64,000 nt of DNA from assembly GCF_003385955.1 (NCBI RefSeq), contig NZ_QRDW01000002.1, positions 310,001 through 374,000 of the forward strand, written 5' to 3'. A program made the position numbers and the translations under genes. The stretch comes from Aestuariispira insulae. GTDB lineage: Bacteria; Pseudomonadota; Alphaproteobacteria; UBA8366; Aestuariispiraceae. Shown here in pieces: positions 1-64,000 of this stretch; the stretch's first letter is position 1, and every line of letters begins with the position of its first letter. The notes under the pieces were generated by a model. The model worked only from the letters and a program-made list of their open reading frames with translations. It made no database searches and had not been told where the DNA came from.

Positions 1-1
1 T

Positions 2-904
2 TTCGTTGCGGCCGCTTTTCTGCTGGCCGACCTCGCAACCGGACTGGGCATATCGGAATTCTACAGCCAATGGAAGGGCGAGGGGTATGTGTCGAATATG
101 CTGAAGCCCGGCTCCTCGATCATATTAATCCTGTCCGTGATGCTGGGATTTGCCGCCTGGCATCAGCAGCGTCACCGCCTGGCGCTGCTGGTCGGGTTAT
201 GTGGGGTTGGTGTTTTGCTGCATCCCTCAATCATGCATGCGGCCAAACTGGCCCTGCCGGTTGCATTGGCGGGCGCCGTCCTGATCCGTCTGGCCCCTCG
301 ATCAGGTTTCTTGGCGCTCAGCCTGCTGGCTGGGTTGTTGCTGCTGGTCATGCCCTTTGTCCTGACGCCGCAAAATCTGGCGCCGCTGTTGGAGGCTGGC
401 GTGCCGTTCCCGCCCTCCTTGCTGCATCGCCTGGCGATCTGGGATTTTGCCCGTGGCCTGGTGGACCAGGCTTTCTGGGCCGGGCATGGGTTGGGCAGCG
501 CCCGTTTCTTTGGCGAAGGACAAGTCGCAACATTAGAATCTTTGCCGGAAATCTATCAGACCCATGGGGTATGGCGGGAGTATCTTGCGGGAATCAAACC
601 TGCGATCATGCCCCTGCATCCCCATAATCTTGGTCTCCAAATCCTGCTGGAAACCGGCATGATTGGCGCGGTTCTGTTCTGTGGCCTGCTGGTCACGGTT
701 TTTAAAAACATTGAAAAAAGGTTGGGGCCGGCTGGCATGCGGGCGGCTTTCCCAACCCTTCTTATGATTGTGGTCATGGGAAATTTCAGCTTTAGCATCT
801 GGCAAAGCTGGTGGCTTGCCACCCAGTTCCTGCTGGGGGCATTCTTGTTTCTTCTTTTGGATCAGCGGACGTCAGAGAAGCCGGTGATCGAGAATGGTGG
901 CTAA
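2..904 (+). CDS. O-antigen ligase family protein (5' end outside window)
   Basis: The reading frame is already open at the first bases of the window, so the true start lies upstream and this is the C-terminal roughly 300 residues. The protein is strongly hydrophobic, with repeated membrane segments (for example LALPVALAGAVLI, then FLALSLLAGLLLLVMPFVL). A soluble loop containing GHGLGSARF follows, and then HPHNLGLQILLETG. The HxHN...E.G pattern is the family signature of the Wzy_C / WaaL O-antigen ligase and polymerase superfamily. These enzymes transfer undecaprenyl-linked polysaccharide in the periplasm at the inner membrane. Whether this one is a ligase (lipid A core acceptor) or a Wzy polymerase cannot be told from the sequence. 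Its 3' end overlaps the convergent small gene by about 33 bases. Confidence 0.8.
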   Translation, partial: FVAAAFLLADLATGLGISEFYSQWKGEGYVSNMLKPGSSIILILSVMLGFAAWHQQRHRLALLVGLCGVGVLLHPSIMHAAKLALPVALAGAVLIRLAPRSGFLALSLLAGLLLLVMPFVLTPQNLAPLLEAGVPFPPSLLHRLAIWDFARGLVDQAFWAGHGLGSARFFGEGQVATLESLPEIYQTHGVWREYLAGIKPAIMPLHPHNLGLQILLETGMIGAVLFCGLLVTVFKNIEKRLGPAGMRAAFPTLLMIVVMGNFSFSIWQSWWLATQFLLGAFLFLLLDQRTSEKPVIENGG

Positions 905-1078
905 CATATCCAGGGTTTCTTCAGCATCTTGGAGTTTGCCTTCATCCTCAAGCGTGCTGAGATCACCAAAAAGTTTTTCCTTGAAATCGCGGATCACCTC
1001 GTCCCGGACAAGATAGGCCTGGGCCGGTTGCGGCAGGGGTGTTTCCACGGAAGATTCGTATTTTGCAGTAGCAGCCAT
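872..1078 (-). CDS. Small conserved-type hypothetical protein (68 aa)
   Basis: An acidic 68-residue protein with no signal peptide or membrane segment and no domain I recognise. A purine-rich GGGGGAACA precedes the ATG at 1078, which supports translation. Its C-terminal half (FKEKLFGDLSTLEDEG then LDMLATILDHRLL) lines up with the C-terminal half of the neighbouring 88-aa protein (FRAVVDRELDALKLSG then GDVLQAILENRL), so the two look like diverged paralogues. The gene ends inside the 3' end of the convergent O-antigen ligase gene. Function unknown. Confidence 0.6.
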   Translation of the reverse strand: MAATAKYESSVETPLPQPAQAYLVRDEVIRDFKEKLFGDLSTLEDEGKLQDAEETLDMLATILDHRLL

Positions 1079-1105
1079 TGTTCCCCCAATACTGTCTGTC
1101 TCATC

Positions 1106-1131
1106 TTCCAGCCTCTTGCAATGGGCTGGAA
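1106..1131. repeat. Inverted repeat between two small paralogous genes
   Basis: TTCCAGCC (1106-1113) and GGCTGGAA (1124-1131) are perfect 8-base arms around a 10-base loop. No T-run follows on either strand, so it is not a convincing intrinsic terminator. It lies between the 88-aa gene and the 68-aa gene and could be a processing or stability hairpin if they are co-transcribed. Confidence 0.4.
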
Positions 1132-1171
1132 AACCTCACAAATCCTTCTTTAACACATAGTAGGTTAAATA

Positions 1172-1438
1172 TTAGTGAATACGCGTTTTACAGGTATTTC
1201 TCAGGCCCGTTGACTGTTGTAACGGTTTCAGCCTGTTTTCTAAGATGGCCTGTAATACATCGCCGGTATCCTCATGATCGTCGATCAGTCCAGATAGTTT
1301 CAGCGCATCCAGTTCACGATCCACAACCGCCCGGAATCGTTTGATAATCAGGTTGTTGCGGTCTCTGTTTTCGGAGGCGGTGCACAGAGCCCTCATGGAT
1401 GGCATGAGGTCAACAGCCGGCTCGGTCTTGTTTGTCAT
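1172..1438 (-). CDS. Small hypothetical protein (88 aa)
   Basis: An 88-residue soluble protein. An AGGAG motif 8 bases before the ATG supports the start. No known domain is recognisable. The segment FRAVVDRELDALKLSG plus DVLQAILENRL resembles the end of the 68-aa protein encoded just downstream on the same strand, which suggests a tandem duplication followed by divergence. A perfect 17-base palindrome lies about 65 bases upstream and may be its control site. Function unknown. Confidence 0.6.
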   Translation of the reverse strand: MTNKTEPAVDLMPSMRALCTASENRDRNNLIIKRFRAVVDRELDALKLSGLIDDHEDTGDVLQAILENRLKPLQQSTGLRNTCKTRIH

Positions 1439-1502
1439 TAATGATGCTCCTGCATTACTCCGGAGCCTCTCCCAATAACAATTATAACAAATTTTATGAA
1501 AA

Positions 1503-1519
1503 TCTGAAATAATTTCAGA
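1503..1519. promoter_or_regulatory. 17-bp palindrome upstream of the 88-aa gene
   Basis: TCTGAAATAATTTCAGA is a perfect palindrome around a central A. It sits about 65 bases upstream of the minus-strand start at 1438, where a repressor or activator site could be. No regulator can be assigned. It could alternatively add to the hairpin next to it (1526-1573). Confidence 0.35.
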
Positions 1520-1525
1520 AAGCGG

Positions 1526-1573
1526 CTGGAAACGGGGTGGATATGAAGGGTTTTCGGTCTGCCCCGTTTCCAG
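1526..1573 (-). terminator. Long hairpin after the amino-acid ABC operon
   Basis: CTGGAAACGGGG (1526-1537) and CCCCGTTTCCAG (1562-1573) are perfect 12-base arms with a 24-base loop, starting just beyond the permease stop codon on the minus strand. The sequence after it is only moderately T-rich, so this is a probable 3'-end or stability hairpin rather than a textbook terminator. Confidence 0.45.
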
Positions 1574-1596
1574 GGGCTATTAGGTGTCTAAGCCGC

Positions 1597-2559
1597 TTAG
1601 CGAATGTCGCCCTTGCCGTAATGGGCCTCGATCTTGGACTGGACAATCTCCAGCACAATGGTCAGCAGCCAATAGATCAGGGCGGCTGTGATCAGCATCT
1701 CCAAATGCTTGAATTCTGCGCGGCCCGCCGTTTTGGCCCGGTAGGTCAGATCCCAGACCCCAACCACGGATACAAGTGAGCTGTCTTTGAGCATGGCGAT
1801 GAACTGGTTGCCGGTCGGCGGCACAATCAGCTTCATGGCCTGCGGCAGCACAATTTTACGAAAGGTCAGGCCCTTATGCAGGCCAAGGGCCGCGGCTGCC
1901 TCGCGCTGGCCTTCCGGGACGCCCTGGATACCGGCGCGGAAAATCTCCGCCATATAGGCGCCATAACAAAGCGATAGTGCGATGATCCCGGCAGGAATGG
2001 GGTCAATGACAAACCCCATCTGCGGCAGCCCGATATAGACCAGGTAAAGCTGCATCAGGAGCGGCAGGCCCCGGAAAAAGGAAGTGTAGAAGGTGGCACA
2101 TCCATAGGCAAAGCCATTATCGGAAAGCCGTGCCAAGGCTCCGGCCATGGCAATGGCGCTGGCGAGGATGATGGATATCACCGATATATAGATGGTGGTC
2201 CAGGCCCCGCCCAGCAGGAATGTGATCTTTTTCTCGATGAATTCATAGGAAAGATCGAAGGACCAGAAAAAGGCAAGAAACAAAACAAGCAGTTCCGCCC
2301 AGGTGATCCAGACCTGGAACAGATGCGGCATTCTGCTGATAGCATAGGCATTTGCGGTAAACAGGCCGCCCACCAGAATGCCGGTCAGCAACATGCCAAC
2401 AGTCCCGGAGGCTGTCTCTGGCCCGGTCAGACCGGCGACCAGGCTTTCCAGGCCGGTGCCCCGGAAATCAATCACGACGAACAGGGCGGAGGCGATCAGA
2501 AAGACGAACAGCCACGTGGGGCGTGGCCGTTCGCCAGACAATGTATCAGTGATACTCAT
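1597..2559 (-). CDS. Polar amino-acid ABC transporter permease
   Basis: An inner-membrane subunit of a His/Glu/Gln-type amino-acid importer. Residues from about 95 to the end form the BPD_transp_1 permease domain, starting FLLGGAWTTIYIS, with the EAA loop GVPEGQREAAAALGLHKG that docks on the ATPase. The N-terminal 95 residues add two or three extra membrane segments (TWLFVFLIASALFVVIDF, TGILVGGLFTANAYA, ELLVLFLAFFWSF), so the protein is longer than the common 220-aa HisM type. It lies 22 bases after the binding-protein gene on the same strand, consistent with an operon. No matching ATPase gene is visible in this part of the window, so the ATPase must be encoded elsewhere or shared. Substrate not determinable. 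Confidence 0.88.
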   Translation of the reverse strand: MSITDTLSGERPRPTWLFVFLIASALFVVIDFRGTGLESLVAGLTGPETASGTVGMLLTGILVGGLFTANAYAISRMPHLFQVWITWAELLVLFLAFFWSFDLSYEFIEKKITFLLGGAWTTIYISVISIILASAIAMAGALARLSDNGFAYGCATFYTSFFRGLPLLMQLYLVYIGLPQMGFVIDPIPAGIIALSLCYGAYMAEIFRAGIQGVPEGQREAAAALGLHKGLTFRKIVLPQAMKLIVPPTGNQFIAMLKDSSLVSVVGVWDLTYRAKTAGRAEFKHLEMLITAALIYWLLTIVLEIVQSKIEAHYGKGDIR

Positions 2560-2581
2560 GCCGATATCCAGGCTTCACCGA

Positions 2582-3412
2582 TTAATTGGTGCTGGTATAA
2601 TCGACGCCATACCATTTTTCAGACAGCGTCTTCATGGTACCGTCCGATTTCATGGCGGCGACAATCTCTTTGATCTTGGCATCAAATTCCGGATCGCCCT
2701 TGTCGGTGGCAATGGCCAGCGGCTCATAAAAGACCGGTTTGCCAACAGTCTTGAACGGATAGCCGTTTTTCATGGCTTCCTGCAGGGTCGGCAGGGCAGA
2801 GAGCACCGCGTCCAGGCGTTTCCCGTCGCCCAGGCGCAGATCGTCAAAGGCATTCGTGTCGGTCTCATATGTGCGTTTTTCGCCGGCGGAGACCTGATAA
2901 TCAAAGGCCGGTACGCCTTCGGCATCAATCACCAGATTTTTGTCCATATAGGCATCGTAGGTGCAGCCGCCGCAAACCCCGATGGTCTTGCCGTTCAGAT
3001 CATCCAGCGAGCCTGCGCCGGAATCTTTATGCACGGCGAAAGAGGCAGGGGTATAATAATAAACCGCCGGGAAGCTCAGCACTTCGGCGCGTTCCTTGGT
3101 CGGCGTCATGGATCCGACCGACAGATCCCAGCGACCGTTCCAGTTACCGGCGGTGATCACTTCCCAGGCCGGCGTGATGATAGTCAGCTCAACGCCCATG
3201 CGCTTGGCGATTTCCTTGGCCACATCCACATCAAAGCCATCCATCTCATTTTCGTCATTGAGGAAGGATTGCGGCGGGTAGGCGGCGTCGGAAGACAGCA
3301 CCAGCTGTTTATTCTTCATGACCCTGTCCAGGGTCTCACCGGCTTCCGCCAGATAGACGGGCGTCATGGCAATCATTGCACCCAGTGCAAGTTTAAGGCT
3401 CTTCTTGATCAT
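2582..3412 (-). CDS. Amino-acid ABC transporter periplasmic binding protein
   Basis: A 276-aa family-3 solute-binding protein (SBP_bac_3). The N-terminus is a signal peptide (LKLALGAMIAMTPVYLAEA) with a probable cut before GETLD. The mature part starts with the typical LSSDAAYPPQSFLNDE ligand-pocket strand, then FDVDVAKEIAKRMG, and the second lobe begins GKTIGVCGGCTYDAYM. Two cysteines in that turn (C-G-G-C) could form a disulfide, which is unusual for the family. It is the first gene of the binding-protein/permease pair. A motif matching one upstream of the TetR gene lies about 65 bases before the start, so the pair is probably controlled by that TetR protein. Confidence 0.88.
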   Translation of the reverse strand: MIKKSLKLALGAMIAMTPVYLAEAGETLDRVMKNKQLVLSSDAAYPPQSFLNDENEMDGFDVDVAKEIAKRMGVELTIITPAWEVITAGNWNGRWDLSVGSMTPTKERAEVLSFPAVYYYTPASFAVHKDSGAGSLDDLNGKTIGVCGGCTYDAYMDKNLVIDAEGVPAFDYQVSAGEKRTYETDTNAFDDLRLGDGKRLDAVLSALPTLQEAMKNGYPFKTVGKPVFYEPLAIATDKGDPEFDAKIKEIVAAMKSDGTMKTLSEKWYGVDYTSTN

Positions 3413-3476
3413 TGTCTTGATAGCTCCCTGTTATTTGACCGGTATGGCCAGATCCGTTCTGTCCTCGTTTTTGTAT

Positions 3477-3492
3477 TTGTACGAGCGTATAA
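3477..3492. promoter_or_regulatory. Candidate TetR operator, copy 1 (ABC transporter promoter)
   Basis: TTGTACGAGCGTATAA is an imperfect palindrome with a TACG-N2-CGTA core. Read on the other strand it is TTATACGCTCGTACAA, which matches 12 of 16 positions of the copy at 4293-4308 upstream of the TetR gene itself. Two copies, one at each promoter, fit autoregulation plus control of the transporter. This is inference from pattern only. Confidence 0.45.
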
Positions 3493-3595
3493 TAAAGCCG
3501 GTCGCGGATGCAAGAGGCAAGCAGGCTTATTTTTCCTTCAGGGAAAAGGAAAGTGGGAAAATAGATTTATATCAATGGTTTGATGGGGTGGGGGA

Positions 3596-4249
3596 TCAGG
3601 CCTTGGCGTTGCGCATGCCGTCATGCACATCACGTCCCAGGAAACCGTCCAGCCAACTCCGGCAGATAGCGATGCCTTCCTGGGCTGAAAATCCGTCTGG
3701 ATCCAGGCAAAGTTCCAGCCATAAACCGTCGAGCAGGGAGGACAGACTGATCGCAGCCAGGCGGATATTGGTCTTGATTTCCCGTTCCGCGGCTAACTCC
3801 TCAAGCACTTTGCCAATCAGGTCTCTGAATTCGCGGTTATAGACCCGGTGCAGGTTTGACAGGCGCTCATCACTGCGCTGCAAACTCCAGAAAGCGACCC
3901 AAACCCCCAGGATTTCATCGGAGACCCATTCTTCGGTCAGGATATGCAAGAACAGTTGTTCCAGCCGTGATTCAGGCGGCTGTGCCTGATCCAGCAGAAA
4001 ACTCTCCACCCGTTCGTTCAGTTTTGATGTGAGATGCAGATAGGCCTGGGCCACCAGATCATCCTTGCCTTCAAAATAATGGCGCAGCAATCCCGGTGAT
4101 ACCCCCGCTTCCGCGCAAATCTCGCGCACCGATGTGGCGCGCGGACCCAGCCTGGCCAGGCATCGGATGGTGGCGTTGATCAAGGCTTCCCGTCGTTCAT
4201 CGGCTTCGAGGCGGTGGAATTTCGGCTGGGTCTTCTCGGCCTCTGCCAT
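3596..4249 (-). CDS. TetR-family regulator, BetI-like
   Basis: 217 aa. The N-terminal helix-turn-helix is typical of TetR (RREALINATIRCLARLGPRATSVREICAEAGVSPGLLRHYFEGKDDLVAQAY). The C-terminal part (LFLHILTEEWVSDEILGVWVAFWSLQ...DGLWLELCLDPDGFSAQEGIAICRSWLDGFL) resembles the BetI / TetR_C_6 ligand domain. BetI proteins respond to choline, but the ligand here is unknown. The gene is upstream of, and in the same direction as, the amino-acid ABC pair, with a 183-base gap containing a candidate operator. A second copy of the motif precedes its own start. It is more likely a local regulator of that transporter than of the B12 genes behind it, which have their own riboswitch. Confidence 0.85.
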   Translation of the reverse strand: MAEAEKTQPKFHRLEADERREALINATIRCLARLGPRATSVREICAEAGVSPGLLRHYFEGKDDLVAQAYLHLTSKLNERVESFLLDQAQPPESRLEQLFLHILTEEWVSDEILGVWVAFWSLQRSDERLSNLHRVYNREFRDLIGKVLEELAAEREIKTNIRLAAISLSSLLDGLWLELCLDPDGFSAQEGIAICRSWLDGFLGRDVHDGMRNAKA

Positions 4250-4292
4250 GGGGACTCCATTGTCGGGAATAAATGAGACGAACAGGTGTTAC

Positions 4293-4308
4293 TTATACGA
4301 CTGTAAAA
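4293..4308. promoter_or_regulatory. Candidate TetR operator, copy 2 (TetR promoter)
   Basis: TTATACGACTGTAAAA lies 44 bases upstream of the TetR start codon. It shares the TTATACG-N3-GTA-N-AA pattern with the copy upstream of the ABC binding-protein gene and is itself a degenerate TACG-N2-TGTA palindrome. Confidence 0.4.
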
Positions 4309-4389
4309 CAAAACGGCATTGGTGGGAAGGGTTGTTGCCGGTCCGGGATCTCTGATAGCAAATGGAAAACTGCTTGGAAAGCGCGGTTT

Positions 4390-5160
4390 TTATGCGGCTC
4401 TGGCTTTGAAACGGATTGTGGGATTTTCTTTATCCGCCCCTGGCTCAATCTGGGCATCAACTTCAAAAACCTGCCGGATCAGGGCAGGGCTCAGCACCTT
4501 TTCTGCGGGGCCGGCGGCCAGGATTTTACCCTCGTGCAGGAGTGCGAGCCGGTCACAGTAGCGGATGGCATGATTGAGGTCATGCAAGACCATGACGGTG
4601 GTCAGCGGGAGCGCTTTGACTAGGCCCAAGATGCCGATCTGATGCTTGATGTCGAGATGGTTGGTGGGTTCATCCAGCAGCAGATAAGCCGGTTCCTGTG
4701 CCAGCGCGCGGGCGATATGGACCCGCTGGCGTTCACCGCCGGACAATGTGTGCCAGAAGCGGTCGGCCATATGGATCATCTCCACCCGATCCAGGGCCTT
4801 TGTTACCGCGTCATGGTCTGTGCCACACTGCCGGCCGAGGGCTTTGAGATAGGGCAGGCGGCCCAACTCCACCACCTGGCGGACCCGAATAAGGTCAGCA
4901 GTTTCTGCCTGCTGTTCCACAAGGGCGATCTGCTTAGCGATCTCTCGTCGGGGGAGCTTGGCCATATCCCTGCCATTCAGCCGAACCGAGCCTGAGCGGC
5001 TTGCACGCAATCCCGCCAGCAGGCGCAGCAAGGTCGATTTGCCCGATCCATTGGGGCCGATCAGGCCAAGGGTCTCGCCAGGCTGGACGGTAAGGCTGGA
5101 AGGGTGCAGCACGGGTTTCGCACCGGCGTTCCAACTGACATTGCGGGCGTCAATCATCAT
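4390..5160 (-). CDS. btuD: Cobalamin ABC transporter ATP-binding protein
   Basis: A 256-aa ABC ATPase of the FecE/BtuD family. Walker A is GPNGSGKST near residue 37, the ABC signature is TLSGGERQRVHIARAL, Walker B is YLLLDEPTNHLD, and the H-loop lies in VMVLHDLNHAIRYCD. The start codon overlaps the stop of the upstream permease gene (ATGA-type 4-base overlap), so the two are translationally coupled. By sequence alone it could serve iron-siderophore or B12 uptake. The cobalamin riboswitch at the head of the operon decides in favour of B12 or a related corrinoid. It is the last gene of the btuFCD operon. Confidence 0.9.
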   Translation of the reverse strand: MMIDARNVSWNAGAKPVLHPSSLTVQPGETLGLIGPNGSGKSTLLRLLAGLRASRSGSVRLNGRDMAKLPRREIAKQIALVEQQAETADLIRVRQVVELGRLPYLKALGRQCGTDHDAVTKALDRVEMIHMADRFWHTLSGGERQRVHIARALAQEPAYLLLDEPTNHLDIKHQIGILGLVKALPLTTVMVLHDLNHAIRYCDRLALLHEGKILAAGPAEKVLSPALIRQVFEVDAQIEPGADKENPTIRFKARAA

Positions 5161-6200
5161 TGCGGCTTTCTGTAGCGGATCAGGATCAAAGCAAAGGCGG
5201 GCGCGCCGATCAGGGCGGTGACAACGCCGATGGGCAGCACCTGTCCCTCGAATAGAATTCTTGAAATGACATCACTCATGATCAGGAAAAGCGCACCGGT
5301 CAGTGCCGAGGTGGGCAGCAACAGAAGATGCCTGGTGCCGACAATCATGCGGGCAGCATGAGGAACCACCAGCCCGACAAAGCCGATCGAGCCGACCAGG
5401 CTCACCATGACCGCAGTCATGAAGGCCGCCATCCCGATCAGGATGAGTTGAACCCGGCGCACGGGAATGCCGAGCGACGCGGCGGAATCGCGTCCAAAGG
5501 AAAACCCGTCCAGGGCACGGGCGTGCCAGAGACAGGCTAACAGGCCGGCAACCGTGGCCGGCAGTGCCAGTTGAAAATCCGCCCAGCGCACACCGCTTAG
5601 ATTGCCAAGCATCCAAAACATGATCCCGCGCGCCTGATCCGCATTGGCGGATTTAGTCACAATCAGCGAGGTCAGGGCATTGAACAGCTGTGATCCGGCG
5701 ATGCCGGCCAGGATGATCTGGGCCGGGCCGCTGCCCGCCCGTCCGGCCAGCAGCGCGATTAGGATAAAGGCCAGTGCAGCCCCGGCAAAGGCCCCCAGCG
5801 ACAATGAAACCATGCCGCCGCCAATGCCGAGGATGGCCACGGCCACCGCCCCGGTGGAAGCCCCAGCGGATATGCCCAGCAGATAGGGGTCGGCCAGGGC
5901 GTTGCGCAGCAGGGTCTGCAAAATAACTCCGGAAACCGCCAGAGCGGCACCGACACAGGCGGCCACTGCCGCCCGGCTCAGCCGGTAATTCCAGATGATA
6001 CCCGCATCAATAGGATCCAGGGGATAGTCCAGCCCAAAGAGCCGGTTGCCAATGGTTTTGAAAATAGTGGCAAGCGGAATGGCGGTCTCGCCAACCGCGG
6101 CACCGATGGCAAACGCCATCAACAGGGCAAGGCAGGCAAGCGGCAGCAAGCCCCAGATTAGACGTCTGGCAGGAAACCGGGTTGTCGAGATCGCCATCAT
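5157..6200 (-). CDS. btuC: Cobalamin ABC transporter permease
   Basis: A 347-aa FecCD/BtuC-type permease with about ten membrane segments. Family landmarks are RLSRAAVAACVGAALAVSG near residue 74, LLRNALADPYLLGISAGAS, and the C-terminal GSIGFVGLVVPHAARMIVG (coupling region for the ATPase). It lies 7 bases after the binding-protein gene and overlaps the ATPase gene by 4 bases. The family transports siderophores, heme or B12. The upstream riboswitch indicates corrinoid uptake. Confidence 0.9.
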   Translation of the reverse strand: MMAISTTRFPARRLIWGLLPLACLALLMAFAIGAAVGETAIPLATIFKTIGNRLFGLDYPLDPIDAGIIWNYRLSRAAVAACVGAALAVSGVILQTLLRNALADPYLLGISAGASTGAVAVAILGIGGGMVSLSLGAFAGAALAFILIALLAGRAGSGPAQIILAGIAGSQLFNALTSLIVTKSANADQARGIMFWMLGNLSGVRWADFQLALPATVAGLLACLWHARALDGFSFGRDSAASLGIPVRRVQLILIGMAAFMTAVMVSLVGSIGFVGLVVPHAARMIVGTRHLLLLPTSALTGALFLIMSDVISRILFEGQVLPIGVVTALIGAPAFALILIRYRKPQ

Positions 6201-6207
6201 AGCCGGG

Positions 6208-7206
6208 TCAGCCGGTCAGACCAAAGGACCGCAGCTTTTCCGCTAAGGTCTCAATGGCCCCGATCGTGCGGATGGTCGGGTCCATTGCATGGGCATCCAT
6301 GATGATAATGCGATCATGCTTCACGGCATCCATCTGGCTGGTCACCGGATCGGATTTCAGGAATTCCAGTTTCTTTCGATAGTCATCCGCCGGGAACCTG
6401 CGGCGCTCCATCCGGGCGATCACGATCACGCTCGGGTTGGCACGGGCGATGCTCTCCCAGCCGACCGTCGGCCATTCTTCATCGGTATCCACCACATTGC
6501 GGATGTTCAGACGGTCCATGATATAGGCGGGCGCGCCCTTGCCGCCGGCAACGTAGGGATCGGCATCAATCTTCGCCGGGCTGGAGAACCAGAATACGGC
6601 GGAAAGACCGCGGAGATTGAGCGTCTCCACCTTGGCGAGGGCGGCGGCCTCACGCTGTTGGAGGTCGGCAACCAGACGCTCGCCTTTTTCCTCTATGCCG
6701 AAAATTTGAGCCAGTTCTTGAATGCCCTGATGGATAAGTCCGGTATGGAAAGCGGCATTTCGGGTGCCGTCGCCGCCGGTTGCATTATCCTTGCCGACGC
6801 AATCCGTGGGCAGGATATAGGTCTGGATGCCAAGCTCATGGAACTGGGGTCTGGTGCCGACCGTGCCTTTGGGGCCGACATACCATTCATATTGCGAGGC
6901 CACCAACTGTGGCCGCTTGGCAACCACAGCCTCAAAACTGGGGTCATTGTCAGCCATGCGTTCAACCCGATCATTAACCGCCTTGAATTCCGGCAGGATG
7001 TCGGTGAACCAGACGCTTGTGCCGGCAACCTTGTCACCGAGATCGAGCGCATAGAGGATTTCGGTTGCGGCCTGGCCGATGGAAACGACCTTTTCCGGTG
7101 CGGCGTCAAAATGAATGTCGCGGCCACAGTTGTTGAGAGATACCGTCTCGGCAGCCACTGGCAGTGAGGCGAGGCTGGCGGCAAAGGCCAGCAGGATTTT
7201 TCGCAT
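6208..7206 (-). CDS. btuF: Cobalamin-type ABC transporter periplasmic binding protein
   Basis: The protein begins MRKILLAFAASLASLPVAAE, a clear signal peptide. The start at 7206 is preferred because AAGGA lies about 8 bases before it; the in-frame ATG at 7212 is too close, and the reading frame continuing to 7317 has no support. The mature part is a PBP2 / TroA-fold binding protein (VVSIGQAATEILYALDLGDKVAGTSVW, PQLVASQYEW, YDRIIIMDAHAMDP-like C-terminus). It resembles alphaproteobacterial Fe3+/B12 binding proteins. It is the first gene of the operon, directly behind the cobalamin riboswitch, so corrinoid binding is the best inference. Confidence 0.85.
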   Translation of the reverse strand: MRKILLAFAASLASLPVAAETVSLNNCGRDIHFDAAPEKVVSIGQAATEILYALDLGDKVAGTSVWFTDILPEFKAVNDRVERMADNDPSFEAVVAKRPQLVASQYEWYVGPKGTVGTRPQFHELGIQTYILPTDCVGKDNATGGDGTRNAAFHTGLIHQGIQELAQIFGIEEKGERLVADLQQREAAALAKVETLNLRGLSAVFWFSSPAKIDADPYVAGGKGAPAYIMDRLNIRNVVDTDEEWPTVGWESIARANPSVIVIARMERRRFPADDYRKKLEFLKSDPVTSQMDAVKHDRIIIMDAHAMDPTIRTIGAIETLAEKLRSFGLTG

Positions 7207-7343
7207 GATCATGTCCTTAACTTGCAGGAATTCTGTCCGGCAAGGCGGATGGAACCGATCACGGCGCTGATGGAAAAATATGCGTTCGTAAAGTGCCATT
7301 CTGCCCTCCCGGAACACCCCGTCCGGTTGAAGTTATAAATGTA

Positions 7344-7535
7344 ATGGCAGGTCTCCTGGCTCACGGGTCTGATGCTTCCTACCCTCCTTCCCAGCCAATT
7401 TCCGGCCAGTGGATTGCGGGCAGGCGCTCGCCGTTCACAGTTGCGGGGGCAGCCATGGTTTTGGTCCCTGATGGGTACGCCTCACCATGTTCCCTTTTCA
7501 TCCGCCTTCGCCGTCTGGCCCGGCGGAACCATCGG
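7344..7535 (-). promoter_or_regulatory. Cobalamin (adenosylcobalamin) riboswitch
   Basis: Read on the minus strand, the conserved blocks of the cobalamin riboswitch occur in order: GGGAACATGGTG, then GCTGCCCCCGCAACTGT, CCACTG, GGGAAGG, and the B12 box AGCCAGGAGACCTGCC (7346-7361) at the 3' side. This is a textbook match. The boundaries are approximate because the P1 stem is not precisely set. It ends about 140 bases before the btuF start. Known members fold around adenosylcobalamin and then block translation or transcription of import or synthesis genes. The stretch from 7207 to 7709 otherwise holds only the expression platform and the flagellin leader. Confidence 0.95.
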
Positions 7536-7709
7536 CAGGGTAGATAGCATGTGGTTCATTCCGGCTCAATCGCAATTTGGCTGATCCGGAAGAGAGCGGG
7601 CAATGCTTGGGCATTTTCCCTTGATGTGCTAACATATGCAGTTGAGAGAGAAGTAACGTCTCGGGGACGGCCAGAAAGGGTGTTCCCGGTTCCAGAACGG
7701 AGAGAGACG

Positions 7710-8603
7710 ATGAGTGATATTTCCAAGTCCGCGGGGATCAACGCATCCCTGCAGGCAGTCAATCGAATCACCAAAATTGCCGGCAAGGCGCAGGAGGCAC
7801 TGTCCTCCGGGCGCAAGGTGAATAAAATCACCGACGATCCGCGTGCCTTTCAGATCGCAAAGGCGCTGACTGACCGGGCCCTGGATTTGGGGCAGAAGAA
7901 ACAGTCGGTGGATCAAGGGATCAGCGCGCTGAATGTTGCCAATATCGGTGTTGAAGCCATTGATAGTTTCACCAAACAGCTAAAAGGTTTGGCTGAGGCC
8001 GCCCGATCCGCTAGCCCAGACGAGCAGCGTGCCCTGACCGAACAGTTCAACGAGATTGGCAAACAGATTGCCAACCTGGCGGAAGATGCTTCCTATAACG
8101 GGGTTAATCTGCTGGCCGGTAACAACCGGCTCGATATCTCCTTTGACAACCGCACCGCCTCGCAACTGCAGGTCAACGGGCTAAATCTGGATGGCACGGC
8201 GGTGGATACCCAAAATGGCTTATTTTCGGTAGCGGCCTTTCAATCGGACGGCAGTTTCAATGCGTCCGCTTTCGGGTTGACCGGCGGCAGTTTCACAGCG
8301 GCGGCGTCGGATCCGAATGCGATCAATAATGTTGTTGCCGCTCTGGATCAGGGCATCAGCCGGTTGCGGGGGCAGGCGGCGACATTGGGATCCAATGTGG
8401 CTTTGCTTCAAGAACGGCTGAACTTCACGGAAGAGCAGGTCAATAACCTGACAACTGGTGCCGATAAGCTGACCCTGGCGGATTTGAATGAGGAAGCGGC
8501 TAACACGGTTGCGGCCCAGACGGGGCAGGCCCTGGGCATCAATTCTATTTCCATTGCCGGTCAGCAATCGCGTGCGATCCTGCAGATCCTGGGCAACGGC
8601 TGA
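7710..8603 (+). CDS. Flagellin
   Basis: 297 aa from the ATG at 7710, which has GGAGAGAGA just ahead of it; the longer frame upstream has no ribosome site and includes non-flagellin sequence. The N-terminal D0/D1 helices are recognisable (INASLQAVNRITKIAGKAQEALSSGRKVNKITDDP, then SALNVANIGVEAID). The C-terminal flagellin domain is complete (LRGQAATLGSNVALLQERLNF, then LADLNEEAANTVAAQTGQALG). The central variable part is short, so this is a small flagellin like those of many Alphaproteobacteria. It builds the external filament after export through the flagellar hook. No other flagellar gene lies in this window, and I see no clear sigma-28 promoter. Confidence 0.85.
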   Translation: MSDISKSAGINASLQAVNRITKIAGKAQEALSSGRKVNKITDDPRAFQIAKALTDRALDLGQKKQSVDQGISALNVANIGVEAIDSFTKQLKGLAEAARSASPDEQRALTEQFNEIGKQIANLAEDASYNGVNLLAGNNRLDISFDNRTASQLQVNGLNLDGTAVDTQNGLFSVAAFQSDGSFNASAFGLTGGSFTAAASDPNAINNVVAALDQGISRLRGQAATLGSNVALLQERLNFTEEQVNNLTTGADKLTLADLNEEAANTVAAQTGQALGINSISIAGQQSRAILQILGNG

Positions 8604-8660
8604 TCCAGTTAGCGGGAACCGGTCCGATCGACCCTGATCGTGGACTAAGGGAGTTGCAAG

Positions 8661-8675
8661 GCCGGAGGATCCGGC
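8661..8675. repeat. Short hairpin after flagellin
   Basis: GCCGGAGGATCCGGC has 6-base arms (GCCGGA / TCCGGC) with a 3-base loop, between flagellin and the kinase gene. No T-run follows, so it is a weak candidate for a 3'-end hairpin only. Confidence 0.3.
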
Positions 8676-8750
8676 ATTAACATGTTGGGAAGGGGGCTAA
8701 TCTCCGGATGCCGGGTATAATCGCCCGCAGCCTGCAGTTTCGAGGAGTTC

Positions 8751-11405
8751 ATGACGGCCGAGGATGACCTGCGGAAATCCCTGCTGAGGAAAACCAAGGC
8801 GGAATTGGTTGAGGAACTGCTTGATCTCCGGCAGGGGCGGGCCTTGTCGGCTGCATCTCAGTTGCCTTCCGATCAGAGTTGTGCCCCTTTTCCAATAAAT
8901 ATTGATGAAAGCAGCATCACTAATCTTGCGGCGGACGTGAATTCCCATGAATTCCTGAAGCTGGTGGTGGAAAGCACGCCGCAATATATCTATTGGAAAG
9001 ATGTCGAAGGCCGCTATCTTGGCTGCAATCTCAATTTTGCCCGGGCGGCGGGTGTCGGTACACCGGATCAAATCATCGGTCTGAAGGATGCGGATCTCGC
9101 CTGGGGGGCAGGGGATGCAGAGCTTTATGTCGAGACGGATCTCAAGGTCATCCGGGAAAACAGGCCCTCGCTTCACAAAGTCCGCCCATTTCGCGGCTCG
9201 GATGGCAGCACCCGGATTATCGATTCCAGCAAGGCTCCCTTGCGCGATAAATCCGGCAACGTCATCGGCATTATCGGATTTTTTGACGATGTAACGGCGC
9301 TGAAGCGGAATGAAGAAGAGCTGATCCGCCATCGGGATCGTCTTGAACAGCTGGTTGAAGAGCGCACCGAGGCGATTAAGCAAGAGATTGAGGCCCGGCA
9401 TGCTACCGAAAAGGCCTTGCGCGACAGCGAGAACCGCCTTCAAGCAGCGCTTGGCAGCATGTCCGGCGGTTTTATGGTTGTGGATCAGGAACTGACGCTG
9501 ATTGCCTATAACCGGCGTTTCCGGGAATTGTATCAGCTGCCCGATGAAATGGTGAGGACAGGGATCAATCTGACAGAGATATTCCAGTTCCGTGCGGACC
9601 GTGGGGACTACGGGCCGGGGCTGACAAAGGATCTTGTGAGACGCCGGGCACGTTCCTATCGGGAAGATGGTTTGATGGTCTATGAAGACCGGGTGCCGGG
9701 CGGTGTGCTGGAGGTTTATCGCTCTCCGACCGAAGATGGCGGGGTTGTCGCGGTTTTTAACGATATCACCACCCGAAAGAAAGCCGAGCAAAAGTTGCAG
9801 GAAAGGGAGGCCTTCCTGCAGTCGATCCTGGCGACCAGCCAGCAGGGATATTGGCAGATCGATAAGAATAAGCGCACGGTGGATGTGAACGAATCGCTGT
9901 GCCTGATGTTTGGGCGGGATCGTGAAGATATCATGGGCAAGACGCCGATGGATTTCATCGCGCCCGGCCAGGAAGAAGAGTTGGTGGCGCGGATTAATAT
10001 GCGTGAAACCCAGTCACGGCGCACCTTTCCCATGGACTATCTGAAGAAAGACGGCAGCTTGTTGCGCACCGTTGTGCATGCAACGGCCCTTTATGCTCCC
10101 GATGGCACCGTGACCGGCTCTTTTGCGTTTCTTTCCGACGTGACCGAGCTTCATGATCAGCAGCAATTGCTGCAGGCAAATGAACGGCGGCTGATCCGGA
10201 TCTTGAATGCCAGCCCTATCGCGGTGGGCATTTCCTCTGTTGCTAGCGGCAAGATCCTTTTTGCCAACCAGCGTAGTGCCGACATGTTCGGTTATCCTGA
10301 CGTGGAAAGCCTGCTGGGCCAGACCACCCTGGATCACTGGGTCGAAATAGAGCAACGCGAGGTTTTCCGTGAAATAATGCGGACCGAAGGACGGGTGGCA
10401 TCGCGTGAAATGCGGATGCGGGATCTGACGGGGCGGGAATACTGGGTGTTGACCTCATGGGATCCGATCCATCATGAAGGCCAGGATTGCATCCTGTTTT
10501 GGGCCTATGATGTGACCGAGATCAAGGATGCCCAGGTCAACTTGGAGAAATTGAACCAGGATTTGCATTTGGAGGCTGAAGAACGCCGCCAGGCCCAACT
10601 GGCGTTGCAGGATACCCTGGCGCATCTGGAGGAGCGCGTGCGCGAGCGTACAGTAGAGTTGGAACAGGAAATAAAACGGGCGGATTATGCCAACCGGACC
10701 AAGACCGAATTCCTGAATAACATGAGCCACGAATTGCGCACGCCGCTGAATGCGGTCATCGGTTTTTCGGATATGATGATGAACGAGTTTTTGGGGCCCA
10801 TCGGCAATGAGGCCTACCGGGGCTATGCGCGCGATATTCATGATTCCGGCAATTACCTCCTCTCGATCATTAATGATATTCTCGATGTTTCACGGATTGA
10901 ATCCGGCACGATGGAATTGGAAGAAACCGAATTCGAAATTTCGGACATGATTCAAAGCTGCGTGGAGATGATCCGGGTGCGTGCTTCCGAGCGGCATCTG
11001 AAACTGAAAACGGAAATCGAGCCGCAAATGCCGTGGCTGCGTGCCGATAACCGCCGGCTGAAACAGATTTTGCTGAACCTGTTATCCAATGCGATCAAGT
11101 TCACACCGCAAGGCGGGGTGATCACTATTCGTGCCTATCTGGGGGCGGGTGGATGTCCCTGTTTGGAAGTCCAGGATACGGGCATTGGGATTGATCCGGA
11201 CAATATTGGCACGGTGCTGGAGCCCTTTGGCAAGGTTGAAACCGCGATGGTCCGGCAGCATGAAGGGATTGGCCTGGGCCTCCCCATTGTCAAGGCGATG
11301 GTCGAACAGCATGGCGGCCGTTTGGAAATCTTGAGTCAACTGGGCGAGGGGGTGACCGTCCGGGTGACCTTGCCGCGCGAACGGGCCCTGTCAAAAGCGG
11401 GGTGA
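8751..11405 (+). CDS. Multi-PAS sensor histidine kinase
   Basis: 884 aa with no obvious membrane segment, so probably cytoplasmic. After a short charged N-terminus come about four PAS-type domains: one near 65-170 (EFLKLVVESTPQYIYWKD), a PAS_7-like one near 225-335 (LQAALGSMSGGFMVVDQE), one near 350-465 (LQSILATSQQGYWQID), and one near 480-590 (LIRILNASPIAVGISS), linked by coiled coils. The HisKA domain follows with the phospho-accepting histidine at about residue 660 (NMSHELRTPLNAVIGFS). The HATPase domain has the N-box LLSNAIKF and G-boxes DTGIGID and GIGLGLPIV. No receiver domain is attached. The next gene encodes a receiver protein but lies 363 bases away, so a partnership is only a guess. 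Signal unknown. Confidence 0.9.
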   Translation: MTAEDDLRKSLLRKTKAELVEELLDLRQGRALSAASQLPSDQSCAPFPINIDESSITNLAADVNSHEFLKLVVESTPQYIYWKDVEGRYLGCNLNFARAAGVGTPDQIIGLKDADLAWGAGDAELYVETDLKVIRENRPSLHKVRPFRGSDGSTRIIDSSKAPLRDKSGNVIGIIGFFDDVTALKRNEEELIRHRDRLEQLVEERTEAIKQEIEARHATEKALRDSENRLQAALGSMSGGFMVVDQELTLIAYNRRFRELYQLPDEMVRTGINLTEIFQFRADRGDYGPGLTKDLVRRRARSYREDGLMVYEDRVPGGVLEVYRSPTEDGGVVAVFNDITTRKKAEQKLQEREAFLQSILATSQQGYWQIDKNKRTVDVNESLCLMFGRDREDIMGKTPMDFIAPGQEEELVARINMRETQSRRTFPMDYLKKDGSLLRTVVHATALYAPDGTVTGSFAFLSDVTELHDQQQLLQANERRLIRILNASPIAVGISSVASGKILFANQRSADMFGYPDVESLLGQTTLDHWVEIEQREVFREIMRTEGRVASREMRMRDLTGREYWVLTSWDPIHHEGQDCILFWAYDVTEIKDAQVNLEKLNQDLHLEAEERRQAQLALQDTLAHLEERVRERTVELEQEIKRADYANRTKTEFLNNMSHELRTPLNAVIGFSDMMMNEFLGPIGNEAYRGYARDIHDSGNYLLSIINDILDVSRIESGTMELEETEFEISDMIQSCVEMIRVRASERHLKLKTEIEPQMPWLRADNRRLKQILLNLLSNAIKFTPQGGVITIRAYLGAGGCPCLEVQDTGIGIDPDNIGTVLEPFGKVETAMVRQHEGIGLGLPIVKAMVEQHGGRLEILSQLGEGVTVRVTLPRERALSKAG

Positions 11406-11768
11406 TCATAGGTCGAGATGCGCCTGCCGCTGGCGAAGGACGGGGTGATTTGTCGCTCTTTGCTTCGGTGATATCGAAACCAAGACGGAAAACAATCGGA
11501 AAATACACGTCGTTTTTATCTGTCCGTTGCGTCAAATGACGGTCTTTTCAGGGAAAAATTGGTGTGAAAACAATCTAATGAATGCTATAGACTCAGAAAG
11601 GGTTAAGCATTGGGATGTTATATTTTTTTTAACGAATGAGGGCTAACACTATTTGATATGGAATGATTGCCAGAGGGGTGCGGTTTTCCATAGGCTCATT
11701 GGTTCTGGCGGGGACGGAGAAACAGCCGGGCCGTCAGTGTCAGAATGATAATATAATAAGAAGAGTTA
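11406..11768. other. Intergenic region without recognised gene
   Basis: 363 bases between the multi-PAS kinase and the receiver/GGDEF/EAL gene. Base composition becomes clearly more AT-rich from about 11550, including a run of T near 11622-11630, as expected of a promoter region. I see no small ORF with a ribosome site, no terminator hairpin and no known operator. Confidence 0.5.
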
Positions 11769-14027
11769 GTGCACATGTCAGGAGGCCAAGCCATTAGGAC
11801 GGACGACGACGACTTCTTGATCGACGATGAGTTTTTCGCCGATGAAGATGAGGCGGATGTGCATCATTGGCGCCTGTTGGTCGTTGACGATGACGAGGCT
11901 ATTCACACAAGCACCCGTTTTGTTCTGTCTGATTTCGAATATCGCGGCAATTCCATCGAATTGCTGCATGCCTATTCTGCGGATGAGGCTAAGGATCATC
12001 TGCGTAACAATGACGATATCGCGGTCATTCTGCTTGATGTTGTCATGGAAACCGATGATGCTGGCCTGCGTCTGATCGAATTTGTCCGCAATGAAATGGA
12101 TAATAAGGATGTGCGGATTATCTTGCGCACCGGCCAGCCCGGTGTCGCCCCGGAATGGGAAGTGATCACCCGCTATGACATCAATGATTATAAGACCAAG
12201 ACCGAACTAACGCAGGAAAAGTTGTTCACCACGGTGACCACGGCGCTCCGGTCCTTCGAACAGCTGTTCGAGATTAACAATAACCGCCGCGGCCTGGAAA
12301 AAATCATGACCTGTGCCGGCGAGTTGATGCAGCATCGGGATGCGGAGGGGTTCATATCCCGACTGGGCGATCATTTGATTTCCTTCTTGCCATCCAACCA
12401 GCAGGCCCTGATTGTCGCTCGGGATGAAAATGACCAGGCGATTATTTTGTGCGGCCGGGGGGATCTTGGGAATTGCGCCGGTGCGCTGGCGGATCAGTCT
12501 TTGCCGCCGGCAGTCCATGAAATGGTCGGTAAGGCGCTGGAGGAAGGGATCCCTGTCTTTGACAATGCCCATGCCTGTTTTCATCTCAAAACCCAGGGCA
12601 AACGATATCTGGTGATTTATGTCGGGCTGGAACGGCCGCTTGATGGCACCGAGCGCCAGCTCTTGGACGTTTTTTGCGCAAATGCTGTGATTGGCCTTGA
12701 TAATGTGGATCTCTTCCAGCATGTCCGGAAGCTTGCCTTCCAGGATCAACTGACCAAGCTTGGTAACCGTTCGCTTTTCCTGGAACGGCTGCGGACCCTG
12801 ATCAATGATATGGATGAGGGTGATGAATATCTGGTGATTGATGCGGACCTTGATCATTTCGATGATATCAATGACCTGATCGGCCAGGAAAATGGCGATA
12901 TTGTTCTCAAGGATTTTGCCAATCATTGCCTCGGAGTTGCCGCTTCCCCAGTGGTTGTCTGCCGTATTTCCGGCGATGAGTTTGGCTATATCTTCAAGAC
13001 CGGTGGTGAAAATGCGATTGACCTGGATGTAGCGTCTTTCCAGAAATCCCTTTACATGGTCTCGGAGGTGGAGGCTTACGCGATCCCGCTGCATGTGACT
13101 TTGGGCATCACCCGCCTGAATGCGGGAAATGCCTCAAGGGCGACGGCTGAGAGCATCATGCGCAATGCCTGGCTGGCCTTGCGACGTGCCAAGGACATGG
13201 GCCGTGATACCTTCTGTTATTATGAAGCAGAGATGGATGAAGAAGTGCAGGCCCGGGCCGAATTGGTGACGGATCTGCGCAAGGCAATCGACAAAGGCGA
13301 ACTGTTTGTTCATTACCAGCCGCAATTCTGCCTGGAAAATGATAAAGTATCCGGTATGGAAGGCCTGATGCGCTGGCGCAAACAGGATGGCACGGTCATT
13401 CCGCCTTATAAATTCATCCCGGAGATGGAGCGGTCTGGCCTGATCGTAGCAGCAGGAGAATGGATTCTGCGGGAATGCTGCTGCCAGATGATGCGCTGGA
13501 TGGAAGATGGCTGGGATGGGGTTCCTGTTTCGGTCAATGTATCCATGCATCAGATCTTTGCCGGTGATTTCCCGGAAACAGTTTCCCAGATCCTGGAGGA
13601 AACCGGGCTCCCGGCCGGTATGCTTAAGCTGGAATTGACGGAAAGCGTCATCATGGTTGATGTGCAGGAGGCAATTGCCATCTTTTCCCAGTTAAAACAA
13701 ATTGGAGTCGAGTTGGCGATTGATGATTTCGGCACGGGTTATTCCTCGCTCTCCTACATGCAGCAATTGGATGTGGATGTGCTCAAAATCGATCAGTCCT
13801 TCATTAAACATGTGACCGAACGGCGTGGCGATGCGGTGATCGCAGAAACGATCATCACGCTGGCCCATAATTTTGGCATGAAGGTGATTGCCGAAGGGGT
13901 GGAAACGGCGGATCATGTCAACATCCTCAAAACGCTCGGATGTGATCAGGTGCAGGGATATTATTATTCCAAACCGCTGGAGGCGGATGAGCTTATTGCC
14001 TTTGTGCGCGCGCGTGCCGACGCCTGA
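11769..14027 (+). CDS. Receiver-DUF3369-GGDEF-EAL cyclic-di-GMP protein
   Basis: 752 aa. The start may be the GTG at 11769 or the ATG two codons later. An acidic N-terminus is followed by a receiver domain (HWRLLVVDDDEAIH ... AVILLDVVME, phospho-Asp in LLDVV, with conserved K in YKTKTE). A DUF3369 domain follows, about 165-320, then GGDEF at about 320-480 and EAL at about 500-745. The GGDEF motif reads SGDEF, so cyclase activity is uncertain. The EAL domain keeps its main catalytic residues (GMEGLMRW for the E-x-L motif, ELTES, IDDFGTGYSSL, KIDQSF, EGVET). It is therefore more likely a phosphorylation-controlled phosphodiesterase that lowers cyclic-di-GMP. The kinase partner is unknown; the multi-PAS kinase upstream is a candidate. 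Confidence 0.9.
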   Translation: MHMSGGQAIRTDDDDFLIDDEFFADEDEADVHHWRLLVVDDDEAIHTSTRFVLSDFEYRGNSIELLHAYSADEAKDHLRNNDDIAVILLDVVMETDDAGLRLIEFVRNEMDNKDVRIILRTGQPGVAPEWEVITRYDINDYKTKTELTQEKLFTTVTTALRSFEQLFEINNNRRGLEKIMTCAGELMQHRDAEGFISRLGDHLISFLPSNQQALIVARDENDQAIILCGRGDLGNCAGALADQSLPPAVHEMVGKALEEGIPVFDNAHACFHLKTQGKRYLVIYVGLERPLDGTERQLLDVFCANAVIGLDNVDLFQHVRKLAFQDQLTKLGNRSLFLERLRTLINDMDEGDEYLVIDADLDHFDDINDLIGQENGDIVLKDFANHCLGVAASPVVVCRISGDEFGYIFKTGGENAIDLDVASFQKSLYMVSEVEAYAIPLHVTLGITRLNAGNASRATAESIMRNAWLALRRAKDMGRDTFCYYEAEMDEEVQARAELVTDLRKAIDKGELFVHYQPQFCLENDKVSGMEGLMRWRKQDGTVIPPYKFIPEMERSGLIVAAGEWILRECCCQMMRWMEDGWDGVPVSVNVSMHQIFAGDFPETVSQILEETGLPAGMLKLELTESVIMVDVQEAIAIFSQLKQIGVELAIDDFGTGYSSLSYMQQLDVDVLKIDQSFIKHVTERRGDAVIAETIITLAHNFGMKVIAEGVETADHVNILKTLGCDQVQGYYYSKPLEADELIAFVRARADA

Positions 14028-14062
14028 GAAACCGTTGCCTGTTTGCGCTTGGTTTCTGTGTT

Positions 14063-14842
14063 TTAGCGGGCAGTAAAGATGCCCCAGGGCGTCGGGCCAG
14101 AGCGGCCGTCCCAAGCGGCAATCACCTGGTCTATGGAGGCCAGTTCCTTGAAAAGGGGCGGATATTCAATGGTCATCCGGTCGTTTTCCGCAATTATAAT
14201 GTCGTGGGTTTTTTCAAAGCGCCGTGTTAACTCAGCAGAAATACTGTCATCGATGCAATCGTGAAGTTCGACCAGTATGTCCATCCCGGTGAGCGCTGGA
14301 TAGCGTTGTGGGTCGAGTATGGTTTTTTCGGCACCCTCTATATCGCAGATGATCAAGCTTCGACCGTCCTGGAAGGCTTCCAGCTCCGACCCTTCCGCGG
14401 CGCCTCGGAAATCAAATCGATCTTCAACATTGTTTAATGCGGCCATTTCGCGGCACATCTGGCGGATATTGTCGTCGATCTCATAGATCACAACATCCGC
14501 TTCCGGAATCCTCAGGGCCATGCCGACGGCGTAATAGCCGAAAGAGCTGCCGAGATTGATGATGTGGTCATATGGGCGGCTTGCCAATTCTTCCAGATGG
14601 GGCAGCAGGGGTGTTTCGTAAAAGCCCATCAGGTGGAACGTGGATGGATTTTCCAGAGTCAGTTTCATACCTTTGAAGGGGCCGCCCTGCACCACACGGC
14701 CATAGCGACGGATCATTTCCTGTCCCAGCATGGATTGGCGGACGCCGGCCAGCAATTGCAGCCAAGTCATGATTTTTTCCTCGATCCCGATATCGGCTTT
14801 GCCGATGTCAGCCATGTGGTCGATGAAGCGGCTTGCGTCCAT
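14063..14842 (-). CDS. FkbM-like SAM-dependent methyltransferase
   Basis: 259 aa with GGAAG ahead of the ATG. Residues around 90-125 form the nucleotide-binding start of a class I methyltransferase fold (YDHIINLGSSFGYYAVGMALR, then ADVVIYEIDD with the acidic residue that holds the SAM ribose). ICDIEGAEKTIL and VELHDCID are typical of FkbM-type or related small-molecule methyltransferases. The first Gly motif is NLGSSFGYY, where most FkbM proteins have DVGANxGxY, so the assignment is to the fold rather than a proven substrate class. It stands alone, convergent with the preceding gene. Substrate unknown. Confidence 0.7.
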   Translation of the reverse strand: MDASRFIDHMADIGKADIGIEEKIMTWLQLLAGVRQSMLGQEMIRRYGRVVQGGPFKGMKLTLENPSTFHLMGFYETPLLPHLEELASRPYDHIINLGSSFGYYAVGMALRIPEADVVIYEIDDNIRQMCREMAALNNVEDRFDFRGAAEGSELEAFQDGRSLIICDIEGAEKTILDPQRYPALTGMDILVELHDCIDDSISAELTRRFEKTHDIIIAENDRMTIEYPPLFKELASIDQVIAAWDGRSGPTPWGIFTAR

Positions 14843-15086
14843 TTTTCTTCCATTTGCAGAGAGGTTTAGATCTGAACATTATGGTCGCATGAAGCACCGC
14901 GCAATATGAAAAAATAGGCTCAATCTGCCCAATGGGTGCCAGTCTTGCTGGGGATGACGCGCGTTTGCGATAACTGCGTCGCGTTTGTGGGGGTATCGGT
15001 CGCGAACTATGGGCATAACGGCTGACAATCAGTCGGAAAATGGCTGGTGCCAGACAATCCATATATAAAGCCCGGAGGGTTAATAA

Positions 15087-16661
15087 ATGAGCGATGCGGA
15101 AACAGAAGGTCGGGGGCGGCGTGGTCGTGGCGGACGGGGTGCAGGCGGAGGCGGTCGTGCCGCGCGTCAGGCATCCAGATCCGGCGGCGCAAAGGCGTTC
15201 AAACCTTACATTTCCCGCGGCATCGGTTATTTCGAGCCGTTCAACGAAGAGCATCTCGCCACAATCGAATATAACGCCGATACCGTTTTGCAGGAAATCG
15301 GTATCGAGTTCCGTGACGATCCGGAAACGCTGGAGATCTGGAAAGAGGCAGGTGCCGACGTCCAGGGTGAACGTGTGCGTTTTGAACGCGGCATGCTGCG
15401 CCAGATCATCCAGAAGACCGCGCCTTCCGTCATTACCCAGCATGCGCGCAACCCTGCCCGCACCGTAAAGATCGGTGAAGGCAATTCGGTTCTGGTGCCG
15501 GCCTATGGTTCACCTTTCATCCGCAACCTGGATGAAGGCCGCCGCTATGCGACCATTGAGGATTTCCGCAATTTCGTGAAGCTGGCTTACATGAGCCCCG
15601 GTCTGCACCATTCCGGAGGCACCGTTTGTGAGCCGGTCGACCTGCCGGTGAATAAACGCCATCTGGATATGAACCTCACCCATATGACCCTGTCCGACAA
15701 GCCGTTCATGGGCTCTGTCACGGCGCCGGAACGCGCCCAGGACACGGTTGATATGTGTAAAATCCTGTTCGGGGATGAGTTTGTCGACCAGAACTGTGTT
15801 GTCATCAACCTGATCAACGCCAACTCGCCGATGATTTTCGACGATACCATGCTGGGCGCGTTGAAGGTTTATGCGCGCAATAACCAGGCTTGTGTGATTT
15901 CGCCATTCATCCTGTCGGGTGCCATGAGCCCTGTGACCGTTGCCGGTACGCTGACCCAGATCTTTGCCGAGGCTCAGGCCGGGATGGCCCTGACCCAGCT
16001 GGTGCGCCCGGGCGCACCGGTGGTGTTTGGTACCTTTGCGTCCTCCATCTCCATGCAGTCCGGTGCACCGACCTTCGGCACCCCGGAACCTTCCTTGGTG
16101 CTCTATGGCGCTGGCCAGCTGGCGCGCCGTTTGGGTGTGCCGTTCCGCTCCGGCGGCGGCCTGAATGCCTCCAAGACCCCGGATGCGCAGGCGGCCTATG
16201 AAGCGGCGAACACATTGCAGACCGCAGCGCTGGGCGGCGTGAACTTCATGCTGCACACAGCTGGTTGGTGTGAAGGCGGTTTGGCCATGTCTTATGAGAA
16301 ATTCGTTATGGATGCCGATCAGGCTGCCATGATGGGGCGTCTGCTGGAAGGTCCGGACATGTCCGAGAACGGCCAGGCGATGGATGCGTTGCGTGAAGTT
16401 GGTCCGGGTAACCATTTCCTGGGTTGTGCTCATACCCAGGCAAACTTTGAAAATGCCTTCTACCGGTCACCGCTGGCGGACAATAACTCGTTCGAACAGT
16501 GGGAATCCGAAGGTTCCAAGACCATGGAAGAGCGTGCCAACGAATATTACAAAAAGCTGCTCAACCAATATGAAGCGCCGGCCATCGACGAGGGCGTCAA
16601 AGAAGCCCTGGAAGAATATGTGGCCAAGAAAAAAGAAAGCATGCCGGACGCCAACTACTGA
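15087..16661 (+). CDS. Trimethylamine methyltransferase (MttB) family protein, non-pyrrolysine
   Basis: 524 aa. After a Gly/Arg-rich tail of about 30 residues the protein is a full-length MttB-superfamily TIM barrel (GIGYFEPFNEEHLATIEYNADTVL, then EDFRNFVKLAYMSPGLHHSGG). True MttB reads an in-frame UAG as pyrrolysine. This gene has no internal stop, so it belongs to the large non-Pyl group, of which characterised members demethylate glycine betaine or related quaternary amines and pass the methyl group to a corrinoid protein. No corrinoid protein or MtbA/RamA partner is encoded nearby. The B12 importer 8 kb away fits a cobalamin-using cell. A GGAGG-type site precedes the ATG and a strong terminator follows. 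Confidence 0.85.
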   Translation: MSDAETEGRGRRGRGGRGAGGGGRAARQASRSGGAKAFKPYISRGIGYFEPFNEEHLATIEYNADTVLQEIGIEFRDDPETLEIWKEAGADVQGERVRFERGMLRQIIQKTAPSVITQHARNPARTVKIGEGNSVLVPAYGSPFIRNLDEGRRYATIEDFRNFVKLAYMSPGLHHSGGTVCEPVDLPVNKRHLDMNLTHMTLSDKPFMGSVTAPERAQDTVDMCKILFGDEFVDQNCVVINLINANSPMIFDDTMLGALKVYARNNQACVISPFILSGAMSPVTVAGTLTQIFAEAQAGMALTQLVRPGAPVVFGTFASSISMQSGAPTFGTPEPSLVLYGAGQLARRLGVPFRSGGGLNASKTPDAQAAYEAANTLQTAALGGVNFMLHTAGWCEGGLAMSYEKFVMDADQAAMMGRLLEGPDMSENGQAMDALREVGPGNHFLGCAHTQANFENAFYRSPLADNNSFEQWESEGSKTMEERANEYYKKLLNQYEAPAIDEGVKEALEEYVAKKKESMPDANY

Positions 16662-16683
16662 TAGGCTGAGTTTTCAGAAAAAG

Positions 16684-16714
16684 AAAGGGAGGGCTTTCGC
16701 CCTCCCTTTTTTTT
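16684..16714 (+). terminator. Intrinsic terminator after the MttB-family gene
   Basis: GGGAGGGC-TTT-(C)GCCCTCCC is followed by eight T residues. On the minus strand the same hairpin is followed by TTTCTTTTT, so it probably also ends the convergent 98-aa gene, whose stop codon sits in the T-run. Confidence 0.9.
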
Positions 16715-17009
16715 ATTTCCCGCCAAGATCCGCGGCCGGGTCGGTGCCGATCCGGGGCGGCCCGCCTTTGCTGGCTTGGCTGGGGCCAAAGGCCTTGTCC
16801 AGGATTTGCGTGGAATCCTCCGCCAGTTGGATCGCCTGTTCCAGCAGATGCAATATCTTGATATTGTTGCTGAGCACATGTTCTGCTTCCATGCGGTGGT
16901 CATCGGCAATATGTCCGCACCGGATCAGAATATCTTTACGGATGGTCTTCAGAATGTCTTCCAGTTTGAAGCCATCGGGTTTTTCCTCGGAGACCAGAAA
17001 GCGGGTCAT
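16713..17009 (-). CDS. Hypothetical protein (98 aa)
   Basis: AGGAG 5 bases before the ATG supports the start. The protein is soluble and mostly helical (LEDILKTIRKDILIRCGHI, HVLSNNIKILHLLEQAIQLAE), with a low-complexity tail rich in Pro, Gly and Ala. It carries no domain I recognise. It is divergent from the 86-aa gene with 118 bases between them, and is terminated by the bidirectional hairpin at 16684-16714. Function unknown. Confidence 0.6.
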   Translation of the reverse strand: MTRFLVSEEKPDGFKLEDILKTIRKDILIRCGHIADDHRMEAEHVLSNNIKILHLLEQAIQLAEDSTQILDKAFGPSQASKGGPPRIGTDPAADLGGK

Positions 17010-17127
17010 GACGACTCCTTTTCGGCTGAAATCGGTTGTTTTTTACCTCTCCATGGGTAAAGGATGGCCCGGAATGGCCTCTGAGGTCAATGGAAACCTA
17101 TAAATTACAGATGTTTAAGGTGTTGAA

Positions 17128-17388
17128 ATGACCGATATGCCCAGTCTCACCGAAATTAAGAAGAAGTTGAATGCCGTCACCATGGAGATGATGGGCATCA
17201 TCCAGAAATACCAGCTGGAAACGGCAGTGAATTCACCGTTTGACATGATTGAGGCGGTGAAGGCGCGCATCACCGATGAGGCGGACTATATCCGTTTCCT
17301 GGAATTATCCGTCGAAGGCCGTATTTATGGCGAGGCAGGGGATGCCTTGATGAAAGCGGATGAGCAGGCGGCGGAAGAAGGCCGTTAA
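17128..17388 (+). CDS. Hypothetical helical protein (86 aa)
   Basis: A small, probably all-helical cytoplasmic protein (LTEIKKKLNAVTMEMMGIIQKYQLETA, AVKARITDEADYIRFLELSVEGRI). AAGGTG just ahead of the ATG supports translation. I considered a chorismate-mutase-like helix bundle, but its key residues are not seen. It could be a small regulatory or adaptor protein. Divergent from the 98-aa gene. Function unknown. Confidence 0.55.
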   Translation: MTDMPSLTEIKKKLNAVTMEMMGIIQKYQLETAVNSPFDMIEAVKARITDEADYIRFLELSVEGRIYGEAGDALMKADEQAAEEGR

Positions 17389-17416
17389 CCAAGAAAATTT
17401 CCACGATCCAAGTGTT

Positions 17417-17471
17417 GCTATTAAAATAATAGCGAGATAGGCTCTGACTTCATTGCTACTAAAACAATAGC
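17417..17471. promoter_or_regulatory. Two matching operator-like palindromes upstream of SMP-30 gene
   Basis: GCTATT-aaaat-AATAGC (17417-17433) and GCTACT-aaaac-AATAGC (17455-17471) share one 6-5-6 architecture and differ at few positions. The dyad centres are 38 bases apart, and the second ends 29 bases before the ATG, in the core promoter or leader. This looks like a double operator for a dimeric regulator. None is encoded next to it, so the regulator is unknown. Confidence 0.5.
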
Positions 17472-17499
17472 AAAAAATATGAAGTGACAGAGGCCAATC

Positions 17500-18417
17500 A
17501 TGAAACAAGCAAGATACGAGATCCTGGATGAACGCTTTACCCGCAGTGTAAAACAGCTGGAGCCGGTCGAGCAGCTATGGACGGGCGGCAAATGGGTGGA
17601 GGGGCCTGTTTACATGCCTGCGGCCCGCAGTCTGGTCTGGAGTGATATTCCTAATGATCGCCGCCTTCGCTGGGACGAACTGACCGGCGCTGTGGGTGAT
17701 TATTGCAGCGGTCGCGGCTATTATACCAATGGCAGCACACTTGACCGCCAGGGTCGTATGATTTGCTGTGAGCACGGCACCAGGCGCGTGACCCGTCAGG
17801 AGCATGACGGGGCGATCACTGTGCTGGCGGATCGTTATGAAGGGCGGCGTTTCAACAGCCCGAATGATGTGGTGGTCCGATCCGACGGCACGGTTTGGTT
17901 TACCGACCCGGCCTATGGAATTGAAACCGATTATGAAGGTTTCAAGGCAGAACGGGAACTGGATGGCCAGCATGTCTATCGCCTGGATCCGGAAACAGGT
18001 GAAATCATGCAGGTCACGTCTGATTTTAAGCGGCCCAACGGATTGGCTTTTTCTCTGGATGAGCAGTCGCTTTATATCGTTGATTCCTGCGGCAACAGTT
18101 ATCCAAGCAATGAGAAGCATATCCGCAAATTTCAGGTGCAGGCGGATGGCACATTGGGGGGCGGCGATGTTTTTGCAGAATGTACCAACGGTGTGTTCGA
18201 TGGGTTGCGGATCGACGACCGGGACCGGATCTGGACCAGCGCCTGGGACGGGGTTCATTGTTATGAAGCCGATGGCACCTTGGTGGGCAAAATTCTGGTG
18301 CCGGAAATTGTTTCTAATCTCTGCTTTGGTGGGATGAAACGCAACCGCCTCTTCATCACCGCATCCACCAGCCTCTATTCGGTGCTATTGCCGACCAGTG
18401 GTGCCAAACTGCTGTAG
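17500..18417 (+). CDS. SMP-30/gluconolactonase/LRE family protein
   Basis: A 305-aa six-bladed beta-propeller of the SMP-30 / gluconolactonase-like family. Recognisable elements are WTGGKWVEGPVYMPAARSLVWSDIPNDR (metal-ligand Glu in WVEGP), the FNSPNDVVVRSDGTVWFTDPAYG blade with the conserved Asn and Asp, RPNGLAFSLDEQSLYIVDS, and FDGLRIDDRDRIWTSAWDG. Characterised members hydrolyse sugar lactones and bind Ca or Zn through these Glu/Asn/Asp residues. There is no signal peptide, so it is cytoplasmic. It stands alone behind a double palindromic operator and ahead of a terminator. The physiological lactone is unknown. Confidence 0.88.
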   Translation: MKQARYEILDERFTRSVKQLEPVEQLWTGGKWVEGPVYMPAARSLVWSDIPNDRRLRWDELTGAVGDYCSGRGYYTNGSTLDRQGRMICCEHGTRRVTRQEHDGAITVLADRYEGRRFNSPNDVVVRSDGTVWFTDPAYGIETDYEGFKAERELDGQHVYRLDPETGEIMQVTSDFKRPNGLAFSLDEQSLYIVDSCGNSYPSNEKHIRKFQVQADGTLGGGDVFAECTNGVFDGLRIDDRDRIWTSAWDGVHCYEADGTLVGKILVPEIVSNLCFGGMKRNRLFITASTSLYSVLLPTSGAKLL

Positions 18418-18431
18418 GGGAAAGCGCGGGC

Positions 18432-18459
18432 GGGCGGCTTAGGATGGCCGCCCCTTTTT
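18432..18459 (+). terminator. Intrinsic terminator after SMP-30 gene
   Basis: GGGCGGC and GCCGCCC arms around an 8-base loop, followed by CTTTTTATT. It ends where the convergent manC gene ends. Confidence 0.85.
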
Positions 18460-19888
18460 ATTCTACCCGTCCGTAGGTGTCTTCCAGCCGCTCGATATCA
18501 TCCTCGCCGACATATTCGCCCACCTGCACCTCGATCATATGAAGCGGGATCTTGCCGGGATTTTCCAGTCGGTGGATGGTTTGTTTGGGAATGTAGGTGC
18601 TTTCATTTTCATTGAGCAGGAAGGTTTTGTCCCCACTGGTAACCTTGGCGATGCCGCGCACGATAATCCAATGTTCGGACCGGTGCTGATGGCGCTGCAA
18701 GGAGAGAACCTCACCTGGTTTGACAATGATCCGCTTGACCCGGAATCGTTCCTCTTCATCCATGTCGCGATAGGAACCCCAGGGGCGATAGACGGTTTTG
18801 TGATGAACCGCTTCGGACCGGTTGTCCTTTTTCAGACGGTCCACGATGGCTTTCACATCCTGGGCTTTTTCATTGGAGGATACCAGAACCGCATCCTGGG
18901 TGGTGACGATGGTGACATCATCCAGGCCGATGGCTGCAATCAGGGAACCGTCATCAGATCGGATATAGCTGTTGGACACGTCATGCAGCATCACATCGCC
19001 AACCACAGCATTGCCTTTGCCATCCAGGGGGGAGACATCGCGCAGCGCCTGCCAGGCCCCGACATCATTCCAGCCGATTTCGGCCGGCACCACGGCCGCC
19101 AGATCGGTTTTTTCCATGACCGCATAATCGATGGAATCCGAAGGGCACGCCTCAAAGCTCTCTTTATCCAACCTCAGGAAATCAAGATCCCGTTGGGCTT
19201 TTTTCAAGGCATTGCGGCAGGCGTCGACCATGTTGGGATGATACTTTGCCAGCTCATCAACGAAGATCCGGCAGGGCAGCAGGAACATGCCGCTGTTCCA
19301 GGTGACATCGCCTGCGGCAATCAGGTCCTCAGCTGTCTCCCTGTTGGGTTTTTCCAAGAAGGAAGCAACCTGGAAAATGCCGTCGCCAAGCGCACTTCCC
19401 TGGCGGATATAGCCATAGCCGGTCTCGGGCCGGGTCGGGGTCATGCCAAAAGTAACCAATCTGCCATCATCGGCGGCTGCGCCGGCTTTCTCCAAGGCGG
19501 TGTTGAAAGAGGGCAGATCGGTGATCACATGGTCGGACGGCAGCAGGCACATGACGGCGTTTTCGTCATCCTCCAAAAGGCGCAGGGCGGCAATGGCCGC
19601 AGCCGGGGCGGTATTGCGGCCCACCGGCTCCAGGATCAGGTCGGACCATGGTTGATCCATGGCCTGCAACTGTTCTGCGACCATGAACCGATGCTGATCA
19701 TTGGAGATCACCATCACGGGGTGAAATCGTTTTTCATCCGAAAACCGGCCAGCGGTTTCCTGGATCATGGTTTTATCACCGACCATGGGCAGCAATTGTT
19801 TGGGGTAATGGGCGCGGCTCATCGGCCACAATCGGGTTCCGGAACCGCCGGACAGGATCACCGGATAGATTTTCATGGTTTTGCTCAT
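18458..19888 (-). CDS. manC: Mannose-1-phosphate guanylyltransferase / mannose-6-phosphate isomerase
   Basis: A 476-aa bifunctional type II enzyme that makes GDP-mannose (Man-1-P + GTP) and may isomerise fructose-6-P to mannose-6-P. The N-terminal nucleotidyltransferase domain has the signature VILSGGSGTRLWPMSR and then FLEKPNRETAEDLI. The C-terminal cupin domain (about 350-476) has the PMI features RPWGSYRDMDEEERFRVKRI, SLQRHQHRSEHWIIVRG and ENPGKIPLHMIEVQVGEY. Full family length. It supplies polysaccharide or LPS precursors, consistent with an O-antigen ligase gene in the same window, though 17 kb away. The start could be codon 1 or the internal ATG four codons later. Confidence 0.93.
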   Translation of the reverse strand: MSKTMKIYPVILSGGSGTRLWPMSRAHYPKQLLPMVGDKTMIQETAGRFSDEKRFHPVMVISNDQHRFMVAEQLQAMDQPWSDLILEPVGRNTAPAAAIAALRLLEDDENAVMCLLPSDHVITDLPSFNTALEKAGAAADDGRLVTFGMTPTRPETGYGYIRQGSALGDGIFQVASFLEKPNRETAEDLIAAGDVTWNSGMFLLPCRIFVDELAKYHPNMVDACRNALKKAQRDLDFLRLDKESFEACPSDSIDYAVMEKTDLAAVVPAEIGWNDVGAWQALRDVSPLDGKGNAVVGDVMLHDVSNSYIRSDDGSLIAAIGLDDVTIVTTQDAVLVSSNEKAQDVKAIVDRLKKDNRSEAVHHKTVYRPWGSYRDMDEEERFRVKRIIVKPGEVLSLQRHQHRSEHWIIVRGIAKVTSGDKTFLLNENESTYIPKQTIHRLENPGKIPLHMIEVQVGEYVGEDDIERLEDTYGRVE

Positions 19889-19967
19889 GTTTCTTGCCCC
19901 TTTTATGCCGACCCCAATAGAGGCTTAGGTTTTAGTATATTCATGCCGCCGATCAAGCCCAATATGC

Positions 19968-20747
19968 TCAGGCGGTGAATTGTTCCTTGAGGATGCGTTC
20001 CTCCAGATTATGTTCCGGATCGAACAGAATTGTGACACTGGTTTCACGATTTTCGTGAACCCGGACCAGGGCAATATCACGCACTTCCGTATCATCGGCC
20101 ACGGCGCTTACGGGGCGTTTCAGATGTTCCAGAATTTCAAATTCGATCCGGGCGTTATGTGGCAGCAATGCTCCGCGCCAGCGGCGCGGTCGAAACGGGC
20201 TGATCGGGGTCAGCGCGAGAACGCCGGAACCAAAGGGGAGAATCGGGCCATGGGCCGATAAGTTGTATGCGGTGCTACCGGCCGGTGTCGCGACGATCAC
20301 GCCGTCGCAGACCAGATTGTGCAGTCGGACCACGCCGTCAATCCGGATGTTGATCCGGGCCGCCTGCCGGGTTTCACGGAAGAGCGATACCTCATTGATG
20401 GCATGGGCCTCGATCTCGTCGCCCTTGACGGTGGTGGCCTGCATGGTCAGTGGATGCAGGTTGAAGGCCTGAGCCTGGCGTAGCCGGGATAGGAAATGAT
20501 CCGGATGATATTCATTCATCAAAAAGCCGATGGTACCCCGGTTCATGCCATAGATGGCTTTTTCGGTGCCGACATAATCGCGCAATGTATGCAGCATGAA
20601 ACCGTCGCCTCCCAGGGCGACAATGGTGTCGGCATCGGCAGGATCGACAAGATCCAGGTCCCCGCTCAGACGGATCTGGGCTTGCTGGGCTTTTTCCGTG
20701 TCGGAGGCCAGAATGGCAATTTTGCCAGTATCGCGTTGCGCGCTCAT
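19968..20747 (-). CDS. nadK: NAD kinase
   Basis: 259 aa. It phosphorylates NAD to NADP with ATP in the cytoplasm. The family motifs are present: [19 protein letters not shown] (GGDG near residue 47), the NE motif in [11 protein letters not shown], and [24 protein letters not shown] for nucleotide binding. The length matches short alphaproteobacterial NadK enzymes. It lies 79 bases upstream of manC on the same strand but is probably an independent housekeeping gene. A 136-base divergent region separates it from the secreted protein gene. Confidence 0.93.
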
Positions 20748-20882
20748 GTATTTATCAGGTCCGAGGTATTACTTTTCTATGCATTGCAATGCTATACAGG
20801 CTTTGGAGCCAAAGCCAGAGGCAATTAACAACTGATGCCCCTGGAACGGGACGAATAACAGTAAGGCGGAAAAGGATCGGGT

Positions 20883-21371
20883 ATGCGTGGTAAAATGATA
20901 GGGGGGGTATTGGCATTTCTGCTGGCCTATGTGAGCGGGCAGGCCGCCGCTCAGCAGGATATTGACCGCTATGTGGGTTATTATTACCCGGCCCCGCAAA
21001 CCCGGGAATTGTATGATTCTCCTGTTGAGACCCTGGCCGAAGCCAGCAAGATTACCCGTATCGCCTTTGTGACTGCGGTGACGGGCCAGTCAATGCGCCA
21101 TCCTTATCCGCCGGATTATGCGCTTTTCGCCAAGGGGCAGGACTCGAAAAAACTGATCATTGTTGGTTTGGATTCAGGTCGTTACAATAGCCTCTACAGG
21201 ATGCGCGCCTTGTTGGCGATCATGACCGCCATGGCACGCACGACGCCGATGTTCCGGGAAACGCCGGGCAGTGAAAATCTCAATTTCCTGGATATGGTCT
21301 GGGCCATGGGATTTGAATCGGTGACCATCAGTGACGGCCTGACAGCCACCCATCAGATATTCCTGAAATAG
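20883..21371 (+). CDS. Secreted protein of unknown function (162 aa)
   Basis: A signal peptide (MIGGVLAFLLAYVSGQAAAQ) precedes a compact domain of about 140 residues with YVGYYYPAPQTRELYDS, RIAFVTAVTGQSM, PYPPDYALFAKGQDSKKLIIVGL and a TAMARTTPMF segment. I have the impression of a conserved alphaproteobacterial family that databases sometimes label molybdopterin-guanine dinucleotide biosynthesis protein A, but it shows none of the MobA nucleotide motifs and is exported, so that label should not be used. Divergent from nadK. Function unknown. Confidence 0.7.
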   Translation: MRGKMIGGVLAFLLAYVSGQAAAQQDIDRYVGYYYPAPQTRELYDSPVETLAEASKITRIAFVTAVTGQSMRHPYPPDYALFAKGQDSKKLIIVGLDSGRYNSLYRMRALLAIMTAMARTTPMFRETPGSENLNFLDMVWAMGFESVTISDGLTATHQIFLK

Positions 21372-21417
21372 CGGGATGGGGCTTCAATAAGGCGATGAGG
21401 GCGCAAAGAGGCAGGGG

Positions 21418-21837
21418 ATGATAGGGCATATGAATGACAAAGACCGTGCAGAGCTGTTGTTTGCCAATGACGCCTTTTATCTGACATTTGCAGAAGGCGA
21501 TTTTGCCACCATGGAAACATTGTGGGCCGACACCTTCCCGGTCAGTTGTATCCATCCCGGATGGGAACCGCTGTTTGGGCGCGATGCGGTGATGACCAGT
21601 TGGGAAAGCATTTTGGAAAACCCGCCACAGGCAAAAGCATCCAATTCTGAGGCCTTTGTCAGTGGCGATCTGGGCTATGTGGTCTGTTTCGAGCAGGTCT
21701 CCGAAGGCCATTTTCTGCTGGCGACCAATATCTTTGTCCGTGAAGATGGCCGGTGGAAGATGAGCCACCATCAGGCGGGCATGACCCGCGCGCGTCCGCT
21801 CGAAGATATCCGGGCCCGTGAAGCGAAGGTGAATTGA
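21418..21837 (+). CDS. NTF2-like / SnoaL-type protein
   Basis: A 139-aa single-domain protein. The pattern LLFANDAFYLTFAEGDFATMETLWA ... CIHPGWEPLFGRDAVMTSW ... ATNIFVREDGRWKMSHHQAG is that of the SnoaL-like / DUF4440 group of the NTF2-like cone fold. These proteins may be small-molecule enzymes or ligand binders. It lies 46 bases after the secreted-protein gene on the same strand and may be co-transcribed. The start may be 21418 or the ATG at 21430. It is convergent with the chemoreceptor gene. Substrate unknown. Confidence 0.78.
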   Translation: MIGHMNDKDRAELLFANDAFYLTFAEGDFATMETLWADTFPVSCIHPGWEPLFGRDAVMTSWESILENPPQAKASNSEAFVSGDLGYVVCFEQVSEGHFLLATNIFVREDGRWKMSHHQAGMTRARPLEDIRAREAKVN

Positions 21838-21867
21838 GCCCCGGGGATCCGGCGCTCAAGTCAGGGG

Positions 21868-23808
21868 TCACTGCCGGACGGATGCCAGGAAGGTCTGGAC
21901 CTCGCCTTTCAGTTTTTCCGCCAGGGCCTGCATTTCTGATGATGATTCCAGCAGGCGCTCCGCTTCGGCGCTGACCATGGAGGAGGCGTCGGTGACCGCG
22001 GAGACGTTGCTGGATACTTCCTGGGTGCCTGTGGCAGCTTTTTGCACGCTGTCGGCAATTTCCCGGGTGGCGGCACCTTGTTCCTCAACGGCGGCGGCAA
22101 TGGCGTTGGCATATTCATTAATCTTTTCGATCGTGCCGCTGGTGGCCTTGATCTCATCCACTGACTGGTTGGATGAGGTTTGAATGCCCTCCACCTGGGA
22201 CTGGATGTCGCCGGTTGCCTTGTCCGTTTGGGTCGCAAGGGATTTCACCTCATTGGCAACGACAGCAAAGCCTTTGCCCGCCTCACCGGCGCGTGCGGCC
22301 TCAATGGTGGCATTCAGGGCCAGCAGGTTGGTCTGCCCAGCAATGTCCTGGATCAGGCCGACCACTTCGCCAATCCGTTGTGCGGCATCGGCCAGTTTGC
22401 CAACCGTACCACCGGATTTCTGGACGCTTTGAACCGCCTCGCTGGCGATATTAATGGATTGGGTGACCTGGACGCCGATCTCCCGGATGGCAGCAGATAG
22501 CTGTTCTGTTGCCGCGGCAACGGTCTGAACGCTTTGTGTGGTTTCCGCAGCTGCATTGGAGACCGCGATCGCCCGGTTGGAGGATTCGTTGGCGCTGTCG
22601 GAAAGCTGGCTGGCCACCTGCTGGGTATTATTAGCGGCCTGGGCCACGGTTTCCACGATGGTCAGCACGGTTTTCTCGAAACTGTCCGCCATCTGATTGA
22701 GGGCGGCCCGGCGTTCTTCCTCAGCTCGGGCGTTAGCGGCTTTGTTTTCCTGGGCCAGACGCTCCACTTCCTCGGCGTTTTTCTTGAAGACCAGGACGGC
22801 TGCGGCCATGGCCCCGATCTCGTCGGTTTTATTCGTGCCCGGAATATCAACGCCCAGATCGCCATCGGCCAGCCGGGTCATGGCGCCAGTCATGCCACGC
22901 ACCGGTGTGGAAACCCAGTTCCGCACCAGGATGCCCAGTGCCAGGTTAATGGCCAGGACGGCAATAACGGCAGTGATAATGGCGGTGAAGCGGAAGTTTT
23001 CCAGTGCGTGAAAGGCTTTTTCCCGATCAATGGCGAAACCCAGAGACCATTTGACAGACGGCAATCCTTCCACCGGGAAAAAGGCGAACATCAGATCACC
23101 CTCCTGGTCATCAAACCCGTCCAAACCATATCGCACGGTGGGAGTGTTTTCGGGGAAAGCCTCGGTCATGGGTTTAAGGGTCAGGTCCTTGTCCGGATGA
23201 ACCAGGATCGTGCCCTGGTCATTGACGAGGAAGGCATAGCCGACCCCGCCCAAATCAATGGTGCGGACAATATCCGCCAGAACATCGATGGTGATGTCGC
23301 CGCCAACCACACCACGGACCGTGCTGCCATCCTTAACCGGGGTTGCCATGGTAACGATCAGGCCACCGGTGGATGCATCTGCATAGGGTTCGGTCAGGGT
23401 GCTGGCCCCGGCAGCCACCGCATCGGTGTACCAGGGGCGTTTGCGCGGATCATAGCCTTCGGGCAGGGCCTCGTCGGGGTGCATGATCATGTCCCCCTCG
23501 CTGCTGCCAAAATAACTGAACATGAAATTATCGGCCAAGACTTTGCGGTCCACCAGAGGGCGCACCTGACCGGCATCGGTGGTGTTGGCGATATTCTGAC
23601 CGATATTCTCGACCAAAAGCTGACGGCCTTCCAGCCAGCCGGAAATATTGGTGGTGGCCAGGGCGCCGGTTTCCTCGACACCGGACTGGAGGTCTTTCAG
23701 GATTTCCCGTCTCTGGTTGAAATCGAAATAGACGATGAAAGCAATGAATGTGACGATCACAATCAGGGCCGCCGCAACCAGAATACGGCTTCCGATATTG
23801 AGGGACAT
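21868..23808 (-). CDS. Methyl-accepting chemotaxis protein, dCache type
   Basis: 646 aa. A membrane segment at about 10-30 precedes a periplasmic double-Cache domain (about 35-275). Its distal module carries the run [23 protein letters not shown] and [10 protein letters not shown], which resembles the R-x-x-W-Y...Y...D ligand pattern of amino-acid-binding dCache_1 domains. A second membrane segment ([22 protein letters not shown]) and a HAMP domain follow. The signalling domain has the conserved tip [21 protein letters not shown] and [14 protein letters not shown]. The likely role is chemotaxis to an amino acid or amine, but the ligand is inference. There is no CheR-binding pentapeptide at the C-terminus (it ends TFLASVRQ). 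No che genes lie nearby. Confidence 0.92.
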
Positions 23809-23914
23809 GAAATCCGCCTCCCCGGTAGAAAAGATCCAAGCGTCTCCCGCTACCGCTATAAAAGCGCGAAATCATTAAGAAACTTATAATTTTTACGGTT
23901 AAAAGGGGGCTGTC

Positions 23915-24913
23915 TCAGCCGCCGGTGACGCTCATATGGCGGGCACCTGCTGCTTTCCGTTCCTGACGGTTCCGGACAAAATCATGCCCTTCCGGTTTTC
24001 TGGATATCGCTTCCAGGATGGCGGTGCGTACCCCTTCGTCATCATTGCCTGCGCGGAGCGGTGCACGCAAATCCGCGGCGTCATCCTGGCCCAGGCACAT
24101 GTAAAGCGTACCGGTGCATGTCAAGCGGACCCGGTTACAGGATTCGCAGAAGTTATGGGAAAGCGGTGTTATGAAGCCCAGCCGGGCACCGGTTTCGACC
24201 ACATTGGCATAGCGTGCCGGGCCGCCGGTGCGATGGTCGCTTTCGTTGAGCGCCCATTGGCTCTCGATCTCACGGCGCACATCTTTCAGCGACCAGAATT
24301 GGTCCAGCCGGTCTTCAATGCCGAGATCCCCCATGGGCATGGCTTCAATGAAGGTGAGGTCAAAGCCCTGTTCGCCACACCAGCGGATCAGGTGATGAAC
24401 CTCGTCCTGGTTCACGCCTTTGAGCGCGACAGTGTTCAATTTGATCTTCAATCCCGCTTTCGCGGCGGCTTCCATGCCATCCAGGACCTGATCCAGGCGG
24501 CCCCAGCGGGTGATTGCCTTAAACTTGTCGGCATCCAGGGTATCCAGCGAAACATTGATCCGGCGCACGCCGATGTCATATAGTTCCGTGGCATGTTTGG
24601 CCAGTTGGCTGCCATTGGTGGTCACGGTCAGCTCATCAAGCGCGCCGCTATCCAAATGGCGGCCCAGCCTGCGGAACAGCCACATGATGTCGCGGCGGAC
24701 CAGCGGCTCGCCACCGGTGATGCGCAGTTTCCGGGTGCCTAGATCGACAAAGGCACTGCACAGCCGGTCCAGCTCCTCCAGCGTCAGCAGCTCTTTCTTG
24801 GGCAGGAAGGTCATGTCCTCGGCCATGCAATAGACACAGCGATAGTCGCACCGGTCGGTCACCGATACGCGCAGGTAGTTCACTTCCCGTCCAAAGGGAT
24901 CGATCATCTGCAT
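23915..24913 (-). CDS. moaA: GTP 3',8-cyclase (molybdenum cofactor biosynthesis)
   Basis: A 332-aa radical-SAM enzyme that starts molybdopterin synthesis by cyclising GTP with MoaC. The N-terminal cluster cysteines are C22-x3-C26-x2-C29 in [11 protein letters not shown]. The C-terminal cluster is in [19 protein letters not shown]. The protein ends SVTGG, and the C-terminal Gly-Gly is known to be needed by Moa[10 protein letters not shown] is the SAM-binding GGE motif. Together with mobA and fdhD 18 kb away it points to active molybdoenzymes such as formate dehydrogenase or nitrate reductase. I saw no Moco riboswitch upstream. Confidence 0.95.
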
Positions 24914-25130
24914 GAAAACATTTTCCTTATTCTACCGTTCCATAATATGTGGCCGACCCCCTGGATAACAAGATCTTTAAGCGTCCTATGGCCGCCAATT
25001 TGCGCCTCGGGCCGTTTTCTATCTGAAAATTCACATTCCCTTCAAACGGAAAATGCTTGATTGGATTGCGACCTTGGGGTGAATATGTGGGGCTGCAAGC
25101 TATTGAATTGGATTGAATAAAGGGAAGAAG

Positions 25131-25592
25131 ATGGAGAAGGGGCCATCTCAAGCCGGTGAGTCTGTGTGGACGGATGATCAAATCCCTGATTTGCCAGGAA
25201 AACTGTCCCATCGCATCGACGGCATCGAAGTGCGCGAAACCGGATCACAGACCAAGGGCCGGGGCCTTTTTGCCATTCGACCGATCCCGGCAAAAACGGT
25301 TTTGGATCTTTCACCCGTGCATATTATCCCACCGGCGGATTATAGGATCATCCGGGATCTTGGTTGCCGGCATCATATTTTTGCCTGGGATCAGCATAAC
25401 GGTGAGGAGATATCTGCGGCCATCGCCTATGGCATCTTGTCATTTTGCAATCACGGGGACCAGCCAAATGCCCGTATCGCGCGGGATATGGCAGGCTGTC
25501 GGATGGCGCTGATCTCTACCTGCGATATCAGGGCGGATGAAGAGATCACGATCCGCTATTTCAATACCCGTTTTCGTGATGAGCCGAATTGA
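25131..25592 (+). CDS. SET-domain protein
   Basis: 153 aa from the ATG at 25131, which has GGGAAGAAG ahead of it; the TTG at 25113 is less likely. Nearly the whole protein is a SET domain: SQTKGRGLFAIRPIPAKTVL (GRGLFA motif), FAWDQHNGEEISAAIAYG, SFCNHGDQPNARI (the N-H...N motif that binds SAM and closes the pseudoknot), and IRADEEITIRYF. SET domains methylate protein lysines. Small bacterial members are poorly characterised, and the substrate here is unknown. It is convergent with the BLUF gene, with 9 bases between stops. Confidence 0.85.
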   Translation: MEKGPSQAGESVWTDDQIPDLPGKLSHRIDGIEVRETGSQTKGRGLFAIRPIPAKTVLDLSPVHIIPPADYRIIRDLGCRHHIFAWDQHNGEEISAAIAYGILSFCNHGDQPNARIARDMAGCRMALISTCDIRADEEITIRYFNTRFRDEPN

Positions 25593-25601
25593 AAAACAGG
25601 A

Positions 25602-26015
25602 TCACTCCAGGTTTTTCAATTCCAGAGTCATCATCAGGCCGAGCAGGCTGTCCGGGGACATTTCGTTCGGAATGAGTTTGTCAGAGGTTGAATAACGAAG
25701 AATAGTCTGCTGGTTTGTGAGGGTGTCGCCGAAATAGCCCATGGACCATTGCGGAAAAAAACGCTCGGTCACGGAATTGCAGCTGACCAACTCTATATTA
25801 TTATGGCGTTCATCATGGGCAATCCGGTGATAGGTCTCACTGACCGCATGGCGGCCTCCTTCCAGAACCTGGATGAATTGGCGTCCGTCGAACCAGAGCG
25901 CGCCGGTGATCTGGTTGGCACGGTTCTTTGCAATGGCGGACTTCAACATTTGTGCCGCATTAAAGGGCCTGTCGCGGTTATAATCGCTGACATAGAGAAG
26001 CCTTGTTAGATACAT
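25602..26015 (-). CDS. Stand-alone BLUF blue-light sensor
   Basis: A 137-aa short BLUF protein. It binds FAD and responds to blue light. The photochemical residues are all present: Y8 in TRLLYVS, N31 in AIAKNRANQITGALWF, Q49 in FIQVLEG, and the W89 / M91 pair in FPQWSMGYFG. Only about 40 residues follow the domain, so there is no attached effector and it must act through a partner protein. It lies 45 bases downstream of the CarH-type regulator gene on the same strand with a strong AAAGGAG site, so the two photoreceptors probably form an operon. Confidence 0.9.
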   Translation of the reverse strand: MYLTRLLYVSDYNRDRPFNAAQMLKSAIAKNRANQITGALWFDGRQFIQVLEGGRHAVSETYHRIAHDERHNNIELVSCNSVTERFFPQWSMGYFGDTLTNQQTILRYSTSDKLIPNEMSPDSLLGLMMTLELKNLE

Positions 26016-26060
26016 CCACTTTCTCCTTTAAAACAGACCTGATGAGCACTGCCCTGGCGG

Positions 26061-26957
26061 CTATGACCTTGTTGCATCCAAGTCTTTTAAAAACTGTTCA
26101 AAAGTGACCAGGTCCCGGAAAATCCGAAGGCGGCCGGTCCCGGCCAGTTCCTGAGCGGCACAGCCGCCGATCCAAAGTTCCACGGTTTCAGGCAGCAGGC
26201 ATTCTAGGTTTCTTACTTGGATTTCCGCCTGACGCAGATGCTCTCGCGCGACCAGGCTTAGCGCCACCGCAGCGGCATCTGTCTGCCGGGCCAGCATGGC
26301 CAGATCTTCAATTGGCGTATTGGGGCCGAGCTGGATGATGGGATATCCGCAATAAGCGGCGATATGCCCGGCCATCAGGCTGCCTAATTCATGCAATTCG
26401 CCAACCGGGGTGCTGATCAGGACCGGTTGTTTACCAAAGATAGTGCTGAATTGCGCGGGCATCGCTGAAAGTTGCTGGCGGATGGCGTTGGACAGGATAT
26501 GTTCCTGCGCGACGCTCAATTCCCCTTTTTCCCAACGGTCGCCGATCCGTTGAAGCAGGGGGATGATAAAGTTGCTATAGGCCGTCAACGGCGGATGGGA
26601 ATGAAGAACCGCACTGATCCGGCGGTGCATTTCGACAATGTTGATCTCATCAATGGCTTCAATAATCCCCCGAACAAAACTCGATTCAGCTGACCGGACG
26701 GTTTTAACCGCCTTGTCCGCCAGGCGGGCCAGGTCTTCATCCTCTAACTGGGCGACCTGACCAATGGCATGGCCATCCTGCACAAGGCGCACCAGCATGG
26801 AGATCCGATTGACATCCGTTTCGCTATATTGCCGCCGCCCGCTTTCATCACGCTGTGGCGCCACCGCCTGATAGCGCCGCTCCCAGGTGCGCAATGTTTC
26901 CGGCTTGATCTCGGCTATACTGCAAACGGCTGAGGTATTTAATTTAACGTCTGACAT
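26061..26957 (-). CDS. CarH/LitR-type MerR regulator with B12-binding photoreceptor domain
   Basis: 298 aa. An N-terminal MerR winged helix (residues about 8-75: CSIAEIKPETLRTWERRYQ ... RRQYSETDVNRI) is followed by a four-helix bundle (about 90-170) and a Rossmann B12-binding domain (about 178-290). The bundle holds W142-x9-E152-H153, the signature with which CarH caps adenosylcobalamin. E187-L-H189-E-L-G192 supplies the lower axial histidine. In characterised CarH/LitR proteins the dark tetramer with AdoCbl represses, and light breaks it up. It is the first gene of the pair with BLUF and diverges from a chemoreceptor. The intergenic region contains 11-bp direct repeats like CarH operators. 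Confidence 0.93.
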   Translation of the reverse strand: MSDVKLNTSAVCSIAEIKPETLRTWERRYQAVAPQRDESGRRQYSETDVNRISMLVRLVQDGHAIGQVAQLEDEDLARLADKAVKTVRSAESSFVRGIIEAIDEINIVEMHRRISAVLHSHPPLTAYSNFIIPLLQRIGDRWEKGELSVAQEHILSNAIRQQLSAMPAQFSTIFGKQPVLISTPVGELHELGSLMAGHIAAYCGYPIIQLGPNTPIEDLAMLARQTDAAAVALSLVAREHLRQAEIQVRNLECLLPETVELWIGGCAAQELAGTGRLRIFRDLVTFEQFLKDLDATRS

Positions 26958-27020
26958 GGTTCTCCCGTTTCGATAGGGGAATTGAAACCGCCTTGAAACT
27001 GGGATTATTCGCGATGATTG

Positions 27021-27036
27021 GTAAAGGAACCGTAAA
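27021..27036 (-). promoter_or_regulatory. Candidate CarH operator half: two 11-bp-spaced TTTAC repeats
   Basis: GTAAA at 27021-27025 and again at 27032-27036; on the minus strand this reads TTTAC-N6-TTTAC, an exact 11-base period. It sits 64-79 bases upstream of the carH-like start codon, in its promoter region. The same unit in the opposite orientation occurs three times at 27117-27143. An 11-bp direct-repeat operator is known for Thermus CarH. Confidence 0.5.
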
Positions 27037-27116
27037 TGAATAGCTATTGAACAGTAGAGGGCTACTAAATTGTAACAGCGGGAAATCTATGGGATTCAAT
27101 AGTCTGGCTTGTTTGG

Positions 27117-27143
27117 TTTACGTTCTGTTTACAGATGGTTTAC
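27117..27143 (+). promoter_or_regulatory. Candidate CarH operator: three 11-bp-spaced TTTAC repeats
   Basis: TTTAC begins at 27117, 27128 and 27139, exactly 11 bases apart. The middle copy reads GTTTACAGAT, with the T-N2-ACA-like core. The array lies between the divergent carH-like gene and the chemoreceptor gene, about 160 bases from the former and 207 from the latter. The period matches tandem binding by successive MerR-type domains of a CarH oligomer. Confidence 0.55.
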
Positions 27144-27349
27144 CAAATAGTTGGCATGAAGCCTCATCCGTTATCTTCTTGTTAACGAACTTCCTCTAGC
27201 TCTGTTCAAATCCCGGTCATGCGTGGCTGCCTTTGATTGGTGACCGGTTAGTGAATAGGACGCTATCTGAAATTCATTGGGAAGCGGGTGCATCTTGGAA
27301 CCGATCCGGTTCGGCACTTTCCCCGGGGGCCAGGAAGGAGGAATGGATA

Positions 27350-29488
27350 ATGACCATTCGTGCGAAGATTATGACCGTGATCGCCCTGCTGGGCGGGTTT
27401 CTGGTTGTTATATCCCTGATCGACGGGATCAAGGCGGCAAATGCGTATCTCGAAAACAGCAAGGCGCTGGAGGTGAATACGGCCTCGGATTTGTTGTTGA
27501 AGGCGGCGGGCGCCTGGGCGGTGGAACGTGGCACAACCGCCAGGGCTATGGGTAATCCATCCAATGTTTCAGCCAAACAGAAAGAAACCATTAAGGCAAA
27601 GCGCCAGGAAGCCGATACGGCACTTGCTGATGCGCTGGTAATCATCCGCTCCCATGGAACCGGCAAACTGGAAAAAGATATTCGTGCTGTGGAACGTGAC
27701 CTAGCCGCCCTGAGAGGGTTGCGCAGCCAGGTGGATCAGGTGTTGTCACGAGGTGCAACAGACCCACAAACCAAGCTACAGGGGGAATTCTTTGGCAAAT
27801 CCACCAGGTTGATCATGGACAGTCAGGCCCTGCGTATCCATGAAGAACAGGCGATGGGTAGTGGTGTCGCCAGAGAAGCGGTTACCGGGTTCACCGTCCG
27901 CCATAACCTGTGGGTGACCAGTGAATATTCGGGGCGCGAGCGAGGCTTCATGGCAGGACGCATCGCGCTGGGAGAGCCTTTGACCTCGGAACAGTTGGCC
28001 GGGATGAGCATATTCCGTGGTCATGTGGAAAGCGGTTGGGCTACGGTTGATCTTGAAAAGGAAGAGTTGAGTCCGGATTTCCAGGCCCGGGTGGAAGATG
28101 CCCGAAGGATCTATTTCGGTGATTTTGACCGGGTGCGCCAACAGGTCTATGAGGCCAGTGGTGCGAGCCAGGCCTATCCGGTCTCCAGCGCGGAATGGTT
28201 CCAGGCTGCGACCAAGGGCATTGCCTCCATGCTGGCGGCCCAGCAGATTGCCAGCAGGGATATCAAAACCGTTTTGGAAGATAGCCTGCAAAGCGCCCTG
28301 GTCACCATGATTATCGATTTTGTTCTGTTGGCATTGGCGTTGCTGGTCGGGATCGGCACTGCGATTATGCTGCAACGGAAAATCATTTCGCCGCTTAATG
28401 ATCTGCAATACGCCATGAATGAACTGGCGGCTGGCAATCTGGATGTGCATGTCGCTGACATTAAAGGCAATGACGAGATCGGCCTGATGTCCAAGGCGAC
28501 CTACAAATTCAAACAGGAAAGCCGGGCGGCGGAACGCTATCGTGAGGAGCAGCAGGAATACCGCCGGGCCGTGCGCGAAAAACAGAAACAGGAGTTGTTG
28601 AACCTGGCGGATGGTTTTGAAGGGGCGGTGGGCTCGATCATTGATGCGCTTTCTTCTTCCGCCACCGAACTGGCCGCCACCACCGGTGAGGTGAACGGCA
28701 TCGCCGGTCGCACGGCGGGTCGGTCCAGTACGGTGCGCGATGCTGCAACCCAGGCCGGTGAAGAGATTTCCGGTGTCACCAATTCGGTGGACCAAGTTAA
28801 TGAAGCGGTGACCGAGGTGTCCCGCAAGGTCACCGAAACCTCGCGCCTGACCGATGAGGCGGCCAGGAAGGCCGATGTGGCGGCGGAAAAAGTGCAGACC
28901 CTGAATGTGGCCAGTGCCAAGATCCGGGATATTGTTTCCCTGATTTCCGATATTGCCGACCAGACCAACCTGCTGGCGCTCAATGCGACTATTGAATCGG
29001 CGCGTGCCGGTGAGGCGGGCAAGGGCTTTGCCGTGGTGGCTAATGAGGTGAAAAGTCTGGCCAACCAGACCCAACAGGCAACCGATGAAATCAGCGCCCA
29101 GGTCGGGGCGATGCTCTCAGAGATTGATGCCTCCACCGAAGCGGTCAATGCGATCACCGATGCGGTGCGCAAGACCAACGGCACCATGAAGTCCATTTCC
29201 GAAGCCGTAGAGGAACAGGCAGAGGTTACCCGTCAGGTGGCCCAGTCGGCAAAATCCGCTTCCGGCCGTATCATTTCCGTGGTGGAGGAGATCAATTCGG
29301 TTGCCGATGATGCCACCGCGACCGGCGGTGCCACCGAACAACTGAAAGTGGCGGCGGATGAACTCTCCAAAAACTCCAGCACCCTGACCCGGGAAACGGA
29401 ATTGTTCATCGAACATATCCGGACCAGTGACCAGGGGGGCGATCCCGCCAATGATGAAAATCAGGTGGCAACGATGGCGGCGGAATAA
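27350..29488 (+). CDS. Methyl-accepting chemotaxis protein with large helical sensor
   Basis: 712 aa from the ATG at 27350, which has AAGGAGG ahead of it; the longer frame from 27233 is not supported. There is a membrane segment near 8-28 ([20 protein letters not shown]) and a long helical periplasmic sensor of about 290 residues with [21 protein letters not shown], a pattern seen in NIT-type (nitrate/nitrite) sensor domains, though that call is tentative. A second membrane segment ([21 protein letters not shown]), HAMP, and the MCP signalling domain ([33 protein letters not shown]) follow. It diverges from the CarH-BLUF operon across a 393-base region with repeat arrays, so light control is possible. 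A good terminator follows. Confidence 0.9.
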
Positions 29489-29527
29489 TTCAAGGAAGGA
29501 AGCGACAGCCACCGCTTCCTGTTGACT

Positions 29528-29561
29528 GGCCGGGATCATCAGATCCCGGCCTTTCTTTTTC
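29528..29561 (+). terminator. Intrinsic terminator after chemoreceptor gene
   Basis: GGCCGGGATC-ATCA-GATCCCGGCC (10-base perfect arms) followed by TTTCTTTTT. It ends exactly where the convergent TRAP permease gene ends. Confidence 0.93.
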
Positions 29562-31699
29562 TAACGGGTCACAGCCTTGGCCATGCGGCCGCGTTTCAGG
29601 CTGATGGCAAAGAAAACCAGGAATCCGGTGGCAATGCCCAGATGGCTCAGTGTGTCCATCGGCCAGAGAAGGGCGACACCGAAGGCGGCGGCAATCGCCC
29701 GTTCGATCCAGCCCATGGGATATTCCATGCAACCTTGCAGGGCACCGGCCAGCGCATAGACCCCGACGACCGCAAAGGCAAAGATCTCCAGTGCCACCAG
29801 CGGTTCGCCGCCCAGGAAAGGCGTGTAGGCAAACAGAACCGGCACAATATAGAGGCCTTTGGCAATCTTCCAAGCGGTGACACCGGTCGCCATCTGCGGG
29901 GACTTGGCGATGGTGGCGGCGGCAAAGGCGGTCAGGCAGACCGGCGGCGTCACATTGCTGTCCTGGCTCAGCCAGAAAATGATCATATGGGCCGAGAGCA
30001 GGGCGGTGGTCAAAAGCGCCGGGGCCAGAGTCTGTTCCTGCATCAGCTGCAGCACTTCGGGCGATGTTTCACGCAAGCTGGCAATCAAGATACCCGCCTG
30101 ATCCGGGCTCAATCCGCTCTCCAGGCTGGCGGCCATGTCCGGCTGGGCCAGCAGGATCATCATTTTGGCCGCTTCCGGAATGGCGGCGCCACTGGCCAGA
30201 GCATCCACCAGATAGCTGTCGGCCATTAGGTTATAGAGTGCCGGTGCCGACAGGGTGGCCAGCACGATGTAGGCCGCCGTCACCGGCAGGCCCATGCCCA
30301 AGACCAGAGAGGCCAGGGCGATCAGGATGATGGCGATCACCATATTGCCGCCAGCCCAGACCTGGATCATCTGGGAAAGCACATTGCCGACCCCCGTCAT
30401 GGCGACCACATTGACAACCAGACCGACCGCGACCAGCAATACGGCGGTGGTGACCATGCTTTGCGCACCTTCAGAAAGGGCGTCGAGAATGCGCCGCGGG
30501 GTCATTTTATTGGGGGTGAGCCAGCTGCAGACGATCACAGCCAGGATGCCGATGGCGGCGGCATAGGTGGGGGTGAAACCGGCGATCAGAAGCCCGATCA
30601 AAACCATGATCGGCACCAGGAAGACCGCGCCGCCCTGTTTTAGAACGGTCATTAGTTTCGGCCCGTCATCGGCGGTGGCGGTCAGGCCCTGGCGCTTGGC
30701 CTCGATACGGACAAAAAACGCGACCGACAGGAAATAGAGCAGAGCAGGCAGGGCCGCGACCGCAACAATATGGGTGTAGGAAATCTGGGTATAGTTCGCC
30801 ATGACAAAGGCGCCGGCTCCCATGATCGGCGGCATAAGTTGTCCGCCGGTGGATGAGGCGGCCTCAACCCCGGCGGCAAATTTCTTCGGGAAACCTGCTT
30901 TTTTCATCAAGGGGATGGTGATCACCCCGGTGGAAACCGTGTTGGCGACGGCGGATCCGGAGATGGTACCGGTCAGGCCGGAAGAAAGTACCGCAACAAG
31001 GCCCGGCCCGCCGACCATGCGACCCGCGACCGCACGGGCCAAAGCGACAATGAAATCGCCCGCGCCGGATTTAACCAGGAAAGCGCCGAACAGGATGAAC
31101 ATGAAAACAACGGTGGAGGAGATCCGGGCAATACCGCCAAACAGTGCATCATCGCCATAAACAGACCGGAACATCACCGTTTCGTTGGAAAGCCCCGTGA
31201 ATTTGAAGACATTATCGAGCCAGCCGCCCCACAAGGTGACATAGGAGAGGGCTGTAATGATGATGGCTGGCACGATCCAGCCCGTGGTCCGCCTGGTATA
31301 TTCAATCGCGCCCAGGATCAACAGCGCCCCCATGATCCATTCGGAGGTGGAAAGATGCACGCCGCGGTCATAAATCGCATCCTCGCGCCAGATCATGAAA
31401 AGGGCGGCAAAGGCGATCAGCAGGCCAAAGGCGACATCCAGCAGCAACAGCGCTTTTGATTTTGATCCTTTTATCAAAGGGAAGGTGACGGCACAAAGCA
31501 GGCCCAGCAGCGCAAAATGAAGCGCCGACTGCCAGAGCGTGGACAATGTGCCTAACGTATTGAAATAGATGTGAAGTAGGGAGATGCCGACACCGATCCA
31601 ATAGACCGGCCGGTCGACCCAGGGATCCCGGGATCGCAAGAGGCTGCCACTGTCGCCCTCGGATGGTCCTGGGGGGCTGTTTTCCTGAATGTCGGTCAT
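29561..31699 (-). CDS. TRAP transporter fused permease (4TM/12TM)
   Basis: 712 aa, the fused DctQM form used with TAXI binding proteins. It has about 16 membrane segments. The N-terminal 4-TM small-subunit part (about 1-130) continues into the DctM-type large subunit (KSGAGDFIVALARAVAGRMVGGPGLVAVLSSGLTGTISGSAVANTVSTG, and MGLPVTAAYIVLATLSAPAL). TRAP systems use an ion gradient, usually Na+, rather than ATP, to import organic acids or related solutes. It lies 89 bases after the TAXI gene on the same strand, with a strong intercistronic hairpin between. Substrate unknown; the DctBD system 8 kb away raises dicarboxylate-like acids as a guess. Confidence 0.92.
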   Translation of the reverse strand: MTDIQENSPPGPSEGDSGSLLRSRDPWVDRPVYWIGVGISLLHIYFNTLGTLSTLWQSALHFALLGLLCAVTFPLIKGSKSKALLLLDVAFGLLIAFAALFMIWREDAIYDRGVHLSTSEWIMGALLILGAIEYTRRTTGWIVPAIIITALSYVTLWGGWLDNVFKFTGLSNETVMFRSVYGDDALFGGIARISSTVVFMFILFGAFLVKSGAGDFIVALARAVAGRMVGGPGLVAVLSSGLTGTISGSAVANTVSTGVITIPLMKKAGFPKKFAAGVEAASSTGGQLMPPIMGAGAFVMANYTQISYTHIVAVAALPALLYFLSVAFFVRIEAKRQGLTATADDGPKLMTVLKQGGAVFLVPIMVLIGLLIAGFTPTYAAAIGILAVIVCSWLTPNKMTPRRILDALSEGAQSMVTTAVLLVAVGLVVNVVAMTGVGNVLSQMIQVWAGGNMVIAIILIALASLVLGMGLPVTAAYIVLATLSAPALYNLMADSYLVDALASGAAIPEAAKMMILLAQPDMAASLESGLSPDQAGILIASLRETSPEVLQLMQEQTLAPALLTTALLSAHMIIFWLSQDSNVTPPVCLTAFAAATIAKSPQMATGVTAWKIAKGLYIVPVLFAYTPFLGGEPLVALEIFAFAVVGVYALAGALQGCMEYPMGWIERAIAAAFGVALLWPMDTLSHLGIATGFLVFFAISLKRGRMAKAVTR

Positions 31700-31728
31700 T
31701 ACTCTCTCCCTGGCGGGCCTTGCTCAGC

Positions 31729-31764
31729 CCGGAAGGAGGGGCGGGTTGATCCCGCCCTCTCCGG
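31729..31764 (-). other. Intercistronic stem-loop between TAXI binding protein and permease genes
   Basis: GGGCGGG and CCCGCCC (31739-31745, 31751-31757) form a tight stem with a 5-base loop, and outer CCGG arms (31729-31732, 31761-31764) extend it. No T-run follows on the minus strand. Such hairpins after a binding-protein gene typically protect the 5' message or attenuate, giving more binding protein than permease. Confidence 0.6.
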
Positions 31765-31788
31765 ATACAATTTTACTATGATTAAGAC

Positions 31789-32823
31789 TTAGTTGGCGAT
31801 CAGGTTCGCCGGCAGGTCCAGGCCCGCTTCCTTGTAATAGCGCGCCGCACCGGGATGCAGGGGCATCGGCAGGCCGTTGGTGGCAGCGTCCAGGCTCATG
31901 GCTTTGGTTGCTTTATGGATGGATTGCAGGAAGGGCAGGTTTTCATAGATCGTCTTGGTGATCATATAGACCGCTTCTTCATCCGCATCGGCGCGCACAG
32001 CCAGGAAGTTCGGCTGGGCGATGGTGTTCACATCATTAGCCTGGTTCGGATAGGTGCCGGCCGGGATCACATAACGGGTCCAAAGGTCCAGCCCGCCATT
32101 GGCGGTTTTCATCTGTTCGTCGGTGAAATTCAGCAGGACCGCGTCATCTTTCATGGCGGCGAAGGTTTTGGTCACAGCACCCACCGGTACACCGGCCGGG
32201 GTGGAGATACCGGCAACGGTACCATTCTGCAGGGCGTCACCACTGGGGCCATAGCCGAGATGAACCAGTTCGTAGGAGGCATCCAGATCAATGCCCAGGT
32301 TGGACAGAATGGTTTTGTTGGAACCCAGCGTGCCTGAGTTTTTCTTGCCGAGCGCCATTTTCAGGCCGTTCATGGCTTTCAGATCATCTACGGTGCCGGT
32401 TTTGGCATATTCTTTTTCAACAATGAAATGCTCGACATTCTGCCAAAGCATGGTGACGGAGCGCAGCTCTTTTTGCGGGCCGTCATTTGCCAACGGGCCG
32501 GTGCCGTTCCAGGCATAGGATCCATAAAGACCCTGAAGAATCGCAAACTGGGCTTCGTTTTCCCGCAGCAGCTTCACATTTTCGCCCGAACCGGCGGAGT
32601 TGATCGCGGACATGTTGATTTTATGCTTCGGCAGCAGTTTCACCTTCACCAGGGTGGCTAACGCCACGCCGACCGGATAATAGGTGCCGCCGGTGCTGGC
32701 GGTGGACAGAAGGAAGTTTTGCTCGGCTTTTGCCGGGCCGGTCAAAGCGGTCGCCGCGATCAGTGCGGAACCGGCCAGCATACCGAGTTTCTTGGCCAGT
32801 GATTTGGTGATACGAGCAGTCAT
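31789..32823 (-). CDS. TAXI-family TRAP transporter solute-binding protein
   Basis: 344 aa from the ATG at 32823, with GGGAGA ahead; the upstream extension to 32892 is unlikely because it would run past a good ribosome site and almost reach the sigma-54 promoter. A signal peptide (MLAGSALIAATALTGPAKAE) is followed by the TAXI start FLLSTASTGGTYYPVGVALATLVK and LRENEAQFAILQGLYGSYAWNGTGP, typical of this family. The protein captures an organic solute in the periplasm and hands it to the fused permease. A near-perfect sigma-54 promoter lies 65 bases upstream, so expression should need an enhancer-binding protein. Confidence 0.93.
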   Translation of the reverse strand: MTARITKSLAKKLGMLAGSALIAATALTGPAKAEQNFLLSTASTGGTYYPVGVALATLVKVKLLPKHKINMSAINSAGSGENVKLLRENEAQFAILQGLYGSYAWNGTGPLANDGPQKELRSVTMLWQNVEHFIVEKEYAKTGTVDDLKAMNGLKMALGKKNSGTLGSNKTILSNLGIDLDASYELVHLGYGPSGDALQNGTVAGISTPAGVPVGAVTKTFAAMKDDAVLLNFTDEQMKTANGGLDLWTRYVIPAGTYPNQANDVNTIAQPNFLAVRADADEEAVYMITKTIYENLPFLQSIHKATKAMSLDAATNGLPMPLHPGAARYYKEAGLDLPANLIAN

Positions 32824-32887
32824 GATTGTCTCCCTGTTGCTCCTTGTTTGATCCCTTCCGCCTCGCGTTGGGCGGTGTGCCCTGAAC

Positions 32888-32903
32888 AGCAAGCGCTGTG
32901 CCA
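32888..32903 (-). promoter_or_regulatory. Sigma-54 promoter of the TAXI-TRAP operon
   Basis: On the minus strand TGGCACA-gcgc-TTGCT matches the sigma-54 consensus TGGCACG-N4-TTGCW, with the invariant GG and GC exactly 10 bases apart. The start of transcription would fall near 32877, giving a leader of about 54 bases. Confidence 0.8.
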
Positions 32904-32978
32904 GAAGCTAGAGGAATCAGAAAATAACATAATTTCAATTTGTTAGATATGATTTAAAGCACATCGGCACGGGTGTTT

Positions 32979-33024
32979 CGGCGGATATCCGCCGACGCAG
33001 GACCAGCGACCGGCGGATATCCGC
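32979..33024. promoter_or_regulatory. Pair of palindromes between two sigma-54 promoters (candidate enhancer)
   Basis: CGGCGGATATCCGCCG (32979-32994) is a perfect 16-base palindrome. CGGCGGATATCCGC (33011-33024) repeats it with a perfect 12-base core. The dyad centres are 32 bases apart, about three helical turns, so two dimers would bind on one face. The pair is about 110 bases upstream of the TAXI transcription start and about 220 upstream of the nitrate transporter start, normal distances for sigma-54 enhancers. As I recall, DctD sites have a GCGGA...TCCGC form, and a DctD is encoded 7 kb away. Confidence 0.6.
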
Positions 33025-33213
33025 TTATCGTGCCGGTCTCATGAGAAATAATAAGACCAGCCAGCGAGTGGCAGGACTACTGATCGATAATTGTGCATCG
33101 CAACAAGTGCTGTGTAAAATTTAGGCTGTCTCTGTTGGGTGGGGAGGAGCAAATCTATTGATAAATTTATAAATAACAATGCATTACTTGGCTTCCCGGT
33201 CTCAGAATGAAAG

Positions 33214-33229
33214 TGGCATGCCCTTTGCG
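33214..33229 (+). promoter_or_regulatory. Sigma-54 promoter of the nitrate transporter gene
   Basis: TGGCATG-ccct-TTGCG fits the sigma-54 consensus with GG and GC 10 bases apart (33215-33216 and 33227-33228). Transcription would start near 33240, about 58 bases before the ATG. I saw no clear NtrC box upstream. Confidence 0.7.
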
Positions 33230-33297
33230 ATTGCAGTGCAAAAAATCCAATGCGGGTGACCGTCCATTTTGCCAGTAAGTATGTGAGGCGTAAAAGC

Positions 33298-34776
33298 ATG
33301 ACATCACCAAAAAGACCGGAAATCGGCGCTTTTCTTTTCTCCAGTCGGGGGCAATGCCTCCATTATACCTGGATCGCTTTTTTCATCACCATCCTGGTTT
33401 GGTTCAACCATGCGCCCCTTATGGCGGCCATACGCGATACCCTGGGCCTCCCGGATAATGTGGTGAAGGCGATATTGATCCTGAATGTGGCGCTGACCAT
33501 ACCGGCCCATATAGCGATTGGCCGTTTGGTGGATCGGTTTGGCCCGTCTGTTGTCTTTTCCTGCCTTTTGGCTTTGTCGGGATTGCTCAGCTTTGCTTTT
33601 GCGCTGGCGGACGATCTGGTCTTGCTGTTGGTCCTGCGGTTTTTGTTGGGTCTGTCCGGGGCCGGGTTTGTGGTTGGTATCAGGATGATCGGAGAATGGT
33701 TCCCGGCCCGTGAAGTTGGGTTGGCCGAAGGGGTCTACGCCGGCTGGGGGGCGCTTGGATCCGCATTGGCGGCAATGGCGTTACCTGCTGTTGCGCTGGC
33801 TTTTGGCGGGGCGGAGGGCTGGCGTTATGCGGTGGCGGTGACCGGGTTTGTCGCTCTGATTTATGCGGGCATCTATTACCTGTCGGTCCGGGATACCCCG
33901 CCGGGTGCAACCTATTTCAAACCCAGGCAGATGGGCGCAATCGAGGTCACCAGTCGTCGCGACTTTCTCTTATGTCTGATGACACTTGCACCGGTCTATG
34001 GCGCGCTGGCGGCGGTGAATTGGCTGCTGGGTCCAGATGCCCTGGTCATTCTGCCTGAACCTGTTGGGCGGGCAGTTTACGGCGGGCTGTTGTTGGCCTT
34101 CCTTTACCGGGGATACCGCCTTTATTGGGGAAACCGCGATGTGTTCTCTCGCCCGGCGGATCCGTTCCATCAGTATGACTTTACACAGGTTACGGTTCTC
34201 TGTTTGGTCTATTGCGTGACGTTCGGCGCGGAATTGTCGGTTTTGTCGGTCCTGCCGCTTCATTTCCAGGGGCTCTATGACCTGACCCTGGTACAGGCGG
34301 GGATGCTCTCCGCCGCTTTTGCGTTGATGAATTTGGCCTCCCGGCCACTGGGCGGTTGGCTTTGTGACAGCTATGGCCGTAAGAAATCTCTGGTATTGCT
34401 GTTGCTGGGGGCGGGGGTCGGTTTCTTGCTGATGTCCCAGATGGCCGGGTCATGGCCGCTTGCGCCGGTCATCGTGGTGACAATGGTCAGCGCGTTTTTT
34501 GTGCAGGCGGGCAGTGGGGCGGTCTTTGCCATTGCGCCGTTGATCAAACGGCGGCTGACCGGTCAGATCGCGGGGCTTATCGGGGCCTATGGTATTTCGG
34601 GCGCGATCTTCTTTCTGATGATTTTTGCCCTGCTGACAGTGCAGATGTTTTTTTTGATGATCACCTGGCTGGCCATTGCGGCCGTGTTTATTGTGCTGCT
34701 GCTGCTGGTTGAACCGAGGGGGCAGACCGCTGAGATCCTGCCCGATGGCACGGTCCAGATGATTGATGTCGGCTGA
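33298..34776 (+). CDS. NarK/NasA-type nitrate/nitrite MFS transporter
   Basis: 492 aa from the ATG at 33298 (GAGG nine bases before). It has twelve membrane segments of the major facilitator fold. Family landmarks of nitrate/nitrite porters are GAGFVVGIRMIGEWFPAREVG (conserved Arg for the anion), GVYAGWGALGSALAAMALPA, and GAVFAIAPLIKRRLTGQIAGLIGAYGISG. The usual second glycine-rich signature is somewhat altered, with fewer Asn and Gly, so nitrate is likely but not certain. The following PP2C/kinase gene is the usual neighbour of nasA in Pseudomonas-type nitrate assimilation clusters, which supports the call. No nitrite or nitrate reductase gene is in this window. The promoter looks sigma-54 dependent, in keeping with nitrogen control. 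Confidence 0.82.
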   Translation: MTSPKRPEIGAFLFSSRGQCLHYTWIAFFITILVWFNHAPLMAAIRDTLGLPDNVVKAILILNVALTIPAHIAIGRLVDRFGPSVVFSCLLALSGLLSFAFALADDLVLLLVLRFLLGLSGAGFVVGIRMIGEWFPAREVGLAEGVYAGWGALGSALAAMALPAVALAFGGAEGWRYAVAVTGFVALIYAGIYYLSVRDTPPGATYFKPRQMGAIEVTSRRDFLLCLMTLAPVYGALAAVNWLLGPDALVILPEPVGRAVYGGLLLAFLYRGYRLYWGNRDVFSRPADPFHQYDFTQVTVLCLVYCVTFGAELSVLSVLPLHFQGLYDLTLVQAGMLSAAFALMNLASRPLGGWLCDSYGRKKSLVLLLLGAGVGFLLMSQMAGSWPLAPVIVVTMVSAFFVQAGSGAVFAIAPLIKRRLTGQIAGLIGAYGISGAIFFLMIFALLTVQMFFLMITWLAIAAVFIVLLLLVEPRGQTAEILPDGTVQMIDVG

Positions 34777-34790
34777 GGGGCGGGTGAGGT

Positions 34791-36497
34791 ATGAAACTTT
34801 CCATAGGACAGCATTCAACAGCCGGGCGGAAAAACCGCAATGAGGATTCCTTTGGCATTTTGATGCCGAAAGGGTCTCTGCTGTCGGCCAAGGGCGTGGC
34901 CATCACCCTGGCTGACGGTATGAGCGGGTCCGAGGCGGCGCGCATCGCCTCGGACACCTGCGTCAAAGGGTTTCTGACCGACTATTACGACACGCCGGAA
35001 AGCTGGTCGGTTCAGCAATCCGCGGAACAGGTGCTGGGCTCACTGAACCGCTGGCTCCATGCCCAGGGGCAGTCGGCCTATCTGGCCAGGTGCGGTATGG
35101 TCAGCACCTTTTCCGCGATCATCCTGAAACAGGATGGCGGGCATCTTTTCCATGTGGGCGATTCCAGGATCTATCGGCTGCGTGACGGTGCTTTGGAACA
35201 ATTGACCCGGGATCACAGGATCCCGGCTGGCAAGGGGCAATCCTACCTGTCGCGCGGCATGGGGGCTGATCCCGATCTGGATGTGGATTACCGTTGCCTG
35301 GCGCTGGAGGAGGGCGACATCTTTGTTCTGACCACGGATGGGGTGCATGAATATGCCGCGGCCAATGACATGGTACGTCTGGTGACGGGAAATCTTGAGG
35401 ATCTGGATCAGGCGGCACGCTATGTGACCGATGCGGCTTTTGCCGCTGGCAGCAACGACAACCTAACCTGCCAGATTGTCCGGATAGATGCGCTGGACCG
35501 GGACGGTGAGGCCGCGCACCTGTCCGGCCTTTCGGCTTTGCCCTTTCCGCCGCCACTGGATCCGGGGATGATCCTGGACGGCTATCGCATCATCCGGGAG
35601 ATCCACGCCAGCCAGCGAAACCAGGTCTATCTGGCGGAAGATCTGCTAAGTGGACTGCGGGTTTGTTTGAAAACGCCGTCGCTTAGTTACGCCGATGATG
35701 CGGACTATATAGAAGCCTTCCAGCGCGAAGACTGGGCGGGCCGCCGGGTCACAAGCCCGCATCTTTTGAAAGTGCTGGCCCCATCGCGGGAGCGCAGCTG
35801 CCTCTATTCCGTCTCGGAATTCGTGGATGGTTTGACCCTTCGGCAATGGCTTTATGATCACCCCGAGGCAGAGCTTGCCACGATCCGGGATATTCTCGGG
35901 CAATTGGCCAAGGGATTAAGGGCGTTGCATCGCCGTGAGATGATCCATCAGGATCTGAAACCTGAAAATGTGATGATCGACCGGGACGGGGTGGTGAAAA
36001 TTATCGATTTCGGCTCGGTGCGCCTTACCGGGGTGGATAAACAAGGGGGCGGGGCGATGGTGGTTCCCGGCGGCACCCAAAGCTATCGCGCACCGGAATA
36101 TCTGTTGAAAGGTTCGGCTGACCGGCGGGCCGACCTCTATTCCCTAGGTGTGCTCGCCTATGAAATGATGACCGGGGCATTGCCCTATGGCAAAGGTTTT
36201 GCCAACGCCGCCAGCATACATCGGCTGGATTACCGCCCGGCCAGCCGGATCAATCCCGATGTGCCATATTGGGTTGATGGTGCGCTGAAAAAGGCCGTGG
36301 CAAAGGAGCCGGGCCGCCGCTATGCGGTTCTGTCAGAATTTATTGCCGATCTGTCCAAGCCCAATCCGGCCTTTCGGCCTTTTGAGCAACAGCCGTTTCT
36401 GGAACGGGACCCGGTTCGTTTCTGGCAGTGGACATCCTTGGTTCTGGCCATGATCGCGGCGGGTCTGCTTGGCTGGGTCGTCCTGTTAAAGACATGA
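34791..36497 (+). CDS. Fused PP2C phosphatase / Ser-Thr protein kinase
   Basis: 568 aa. Residues 1-240 are a PP2C-type phosphatase (GRKNRNEDSFG, ITLADGMSGSEAA, HVGDSRIYRLRDG, TTDGVHEYA, SNDNLTCQIV), with the metal-binding Asp residues in place. Residues about 260-520 are a Hanks-type kinase: VCLKTPS (ATP Lys), MIHQDLKPENVMIDRDG (catalytic loop HQD instead of HRD), KIIDFGSVRLTG (DFG) and RRADLYSLGVLAYEMMTG. A C-terminal membrane anchor (WQWTSLVLAMIAAGLLGWVVLL) puts the enzyme on the cytoplasmic face. It starts 14 bases after the nitrate transporter, so they are co-transcribed. This fusion is a known neighbour of nitrate assimilation genes. Its target is unknown; the transporter itself is a reasonable suspect. 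Confidence 0.92.
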   Translation: MKLSIGQHSTAGRKNRNEDSFGILMPKGSLLSAKGVAITLADGMSGSEAARIASDTCVKGFLTDYYDTPESWSVQQSAEQVLGSLNRWLHAQGQSAYLARCGMVSTFSAIILKQDGGHLFHVGDSRIYRLRDGALEQLTRDHRIPAGKGQSYLSRGMGADPDLDVDYRCLALEEGDIFVLTTDGVHEYAAANDMVRLVTGNLEDLDQAARYVTDAAFAAGSNDNLTCQIVRIDALDRDGEAAHLSGLSALPFPPPLDPGMILDGYRIIREIHASQRNQVYLAEDLLSGLRVCLKTPSLSYADDADYIEAFQREDWAGRRVTSPHLLKVLAPSRERSCLYSVSEFVDGLTLRQWLYDHPEAELATIRDILGQLAKGLRALHRREMIHQDLKPENVMIDRDGVVKIIDFGSVRLTGVDKQGGGAMVVPGGTQSYRAPEYLLKGSADRRADLYSLGVLAYEMMTGALPYGKGFANAASIHRLDYRPASRINPDVPYWVDGALKKAVAKEPGRRYAVLSEFIADLSKPNPAFRPFEQQPFLERDPVRFWQWTSLVLAMIAAGLLGWVVLLKT

Positions 36498-36582
36498 CCG
36501 GATCACCGGCGGATAATCAATTAATGATTGAAAGTGACAAAAAGCTTCCCTTAAATGGAGTTCAAATCCAAAGCGGGGAGGG

Positions 36583-36996
36583 ATGCAGATGATCCGACGA
36601 TTAACAATAGTGATGGGGATGCTTTTGCTGGCATCTTGCGCGGGTGGCGCGCCCGATACCGCCTGCCAGGGCACCTCTATGACCGAAACCAAGCTGTTTT
36701 TCGGTCTGAGCATCCCGGAAGGCGGCACGGTAAGCGAGCGTCAATGGACCGCCTTTGTTGACAAAGAGATTGTGCCGGTTTTTTCCGAAGGTTTTACAGT
36801 CGCTGACGGGCAGGGCTTCTGGAAAGACAGCCAGACCGCACTCACCATCACGGAACGGAGCAAAATGGTGATCCGGGTCCATGGCGATGATGAGGCGTCG
36901 GAACAGGGGATCACCCGAATTATTGACCGGTATAAGGCTGAATTTAAACAGCAATCCGTGATGCGGGTGGATGCGCCAAGCTGCGTATTTTTTTAA
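36583..36996 (+). CDS. DUF3574 putative lipoprotein
   Basis: 137 aa. The N-terminus (RRLTIVMGMLLLASCAGG) is a lipoprotein signal with the lipobox LASC. The rest matches DUF3574 (MTETKLFFGLSIPEGG, VSERQWTAFVDKEIVPVFSEGFTV, GQGFWKD, and RIIDRYKAEFKQQSVMRVD). It would be anchored at the inner or outer membrane facing the periplasm. It lies 86 bases after the kinase gene and is convergent with the darcynin-like gene, only 2 bases apart. Function unknown in the whole family. Confidence 0.8.
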   Translation: MQMIRRLTIVMGMLLLASCAGGAPDTACQGTSMTETKLFFGLSIPEGGTVSERQWTAFVDKEIVPVFSEGFTVADGQGFWKDSQTALTITERSKMVIRVHGDDEASEQGITRIIDRYKAEFKQQSVMRVDAPSCVFF

Positions 36997-36998
36997 TC

Positions 36999-37334
36999 TC
37001 AACCGTTGTTCCGCATGGCCTCAAACTGTTTGTAGCCGTCTTCGATGGCGGGGATGATATCCACCAGGGTGAACCAGGGCTCGGTGAAAAATGACGAATC
37101 CCGCAATGCATCCATGAAAAATTGATATCGGTTCAACTGTTTGGTTTCGAAAACCGCGATATCGGAACAGCGGCCGCTGAAAGCCTCGCTGTCATAAAAG
37201 CGCATTTCAATGCCATATTCCCACAGCAGCGGCAGCATCTCATCCTCTGTGATCCTATTGCGCTCGGCTCTGCTCAGGCGCAGCCAGGCCGGTGTGGCGT
37301 TGATCAACATGAAAACAGTCATTTTGGGATCCAT
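36999..37334 (-). CDS. Darcynin-family small protein
   Basis: 111 aa. The sequence TVFMLINATPAWLRLSRAERNRI ... EYGIEMRFYDSEAFSGRCSDIAVFET ... YQFFMDALRDSSFF ... LVDIIPAIEDGY is the pattern I associate with the darcynin family, a small group of ferredoxin-like or dimeric alpha-beta barrel type proteins of unknown role. It is divergent from a TetR gene with 89 bases between, and a perfect 8-11-8 inverted repeat lies in that gap. The TetR protein therefore probably represses both. This layout is common for small detoxification or volatile-compound genes, but no substrate can be named. Confidence 0.7.
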   Translation of the reverse strand: MDPKMTVFMLINATPAWLRLSRAERNRITEDEMLPLLWEYGIEMRFYDSEAFSGRCSDIAVFETKQLNRYQFFMDALRDSSFFTEPWFTLVDIIPAIEDGYKQFEAMRNNG

Positions 37335-37378
37335 TATTGGAAGCCTTTCATCTTGAATTGCAGGTCAGATGATTATAT

Positions 37379-37405
37379 GCGAGTAATTGCTCATATTTTA
37401 CTCGC
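37379..37405. promoter_or_regulatory. TetR-type operator between darcynin and TetR genes
   Basis: GCGAGTAA (37379-37386) and TTACTCGC (37398-37405) are perfect inverted arms with an 11-base spacer. It lies in the 89-base divergent gap, 18 bases before the TetR ATG. GAGTAATTGCTC inside it is a second, overlapping near-palindrome. Size and position fit a TetR-family autoregulatory site. Confidence 0.65.
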
Positions 37406-37423
37406 CTTTCCGGATCATGACGG

Positions 37424-38047
37424 ATGTTCAGAAAAACAAGCTTGAAGCCCCGAAAAAAACCGCGGCAGGCGCGATCCAGCCAGTTGGTGGATGTGATCCT
37501 CCAGGCGGCGGCTCGCATTTTGGAACGGGAAGGCTTGACCGGATATAACAGCAACCGGATCGCCGAGGTGGCGGGGGTGAGTATTGGGTCCTTTTATCAG
37601 TATTTCCCCAACAAGGAGGCGGTAACTGCTCAATTGATCCGCCAGAGCCAGGAGCAGCTTATCGAAGGGGTCAGCGCAGTCCTGGATCAATCCGGGGACG
37701 AGGCGTTTGAAACTGCCATGGCCCGTCTTTTGGCGGTTGTCACGGACTATCAGCTGCAACGGCCGGCCCTGGCCGCAGCCCTGGACCGGGAAGAGGCCCG
37801 GTTGCCGGTGGATGAGATCATTCAGGAGAGCCGTGCCCGCATCATGGATCGTCTCGTCTTATTCTTTCAGACGCGCGGCCTGATCCCGCTGCAGGGCACC
37901 CTGCATGACGTGGTTGCTGACATCATCACCATCTGCCGGGCCTTGTGTGATGCCACTCTGGACGGCCCGCCGGTGACAAGGGAGGCGCTTTTGCAACGTC
38001 TGTCCTTTGCGGTCATGGGCTATCTTGGCCAGGCAACGCGGCGTTGA
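37424..38047 (+). CDS. TetR-family transcriptional regulator
   Basis: 207 aa. After a basic leader (KPRKKPRQARSS) comes the TetR helix-turn-helix: LVDVILQAAARILEREGLTGYNSNRIAEVAGVSIGSFYQYFPNKEAV. The C-terminal part resembles the TetR_C_41-like ligand domains found behind the phrase SIGSFYQYFPNKEA. It diverges from the darcynin-like gene across a gap with a perfect inverted repeat, so it is likely an autorepressor that also controls that gene. The ligand is unknown. Confidence 0.88.
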   Translation: MFRKTSLKPRKKPRQARSSQLVDVILQAAARILEREGLTGYNSNRIAEVAGVSIGSFYQYFPNKEAVTAQLIRQSQEQLIEGVSAVLDQSGDEAFETAMARLLAVVTDYQLQRPALAAALDREEARLPVDEIIQESRARIMDRLVLFFQTRGLIPLQGTLHDVVADIITICRALCDATLDGPPVTREALLQRLSFAVMGYLGQATRR

Positions 38048-38132
38048 TGGAAAGGGGGTATTGGAATAAAACCGTTAGCTAAATATTTACTCTCGTCCGT
38101 TACTAATCTGGAATAGTTTCTTGAGGGTTTGT

Positions 38133-39047
38133 ATGTCTTCTTCTGGCGGGGCTTTCAGGTTGTTGTGCATTTTTCTCCGGTTTGCCGCTGTTGCAATGGC
38201 AATGGTGCTGGCAATGGTTCTGGGCGTGTCGGGGCCTGCGCAGAGCCAAGAACGCATTGTGACCAATGCGGTGATGGATGAAGATGACAAACGGGAAAAC
38301 TATCCCTATATCCTGCTGCATGAGGCCATGGAACGCACCGTGGCGGACTATGGGGCATATGAGATTGTGCCCTATGGCTTGTTACTGCAACGGCAACGAG
38401 CCTTGATTGAGCTGGAGCGTGGCACGCTTGATGTTTTTTCCACGGCCACCCAACCTGCCTGGGAAGAGAGGCTCCGGACGGTACGTATCCCGTTGCGCAA
38501 GGGCATCCTGGGGTATCGCCTGTTCTTGATCCATAAGGACCGGCAGCCCGTTTTCAGCGATATTCGCGAGATCGATCTGTTGCGTCAAATGCGCCTTGGC
38601 AGCGGTGCGCAATGGAGCATCACCAAGGTTTTTGACCAATTAGGGTTCAAGATTGTCCGTATCAACAGCTATGAGGCCCTGTTCAGGGCCTTGATTGCGG
38701 GGCGATTTGACTATTTCCCCCGCGGTGTGAATGAGATCTTCCACGAATATGATGGCAGGACCGAGAAACTGCCGGAAATGGCGATTGAGGCGGATTTGGC
38801 GCTTTACATGCCGCTGCCGACCTATTTCTTTGTGGCGCCGGGCCGGGAGCGGCTGGAACAGCGTTTGACGGCTGGGCTGGAGATGATGGTGGCGGATGGC
38901 TCTTTTGAAGATCTGTTTTTGAAACATCATGGACCGAGCCTGAAAAAGGCACGGCTTGCCCATCGCCGGATCTTCCGGCTGGAAAATCCCGACCTGTCGA
39001 CGGAAACCCCGCTGGAACGGCCGGAATTGTGGTATGCGCCGCAATAG
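38133..39047 (+). CDS. Orphan periplasmic solute-binding-like protein
   Basis: 304 aa from the ATG at 38133 (GAGG six bases before); the TTG at 38121 is less likely. A hydrophobic export signal (LLCIFLRFAAVAMAMVLAMVLGVSGPAQS) is followed by a two-lobed type II binding-protein pattern: YPYILLHEAMERT, GTLDVFSTATQPAWEERLRTVRIPLRKGILGYRLFLIH, and YEALFRALIAGRFDYFPRGVNEIF (hinge and second lobe). The family-3 signature is weak and no permease is adjacent, so it could be a sensor partner rather than a transport protein. It lies between the TetR gene and dctD. Ligand unknown. Confidence 0.65.
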   Translation: MSSSGGAFRLLCIFLRFAAVAMAMVLAMVLGVSGPAQSQERIVTNAVMDEDDKRENYPYILLHEAMERTVADYGAYEIVPYGLLLQRQRALIELERGTLDVFSTATQPAWEERLRTVRIPLRKGILGYRLFLIHKDRQPVFSDIREIDLLRQMRLGSGAQWSITKVFDQLGFKIVRINSYEALFRALIAGRFDYFPRGVNEIFHEYDGRTEKLPEMAIEADLALYMPLPTYFFVAPGRERLEQRLTAGLEMMVADGSFEDLFLKHHGPSLKKARLAHRRIFRLENPDLSTETPLERPELWYAPQ

Positions 39048-39082
39048 GGACGTCATCCGCCTTCAACATCGTTGAGCGGCGT

Positions 39083-39151
39083 GTAATTCTCGGTCATCAG
39101 GGGGAGGGCGTGGCCTGCCCGGACAGGAAGTCCAAACCGGGTGAGAATTAC
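39083..39151. other. Nested inverted repeats in convergent gap (possible structured RNA)
   Basis: GTAATTCTC (39083-39091) and GAGAATTAC (39143-39151) are perfect 9-base arms enclosing 51 bases that hold GGGC-gtggcct-GCCC (39106-39120) and GGAC-aggaa-GTCC (39121-39133), so a three-way junction can be drawn. CCCGG/CCGGG (39118-39122 and 39137-39141) is an alternative pairing. It lies between the convergent binding-protein and dctD genes, so it may be a bidirectional 3'-end element. It matches no riboswitch class I know. Confidence 0.35.
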
Positions 39152-39210
39152 CAGGACAGGCAATGTCCCCCCTATCCTCATGACGGCCTCATCAGGCGCA
39201 GGCCTTTCGG

Positions 39211-40584
39211 TTAGAGAAAATCTTCCCGTTTCAACCCAAGTTTCTGCATCTTCTCATTCAGCGTCCGTCGGGGTAATGAAAGTTCTTCCATGACCGACAG
39301 TATATTGCCCTGATGACGCAGCAGGGATTCACCGATCAGGCGTTTTTCATGCCTGCGCATCCGGCTGGCCAGATCCCCGGCTTCTTCGACGTTGGAATGT
39401 GTTTGGCGGGTGAGCAAAGTCGCCAGCTGGACGGATGGATCACGCCGCCGGGCCAGGCAAAATCTTTCGGCGATATTCTTCAATTCCCGCACATTGCCCG
39501 GCCAGTCATAATCAACCAGCACTCGGTTTTCAGACAATGACAGGGGCAGGGTTCCCCGATCTGTTTCACCGTTTCGAAACCGGTCCAGGAAATGCTCGAA
39601 CAGAAGCGGGATGTCTTCCGCCCGGTCGCGCAGGGGGGGAAGGGTCAATTCGGCGACATTGAGCCGGTAATAGAGATCCGCACGGAAACGGCCCCGTTCG
39701 CTCTCTTCCACCAGATTGGCCTTGCTGGCGGCCATCAGGCGGATATCCACCGGGATCCGCTTGTTTGAACCAAGCCGCTCAATGGCCCGATCTTCCAGGG
39801 CGCGCAAAAGTTTTGATTGCAGGGAAAGCGGCATGCTTTCCACTTCATCCAGGAACAGGCTGCCGCCACTGGCATGCTCAATCCGGCCGACCCGCAGGTT
39901 TCCGGCGCCGGTAAAGGCACCGGCTTCATTGCCGAACATTTCCGCCTCGATCAGGTTCTCCGGCAAGGCGGCGCTGTTGAGCGCAACAAAATTGCCGGTA
40001 GCACGATGCCCCAAGTCATGCAGGCAACGGGCGACCACTTCCTTGCCGCTGCCGGTCTCGCCCTGGATCAGGACCGAGCTGTCGCTGTCGGCCAGATAGA
40101 GGATTTCCTCCCGCAGGGCCTGGATGGCGGCGCTGGTGCCGACCAAACGACGGCTGATTTCCTGCTCGGCACTGGCCGATGTTCCCTGGAGCCGGCGGAG
40201 TTCCAGAGTCAGGCGGCGTTTTTCGCAGGCGCGCCGAACCCCGTTGGCGATCCGGTCCGGAGGAAAGGGCTTTTCGACAAAATCATAGGCACCGTCACGC
40301 ATGGCCTCGACCGCCATGGCCACATCGCCATGGCCGGTAATCACAATGACCGGCAAATCCGGATCAATGGCCAGGGCCTGGCGCATCAGGTCCAGGCCGT
40401 TGAGGCCGGGCATCTTCACGTCGGTCACCAGGATGCCGTCAAAATCGGTGGCGATACGCGACAGAATATCATCGCCAGGCCCCAGGTCGGTGACCGAATA
40501 CCCCGCAAGCCCCAGATATTGCGCGACGGATTCGCGCATGGCCGCTTCGTCATCGACAAACAGGACGTGGCCCATATTTTCCAT
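39211..40584 (-). CDS. dctD: Sigma-54 response regulator, DctD type
   Basis: 457 aa. The N-terminal receiver has the phospho-Asp at D55 (GILVTDVKMPG) and the switch Lys in FVEKPFPPDR. The AAA+ domain has Walker A GETGSGKEV, the GAFTGA loop that contacts sigma-54 (FGNEAGAFTGAGN), Walker B GGSLFLDEVES, and the R-finger region. The Fis-type DNA-binding helix at the end is in LSLPRRTLNEKMQKLGL. Its start touches the stop of the sensor gene (shared base at 40584), so the pair is translationally coupled. DctD activates C4-dicarboxylate uptake genes in rhizobia. Here the nearest sigma-54 promoters belong to the TAXI-TRAP and nitrate transporter genes, a plausible but untested target. Confidence 0.92.
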   Translation of the reverse strand: MENMGHVLFVDDEAAMRESVAQYLGLAGYSVTDLGPGDDILSRIATDFDGILVTDVKMPGLNGLDLMRQALAIDPDLPVIVITGHGDVAMAVEAMRDGAYDFVEKPFPPDRIANGVRRACEKRRLTLELRRLQGTSASAEQEISRRLVGTSAAIQALREEILYLADSDSSVLIQGETGSGKEVVARCLHDLGHRATGNFVALNSAALPENLIEAEMFGNEAGAFTGAGNLRVGRIEHASGGSLFLDEVESMPLSLQSKLLRALEDRAIERLGSNKRIPVDIRLMAASKANLVEESERGRFRADLYYRLNVAELTLPPLRDRAEDIPLLFEHFLDRFRNGETDRGTLPLSLSENRVLVDYDWPGNVRELKNIAERFCLARRRDPSVQLATLLTRQTHSNVEEAGDLASRMRRHEKRLIGESLLRHQGNILSVMEELSLPRRTLNEKMQKLGLKREDFL

Positions 40585-42371
40585 CAGGCGACCTCCGCAT
40601 GGGGTTGTTTTGTTTCGTACACGGGCAGGGCGATGCGAAAGACCGCGCCGCCGCCCAGTGCATTGCGGGCCGAGATGCTGCCGCCAAAATCCCGGATGAT
40701 TCCATAGGAAAGGGAGAGGCCGAGCCCCAGGCCCTTGCCCACCTCCTTGGTGGTGAAGAAGGGATCAAACAGCTGGTCCAATTCTTCGGCGGGGATGCCG
40801 GGGCCATTGTCGGCAAATTCAATCACATGGAAGCCATCCTCGGACTCCAGCCGGATTGTGAGGGATTTGTTGTTTACGCCTTCCATCGCATCAAGGGCAT
40901 TGCGCGCCAGGTTGATAAAGACCTGTTCCAGGCGCACCGTATCGCCCAGGATATCGGCCTGTCCTTCGGGAATAATGGTCTCGACGGAAACTTCGCGTAA
41001 CCTCAATTCCGGCTCCAGCAGGGTTAGCGCATTGTTGACAGCCTTGCCGATCGGGGTCGGTTCCAGTTGTTTCGGGCTTTTCCGGGCAAATTGTTTTAGA
41101 TGGCCGGTGATCTGGGCCATCCGGTCGACCAGACCGTTCATTTTCGAAACCGTGTCGCTGGCCTGGTCCGGGGCGTCACGCCCGATCAGCATCAAAGCGC
41201 TGGCGGCATAGGTGCGCATGGCAGCCAACGGTTGGTTCAGCTCATGGGCGATGGCGGCCGACATCTGGCCCAGCGCTGCCAGCTTGCCCGCTTGGACCAG
41301 AGAGCTTTGGGCTTCCTGTAATTCCCGGGTACGTTCCTCGATCCGTGCTTCCAATTCGGCACGCGATAATCGCCGCAACTTGCGTGTATGCAATCGCTGG
41401 CGCCAGTAAAGGCCGGCAAAGACCAGGGCCAGGGCGATGATCCCGGTCATGATGCGCGCGGCGGCGACATCGGCGTTGATCACGTTGTCGGGGGCCAGGA
41501 AATACATCGACCAGCCGAAATCGGGCAAAGGCGTGGCATGGGCGAAATAGAGCCCGGGCGGCTTGGTGGATTGCAGGGGCGCATTGGTTTCCGGCTGGAC
41601 CGATACAGGCTGCAGGCCGCCGGATGGAGGGCCCTGGTCGCGCCAGTTCATCAGCAACGGGTCGGTCTGGTTATATTGCCGTGTTTTATTCAGGGTGAGG
41701 CGCAAATCATCAGGCAGTGGGCGCAAGCTGTGATAACGCCAGGCTTCCTGACTGGACAGCACGATGACACCGTTTTCATCGGCAACAAAGATGCTTTCAC
41801 CGCCCGAAGCCCAGTCATGTTGTAACGGGTCCAGATCGACCTTGACCACAGCAACACCAACAATTTCGTCACTCAGGCGGATCGGATAGGACAGGAAATA
41901 GCCCGGCTGGTTGGTGGTGACGCCGATGGCAAAATACCGTCCGGGATCGCCTCTGGCGGCGATCTGGAAATAGGGGCGGAAATGGTAATTCTGGCCGACA
42001 AAGGATTCCGGTGTGCGCCAGTTGCTGGCCGCGACCGTGGTGCCTTCGGCATCGAGGACATAAAGCGCCGCCGCCCCGGCCTCGTCATTCATCCGTTCCA
42101 GATACTCATTGGCCGCCCGCTGGATCGCCTCTTGTCCGGGGGCCAGCATCAGGCCCAGAATGCGTGCTTCTTCCGCGACCACGAAGGGCAGATAGTCAAA
42201 ACGGCTGAGGGCGGCCTTGAGGCTGCTGGCATAGAGGGTTGTGCGCTGTTCCGCGTGAACGGAAAGATCGTTCAGCGATTGGATAGCGACGATGCGGCCC
42301 GCCATCCAAATTGCCAGAATAGAGGCTGTCAGGATAGCAAGGGTCCGGAAGATGAGTTTCCCGTAAGACAT
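40584..42371 (-). CDS. dctB: Sensor histidine kinase, DctB type
   Basis: 595 aa from the ATG at 42371 (MSYGKLIFRTLAILTASILAIWMAG); longer in-frame starts such as 42410 or 42644 would run into the divergent fdhD gene region and have no ribosome site. A membrane segment, a periplasmic double-PAS/Cache sensor of about 270 residues (LYASSLKAALSRFDYLPFVVAE is typical of DctB), a second membrane segment (IMTGIIALALVFAGLYWR), a coiled coil, HisKA with H in AAIAHELNQPLAAMRTY, and an HATPase domain (FADNGPGIP, GKGLGLGLSLSYGI). The known DctB family senses succinate, malate and fumarate. It phosphorylates the DctD encoded directly after it. Confidence 0.92.
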   Translation of the reverse strand: MSYGKLIFRTLAILTASILAIWMAGRIVAIQSLNDLSVHAEQRTTLYASSLKAALSRFDYLPFVVAEEARILGLMLAPGQEAIQRAANEYLERMNDEAGAAALYVLDAEGTTVAASNWRTPESFVGQNYHFRPYFQIAARGDPGRYFAIGVTTNQPGYFLSYPIRLSDEIVGVAVVKVDLDPLQHDWASGGESIFVADENGVIVLSSQEAWRYHSLRPLPDDLRLTLNKTRQYNQTDPLLMNWRDQGPPSGGLQPVSVQPETNAPLQSTKPPGLYFAHATPLPDFGWSMYFLAPDNVINADVAAARIMTGIIALALVFAGLYWRQRLHTRKLRRLSRAELEARIEERTRELQEAQSSLVQAGKLAALGQMSAAIAHELNQPLAAMRTYAASALMLIGRDAPDQASDTVSKMNGLVDRMAQITGHLKQFARKSPKQLEPTPIGKAVNNALTLLEPELRLREVSVETIIPEGQADILGDTVRLEQVFINLARNALDAMEGVNNKSLTIRLESEDGFHVIEFADNGPGIPAEELDQLFDPFFTTKEVGKGLGLGLSLSYGIIRDFGGSISARNALGGGAVFRIALPVYETKQPHAEVA

Positions 42372-42480
42372 GGGCCGATACTGAGGAAGAATAAAGGTAA
42401 GCGCAAGCATGATCGGCAAAAATCCGCCGATGGCATCATCCTGGCTTGTGCCGAACCGGCGGCAGGACCATATTACCGGC

Positions 42481-43389
42481 ATGACTGATGATTTTCTGAT
42501 CAAGCCGGATCCGTCCGATCCCAGGTTGACCCGCAAGGTGATGGGCACCGACCATGAAGGCCGGGCCATTGAGACCACCGTTGTGGTAGAACGGCCGCTG
42601 ACCCTGTTCCTTAATGGACAGGAGATCGTCACCAATATGACCATCGGCGATCATCCCGATTATCTGGCGGTGGGCTATCTGCTGAACCAGAATATGCTGC
42701 AGGCGGATGATGTCATCACCGCCATTGATTTTGACGAGGATCTGGAGACCATCGTTGTCCGGACCGAGCGCGAAACCGATTACGAAGATAAGCTGAAAAA
42801 GAAGACCCGCACATCGGGCTGCGCCCAGGGCACGGTCTTTGGCGATCTGATGGAAAAGTTTGAAGAGGTGCGGTTTGACGGCAATGCCCGCCTCAACACC
42901 TCCTGGCTCCATCAGCTGACCAAGAAAATCAACACCCAGCCCAGCCTGTATCTGGAAGCAGGTGCGATCCATGGCTGTGTGCTGTGCGAGGAAGACCGCC
43001 CCCTGGTCTATATGGAGGATGTCGGTCGCCACAATGCGGTGGATAAGATCGCCGGTTACATGTTCCTGAATAATATCGATCCGGCCAATAAGATTTTCTA
43101 TACAACTGGCCGTCTGACATCAGAAATGGTGATTAAGACCGTGCAGATGGGCATACCCATTCTCATCTCCCGATCCGGCTTCACCGCCTGGGGCGTGGAA
43201 TTGGCGCAGCAGGCCAATCTGACATTGATCGGTCGCGCCCGGGGTAAGCGGTTTGTCGCGTTGAGCGGGGCGGAACGCATCCACTATGACCTGGATCCGA
43301 CGGCCCTGGAGGATGAGCCCGAGCGGCCGGGCCGCAAGGGCGAGGATGGGCGCTCCGGCTGGCGGAAAAAGCAACAGGGGGCCGTATGA
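42481..43389 (+). CDS. fdhD: Formate dehydrogenase accessory sulfurtransferase FdhD
   Basis: 302 aa. FdhD carries sulfur from a cysteine desulfurase to the molybdenum cofactor of formate dehydrogenase. Family signatures are VVVERPLTLFLNGQEIVTNM, HPDYLAVGYLLNQ, the GAIHGCVLCEE segment, MEDVGRHNAVDKIAG and TTGRLTSEMVIKTVQMGIPILISRSG. The mobile loop that holds CxxC in E. coli FdhD reads TSGCAQGTVF, so only the first, essential cysteine remains. Start chosen at 42481 because the frame upstream of it is shared with the divergent dctB leader. It overlaps the next gene by 4 bases, so it is translationally coupled to a diguanylate cyclase and then mobA. Confidence 0.93.
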   Translation: MTDDFLIKPDPSDPRLTRKVMGTDHEGRAIETTVVVERPLTLFLNGQEIVTNMTIGDHPDYLAVGYLLNQNMLQADDVITAIDFDEDLETIVVRTERETDYEDKLKKKTRTSGCAQGTVFGDLMEKFEEVRFDGNARLNTSWLHQLTKKINTQPSLYLEAGAIHGCVLCEEDRPLVYMEDVGRHNAVDKIAGYMFLNNIDPANKIFYTTGRLTSEMVIKTVQMGIPILISRSGFTAWGVELAQQANLTLIGRARGKRFVALSGAERIHYDLDPTALEDEPERPGRKGEDGRSGWRKKQQGAV

Positions 43390-44333
43390 CCGATTCCGAT
43401 CCCGCTTTTGGCTCAGGACCGTCCGATGTATTTGGCCATGAGCCGCATGATGCCCAGGATGTGCTGGAAGCGATCGACCTGGCGCTGGATGATCACCGGC
43501 TCTGGATGAAAAGCTGGCACAAGGGGGTGGTCTGCCGCCTGAAACCAGCGCCGGAAATCCTGGCCAAGAAACCCCATCAGGAGACCAGGTTCGGAATCTG
43601 GCTGGAAACATATCGGGACAGGGGGCTCATGAAGCAACCGGCCTTCCGGGAATTGGAAGCTGCGTTCACGGATCTGACGGCTTTTGCCCGGTTCCTGGCG
43701 CTGCGATCCCAGGATGGCCAGCCGATCCCGCCGGAGGAATATGACGCGCTGGGCGACAAGGAAGACCGGTTTGTCAGCCAGGCACGGCGGCTGCAGGATG
43801 CGTTCCGCAAGGCGGTTTCCGAGCTGGATCCGCTGACTGGGCTGAGCAACCGGCAGGTGATGCTGCGCGAGTTGGCGGCGGAATATGAACGTGCGGTTCG
43901 TTCCGGAGCCGCTTGCTGTATCGCGCTTTCCGATATCGACCATTTCAAGAATGTGAATGACACTTACGGCCATGCTGTGGGCGACCAGGTCCTGATCCAG
44001 GTGGCGGGGCGCCTGCTGTCGCGCCTGCGGCCTTACGACAATATCTACCGCTATGGCGGTGAGGAATTCCTGATCGTGCTGCCCAATGCCAATGAAGCGA
44101 CAGCCATGATGGTGCTGGAGCGCCTGCGCCACGCCCTGGCGGAAAAACCGTTGCAGTTGGAAGATGGAAAAGAACTTTCCATCACGTCATCCTTCGGTCT
44201 GGCCATGGTGAGCCAAGACGCGGAACTAAAGGATGTTATCGAGCGGGCCGACGCGGCGCTTTATCATGCCAAACAAAAGGGCCGGAACCGGGTTGCCGCC
44301 TGGACCGGGGATATGACCAATCATGACGGATGA
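43386..44333 (+). CDS. Diguanylate cyclase, DgcZ-like with degenerate zinc domain
   Basis: 315 aa. The N-terminal 130 residues align with the CZB zinc-sensor domain of E. coli Dgc[19 protein letters not shown], then [14 protein letters not shown]. Of the four zinc ligands only the first histidine (H37) is kept. The cysteine position (CxFGxW in DgcZ) is T67, and the two later histidines are F94 and T98. The GGDEF domain (about 147-310) looks active, with [14 protein letters not shown], the signature GGEEF at 224-228, and an inhibitory I-site RPYD at 215-218. It sits between fdhD and mobA with 4-base and 11-base overlaps. It should make cyclic-di-GMP, probably without zinc control. Soluble. Confidence 0.88.
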
Positions 44334-44955
44334 CTTTTTTGGCCCAGTGCTCGGGCTGGTCCTTGCGGGCGGGCTTGCCCGGCGCATGGGCGGCGGCGAC
44401 AAATGCCTGCGTATGCTCGGCGGCGAGCCGATCCTTGGCCATATCCTGGATCGACTGGCCCCTCAGGTGGACGGTGTGGTGCTGAACGCCAATGGGGACC
44501 AGGCCAGGTTTGATGCTTTTGGCCTGCCGGTGGCCAGCGATGTGGTCGAAGGATTTGCCGGTCCGCTGGCAGGGGTTTTAACCGGGCTTGATTGGGCGGC
44601 GGCAAACCGGCCAGACGTGAAATGGATGGTCAGCGTGCCGGGTGACGGGCCGTTCCTGCCCCGGGATCTGATCGTTCGTTTCAAGGCCGCAGTTATAGCG
44701 GAAGGGGCGGATCTGGCCTGTGCCACCCGCCATGGCCGGACCCAGCCCGTGGTCGGTCTCTGGCGGGTCGATTTGCGCGAGGATCTCCGGCGCGCCATGC
44801 TGGAAGAGGACCTCCGGAAAGTGGATCTTTGGACCGCGCGCCACCGTTTGGTGGAAGTGGCCTTTGACGAGGGCGATGTTGATCCCTTCTTCAACACCAA
44901 CCGTCAGGAAGACTTGGCGGAAGCGGAGCGGTTGATTTCATCCTCTTGCGGATAA
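44323..44955 (+). CDS. mobA: Molybdenum cofactor guanylyltransferase
   Basis: 210 aa. It links GMP to molybdopterin to make the MGD cofactor of DMSO-reductase-type enzymes such as formate dehydrogenase and nitrate reductase. The nucleotidyltransferase signature is [21 protein letters not shown], followed by [22 protein letters not shown], and [13 protein letters not shown] (catalytic metal Asp). The end, [16 protein letters not shown], is typical. It overlaps the diguanylate cyclase gene by 11 bases and completes the fdhD-dgc-mobA operon. Confidence 0.94.
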
Positions 44956-44961
44956 TCGCTG

Positions 44962-45516
44962 TCACAGCATTTCGGTTTCGCCAAGAATGTTGGATGGATT
45001 GGTATCAATGATGCCGACAATATGGGTGATGTCGCCATGCGCATTGCCCAGCGGCGCGTCGAGGGATTCAAAGCCGATATCCATGAAATTCAGGGTCATC
45101 AATGTGCCCTGGCAGTGGCTGCATAGGCGGTTTTTGGCGACAGTGGCGTAATATTGGGCCAGCTTGGCATTTTCCTGTTCGAATTGGCTGCTGGCTTCAG
45201 TGAGGTTGGTGGAAAATTCCGAACCGGTATTCTTGCCGCCCAGGATCATGCGGGCCATATGGCCCCGTCCGCCAAACAGAAACCGGCCTTCGCCGATCAC
45301 ATCCACCCGGAAGATATTGGGCTGCAGCTCATCATGGGGGAAACTGTCAAACGCATCAATCCCAGGCAGCTCCGGCCCAAAGGATCGCCACCAATTAAAA
45401 AACTTTCGGATCATCGGTGATTGGATCCGGCTGGCATCTTCCAGAACTTCCACCGATTCCAACTGGTAACGGTAGTTTTTCTCACCTGCCTTGCGGCCGG
45501 GATCCTTGCTTTTCAT
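44962..45516 (-). CDS. PAS-domain protein (PAS_5 type)
   Basis: A 184-aa soluble protein. The core (WWRSFGPELPGIDAFDSFPHDELQPNIFRVDVIGEGRFLFGGRG ... IVGIIDTNPS) fits the short alphaproteobacterial PAS_5 family (formerly DUF1488-like PAS proteins). LCSHCQG is a CxxC pair in the middle that could bind metal or sense redox. No output domain is attached. Convergent with mobA, 6 bases between stops. Role unknown; probably a signal-input partner protein. Confidence 0.72.
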   Translation of the reverse strand: MKSKDPGRKAGEKNYRYQLESVEVLEDASRIQSPMIRKFFNWWRSFGPELPGIDAFDSFPHDELQPNIFRVDVIGEGRFLFGGRGHMARMILGGKNTGSEFSTNLTEASSQFEQENAKLAQYYATVAKNRLCSHCQGTLMTLNFMDIGFESLDAPLGNAHGDITHIVGIIDTNPSNILGETEML

Positions 45517-45696
45517 CGCGAGACCGTCTCCGTGATGAGGGAGGGAACCCGGAATTGATGGGTAGTCCCAGTATCTAATCAGTCTCTAACATGTTCGCTC
45601 CGGCGGCAAGGGGAACAGAGATTATCCTCGACCTGGCGGGCGGGAAAGGCTATCCCCATGATCCAGTTCAGCGTTTAAGTAGCGGGAATGCTAGTT

Positions 45697-46899
45697 ATGA
45701 CCCTTACCCTGGCCGACATACAAGCGGCAGCCAAAGCGATCAGCGGCTCGATTTTGGAAACCCGATGCCGTCCGGCAGAGACGCTCAGCCGGATCACCGG
45801 CGCCAGCATCTTTGTGAAATTTGAAAACCGGCAGTTTACCGCCTCCTTCAAGGAGCGTGGCGCGCTGAACCGGCTATTGGCCCTGTCGGATGAAGAGCGC
45901 CGCGCCGGTGTGATCGCCATGTCAGCCGGCAATCATGCGCAGGGTGTTGCCTATAACGCGGCCAGGCTGGGCATTCCGGCAACCATCGTCATGCCGGAAA
46001 ACACGCCCTCGATTAAGGTGGAACATACGGAAGATCATGGTGCCACCGTGGTCCTGCACGGTGCGGTCCTGGCCGAAGCATCCGACCATGCCATGAAGCT
46101 GGCGGAAGAAAACGGGTATACCTTTATCCATCCATATGATGATCCGCTGGTGATCGCCGGTCAGGGGACCATTGCGCTGGAGATGCTGGCGGCGGTGCCG
46201 GATCTTGAATATCTGGTGGTGCCGATCGGAGGCGGGGGGCTGATTTCCGGTATGGCGGTCGCGGCCAAGGCGATCAACCCGGATATCCACCTGATCGGTG
46301 TGCAGACCAGCTTATACCCGTCCATGGCCGATATCCTGGCCGGGCGTGAACCCAAAGTAGGCGGTTCGACCATTGCCGAAGGGATCGCGGTCAAATATCC
46401 GGGGCATATCACCCGTGAGATTGTGCGCGACCTGGTGGATGACATCATCCTGGTGGAGGAAAGCCACCTGGAACAGGCGATCTCTTTGCTGGCAGGCGTT
46501 GAAAAAACCGTCGCTGAAGGGGCCGGTGCTGCCGGGCTTGCCGCAGTCCTGAAAGAGCCCGCACGTTTTAGCGGGAAAAAGACCGGACTGGTGATTTCCG
46601 GCGGTAATATCGACCAGCGTCTTCTGGCAACAGTCTTGATGCGCGATCTGGTGAGCCAGGGCCGCCTGACCCAGTTGCGCATTGCTATGACGGACCGGCC
46701 CGGCGAGCTTTCGCGTGTTTCCAAACTGATCGGGGAGTTGGGCGGCAATATCGTTGAACTGTCGCACCAGCGTGTCTTCAATACCCTGTCCGCGAAGGAC
46801 ACCTCGATTGAGGTGGTCGTTGAGACACGGGACAAGGATCAGTTGGATGCGATCGTCAAAGGGCTGGAAGAGGACGGCTTTGTGGTCGGATATTTCTGA
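45697..46899 (+). CDS. ilvA: Threonine ammonia-lyase (threonine dehydratase)
   Basis: 400 aa. A PLP enzyme converting threonine to 2-oxobutanoate, the entry to isoleucine, or the catabolic TdcB-like form. The PLP lysine is in ENRQFTASFKERGALNRL, the phosphate loop is GGGGLISGMAVAAK, and the C-terminal ACT domain (about 325-400) is LRIAMTDRPGELSRVSKLIGELGGNIVEL. The single short ACT domain fits the catabolic or alternative IlvA type of about 400 residues rather than the 510-residue anabolic enzyme. The start may be 45697 or 45688. It is a single gene. Confidence 0.92.
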   Translation: MTLTLADIQAAAKAISGSILETRCRPAETLSRITGASIFVKFENRQFTASFKERGALNRLLALSDEERRAGVIAMSAGNHAQGVAYNAARLGIPATIVMPENTPSIKVEHTEDHGATVVLHGAVLAEASDHAMKLAEENGYTFIHPYDDPLVIAGQGTIALEMLAAVPDLEYLVVPIGGGGLISGMAVAAKAINPDIHLIGVQTSLYPSMADILAGREPKVGGSTIAEGIAVKYPGHITREIVRDLVDDIILVEESHLEQAISLLAGVEKTVAEGAGAAGLAAVLKEPARFSGKKTGLVISGGNIDQRLLATVLMRDLVSQGRLTQLRIAMTDRPGELSRVSKLIGELGGNIVELSHQRVFNTLSAKDTSIEVVVETRDKDQLDAIVKGLEEDGFVVGYF

Positions 46900-46935
46900 T
46901 ATCAGTTAGGCGATGTCCGGAGCCGGGCACACCAT

Positions 46936-47697
46936 TCAATATTGGTGAGCCTGTTCAACCATATGCTGGTAGGTGCCGTCCGCCTTGACCTCTGCCAGGC
47001 CCTTGTTGAAGGCTTTGAGAAGGATCTCGGGTTTTTCTGCATGGCGGCTGAAGATCACATGAAAGCTTTGTTTCTCAAGGGGGGCGGGGTGATAGGTGAT
47101 CAGGTCTCGAACCTGTTTGCTGAAGCGTTTTTTCAGGGCATATTCCACTTCTCCACGGATCCGAGGATAAAGGTCGATCTTTCCTTCCAACAGCAGCCGG
47201 ACATTGACGCCTAGCCCCCGGCCGGATGCCAGGTAATAGTGGTTTTCCTCTCCCAGGCGCAAGAATTCCTCGGGATAGATGAAGGTGGCATCGATCCCGA
47301 TGGTTTTGCCCCGGAGGTCTTCTAGCTGGGACCAATTGAAGGGCTTGCTTTTTAGGTGATAGAAATAGCGGCTTTTCTCCGCGACGCTGTCGGAAAAGAG
47401 AAAATCCTTTTCGCGCCCTTGGCCGGGAATAGAGAAAAAGACCCCGTCTACGCTGCCGGTTTTGCCTTCCTGCAGGGCGCGTTTCCAGGGGCGGATGCGG
47501 ATTTCTGCGTCATATCCCACACGTTTGAAGATTTCCCGGATCAATGCCGGACCAATGCCGCCGCCGGGCAGGTCTTCGCTGGTGTAGGGTGGCGCTTCCC
47601 CGGCATTCATCAGAATGGGGGGCAGATCCGACGCCCGCACAGACCAAGGCGCCAGACAGATCAGTCCGGTTAACAGATACAGCCAATTCACTCTCAT
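46936..47697 (-). CDS. Family-3 periplasmic binding protein, paralogue B
   Basis: 253 aa from the ATG at 47697 (signal peptide MRVNWLYLLTGLICLAPWSVRA); the TTG at 47739 adds 14 residues without a signal. A mature family-3 binding domain: ILMNAGEAPPYTSEDLPGGGIGPALIREIFKRVGYDAEI, RPWKRALQEGKTGSVDGVFFSI, RYFYHLKSKPFNW, RGKTIGID. The same blocks, including RPWKRAL-x-EG and the YFYHLK-x-KPF loop, occur in the protein from 49647-50429, so they are paralogues. The two flank a chemoreceptor gene and no permease is present. It may present a ligand to that receptor. Ligand unknown. Confidence 0.82.
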   Translation of the reverse strand: MRVNWLYLLTGLICLAPWSVRASDLPPILMNAGEAPPYTSEDLPGGGIGPALIREIFKRVGYDAEIRIRPWKRALQEGKTGSVDGVFFSIPGQGREKDFLFSDSVAEKSRYFYHLKSKPFNWSQLEDLRGKTIGIDATFIYPEEFLRLGEENHYYLASGRGLGVNVRLLLEGKIDLYPRIRGEVEYALKKRFSKQVRDLITYHPAPLEKQSFHVIFSRHAEKPEILLKAFNKGLAEVKADGTYQHMVEQAHQY

Positions 47698-47777
47698 CCT
47701 GGGATTTAGAGGGAAAGGGCTATATCTGTAAAGACTCAATTAGCACTGAAACGATTTGCCGCAAACACAGCAACAGG

Positions 47778-49454
47778 TTAGGCAGAACGCATGGTGTCGA
47801 GGAAGCCGTTCACCTGGCGGCGTAGCCGGTTGGCTTCGGTTTCAACCGCGTTCATGCGCTGTACCGACGAAGTGGCAATGGCATGGGACTGACTGGCAAG
47901 GCCCGCGAAATTCTCTAGCCGTTCCATAGCGCCCGCACCGGATTGCGAAGCCTGTTTGGCGCTCCGGGCGATCTGGTTGGTGGTAACATTCTGCTCTTCA
48001 ACAGCGGCGGCGATGACTCCGGCAATCTCGGTCATCTGGCCGGCCTGCTGAGCGATCTCGCGAATTCCGGTGACGGTTTCCTTGACGGACTGCTGAATGC
48101 GGCCAACATGGGCGGCGATATCCTCGGTGGCCTTGGCGGTTTGGCTTGCCAGCGTCTTGACCTCGTTGGCAACCACGGCAAAGCCTTTGCCGGCATCCCC
48201 GGCACGGGCGGCTTCGATAGTGGCGTTGAGGGCCAATAGATTGGTTTGTTCCGCGATATCATTGATCAATTGCACCACTTCGCCAATTTTGTCGGCGGCC
48301 TGGTCCAAAGCAGCGACATTCCCGGAAGATGTTTCGGCATTGCCAAGTGTTTCGCGGGATATTTCTACCGCCCGGTTTACCTGGGCGCTGATCTCGGCGA
48401 TAGCCTGGCTCAGCTCATCGGTGGAATGGGCGACGGCGTCGATGTTATCGGCGACCGAGCGCGTAGAGACCTGGATTGCGTTTGTCTGGCTCTCCACTTC
48501 CGAGGTGCCGTTCAGAAGCTTGTCCGACATGCCACGCATTTCTTCAATCGACTCCCGGACATTGGACAGGGCGGATTGGGCCTCGCTGTCAAATTCCTGG
48601 GAGGCATTTTGCAAGCGGCCCGACCGGTTGCGATCCTGTTCAGCCTTGTCCAGCTGTGCACGTTGCATTTCTTCGCGTTCGATCAATTGGCCACGGAAAA
48701 CCTCCATTGCGCGCGCGATTATGCCAAGTTCGTCCAGGCTCTCTGTCTCCGCGATTTTATCTTCCAGATTCCCGGCTTGAAGGGAGTCCACGGATCGGGT
48801 GACACGCCGGAACCGCCGGGCGACGGCCCTGCCGATCAACACGGTGGTCGTAATGGCAATCAGGAAGGCGGCGGCGCCCAGGGCCATATTCGTCAATTGT
48901 CCGTTATGGAACTGTTCGTTTAAGGCATTGGTGCGTTCGGTGATCCGGCTGTCGTCGGCGGCGCGCAATTCCTTGACCAATGTGGTGAGCCTGGCAAATT
49001 CACCGTCCAGCTCGCCTTTGATCTCATAAGCCGCATAGTCAGCCTTCGTTATGGCGGTGATCAGGGGCGGGAATTTTTCCTTGGTTGCCTGCAGGCCGCT
49101 GATGACGGCCTGGTAGGTTGGGCTGCGTTCATCCGTGTCCCCCAGTGTTTGCGCGAGGAATTGTTGGGCCTGCTGAATAGTGTCATCCAGGATGGGCAAA
49201 ACGGCTTCGACTTTTTCCGGGCCAGAAGTATCGATGGCATCGGTGAGCCCCATACTGATCCGGGCCATGCCATCCTCCATATTGACGGTCAGGCGGTAGG
49301 AGGCAAAAAGAAGATGGTTTAATTCATCCACCGAAGACTGTTGTTGCTGGCTGAGCCAGGTGCTCTTGGCGATCACCGCGGCAAAAATAACCAGGATCAA
49401 TACAGGTGTGATGGCCATCTTCTTGAAGATGGAGAGATTTCCCAGACGTAACAT
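47778..49454 (-). CDS. Methyl-accepting chemotaxis protein, four-helix-bundle type
   Basis: 558 aa from the ATG at 49454, with AAGGGG ahead. A membrane segment ([17 protein letters not shown]) is followed by a periplasmic helical sensor of about 150 residues with no Cache motif, as in 4HB_MCP receptors. A second membrane segment ([19 protein letters not shown]), HAMP, and the signalling domain ([41 protein letters not shown]) follow. It sits between two genes for paralogous binding proteins on the same strand (80 and 192 bases away). Helical-bundle receptors such as Tar and Tsr can take signals from binding proteins, so the three may form a sensing unit. Confidence 0.9.
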
Positions 49455-49646
49455 CTTGTTCCCCTTATTCCCAAATCGGCACATTCGGTGCGGCCAACCG
49501 GCCGCCAGACGACTTCCCAAGCCCAATCGGGAGGTTGTTGTTTATTGATGCAGGGGCTTATTTCTGCATTTTTTATCTGTAATATTTAAGCGCGGCGTGA
49601 TTTCAGCGTCAATTCTGCAAGCCGGTAATTTAGCTAAAATTGTCAG

Positions 49647-50429
49647 TTACTTGTCTGGCAGATAGTCACCGCGGCGCGACTCTTCAAAATACTGTTCAAA
49701 GCGCCCGGATTGGCGGAGAACCGCCAGGCCGCGGTTGAAAGCGTCACGATATTCCGTTGCACGCGGGTTGACTTTGCCGAACAGCAGGAAAAACTCCGGC
49801 TCTTCAAACGGGGTGGGGTGGTAGGTGATCTGGTTGGCCTCTTCGGGTGAGAATTCCGTTTTCAGCACATATTCGGGATAGTCCCGGGACATGGCGAAAA
49901 GATCGATCCGTCCGGTCAGCAACCGCTGTAGGCTGTTGCGGGCATGGCGTCCTTCGAGAAGGGTTATGAGCCCGTTTTGGGCCATTTCCTCCAATTCCGG
50001 ACGATAGGAAAAACCAAGATCAATGCCAATGGTCTTCCCCTCGAGATCGCTCAGCTCCTGCCAGTCGAAGGGTTTGTTTTTTAAGTGATAAAAATACCGG
50101 GTCATGCTGAATAATTGGTCCGAATATAGGAAAATTGCCTCGCGCTCTGGTGAGCGCACGGAAAAAGAGACCGCATCCACCTTTCCCTGCTGTCCTTCGA
50201 TCAAGGCGCGTTTCCAGGGACGAAAGTTCAGCTCAGACCGGTAGCCGCTCTCCAAAAAGGCTTCCCGGATGATCCGGGCGATCACGCCTTGATGTTTCAG
50301 CCCCGGTTTTGTGTAGGGCGGCCATTCTGCCGCATTGACCTGGATAACGGTTTCCTGAGCGGCAACGGATACCGCAGATATCAAAAATAGCACCAGATTG
50401 GCGATCAGGAAGGCAGTCAGTCTCATCAT
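49647..50429 (-). CDS. Family-3 periplasmic binding protein, paralogue A
   Basis: 260 aa from one of two adjacent ATGs (50429 or 50426). Signal peptide RLTAFLIANLVLFLISAVSVAAQ. The mature domain has IQVNAAEWPPYTKPG, NFRPWKRALIEGQQGKVDAVSFSV, MTRYFYHLKNKPFDWQEL and GKTIGIDLGFSYRPE. It is a paralogue of the protein from 46936-47697 and lies upstream of the chemoreceptor gene on the same strand. There is no transporter subunit nearby. Such stand-alone family-3 proteins are common and often unassigned. The duplication around one receptor gene suggests a sensing role. Ligand unknown. Confidence 0.82.
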   Translation of the reverse strand: MMRLTAFLIANLVLFLISAVSVAAQETVIQVNAAEWPPYTKPGLKHQGVIARIIREAFLESGYRSELNFRPWKRALIEGQQGKVDAVSFSVRSPEREAIFLYSDQLFSMTRYFYHLKNKPFDWQELSDLEGKTIGIDLGFSYRPELEEMAQNGLITLLEGRHARNSLQRLLTGRIDLFAMSRDYPEYVLKTEFSPEEANQITYHPTPFEEPEFFLLFGKVNPRATEYRDAFNRGLAVLRQSGRFEQYFEESRRGDYLPDK

Positions 50430-50462
50430 GGTTCGGGCACTTGTCTGGATATGCCACATCAT

Positions 50463-50696
50463 GGGCTGTTTTACGAAGAGATAGCCGCAAAAACTATATA
50501 CGAAATGATGTTGCTAATTGGTTAATTAACAAATACACATGTAAAAAATAAGTAATACTGTAGAATAAATGAAATAAATATTGCAGTTATGTTGTGTATA
50601 ATTATCAAAAAATCATAGTAAAGTTGATTTTATATTTGAATTATTGTGATATATGTGTATTATTATTTATAGATTATTAACTTCAGGGGATGTCCG
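50463..50696. other. AT-rich intergenic island
   Basis: From about 50500 to 50690 the sequence is by eye only about one fifth G+C, in a window that is otherwise GC-rich. It holds TTGGTTAATTAACAAA (50518-50533), a palindrome with a perfect GTTAATTAAC core. It lies between the start of the binding-protein gene (minus) and the 134-aa gene (plus). No ORF of its own is supported. It is likely a bent promoter region, a nucleoid-protein site, or a trace of transfer. Confidence 0.6.
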
Positions 50697-51101
50697 ATGC
50701 AGGTCAGCCGCGAACTGATCACCGCGATGGAGCAATTGATTGAAGCGCAGATCCGGCGTCTTTCCGCGGAGGCGGATATCTGCGTTTTTGCCCTTTATGA
50801 CCCGTCCGCAAATGGCACTGGGCCCAAGGATTTCGCCTGTTACGACCGTAAGAAATGCGGGCGCATAGATTTGGATGTGGATTTTGAATTTGAAGGGGTT
50901 GGTGTTTGGTACATCGCCTATCGCGAAGGTGACGTGTTTCGGTCGAAAAAGATCCTTTTGAAGATTGAAAATGGTCGTTTTGCCCATGGGCAGGTTGGCA
51001 ATTTCGAAGGCTATTGGGATGAGTTCCCGCAATATGTTGCCGAGGACCGCTGGGTCCAGGACCAATTGGGGCGCGATATCGCCAACGACATGCTTCACTG
51101 A
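50697..51101 (+). CDS. Hypothetical protein (134 aa)
   Basis: A soluble 134-residue protein with no recognised family. It has an N-terminal helix (LITAMEQLIEAQIRRLSAE) and then an alternating beta pattern (ICVFALYDPSANG, CYDRKKCGRIDLDVDFEFEGVGVWYIAYREGD, KILLKIENGRFAHGQVGNFEGYWDEF). Two cysteines sit in CYDRKKC. The promoter region is the AT-rich island, which sets it apart from its neighbours, while the coding part has normal composition. Function unknown. Confidence 0.55.
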   Translation: MQVSRELITAMEQLIEAQIRRLSAEADICVFALYDPSANGTGPKDFACYDRKKCGRIDLDVDFEFEGVGVWYIAYREGDVFRSKKILLKIENGRFAHGQVGNFEGYWDEFPQYVAEDRWVQDQLGRDIANDMLH

Positions 51102-51204
51102 ATAAGGCTTCACCCTGGCAGGGAAGGCCGCGTCATCCTCCGGGATGGCGCGGTTTTTGCTTGTTTCTTGTATGGAAATTCAATCAAAGACTGTGGAGGG
51201 GAAG

Positions 51205-51699
51205 ATGGGCGTGGGAACAGAATATTCCGCTTATCCGGCGGTTGGCGCACAGGTGCAGGAATCGGCCGCCGCGTTGCGCGGGCGTGAGGCTATCGCCAAG
51301 ATCAAGGAGGTGGGGTTCCGCACTTATGTGGAAGAGTTGAATAAGGAAAAACTCGAGGAACTGCGCGAGAAAATTCTACAATCCATGGGATTGTCGGAGG
51401 AGGATCTGGCGGGCATGTCCGCTAACCAGCGCGCCGCAATCGAAAAAATGATCTCCGAGGAAATGCAGCGCCAGATGGCGGCGAATTCCCTGGCCAACAA
51501 AGGCGATGATGAAGGGAAAGGCAAAGGCAGCCTGGAAGGGACGGTAGAATTTGCCGCCCAAATGAGTATCGGCCAGCGCATGGGGCTGGACCTCTTGGAT
51601 GATCAGATCCAGTTGCTGGGCCAGGAGGAAACTGAAGGGCCGGAAAGCCTGGTTTCTAAGGACGGTCATGATAAAAATCAGGATCGCCTGTTCGGGTGA
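51205..51699 (+). CDS. Hypothetical protein (164 aa)
   Basis: Start at 51205 is chosen for GGAGGGGAAG directly upstream; longer starts at 51145 or 51172 lack such a site. It is a highly charged helical protein. A core EVGFRTYVEELNKEKLEELREKILQSMGLSEEDLAGM, where Lys/Glu-rich helices predominate, is followed by NQRAAIEKMISEEMQRQMAAN. The C-terminal third is low-complexity and acidic. No enzymatic motif or membrane segment. The helical core looks like that of conserved short alphaproteobacterial proteins but I cannot name a family. Function unknown. Confidence 0.6.
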   Translation: MGVGTEYSAYPAVGAQVQESAAALRGREAIAKIKEVGFRTYVEELNKEKLEELREKILQSMGLSEEDLAGMSANQRAAIEKMISEEMQRQMAANSLANKGDDEGKGKGSLEGTVEFAAQMSIGQRMGLDLLDDQIQLLGQEETEGPESLVSKDGHDKNQDRLFG

Positions 51700-51767
51700 A
51701 TTGATCCCCTGGCCCGGGATGGTATATAGGGGGCATCCCATCAGTAGTTAAGTCGGACCGGACATTC

Positions 51768-52247
51768 ATGAAAATCGGATATGCGCGTGTGGCCAATCAC
51801 GAAGAGCATCTGGCCCACCAGCTGGACTTGCTGGTCGCGGAGGGCTGTGAATGGCTCTATACCGATAATGTCTCCGGTGTTAACCCCAACAAACCCGCGC
51901 TGGACCGCGCCATTGAAGAGGCCTCACCTGGTGATACCTTGGTGATTTGGAAACTCGACAGGCTGGGCCGCAGTGTTGATGAATTGGTGGCCTTTGGGGC
52001 CAGGCTTGAGGCTAAGACACTCGGCTTTCGATCTGTTGGCGACGATCTAGACGGTGCGCCGGGCCTGGGTGGTGAGTTCTTTAAACTGATGTCGGCGCTG
52101 GGCCGGTTCCAGGATCATGCCAGGCAGGAGCGCGGTGCGGCCGGGACGGGGGCGGCGCGTGGCCGCCATGCCATGGAGCCCGGTGCGGAAAAACTGTCGG
52201 CGGAGCAATGGCGGGCAGCCCGCAAATTGATGGAGGGGGAGGGCTGA
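51768..52247 (+). CDS. Serine-recombinase-fold protein lacking the catalytic serine
   Basis: 159 aa. The N-terminal resolvase domain is clear: KIGYARVANHEEHLAHQLDLL, YTDNVSGVNPNKPALDRAIEEA, and TLVIWKLDRLGRSVDEL with arginines R65 and R68. The nucleophilic serine of the YARVS motif is an alanine here (A9 in YARVAN), so strand cleavage by the usual chemistry is not possible. The region after the dimer helix is short (it ends LSAEQWRAARKLMEGEG), and the helix-turn-helix of full-length resolvases (about 190-200 aa) is missing or reduced. It may be a decaying recombinase or a domesticated DNA-binding or dimerisation protein. No inverted repeats or transposase are seen around it. Confidence 0.85.
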   Translation: MKIGYARVANHEEHLAHQLDLLVAEGCEWLYTDNVSGVNPNKPALDRAIEEASPGDTLVIWKLDRLGRSVDELVAFGARLEAKTLGFRSVGDDLDGAPGLGGEFFKLMSALGRFQDHARQERGAAGTGAARGRHAMEPGAEKLSAEQWRAARKLMEGEG

Positions 52248-52291
52248 GCCTCTTTCCCTATTGTCTTTGGGTTTCATAAAGTGGGGATAAG

Positions 52292-52321
52292 AAAAACCCC
52301 GCCCGGAAAATCCGGGCGGGG
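52292..52321 (-). terminator. Intrinsic terminator of the 70-aa gene
   Basis: CCCCGCCCGG-aaaat-CCGGGCGGGG has 10-base perfect arms. On the minus strand it is followed by five T (52292-52296). On the plus strand no T-run follows, so it serves the minus-strand 70-aa gene and may act weakly for the recombinase-like gene. Confidence 0.85.
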
Positions 52322-52455
52322 CATCAAGGTCATCGAGGGGTGCCTCATCGGAGGCGAGGGGGAGGGAAACTCCCCCCAGAGCAGGCGGCGACGCCACCTG
52401 AACCACAAATTCCATGATAACCAAAACGATCCTTATGGGAACGCCCGGGCCGAAC

Positions 52456-52668
52456 TTACAGGGCAGCGATAACGCCGCCGGAGGTCCGGACCGGTTTGGT
52501 GGCAGACCGGCTGCCGATTTTCAGAAACAGACCTTTTACAAAGCGGCCAGCCGCTTTGAGGCCATCATGCATAGCGTGGCTGCGCAGGACGCGCGCACGG
52601 GCAATGGCTTCATCAATGTCTGCGTTGGAAGGGAATTTCACTTCCGAATTATTCAATACATACTGCAT
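52456..52668 (-). CDS. Small hypothetical protein (70 aa)
   Basis: GGAGAG 6 bases before the ATG and a strong terminator 135 bases beyond the stop support this as a real gene. The protein is basic (IDEAIARARVLRSHAMHDGLKAAGRFVKGLFLKIG) and looks amphipathic. I considered the DUF1127 family but the RRLDDRxLADIG pattern is absent. It is divergent from the LysR regulator gene across a 145-base gap and is therefore a candidate target of it. Function unknown. Confidence 0.65.
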   Translation of the reverse strand: MQYVLNNSEVKFPSNADIDEAIARARVLRSHAMHDGLKAAGRFVKGLFLKIGSRSATKPVRTSGGVIAAL

Positions 52669-52813
52669 GGGTGCTCTCCAGCAAATCGGTTGCTATGGGA
52701 CACCCTCCTTCTCCGAGCGTGAATTTAGACTTGTTCCCCGGCTATTAAAATCATACGAATCATCACATAACTTATGACAATGGGTCAAAAAAGAAGGCAG
52801 GACTGCGCGGGAA

Positions 52814-53737
52814 ATGGACAAGATCGGGGAACTTACGGTATTTGCGAAAGTGGTGGATGAAGGAGGGTTTTCTGCGGCGGCCCGGGCGATGAACCTGACG
52901 CCAAGCGCGGTCAGTAAACAGATCGGGCGCCTGGAAGACCGTCTGGGCACCCGTTTGCTAAACCGCACCACGCGCTCTCTCAGCCTGACCCCGGAAGGCC
53001 GTAATTTCTACGACCGCTGCACCCGAATTCTCACCGACATTGATGATGCCGAAGCCGAGGTGACCCAGGCCCATGATTCGCCGCGCGGTGTTTTGCGCAT
53101 CAGCTGCGGCGTGGCGTTTGGCCGCCATCAGGTCAGCCCCCTGGTACCGGAATTCCTGGAACGTTATCCGGATGTCCAGGTGGAGATGACCCTGACCGAT
53201 TCCGTGGTTGATCTGGTAGAGCAGGGGATTGACCTGGCGGTGCGCTTTGGCGAGCTGCGCGATTCCAGCCTGATCGCCCGTTTCCTTGCGCGGTCCAAGC
53301 GCGCGATCTGTGCCTCCCCGGAATATCTGGCGAAGCATGGCATCCCCCAGACCCCGCAGGACCTGCATGATCATAACTGCCTGTTTTTCTCCAACCTGCC
53401 GCATCTGAATGAATGGATCTTCAAAATGCCGGATGGGGAATTTGCCTTCCAGCCGCAGGGGAATTTCTGCGCCAATAATGGCGAAACCATCCATGAAATG
53501 GTGTTGCACGGCCTGGGCATTGCCCGTCTGGCGGAATTCCTGGTCTCACCGGATGTGCGCGATGGCAAGCTGGAACGGATCCTGACCGATTATTACCGGG
53601 ACATCACCGTACCGATCCATGCGCTCTATCCCACCAGGCGCCATCTCTCGCCCAAATTGCGAGCCTTCCTGGATTTTCTGGTCGAGAAGTTTTCGCCGAT
53701 CCCGCCCTGGGAAATGGAACCCGGCAGCCGAAGCTGA
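52814..53737 (+). CDS. LysR-family transcriptional regulator
   Basis: 307 aa. The N-terminal winged helix is typical: GELTVFAKVVDEGGFSAAARAMNLTPSAVSKQIGRLEDRLGTRLLNRTTRSLSLTPEG. The effector domain (about 90-295) includes RGVLRISCGVAFGRHQVSPLVPEFLERYPDVQVEM and EQGIDLAVRFGEL, as in the CrgA/AaeR-like LysR subgroup that often controls quinone, aromatic or organic acid genes. It is divergent from the 70-aa gene. No metabolic operon lies next to it, so its target is unknown. Confidence 0.9.
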   Translation: MDKIGELTVFAKVVDEGGFSAAARAMNLTPSAVSKQIGRLEDRLGTRLLNRTTRSLSLTPEGRNFYDRCTRILTDIDDAEAEVTQAHDSPRGVLRISCGVAFGRHQVSPLVPEFLERYPDVQVEMTLTDSVVDLVEQGIDLAVRFGELRDSSLIARFLARSKRAICASPEYLAKHGIPQTPQDLHDHNCLFFSNLPHLNEWIFKMPDGEFAFQPQGNFCANNGETIHEMVLHGLGIARLAEFLVSPDVRDGKLERILTDYYRDITVPIHALYPTRRHLSPKLRAFLDFLVEKFSPIPPWEMEPGSRS

Positions 53738-53766
53738 TCCTTGTTCTCTGCAAGTATAATCGTTGG

Positions 53767-53804
53767 AAAAAAAAGAAATCCCGGAAACCGTTTGGTTTCC
53801 GGGA
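53767..53804 (-). terminator. Minus-strand intrinsic terminator with no protein gene upstream
   Basis: TCCCGGAAACC-gttt-GGTTTCCGGGA (53779-53804) has perfect 11-base arms. On the minus strand TTTCTTTTTTTT follows. On the plus strand only AGTTTG follows, so the element is oriented for a minus-strand transcript; it may still partly stop the LysR message. Confidence 0.8.
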
Positions 53805-53848
53805 AGTTTGATGGGTTAGGACAGAAAGTGGGCTTCCCAACGCTGTCG
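53767..53848 (-). ncRNA. Candidate FNR-activated small RNA upstream of suf operon
   Basis: On the minus strand, an FNR-like box (53883-53896) is followed after exactly 22 bases by a -10 element TAATCT (53860-53855). That places the box centre at -41.5 from a start near 53848, the class II FNR position. About 45 bases of unpaired sequence follow, then a perfect 11-base-arm terminator with a run of eight T. No minus-strand protein gene uses this terminator. The predicted RNA is about 80 nt. It is a prediction from promoter and terminator geometry only; no homology to a known RNA is claimed. Confidence 0.45.
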
Positions 53849-53882
53849 AGAATGAGATTAGCGCCCATCAGCCGCGCCGCAA

Positions 53883-53896
53883 TTGATGCAGGTCAA
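53883..53896. promoter_or_regulatory. FNR/CRP-family box
   Basis: TTGATGCAGGTCAA (minus strand TTGACCTGCATCAA) matches the FNR consensus TTGAT-N4-ATCAA at 9 of 10 specified positions. It is 147 bases upstream of the suf regulator start and 22 bases from a minus-strand -10. It could control either side. Confidence 0.6.
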
Positions 53897-53979
53897 GCCA
53901 GACCAAAAAACTTCTCTTTTTGTTAAAAATTTTTGAGCGATCCGCCCCTGCGGCGGTTTGTCCGGGGTGAAATTTATCC

Positions 53980-54007
53980 TTGAATTGGCGCTGAAAAGCA
54001 GTAAATA
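53980..54007 (+). promoter_or_regulatory. Possible suf operon promoter
   Basis: TTGAAT, a 16-base spacer and TAAATA lie 37-64 bases before the rrf2 start codon. The hexamers match the sigma-70 consensus moderately. It is the best candidate in the leader. Confidence 0.35.
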
Positions 54008-54043
54008 CACAATCAGGACCAAAATGGTACGGTTTAGGATTCC

Positions 54044-54508
54044 ATGTTCAGACTGAGCAAACTGACAGATTACGGATTTGTGCTGCTGGCCCATATGACC
54101 GGCCGTGCTGGCGAAACCGTGACCGCGCCCGAACTGGCGGAAGCAACCGCATTGCCGCAGCCGACCGTGGCCAAGACACTGAAAGCGCTGGCAAAGGCCG
54201 GTGTTGTGGTCTCCCATCGCGGGGTGGGCGGCGGCTACAGTCTGGACCGGGCACCGGATGATATTTCCGTGGCCGAGATAATATCCGCTATGGAAGGGCC
54301 GGTGGCACTGACCGCCTGTGTGGAAGGGGCCGAGCATCAATGTGATGTGGAAAGTTGCTGCCCCATGCGCGGGCATTGGGATTCCATCAACCATGCGGTC
54401 AAAACGGCATTGGAAGGGATCTCGCTTGCCGATGTCTCGTCCAAAAATAACGTGCCGGATTTTATAAATATGGATCAACCTGCGCCGTCTTTTGCGCAGG
54501 GCAGCTAA
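54044..54508 (+). CDS. Rrf2-family SUF system regulator
   Basis: 154 aa. Rrf2 winged helix (MFRLSKLTDYGFVLLAHMTG, PELAEATALPQPTVAKTLKALAKAGVVVSHRGVGGGYSL). The cluster-binding region ACVEGAEHQCDVESCCPMRG holds the spaced cysteines expected of an IscR/SufR-like Fe-S sensor. As the first gene of the suf operon it fits the alphaproteobacterial SUF-type regulator, which represses the operon when Fe-S clusters are sufficient. The next gene follows after 18 bases. Confidence 0.9.
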   Translation: MFRLSKLTDYGFVLLAHMTGRAGETVTAPELAEATALPQPTVAKTLKALAKAGVVVSHRGVGGGYSLDRAPDDISVAEIISAMEGPVALTACVEGAEHQCDVESCCPMRGHWDSINHAVKTALEGISLADVSSKNNVPDFINMDQPAPSFAQGS

Positions 54509-54526
54509 TTATCGGAAGTCAGGAAT

Positions 54527-56005
54527 ATGGCGGCAACAACCGAAACCATCGAACAAGTCAAAGAACTGGGTGGCGGCGACAAATACAAACATGGCTTTGT
54601 TACCGACATCGAGATGGAATTTGCGCCCAAGGGCTTGAATGAAGATATCGTGCGCTTCATCTCGGCGAAAAAGGAAGAACCGGAATGGCTGCTGGAATGG
54701 CGGCTGAAGGCGTTTGAGCGCTGGAAAACCATGCCGGAACCCGATTGGGCCAAGCTGGATGTGCCGCCGATCGATTATAACGACATTTATTATTTTGCAG
54801 CGCCCAAGCGTGACGAGGACAAGCCCCAGTCCCTGGACGAGGTCGACCCGAAATTGCTGGAAACCTATGCAAAGCTGGGCATTCCCTTGAAGGAACAGGA
54901 AGTTCTGGCCGGTGTTGCCGGCGCGCCGACGGTTGCGGTCGATGCGGTGTTTGATTCCGTTTCCGTCGCGACCACTTACCGGAAAACCCTGGAGGAAAAG
55001 GGCATCATTTTCTGTTCCATTTCGGAAGCGGTCCACACCCATCCCGAACTGGTGAAGAAATATCTGGGTTCGGTTGTGCCCTATTCAGATAATAAACATG
55101 CCTGCCTGAACAGCGCGGTCTTCACTGACGGATCCTTTGTTTATATTCCGAAGGGCGTGCGCTGCCCGATGGAGCTTTCCACCTATTTCCGGATCAATGC
55201 GGAAAATACCGGTCAGTTCGAACGGACCCTGATTGTCGCCGATGAAGGGTCTTATGTCTCTTACCTGGAAGGGTGCACCGCGCCCCAGCGAGATGAAAAC
55301 CAGCTGCATGCTGCGGTTGTTGAGCTGGTGACCCTTGATGATGCCGAGATCAAATATTCCACCGTCCAGAACTGGTATCCGGGCGATGAGGAAGGCCGTG
55401 GCGGGATTTATAACTTTGTGACCAAACGCGGTGCCTGCCGCGGGCGCAATTCCAAGATTAGCTGGACCCAGGTGGAAACCGGCTCCGCGATCACCTGGAA
55501 ATATCCAAGCTGCATTCTGCAGGGCGATAATTCGGTGGGCGAGTTTTATTCGGTTGCCATCACCAACAACCGCCAGCAGGCCGACACCGGTACCAAGATG
55601 ATCCATCTGGGGAAAAACACCCGGTCCAAGATCATCTCCAAGGGGATTTCCGCCGGTCGGTCGCAGCAGACTTATCGTGGGTTGGTGCGCATGTCGCCGA
55701 AGGCGGAAAGTGCGCGCAACTATACCCAATGCGACAGCCTGCTGATTGGCGATCAATGCGGGGCCCATACCACGCCCTATATCGAAAGCCGCAATGCCAG
55801 CGCCAAGGTCGAGCATGAAGCGACAACGTCGAAGATCAGTGAGGATCAGCTGTTTTATTGCCTGCAGCGCGGCATGTCGGAAGAAGATGCGGTCTCCCTC
55901 ATCGTTAATGGTTTCTGCAAGGAAGTGATGCAGACCTTGCCGATGGAATTTGCGGTGGAAGCACAGAAATTGATCGGGATCAGCCTGGAAGGCAGCGTCG
56001 GTTAA
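54527..56005 (+). CDS. sufB: Fe-S cluster assembly scaffold subunit SufB
   Basis: 492 aa, full length. SufB forms the SufBC2D scaffold on which clusters are made. Signatures: [23 protein letters not shown] at the N-terminus, [41 protein letters not shown], the beta-helix core [38 protein letters not shown], and near the end [20 protein letters not shown] with the conserved cysteine, followed by [22 protein letters not shown]. It is the second gene of the suf operon. Confidence 0.97.
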
Positions 56006-56063
56006 GACGCCCTCCGGCTGCCCCGAATTGAACAAGAATTAGAGAAGATCAGGAATTTCAGAA

Positions 56064-56816
56064 ATGTCACTGTTGGAAATCAAAGACCTGCAAGCCACCG
56101 TTGGCGAGAAACAGATCCTCAAAGGGTTGAACCTGACCCTGCGTCCGGGCGAGGTGCATGCCATCATGGGCCCGAACGGGGCGGGCAAGAGCACGCTGGG
56201 CTACAGCCTGGCCGGCCGCGACGGCTATGAAGTGACCGGCGGGTCCGTGACATTCGACGGCAAGGACCTGTTGGAAATGGACCCCAGTGAGCGCGCCAAT
56301 GAAGGTCTGTTCCTCGCATTCCAATATCCGGTCGAGATCCCGGGCGTAGCGGGCACCACTTTCCTGAAACATGCTCTGAATGCCAAGCGCCGCCATCATG
56401 GCGAGGAAGAGCTGGACGGTCTTGAGTTTGTGAAATTCCTGCGCGGCAAGGCCAAGGAACTGGGCATGAATGACGAGATGTTGAAGCGCCCGGTCAATGT
56501 CGGTTTCTCCGGTGGCGAGAAAAAACGCAACGAAACCCTGCAGATGTCGGTGCTGGAACCGAAGCTTGCCGTTCTGGATGAAACCGATTCCGGTCTGGAT
56601 ATCGATGCGCTGCGCGTGGTGGCCGACGGGGTGAACCGCCTGCGTTCGCCGGATCGTGCCATTCTGGTGATCACCCATTACCAGCGCCTGCTGGATTATC
56701 TGGTGCCGGATTTTGTCCATGTCCTGGCCGACGGCAAGATTGTCAAATCCGGGGATAAGTCTCTGGCGCTGGAGCTGGAAGAAAAAGGCTATGCCGAATT
56801 TGTGTCGGCGGCGTGA
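56064..56816 (+). CDS. sufC: Fe-S cluster assembly ATPase SufC
   Basis: 250 aa. The ABC-type ATPase of the SufBC2D complex. Walker A is GPNGAGKST, the ABC signature is FSGGEKKRNETLQM, and Walker B is LAVLDETDSGLDIDAL, with D-loop; the ETDSGLDID form is typical of SufC. It starts 58 bases after sufB and its stop overlaps the sufD start by 4 bases, so SufC and SufD are translationally coupled. Confidence 0.97.
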   Translation: MSLLEIKDLQATVGEKQILKGLNLTLRPGEVHAIMGPNGAGKSTLGYSLAGRDGYEVTGGSVTFDGKDLLEMDPSERANEGLFLAFQYPVEIPGVAGTTFLKHALNAKRRHHGEEELDGLEFVKFLRGKAKELGMNDEMLKRPVNVGFSGGEKKRNETLQMSVLEPKLAVLDETDSGLDIDALRVVADGVNRLRSPDRAILVITHYQRLLDYLVPDFVHVLADGKIVKSGDKSLALELEEKGYAEFVSAA

Positions 56817-58102
56817 GTGAGGCGGATATGTCGGAAATGATTGACCCCTTCATCAAAGCCCTGGACCAGGTGGAACAGACCGGTCCGGCCTGGCTGGATG
56901 CCCTGCGTAAACAAGGTGCGCAAGATTACCGCACGCTGGCTTTGCCGCACGTAAAATTGGAACAATGGAAATACACCAATCTGAAGGATCTGCGCGGCGC
57001 CGAGATCGCGGCTGCGGATGCGGCTTTGTTGGATGCGCTTCCGGCGACCCTGCCGGACCTGGATGCCTATCGTCTTGTGCTGGTTAATGGCCGATTTGAC
57101 GCCGACTTGTCGGATCTGGGGGGCCTCTCCGACAAAGCATTGGTCAAAGGCTTGGAGCAGGCGCTTGAAGATGGTGATATCGAGACGCTTGGCGGCGGTT
57201 TCGAAGATGCTGCGCTGGTCTCATTAAGTGACGCGCTCCTGCGGGACGGCGCCTTCATCCGCATCAAGCGTGGCCATATGCTGGACAAGCCGATCCATCT
57301 GGTCATCCTCAGCGTTGGCAGTGACAAGCTGACCGCCAGCCATCCACGCATCGTGATTGATATGCAGGACGGTGCCAGCGCGACGGTTATCGAAACCCAT
57401 ATGGGGGCCAATGACAGCGCAGTTGTCTCCCTGCCGGTCAGCGAGGTCACGGTTGCCGAGAAGGCCCGTCTTGGCCATTACAAGCAACAGCTGGACAACG
57501 CGCAGAGCTACCATCTGGCCCATAGTGCGGTGACGGTTGCCGAAGGGGCCACCTATGACAGTTTCGTGCTGCAGCTGGGCGGCAAGCTTGCCCGCTGTGA
57601 TGTGCGTTGCCTGATCGATGGTGCGCATGCCGATGTGCGGGTCAATGGTGCCTATCATGCGGGCAACGGGCAGCATGTGGACAATACCAGCTTCATCGAT
57701 CATGCAGCCCCCGATGCCAAAAGCGCCGAAAATTTCCGCGGTGTTTTGGATGGTGACGGGCGCGGTGTGTTCCAGGGCAAGATCCTGGTGCGCCAGATCG
57801 CGCAAGGCACCGACGGCCAGCAGATGAACCGGGCGCTGCTGCTCTCCGAAAAAGCTGAGATCGACAGCAAGCCGGAGCTGGAGATTTATGCCGATGACGT
57901 CAAATGCTCTCATGGCGCGACCGCGGGCGACATGGATGAAGACCAGCTTTTTTATCTGATGGCACGCGGCATTGATGCTGATACTGCCCGCAAGCTTCTG
58001 ATCCAGGCTTTCCTGTTCGATGTCCTGAACGAGATTGATTATGCCCCGGCGCGGGAGATCTTCCATGATGCCATCGCTGCCAAATTGGGAGAGATCGCAT
58101 GA
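56813..58102 (+). CDS. sufD: Fe-S cluster assembly subunit SufD
   Basis: 429 aa, partner of SufB in the scaffold. The C-terminal SUFBD core has the beta-helix pattern RCDVRCLIDGAHADVRVNGAYHAGNGQHVDNTSFIDH, FRGVLDGDGRGVFQGKILVRQIAQGTDGQQMNRALLLSEKAEIDSKPELEIYADDVKCSHGATAGDMDEDQLFYLMARGI, where the conserved DDVKCSHGAT has the cysteine and histidine used in cluster assembly. The N-terminal part (1-180) is variable as in other SufD. Coupled to sufC and sufS by 4-base overlaps. Confidence 0.97.
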   Translation: MSEADMSEMIDPFIKALDQVEQTGPAWLDALRKQGAQDYRTLALPHVKLEQWKYTNLKDLRGAEIAAADAALLDALPATLPDLDAYRLVLVNGRFDADLSDLGGLSDKALVKGLEQALEDGDIETLGGGFEDAALVSLSDALLRDGAFIRIKRGHMLDKPIHLVILSVGSDKLTASHPRIVIDMQDGASATVIETHMGANDSAVVSLPVSEVTVAEKARLGHYKQQLDNAQSYHLAHSAVTVAEGATYDSFVLQLGGKLARCDVRCLIDGAHADVRVNGAYHAGNGQHVDNTSFIDHAAPDAKSAENFRGVLDGDGRGVFQGKILVRQIAQGTDGQQMNRALLLSEKAEIDSKPELEIYADDVKCSHGATAGDMDEDQLFYLMARGIDADTARKLLIQAFLFDVLNEIDYAPAREIFHDAIAAKLGEIA

Positions 58103-59349
58103 GTGAACAGGCGATGAGTGCTGCCAACGATTTCTACGACTTGGAGGCGATCCGGGCCGATTTCCCGATTTTGCAGGAAAAGGTCCATGGTCATCCGCTT
58201 TGTTTCCTGGATAACGGGGCCTCCGCGCAAAAACCCCTGGCGGTGATCAATGCCATGCGTTCTGTCTATGAGGAATGCTATGCCAATGTGCATCGCGGGG
58301 CCTACAGCTTCTCTGAACAAACCACCTTTGCTTATGAGCAGGCCCGGCGGAAGATCCAGGCCTATCTGAATGCAAGATCCGAGAAGGAAATCATCTTCAC
58401 CGGCAATGCTACAGGCGCAATCAACCTGGTTGCCCATGCTTTTGGCCGCGGCTTGTTGAAAGCGGGTGACGAGGTGATCATCTCCGAGATGGAGCATCAT
58501 TCCAATATCGTGCCCTGGCAGATGCTGCGCGATGAGAAGGGGATCGTACTGAAAGTCGCCCCCATCTCTGATGATGGCGCTTTCCGGTTCGATGAGTTTA
58601 AGGCGCTGTTGAGCGACAAAACCAAACTGGTGGCGGTCACCCATGTTTCCAACGTGCTGGGCACGGTGACCCCTGCAAAGCAGATTGTCGAGGCAGCCCA
58701 TGACATGGGCGCAAAGGTCCTGTTCGACGGCAGCCAGGCGGTGATGCATATGCCGATTGATGTCCAGGATCTGGATTGCGATTTCTACGTCTTTACCGGA
58801 CACAAGCTTTATGGCCCGTCCGGGATCGGTGTTCTTTATGGCAAGGAAGCCCTGCTGGATGCCATGCCACCCTTTTTGGGTGGGGGTGACATGATCGCCA
58901 GCGTGACGTTGGAACAATCCACCTGGGCGGAACTGCCGGCGAAATTTGAGGCGGGCACCCCGCCGATCGTGCAGGCGATTGGCCTTGGCGCGGCGGTGGA
59001 TTATGTCAGTTCAGTCGGCCTGGAGCGCATAGCCCGGCATGAGCAGGGATTGCTGAATTATGCAACCCAGCAATTGGCCTCTGTTGACGGGCTGCGCCTG
59101 GTCGGCACGGCCCCGGCCAAGACCTCGGTCGTATCCTTCGTGATAGACGGGACCCATCCCCATGATGTGGCCACCATCGTTGACCAGAAGGGGGTTGCCA
59201 TCCGGGCCGGGCATCATTGCGCAGAACCGCTGATGCATCGCATGGGAGTCACGGGCACCTCTCGGGCATCCTTTGGCATGTATAACAGCAAGGAGGAAGT
59301 GGATGTGCTGGTGTCCTCACTGCAGAAGGTCAAGGAGATATTCGGTTGA
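58099..59349 (+). CDS. sufS: Cysteine desulfurase SufS
   Basis: 416 aa. A group II PLP-dependent cysteine desulfurase that supplies sulfur to the SUF scaffold. PLP lysine region FDGSQAVMHMPIDVQDLDCDFYVFTGHKLYGPSGIGVLYG (Lys in TGHKLYG). The catalytic cysteine is in AGHHCAEPLMHRMG. The N-terminal FLDNGASAQKP and the EMEHHSNIVPWQ block are classic. It overlaps the genes on both sides by 4 bases. No sufE/sufU gene follows; the sulfur acceptor is presumably encoded elsewhere. Confidence 0.97.
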   Translation: MSEQAMSAANDFYDLEAIRADFPILQEKVHGHPLCFLDNGASAQKPLAVINAMRSVYEECYANVHRGAYSFSEQTTFAYEQARRKIQAYLNARSEKEIIFTGNATGAINLVAHAFGRGLLKAGDEVIISEMEHHSNIVPWQMLRDEKGIVLKVAPISDDGAFRFDEFKALLSDKTKLVAVTHVSNVLGTVTPAKQIVEAAHDMGAKVLFDGSQAVMHMPIDVQDLDCDFYVFTGHKLYGPSGIGVLYGKEALLDAMPPFLGGGDMIASVTLEQSTWAELPAKFEAGTPPIVQAIGLGAAVDYVSSVGLERIARHEQGLLNYATQQLASVDGLRLVGTAPAKTSVVSFVIDGTHPHDVATIVDQKGVAIRAGHHCAEPLMHRMGVTGTSRASFGMYNSKEEVDVLVSSLQKVKEIFG

Positions 59350-59807
59350 TGGATGATCGTGACCAGAACACAACGGGCGGCCTGAGCGAAGATCTGCTGA
59401 CCCAGGCCAGCATGGGCCATCCCTATGGTAGCTTCATGCCCGGTCCCTCGGCCGAAGAGGGCATGCAGGCCAAGGCCGGTGAAAAACTGGCGGATGGTGA
59501 GGAAAAGGCTGACCACGAAGCCATGCTTGATGGGCTGCGCACGGTCTATGATCCTGAAATTCCGGTGAATATTTATGACCTGGGCCTAATCTATGAATGC
59601 GAAATGGATGAGGCGGGCGATGTGGCGGTGACCATGACGCTGACCGCGCCGGCCTGTCCGGTGGCCGGGGAAATGCCCGGCCAGGTGGCCCAGGCGGTTG
59701 CCAATGTGGCCGGGGTCGGTGAAGTGACTGTAACCCTGACCTGGGAACCGGCATGGACGCCGGATCGTATGTCGGATGATGCCAAAATGGCACTGGATTA
59801 TTTCTGA
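59346..59807 (+). CDS. SUF-associated MIP18/DUF59 protein (SufT-like)
   Basis: 153 aa. After an acidic low-complexity N-terminus of about 50 residues, the DUF59/MIP18 domain begins at DGLRTVYDPEIPVNIYDLGLIYECEMDE and includes TMTLTAPACPVAGEMPGQVAQAVANVAGVGEVTVTLTWEP, with the conserved cysteine in APACPV. Members assist late Fe-S cluster assembly or transfer to targets. This family regularly follows sufS in Alphaproteobacteria. Start overlaps the sufS stop by 4 bases. Confidence 0.9.
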   Translation: MMDDRDQNTTGGLSEDLLTQASMGHPYGSFMPGPSAEEGMQAKAGEKLADGEEKADHEAMLDGLRTVYDPEIPVNIYDLGLIYECEMDEAGDVAVTMTLTAPACPVAGEMPGQVAQAVANVAGVGEVTVTLTWEPAWTPDRMSDDAKMALDYF

Positions 59808-59900
59808 TCGGGGATGATCGGGCAATTGCGATCGGCGGGTCGGACACCCATATATAGAAAAGACCGATCCGATGGGTTTGAAGTTAGGAGAGTGAATTCG

Positions 59901-60248
59901 ATGTTCGGAACAGGTGCTCCCATATTGACGCTGACGGATGCCGCGGCCGATCGGGTGCGGGAACTTATGGATCAGGGCGATAACGAGGTGCTGGGCCTGC
60001 GTGTCGGTGTGTCCTCGAAGGGCTGTTCGGGGCTTTCCTATGTGGTGGAATATGCCAAGGAACAAAAACAGTTCGAAGAAGTGGTCGAAGATAAAGGGGT
60101 TCGCATCTTTGTTGATCCGGCGGCGGTCATGTTCATCATCGGCTCGCAGATGGATTATGTGGAAAGCAAACTGGATTCTCGCTTTACCTTCTCCAATCCC
60201 AATGAAACAGCTAGGTGTGGTTGCGGCGAAAGTTTCAGTACACAGTGA
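59901..60248 (+). CDS. sufA: A-type Fe-S carrier protein SufA/IscA
   Basis: 115 aa from the ATG at 59901, where AGGAG lies eleven bases ahead; the longer frame from 59814 is not supported. HesB/IscA family: LTLTDAAADRVRELMDQG, VSSKGCSGLSYVVEYA (first cysteine), and the C-terminal NETARCGCGESFS with the CxC motif. Together these three cysteines hold a [2Fe-2S] or [4Fe-4S] cluster for delivery to apoproteins. It is the last gene of the operon, followed by a terminator. Confidence 0.93.
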   Translation: MFGTGAPILTLTDAAADRVRELMDQGDNEVLGLRVGVSSKGCSGLSYVVEYAKEQKQFEEVVEDKGVRIFVDPAAVMFIIGSQMDYVESKLDSRFTFSNPNETARCGCGESFSTQ

Positions 60249-60281
60249 TGCTGCCGCAGCGGTTTGGCCGTATTCCCAGGA

Positions 60282-60309
60282 ACCCCGTCATGAATGTGAC
60301 GGGGTTTTT
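60282..60309 (+). terminator. Intrinsic terminator of the suf operon
   Basis: ACCCCGTCA-tgaatg-TGACGGGGT with 9-base perfect arms followed by TTTTC. It lies 34 bases after the sufA stop. Confidence 0.9.
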
Positions 60310-60420
60310 CATTTTCCGCAGAGAGGTGGTAGTTGGGTCTAATTCACGCAATTTAGTCGTATTTTAACTAAATGATAGCATCCTAATCAGGTTGCATCTT
60401 GTCAAAATCGGAAAAAGATC

Positions 60421-62163
60421 ATGCGGAAATCTATCCTATGGATGTTGGTTTTACCGGTCCCAGTCGCTATGGCGATTGGTATCGTGCTTGCAATGCTGAT
60501 CCTGCCTGGCGCCGTGCGGGACAATGTCACCAAGGATGCGGTCACAGCAGCGCAGCAAACCGTCAAGCAATTCAAAATCGTGCGCGGTTATTACACCAAC
60601 AATGTCATCAAGAAGGTTTTGGCCGACGGGAACCTGACCCCGTCCTTTCGCCATAAGCAGGAAGAGGGCAGTATTCCCCTGCCGGCGACCTTTATTCATG
60701 ACATGAGTGCTTTACTGCATGAAGAGGATACGACCCTTTCTCTATACAGCCAGTTTCCTTTCCCGAACCGGAAAGACCGCAAGCTGGACGGCTTTCAGAA
60801 AGAGGCCTGGGATTATCTGGTCAAAAATCCGAAGGAAACCTTCAGCCGCCTGGAGACCATCGCCGGTGTGCCGACAGTCCGCGTGGCCATGGCGGATACC
60901 ATGGTGGCGGATGCTTGTGTGAATTGCCATAACGGGCATCCGGAAACGCCCAAAGATGACTGGAAATTAGGGGATGTCCGCGGTGTTCTGGAAGTGACGA
61001 CAGCAATCTCAGGGCCGTTGGCCCGCGGCAGCAGTCTCAGTACTTGGTTGATCGCGGCCGTGTTGATTGGCGGGGTGATCCTTACGGTAATCTGTGTATT
61101 CTTTGCCAGGAGGGTGATCGGTCCGTTACAGCGGATGACTCATTGCATGGAGGAATTGGCAGACGGCAATCTGGATGTGGAAATCACCGGCACCAAGCGG
61201 CAGTCGGAAATTGGTCATATGGCTGCGGCGATGCAGGTGTTTAAAGAAAACGCCATCGAGAACCGTCAGTTGGAGGCAGAGAAAGCCCAGGATCAAGAGC
61301 GCAACCAAAAGGCATTGCGTGAAGCGATGCAAAAAATGGCTGATGATCTTGAGGCGACGGTCAGCAGCGTAGTGGAAAATGTCACCGGGACATCGGATCA
61401 TCTGCAAAAATCGGCAGATATCATGACTTCCCTGTCCAGTAAGGCGAATAATGATTGTTCCGTGGTGACGACGGCTGGTGAGCAAGCGGCAAGCAATGTC
61501 CAGACCGTTGCAGCGGCGTCTGAGGAATTGTCCCATTCCATTCGGGAGATCAGCACCCAGGTCGCAAATTCCACGAGAATCGCGAAGGAGGCGGTTCATC
61601 AGGCTGAGGAAACCAACCAGGATATCCGGACACTCGCTGACAATGCCCAAAAAATCGGGGATGTTCTAAACCTCATCTCGGATATCGCGGAACAGACCAA
61701 TCTGCTGGCGCTGAACGCGACCATTGAGGCGGCGCGCGCCGGGGATGCGGGCAAAGGTTTTGCCGTCGTCGCCAATGAGGTCAAGAGCCTGGCCAACCAG
61801 ACGGCCAAGGCGACTGAAGAGATCAGCGCCCAAATCGGGGGTATCCAAGGTGCGACACAGGAAGCTGTGAAATCGATCAAAGAAATCACTGATACGATTG
61901 GCGAGATTAACGAGATCGCATCCGGCATTGCCGCAGCGGTGGAAGAACAAAGTGCTGCAACCCAGGAAATCAGCCGGAATGTAGCACTGGCTGCGACGGA
62001 TACGGAAAAGGTCCGGACGAATATCGCCAGCATCAGTGATGCGGTTAAGGAGACGAATGGTGCGTCAAACGGTATTCAGGATGCGTCGAATGACCTGTCG
62101 TCTCAGACCAGGAAACTGAGTGACGAAGTGCGGGATTTCCTCGTCCGGATCAAAGCCAGTTGA
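60421..62163 (+). CDS. Methyl-accepting chemotaxis protein with c-type heme sensor
   Basis: 580 aa. A membrane segment at about 5-28 precedes a periplasmic DUF3365 / Tll0287-like sensor (about 35-200) with [20 protein letters not shown] and [21 protein letters not shown]. The CxxCH motif at C166-C169-H170 is the covalent heme c attachment site. A second membrane segment ([23 protein letters not shown]), HAMP and the signalling domain ([38 protein letters not shown]) follow. It should sense redox state, oxygen, NO or another heme ligand for energy or aerotaxis. It lies 172 bases after sufA behind a terminator, so it is a separate transcript. Confidence 0.93.
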
Positions 62164-62167
62164 GAGG

Positions 62168-62188
62168 GGGCGGCAGAATGCGCCGCCC
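62168..62188. terminator. Convergent-gap hairpin after heme chemoreceptor gene
   Basis: GGGCGGC (62168-62174) and GCCGCCC (62182-62188) around a 7-base loop, overlapping the stop codon of the convergent kinase gene. No T-run follows on either strand, so it is a weak bidirectional terminator candidate. Confidence 0.45.
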
Positions 62189-64000
62189 TAGACATGCGCA
62201 AGCTGCGGCAGGTGGATCTCGAACTTTACCCCTTCCCCTGGCAGGCTGGTGACATTGATTGTGCCTTGCAGCCGCACGGTGATGATCGAATAAATCAACA
62301 GCATGCCAAGGCCGCCTTCGGATTGTTGACTTTGGAAATAGGGGTCAAAGATCCGGTCCTTTTCCTGCTCGCTCATGCCCTTGCCATTATCTTCATAGAT
62401 GATGGCAAGGCCGCCGCTTGAACTGGGGCTGGCCATGATGGTGATCAGACCTTTTTGCCCTTCGGTGAAACCGTGGGAAATGGAATGTCCCAAAAGGGTG
62501 GTCAGCACCTGACCGAGCGCGCCTGGATGGATGGCGATCTCAATGTCGTCCGGGCAATGGATCGCGACTTCTATCTCCCGGTCTTTGAGCAGGTCTGTTT
62601 GCTCTTGAACGCATTCTTTCAGGAATTCGCCAAAATGCACCAGGCGTTGTTCATCCAGGTCCTGCTGACGGCTGACCTGTTTGAACTGTTTGGCGAGCTC
62701 AATGGTTCGCTCAATATTTTCCTGTAATAGGGTGGCCCCTTCGGAAACGAAATCGAACAAGGCCTTTACATCCTGTTTTTTTATGGAACCTCCGTCCAGT
62801 TTGGTACCAAAGCGTTCCAATTTTCGGGACAGGTGAGTTGCAACGCCGACTGCGGCGCCCAACGGGGTATTGATTTCATGGGCGACATTGGAAACCAGGC
62901 TGGTGATGGAGACCATTTTTTCCGACTGAATCAGACTGCGTTGGGTCGTGCGCAATTCGCTTAAAGCCTGGTCAGCCCGTTCCTGGGCTTTTTGAACCGC
63001 CTTGTTCATGCCGGCCAGCTTTTGGTTCGACTTGGCGGCCTCCTCGAAGGTTTTTTCCAGGGCGGTACAGATTTCACTCAATTCATCCTGTCCACCAATC
63101 GAAAGCGGCATATTGTCCGTTTGTGGCCTGGACAGGACCAACTCCCGCAGGCGTTCCACCCGCGCAGCCACGCCCTGGCTGACCAGGAATGCGGCCAGGA
63201 TCATCACCAGCAGCACTGCAATCGCCGTGCTCATTAAAATGGCCAGATTGCCTCTCACCCGCATGGGTTCGATATCTTGAATTTGTTGTTTGGACCGTTC
63301 CACGATGGTGGCCGACAAGCTGACCAGGCCGTTGGACAGCCGTTGAACGCCGTTATGGAAGTCCTGGGATCGCCATTTCAAACGCTCTTTTTCTGCGGTG
63401 ATCTGTTGTTGGAATTCCGGTATGGCGGCCAAGCCGTTCGTGACCGAGCGCAGGCGTGACAGGACTATTGAATGTTCTTCCTGGATATCTTCTTCACTGA
63501 GTTCTTTCAGTTCACGCTGCAGGTCTCTCAGCTGCTGGTTGATTTGGGTATGTCCCCCAGGCAGTTTTCCATCCGTGTTCCGCCGGGCGGCCCGGACCAA
63601 CTGGCTGTGTAGGCGTGTGTGGAGAAAATGCAGCGAGCTGATCCTGGCTGCCAGGCTCTCCGTCCATTCCCCCGCATGACCATGCTCTGGCCTCAATGCC
63701 TCCAGGCTGTCGAGGATGGATCGCAGTTGGATATCAATCGTAGTGAGGGTTTCCTGTTGATCGATCAGATGTTTTTCGATCTTCTCGCGGGACTTTAGAA
63801 TGTCGACACTTTGATCCCGCAATAGGGTGGCTTGACGGATGACACCATCCAGGCGTGCCGTTTCGTTGTTGGGGAACGTCCGGGCTGCGATTTGATCCAA
63901 TTGATTGAGCTGCCCTTCAAATTGTTGCTGCAAGGCTTCCAGACGCTGTAACCCGTTGCCTGAGAGCAATTGGGGGGATAGTGCGGTCAGGCTGTCGGCG
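62188..64000 (-). CDS. Membrane sensor histidine kinase (5' end outside window)
   Basis: At least 603 residues; the frame stays open to the window edge, and the first possible in-window start is a TTG, so the true N-terminus lies beyond 64000. A long periplasmic helical region (about 240 residues seen, with repeated Leu/Gln coiled coil) is followed by a membrane segment (LAILMSTAIAVLLVMILAAFLVSQG), HAMP-like linker, coiled coil, HisKA with His in SLVSNVAHEINTPLGAAVG, and HATPase (IYEDNGKGMSEQEKDRIFDPYFQ, GGLGMLLIYSI). The phrase SNVAHEINTPLG is common to the Cache/HAMP kinase group. Signal unknown; possible function with the neighbouring heme chemoreceptor cannot be judged. Confidence 0.88.
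   Translation of the reverse strand, partial: ADSLTALSPQLLSGNGLQRLEALQQQFEGQLNQLDQIAARTFPNNETARLDGVIRQATLLRDQSVDILKSREKIEKHLIDQQETLTTIDIQLRSILDSLEALRPEHGHAGEWTESLAARISSLHFLHTRLHSQLVRAARRNTDGKLPGGHTQINQQLRDLQRELKELSEEDIQEEHSIVLSRLRSVTNGLAAIPEFQQQITAEKERLKWRSQDFHNGVQRLSNGLVSLSATIVERSKQQIQDIEPMRVRGNLAILMSTAIAVLLVMILAAFLVSQGVAARVERLRELVLSRPQTDNMPLSIGGQDELSEICTALEKTFEEAAKSNQKLAGMNKAVQKAQERADQALSELRTTQRSLIQSEKMVSITSLVSNVAHEINTPLGAAVGVATHLSRKLERFGTKLDGGSIKKQDVKALFDFVSEGATLLQENIERTIELAKQFKQVSRQQDLDEQRLVHFGEFLKECVQEQTDLLKDREIEVAIHCPDDIEIAIHPGALGQVLTTLLGHSISHGFTEGQKGLITIMASPSSSGGLAIIYEDNGKGMSEQEKDRIFDPYFQSQQSEGGLGMLLIYSIITVRLQGTINVTSLPGEGVKFEIHLPQLAHV

Follow-up and report, generated by a model that had tools for sequence, protein, structure and literature searches.

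A predicted small RNA gene with an FNR-type promoter beside the suf operon of Aestuariispira insulae, conserved in a second genus

Does the gap in front of the suf operon of Aestuariispira insulae hold a small RNA gene that is switched on by FNR? In the 64,000-nt stretch of DNA analysed here (the window), this gap is bordered by a LysR-family regulator gene (52814..53737, plus strand) and by the Rrf2-family SUF regulator gene (54044..54508, plus strand; TIGR02944 above cut-off), which is the first gene of the suf operon. A sequence-only reading of the window had seen no minus-strand gene between them, and the minus-strand ORFs in the gap are indeed merely mechanical. The middle genes of the operon bear names that we presume from their sequences, and the cluster ends in an A-type Fe-S carrier gene (59901..60248, plus strand; TIGR00049 above cut-off) whose score to the SufA model lies below that model's cut-off. 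By eye, the suf promoter is predicted as TTGAAT-16-TAAATA (53980-54007), with TTGAAA and TACATA as its counterpart in a relative of the same family and another genus (G001 below). Directly before the start of the suf regulator, and overlapping the predicted suf leader, lies AGGACCAAAATGGTACGGTTTAGG (54015-54038), which is largely kept in G001 and partly in Curvivirga (by eye) and is, from its sequence, likely an Rrf2-type operator.

The minus strand of the gap carries, base for base as the sequence-only reading had described them, the elements of a promoter. A palindromic FNR-type box, TTGACCTGCATCAA (53883..53896, centre 53889.5), matches TTGAT-N4-ATCAA at 9 of 10 positions, and is followed by a 22-nt spacer (53861..53882) and, exactly 22 nt past the box, by the -10 element TAATCT (53855..53860), so that the box is centred at -41.5 from the predicted start. 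This is the layout of a class II promoter (a box near consensus, a centre near -41.5 and about 22 nt to the -10 element), with the start itself placed at 53848 (+/-2) from the geometry, at the point where the conserved core described below begins. The strand of the promoter elements and of the terminator sets transcription of the predicted sRNA, of about 82 nt (53767..53848, minus strand), leftward, convergent with the LysR gene and divergent from the suf operon. Its predicted fold opens with a 5' hairpin (53820..53847, minus strand), GACAG...CUGUC with inner UGGG/CCCA, and continues with a single-stranded conserved segment, CUAACCCAUC (53810..53819, minus strand), which lies between the two hairpins and is the candidate seed. 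An intrinsic terminator stem-loop of 11 perfect pairs and a 4-nt loop (53779..53804, minus strand) comes next, and TTTC separates its stem from a run of eight T (53767..53774) that marks the RNA end. The earlier placement of this terminator, about 45 bases past the start, holds as well, the distance from 53848 to the stem being 44 nt. Against shuffles the fold has z = -5.5, mostly owed to the terminator. By itself, without the other elements, the FNR box is not significant: TTGAYNNNNRTCAA occurs once in the 64-kb window against 0.29 expected, and at least once in 25 of 100 shuffles. Two pieces of the window genome, of 450 kb and 800 kb, contain 31 boxes of at least 9/10, 5 of them intergenic by our own gene calls.

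We take the sRNA gene to be real because both the geometry and the core are conserved in G001, that is, in another genus. This genome supplied the match found in a search of 59 genomes, a match limited to the predicted RNA body, and its locus lies between an orthologous LysR gene (87% identical) and an orthologous suf operon; among the 110 suf-regulator loci searched, the LysR ortholog is present only there. The G001 box, TTGATATGAATCAA, matches TTGAT-N4-ATCAA at 10 of 10 positions and is identical to the window box at 11 of 14, and the distance to the -10 element (TAGATT in G001) is exactly 22 nt, as it is at a nap-like operon of the window genome. The spacers of the two loci, equal in length, agree at 3 of 22 positions, and the 40 bp upstream of the box at 12 of 40. 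Over the 49 columns that surround and follow the start, 43 of 47 aligned positions are identical, with one 2-nt insertion, and from the predicted +1 on the figure is 38 of 39 bases, plus that insertion. The 5' hairpin retains 8 of its 9 pairs unchanged and the remaining one as a wobble (U-A to U-G), and the candidate seed is unpaired and identical in both genomes. Of the 11 pairs of the terminator stem, 5 are changed on both sides yet still paired, 5 are unchanged and 1 is broken (counted by script on ungapped 26-mers, since MAFFT shifted the stem by one base).

Judging by the unrelated spacer, sites that are free of selection seem saturated between these genomes, so that the box, its distance from the -10 element, the core and the stem all look selected, in what is a single comparison between the two sequences that carry the RNA. 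Judged on these sequences, the pattern is that of a promoter, an RNA and a terminator rather than of a peptide, and at the sequence level the locus is a stand-alone unit with its own terminator and U-tail, conserved in two genera. Very probably, the sRNA gene is real and under an FNR-type switch; to the fuller reading, a stand-alone, FNR-type-controlled small regulatory RNA gene that would be induced by FNR at low oxygen and would pair with mRNA leaders, we assign a probability of roughly 0.77.

In each of the two genomes there is a gene for an FNR-like protein that has a CxxC-x7-C motif plus another cysteine (by eye). The best NCBIfam match of the one in the window genome is FnrL, at 171.6 bits against a cut-off of 300 bits, and it falls under the cut-offs of both FnrL and Fnr, which lends something to the alternative that the sRNA is real and its box is used by another activator of the CRP/FNR family (FixK-like or NnrR/DNR-like), in response to nitric oxide, nitrate or some other signal. 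The same alternative draws on the number of candidate proteins, with 14 HTH_Crp_2 matches at E <=0.001 in the window genome and 15 in G001 (5 and 9 over the cut-off), and on the window half-site TTGAC, which departs from the FNR consensus. However, the box in G001 follows TTGAT-N4-ATCAA without a mismatch, and the protein with the cysteine motif is there in both genomes. We regard control by such another activator as unlikely, and FNR dependence of the predicted sRNA as likely.

The box might instead serve the plus-strand suf promoter, with the minus-strand elements coincidental or secondary: it is a palindrome, the suf operon is concerned with Fe-S clusters, and boxes occur before suf regulators where the sRNA core is lacking. 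Within up to 600 bp upstream (some loci being shorter), boxes of at least 9/10 were found at 3 of 80 named suf-regulator loci. In Curvivirga aplysinae the suf regulator is preceded at 81 bp by a 10/10 box, TTGATTTATATCAA, without the core, and in Kiloniella spongiae at 186 bp by a 9/10 box, where both the core and a TAnnnT at 22 nt are absent; at a further locus (L095) a 9/10 box lies 248 bp upstream, again with the core absent. The Curvivirga box, which may be an older FNR site or mark a diverged RNA, is followed on the minus strand by a hairpin that has no T-run. Yet measured from the suf promoter the box centre would lie near -125 (window) and near -155 (G001), a distance that is neither constant nor usual for FNR, whereas the minus-strand spacing to the -10 element is exactly 22 in both genomes. 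On the plus strand, 20-24 nt from the box, hexamers with A2 and T6 are absent from the window, and the only one in G001 is GACTTT (2/6). Because the minus-strand spacing is constant and the distance to the suf promoter is not, we take the box to serve the sRNA, and consider service to the suf promoter instead to be improbable.

Conservation of DNA is by itself strandless, and the LysR gene adjoins the conserved block in both genomes, so the block could in principle be a plus-strand element, such as a long leader of suf or a structure in the LysR 3' UTR; read on the plus strand, the single broken pair of the terminator would be G-U. However, T-runs past the hairpin stand on the minus strand only, in both genomes (by eye), conservation begins at the predicted minus-strand start, and the changed core pair (U-A to U-G) is kept on the minus strand only, which together make a plus-strand element highly improbable. 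That the block encodes a short peptide is scarcely credible: mechanical minus-strand ORFs do overlap it, and one frame is stop-free in both species, but the 2-nt insertion falls inside the core, in its most conserved part, and shifts the frame, so that a conserved peptide is unlikely, the peptides differ beyond that point and no shared start codon was seen.

How often such elements meet by accident was gauged with a scan for boxes of at least 9/10, with the outer TTG and CAA obligatory, that are followed by TAnnnT at 21-23 nt. Since 3 such pairs were seen in 2.05 Mb (parts of both genomes) against about 2 expected, the pair of box and -10 element is not in excess, and first-order Markov sequence yielded 10 pairs per 10.2 Mb, about one per megabase. 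None of these 10 simulated pairs had a terminator beside it, by a routine that does not bridge a mismatch and therefore overlooks the terminator of G001 too. The possibility that box, -10 element and terminator lined up by chance, for which the frequency of the simpler pairs speaks, is next to negligible in view of the identical geometry across an unrelated spacer in a second genus and of the absence of the three-part combination from the 10.2 Mb simulated. The 3 pairs observed are the sRNA locus in each genome and the nap-like operon of the window genome. The latter site (C2:134338-134351, outside the window; L148) reads TTGATGTGCGTCAA, then 22 nt, then TAATTT, 5' of nap-like genes that we take to be a small ORF, a gene for a ferredoxin-type protein and a NapD-like gene, the last about 870 bp downstream of the box. 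From its sequence, it is likely a class II FNR promoter of periplasmic nitrate reductase.

The stand-alone, FNR-type-controlled sRNA appears to be narrowly distributed. With a covariance model of the core, the window genome scores 72.5 bits and G001 76.7 bits, and none of the remaining 383 of the 385 class genomes exceeds 22.6 bits, under filters that may lose weak matches. These searches over genomes, run with Infernal's stricter filters, by which weak matches are lost, returned matches in 5 of the 385 class genomes at E 0.1 and in 7 of 43 genomes of the order at E 1, both counts including the window genome and G001. Around the weak hits, nine in number (L039-L047, none above 22.6 bits), no box of at least 8/10 was found in about 290 bases each, and with the filters off the model gave at most 9.5 bits at six loci of relatives. 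The 41 remaining genomes of the order, including 12 from the same family, yielded no convincing copy of the RNA. A 16-base core pattern with one mismatch allowed matched in 3 of the 43 order genomes, and the third of these matches (G013, L006) was rejected as lying within a long coding frame. The core pattern had no match in the genome_contigs and viral_contigs collections, which evidently lack the G001 locus and perhaps the window genome, and the plasmid collection held no match to the RNA. The box-to-terminator geometry, whose presence in relatives the sequence-only reading had made its touchstone, is thus kept in G001, and a wider spread through the Alphaproteobacteria was not found: the sRNA is lineage-specific, detected in two genera only.

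FNR-controlled sRNAs have been described in enteric bacteria. The closest in working mode, by analogy, is FnrS of Escherichia coli and its relatives, which, as summarized in the available part of PMC8139620, depends on FNR and represses mRNAs of functions that are dispensable without oxygen. The RNA predicted here would share FNR-type control with FnrS, but it lies at another location, in another bacterial class, and it does not match the FnrS family of Rfam, nor does any other Rfam family attain its gathering score here; the sequence-only reading, too, saw no sequence likeness to FnrS. At E <=5 the interval 53700-54050 returns just a pair of unrelated weak matches, each scoring far under its cut-off. 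Elsewhere in the window, Rfam identifies a cobalamin riboswitch (7329-7548, minus strand; 122 bits) and a PYLIS_3 match (16161-16260, plus strand; 40 bits against a cut-off of 38), the latter probably coding-sequence homology rather than a pyrrolysine insertion element, because it lies inside an uninterrupted 524-aa ORF (15087-16661).

Low oxygen also induces the alphaproteobacterial sRNA PcrZ of Rhodobacter sphaeroides, which according to the same portion of PMC8139620 is controlled by PrrA, with a possibly indirect part for FnrL; PrrA control sets it apart from the RNA predicted here. RyhB, in the sections of PMC5040110 and PMC11475020 that deal with it, controls the isc operon and erpA, and thus acts on Fe-S assembly and on the mRNA of an A-type carrier, as would the RNA predicted here, for which a carrier target is predicted in one species; unlike this RNA, with its FNR-type control, RyhB is controlled by Fur. 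Antisense promoters are described for the isc-suf operon of Rhodobacter in the accessible text of PMC6956336, where a distinct small RNA from P4 could not be verified by Northern blot and P5 drives a protein gene; they resemble our locus in minus-strand transcription beside the suf regulator gene, which is predicted here. FnrL did not turn up as a term in the main text of that paper. Among the matches listed, within open-access literature, we noticed no directly FNR-controlled sRNA of Alphaproteobacteria and found no description of the sRNA reported here.

What the RNA would do can be sketched from its single-stranded segment. At low oxygen, 4Fe-4S FNR, acting as a class II activator, would occupy the box and turn the RNA on, and the RNA would then pair with mRNA leaders through UCCUAACCC, a stretch of the single-stranded segment that is complementary to Shine-Dalgarno sequences of the AGGA type, probably with the help of Hfq, and lower their translation. 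Hfq is encoded in both the window genome and G001. Leaders were ranked for pairing with the unpaired segment of the sRNA, using genes called by our own script: 1,194 leaders of 1,195 called genes in 1.25 of the 4.82 Mb of the window genome, and all 713 of 713 called genes in 0.8 of the 4.36 Mb of G001. This ranking put the leader of the A-type carrier of the suf cluster first among the 1,194 of the window genome by accessibility-corrected energy (-16.8 kcal/mol, with the runner-up at -13.6 kcal/mol, a lead of 3.2 kcal/mol), and third by raw duplex energy. The candidate pairing site, GGGUUUGAAGUUAGGAGAGU (59874..59893, plus strand), lies over the carrier Shine-Dalgarno sequence, where GUUAGGA is paired, and a second block of 7 bp adds to the duplex.

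In G001, however, the leader of the orthologous carrier ranks 105th of 713 by corrected energy and 290th of 713 by raw energy, and because of this poor rank the prediction is not independently confirmed. Shuffled seeds paired with the carrier equally well in 15 of 1000 cases in the window genome, 384 of 1000 in G001 and 30 of 1000 for the summed energies, and with UCCU kept in the shuffles these figures are 22, 403 and 56 of 1000. Among 148 ortholog pairs the carrier pair has the best summed energy, to which the window genome contributes most. The carrier gene is therefore best described as a candidate target, predicted in one species and not supported in G001.

The leader of the suf regulator, in which GGUUUAGGA had been spotted by eye, was rejected as a target on its unremarkable ranks in both genomes (225th of 1,194 corrected and about 322nd raw in the window genome; 484th of 713 raw in G001, where the start, missed by the gene caller, was corrected by hand). 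Over whole genomes, the perfect 9-mer complement of the seed has 11 sites in the window genome and 10 in G001, each count including the sRNA itself, fewer than the 61 and 30 of a reversed 9-mer control, and a 12-base degenerate complement has 5 sites in each, again including the sRNA itself. By eye, no orthologous gene starts share a perfect 9-base site between the two genomes, and none are found among the 12-base degenerate sites. Two nearly identical copies of a block (...acaccggtcactccGGGTTAGGActggattgggttgcc...) occur in G001 around position 1500 of L263 and L271, possibly a repeated element that holds the complement of the sRNA seed.

The link between the sRNA and Fe-S assembly is suggested by location and by this one target prediction. 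An FNR-controlled sRNA acting on Fe-S assembly has a precedent, because FnrS affects iscR, upon which FnrS and OxyS have opposite effects through the iscR leader, as stated in the available part of PMC11475020. The most speculative step of the proposed mechanism makes the carrier of the suf cluster one of the targets, so that FNR would trim Fe-S delivery at low oxygen. FNR is itself an Fe-S protein. That an sRNA made under FNR covers the Shine-Dalgarno sequence of the carrier, and so cuts cluster delivery when Fe-S clusters are intact and oxygen is scarce, is in our estimate unlikely; if true, an Fe-S sensor and the Fe-S supply would be joined in a feedback loop that involves neither Fur nor RyhB. 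The comparison also illustrates that two genomes can suffice to bring an sRNA to light, by way of a spacer that keeps its length but not its sequence, a core that is conserved and a terminator that has been rewritten, and the locus provides a compact, well-delimited and conserved case beside suf that makes oxygen-dependent RNA control of the Fe-S supply directly testable in Alphaproteobacteria.
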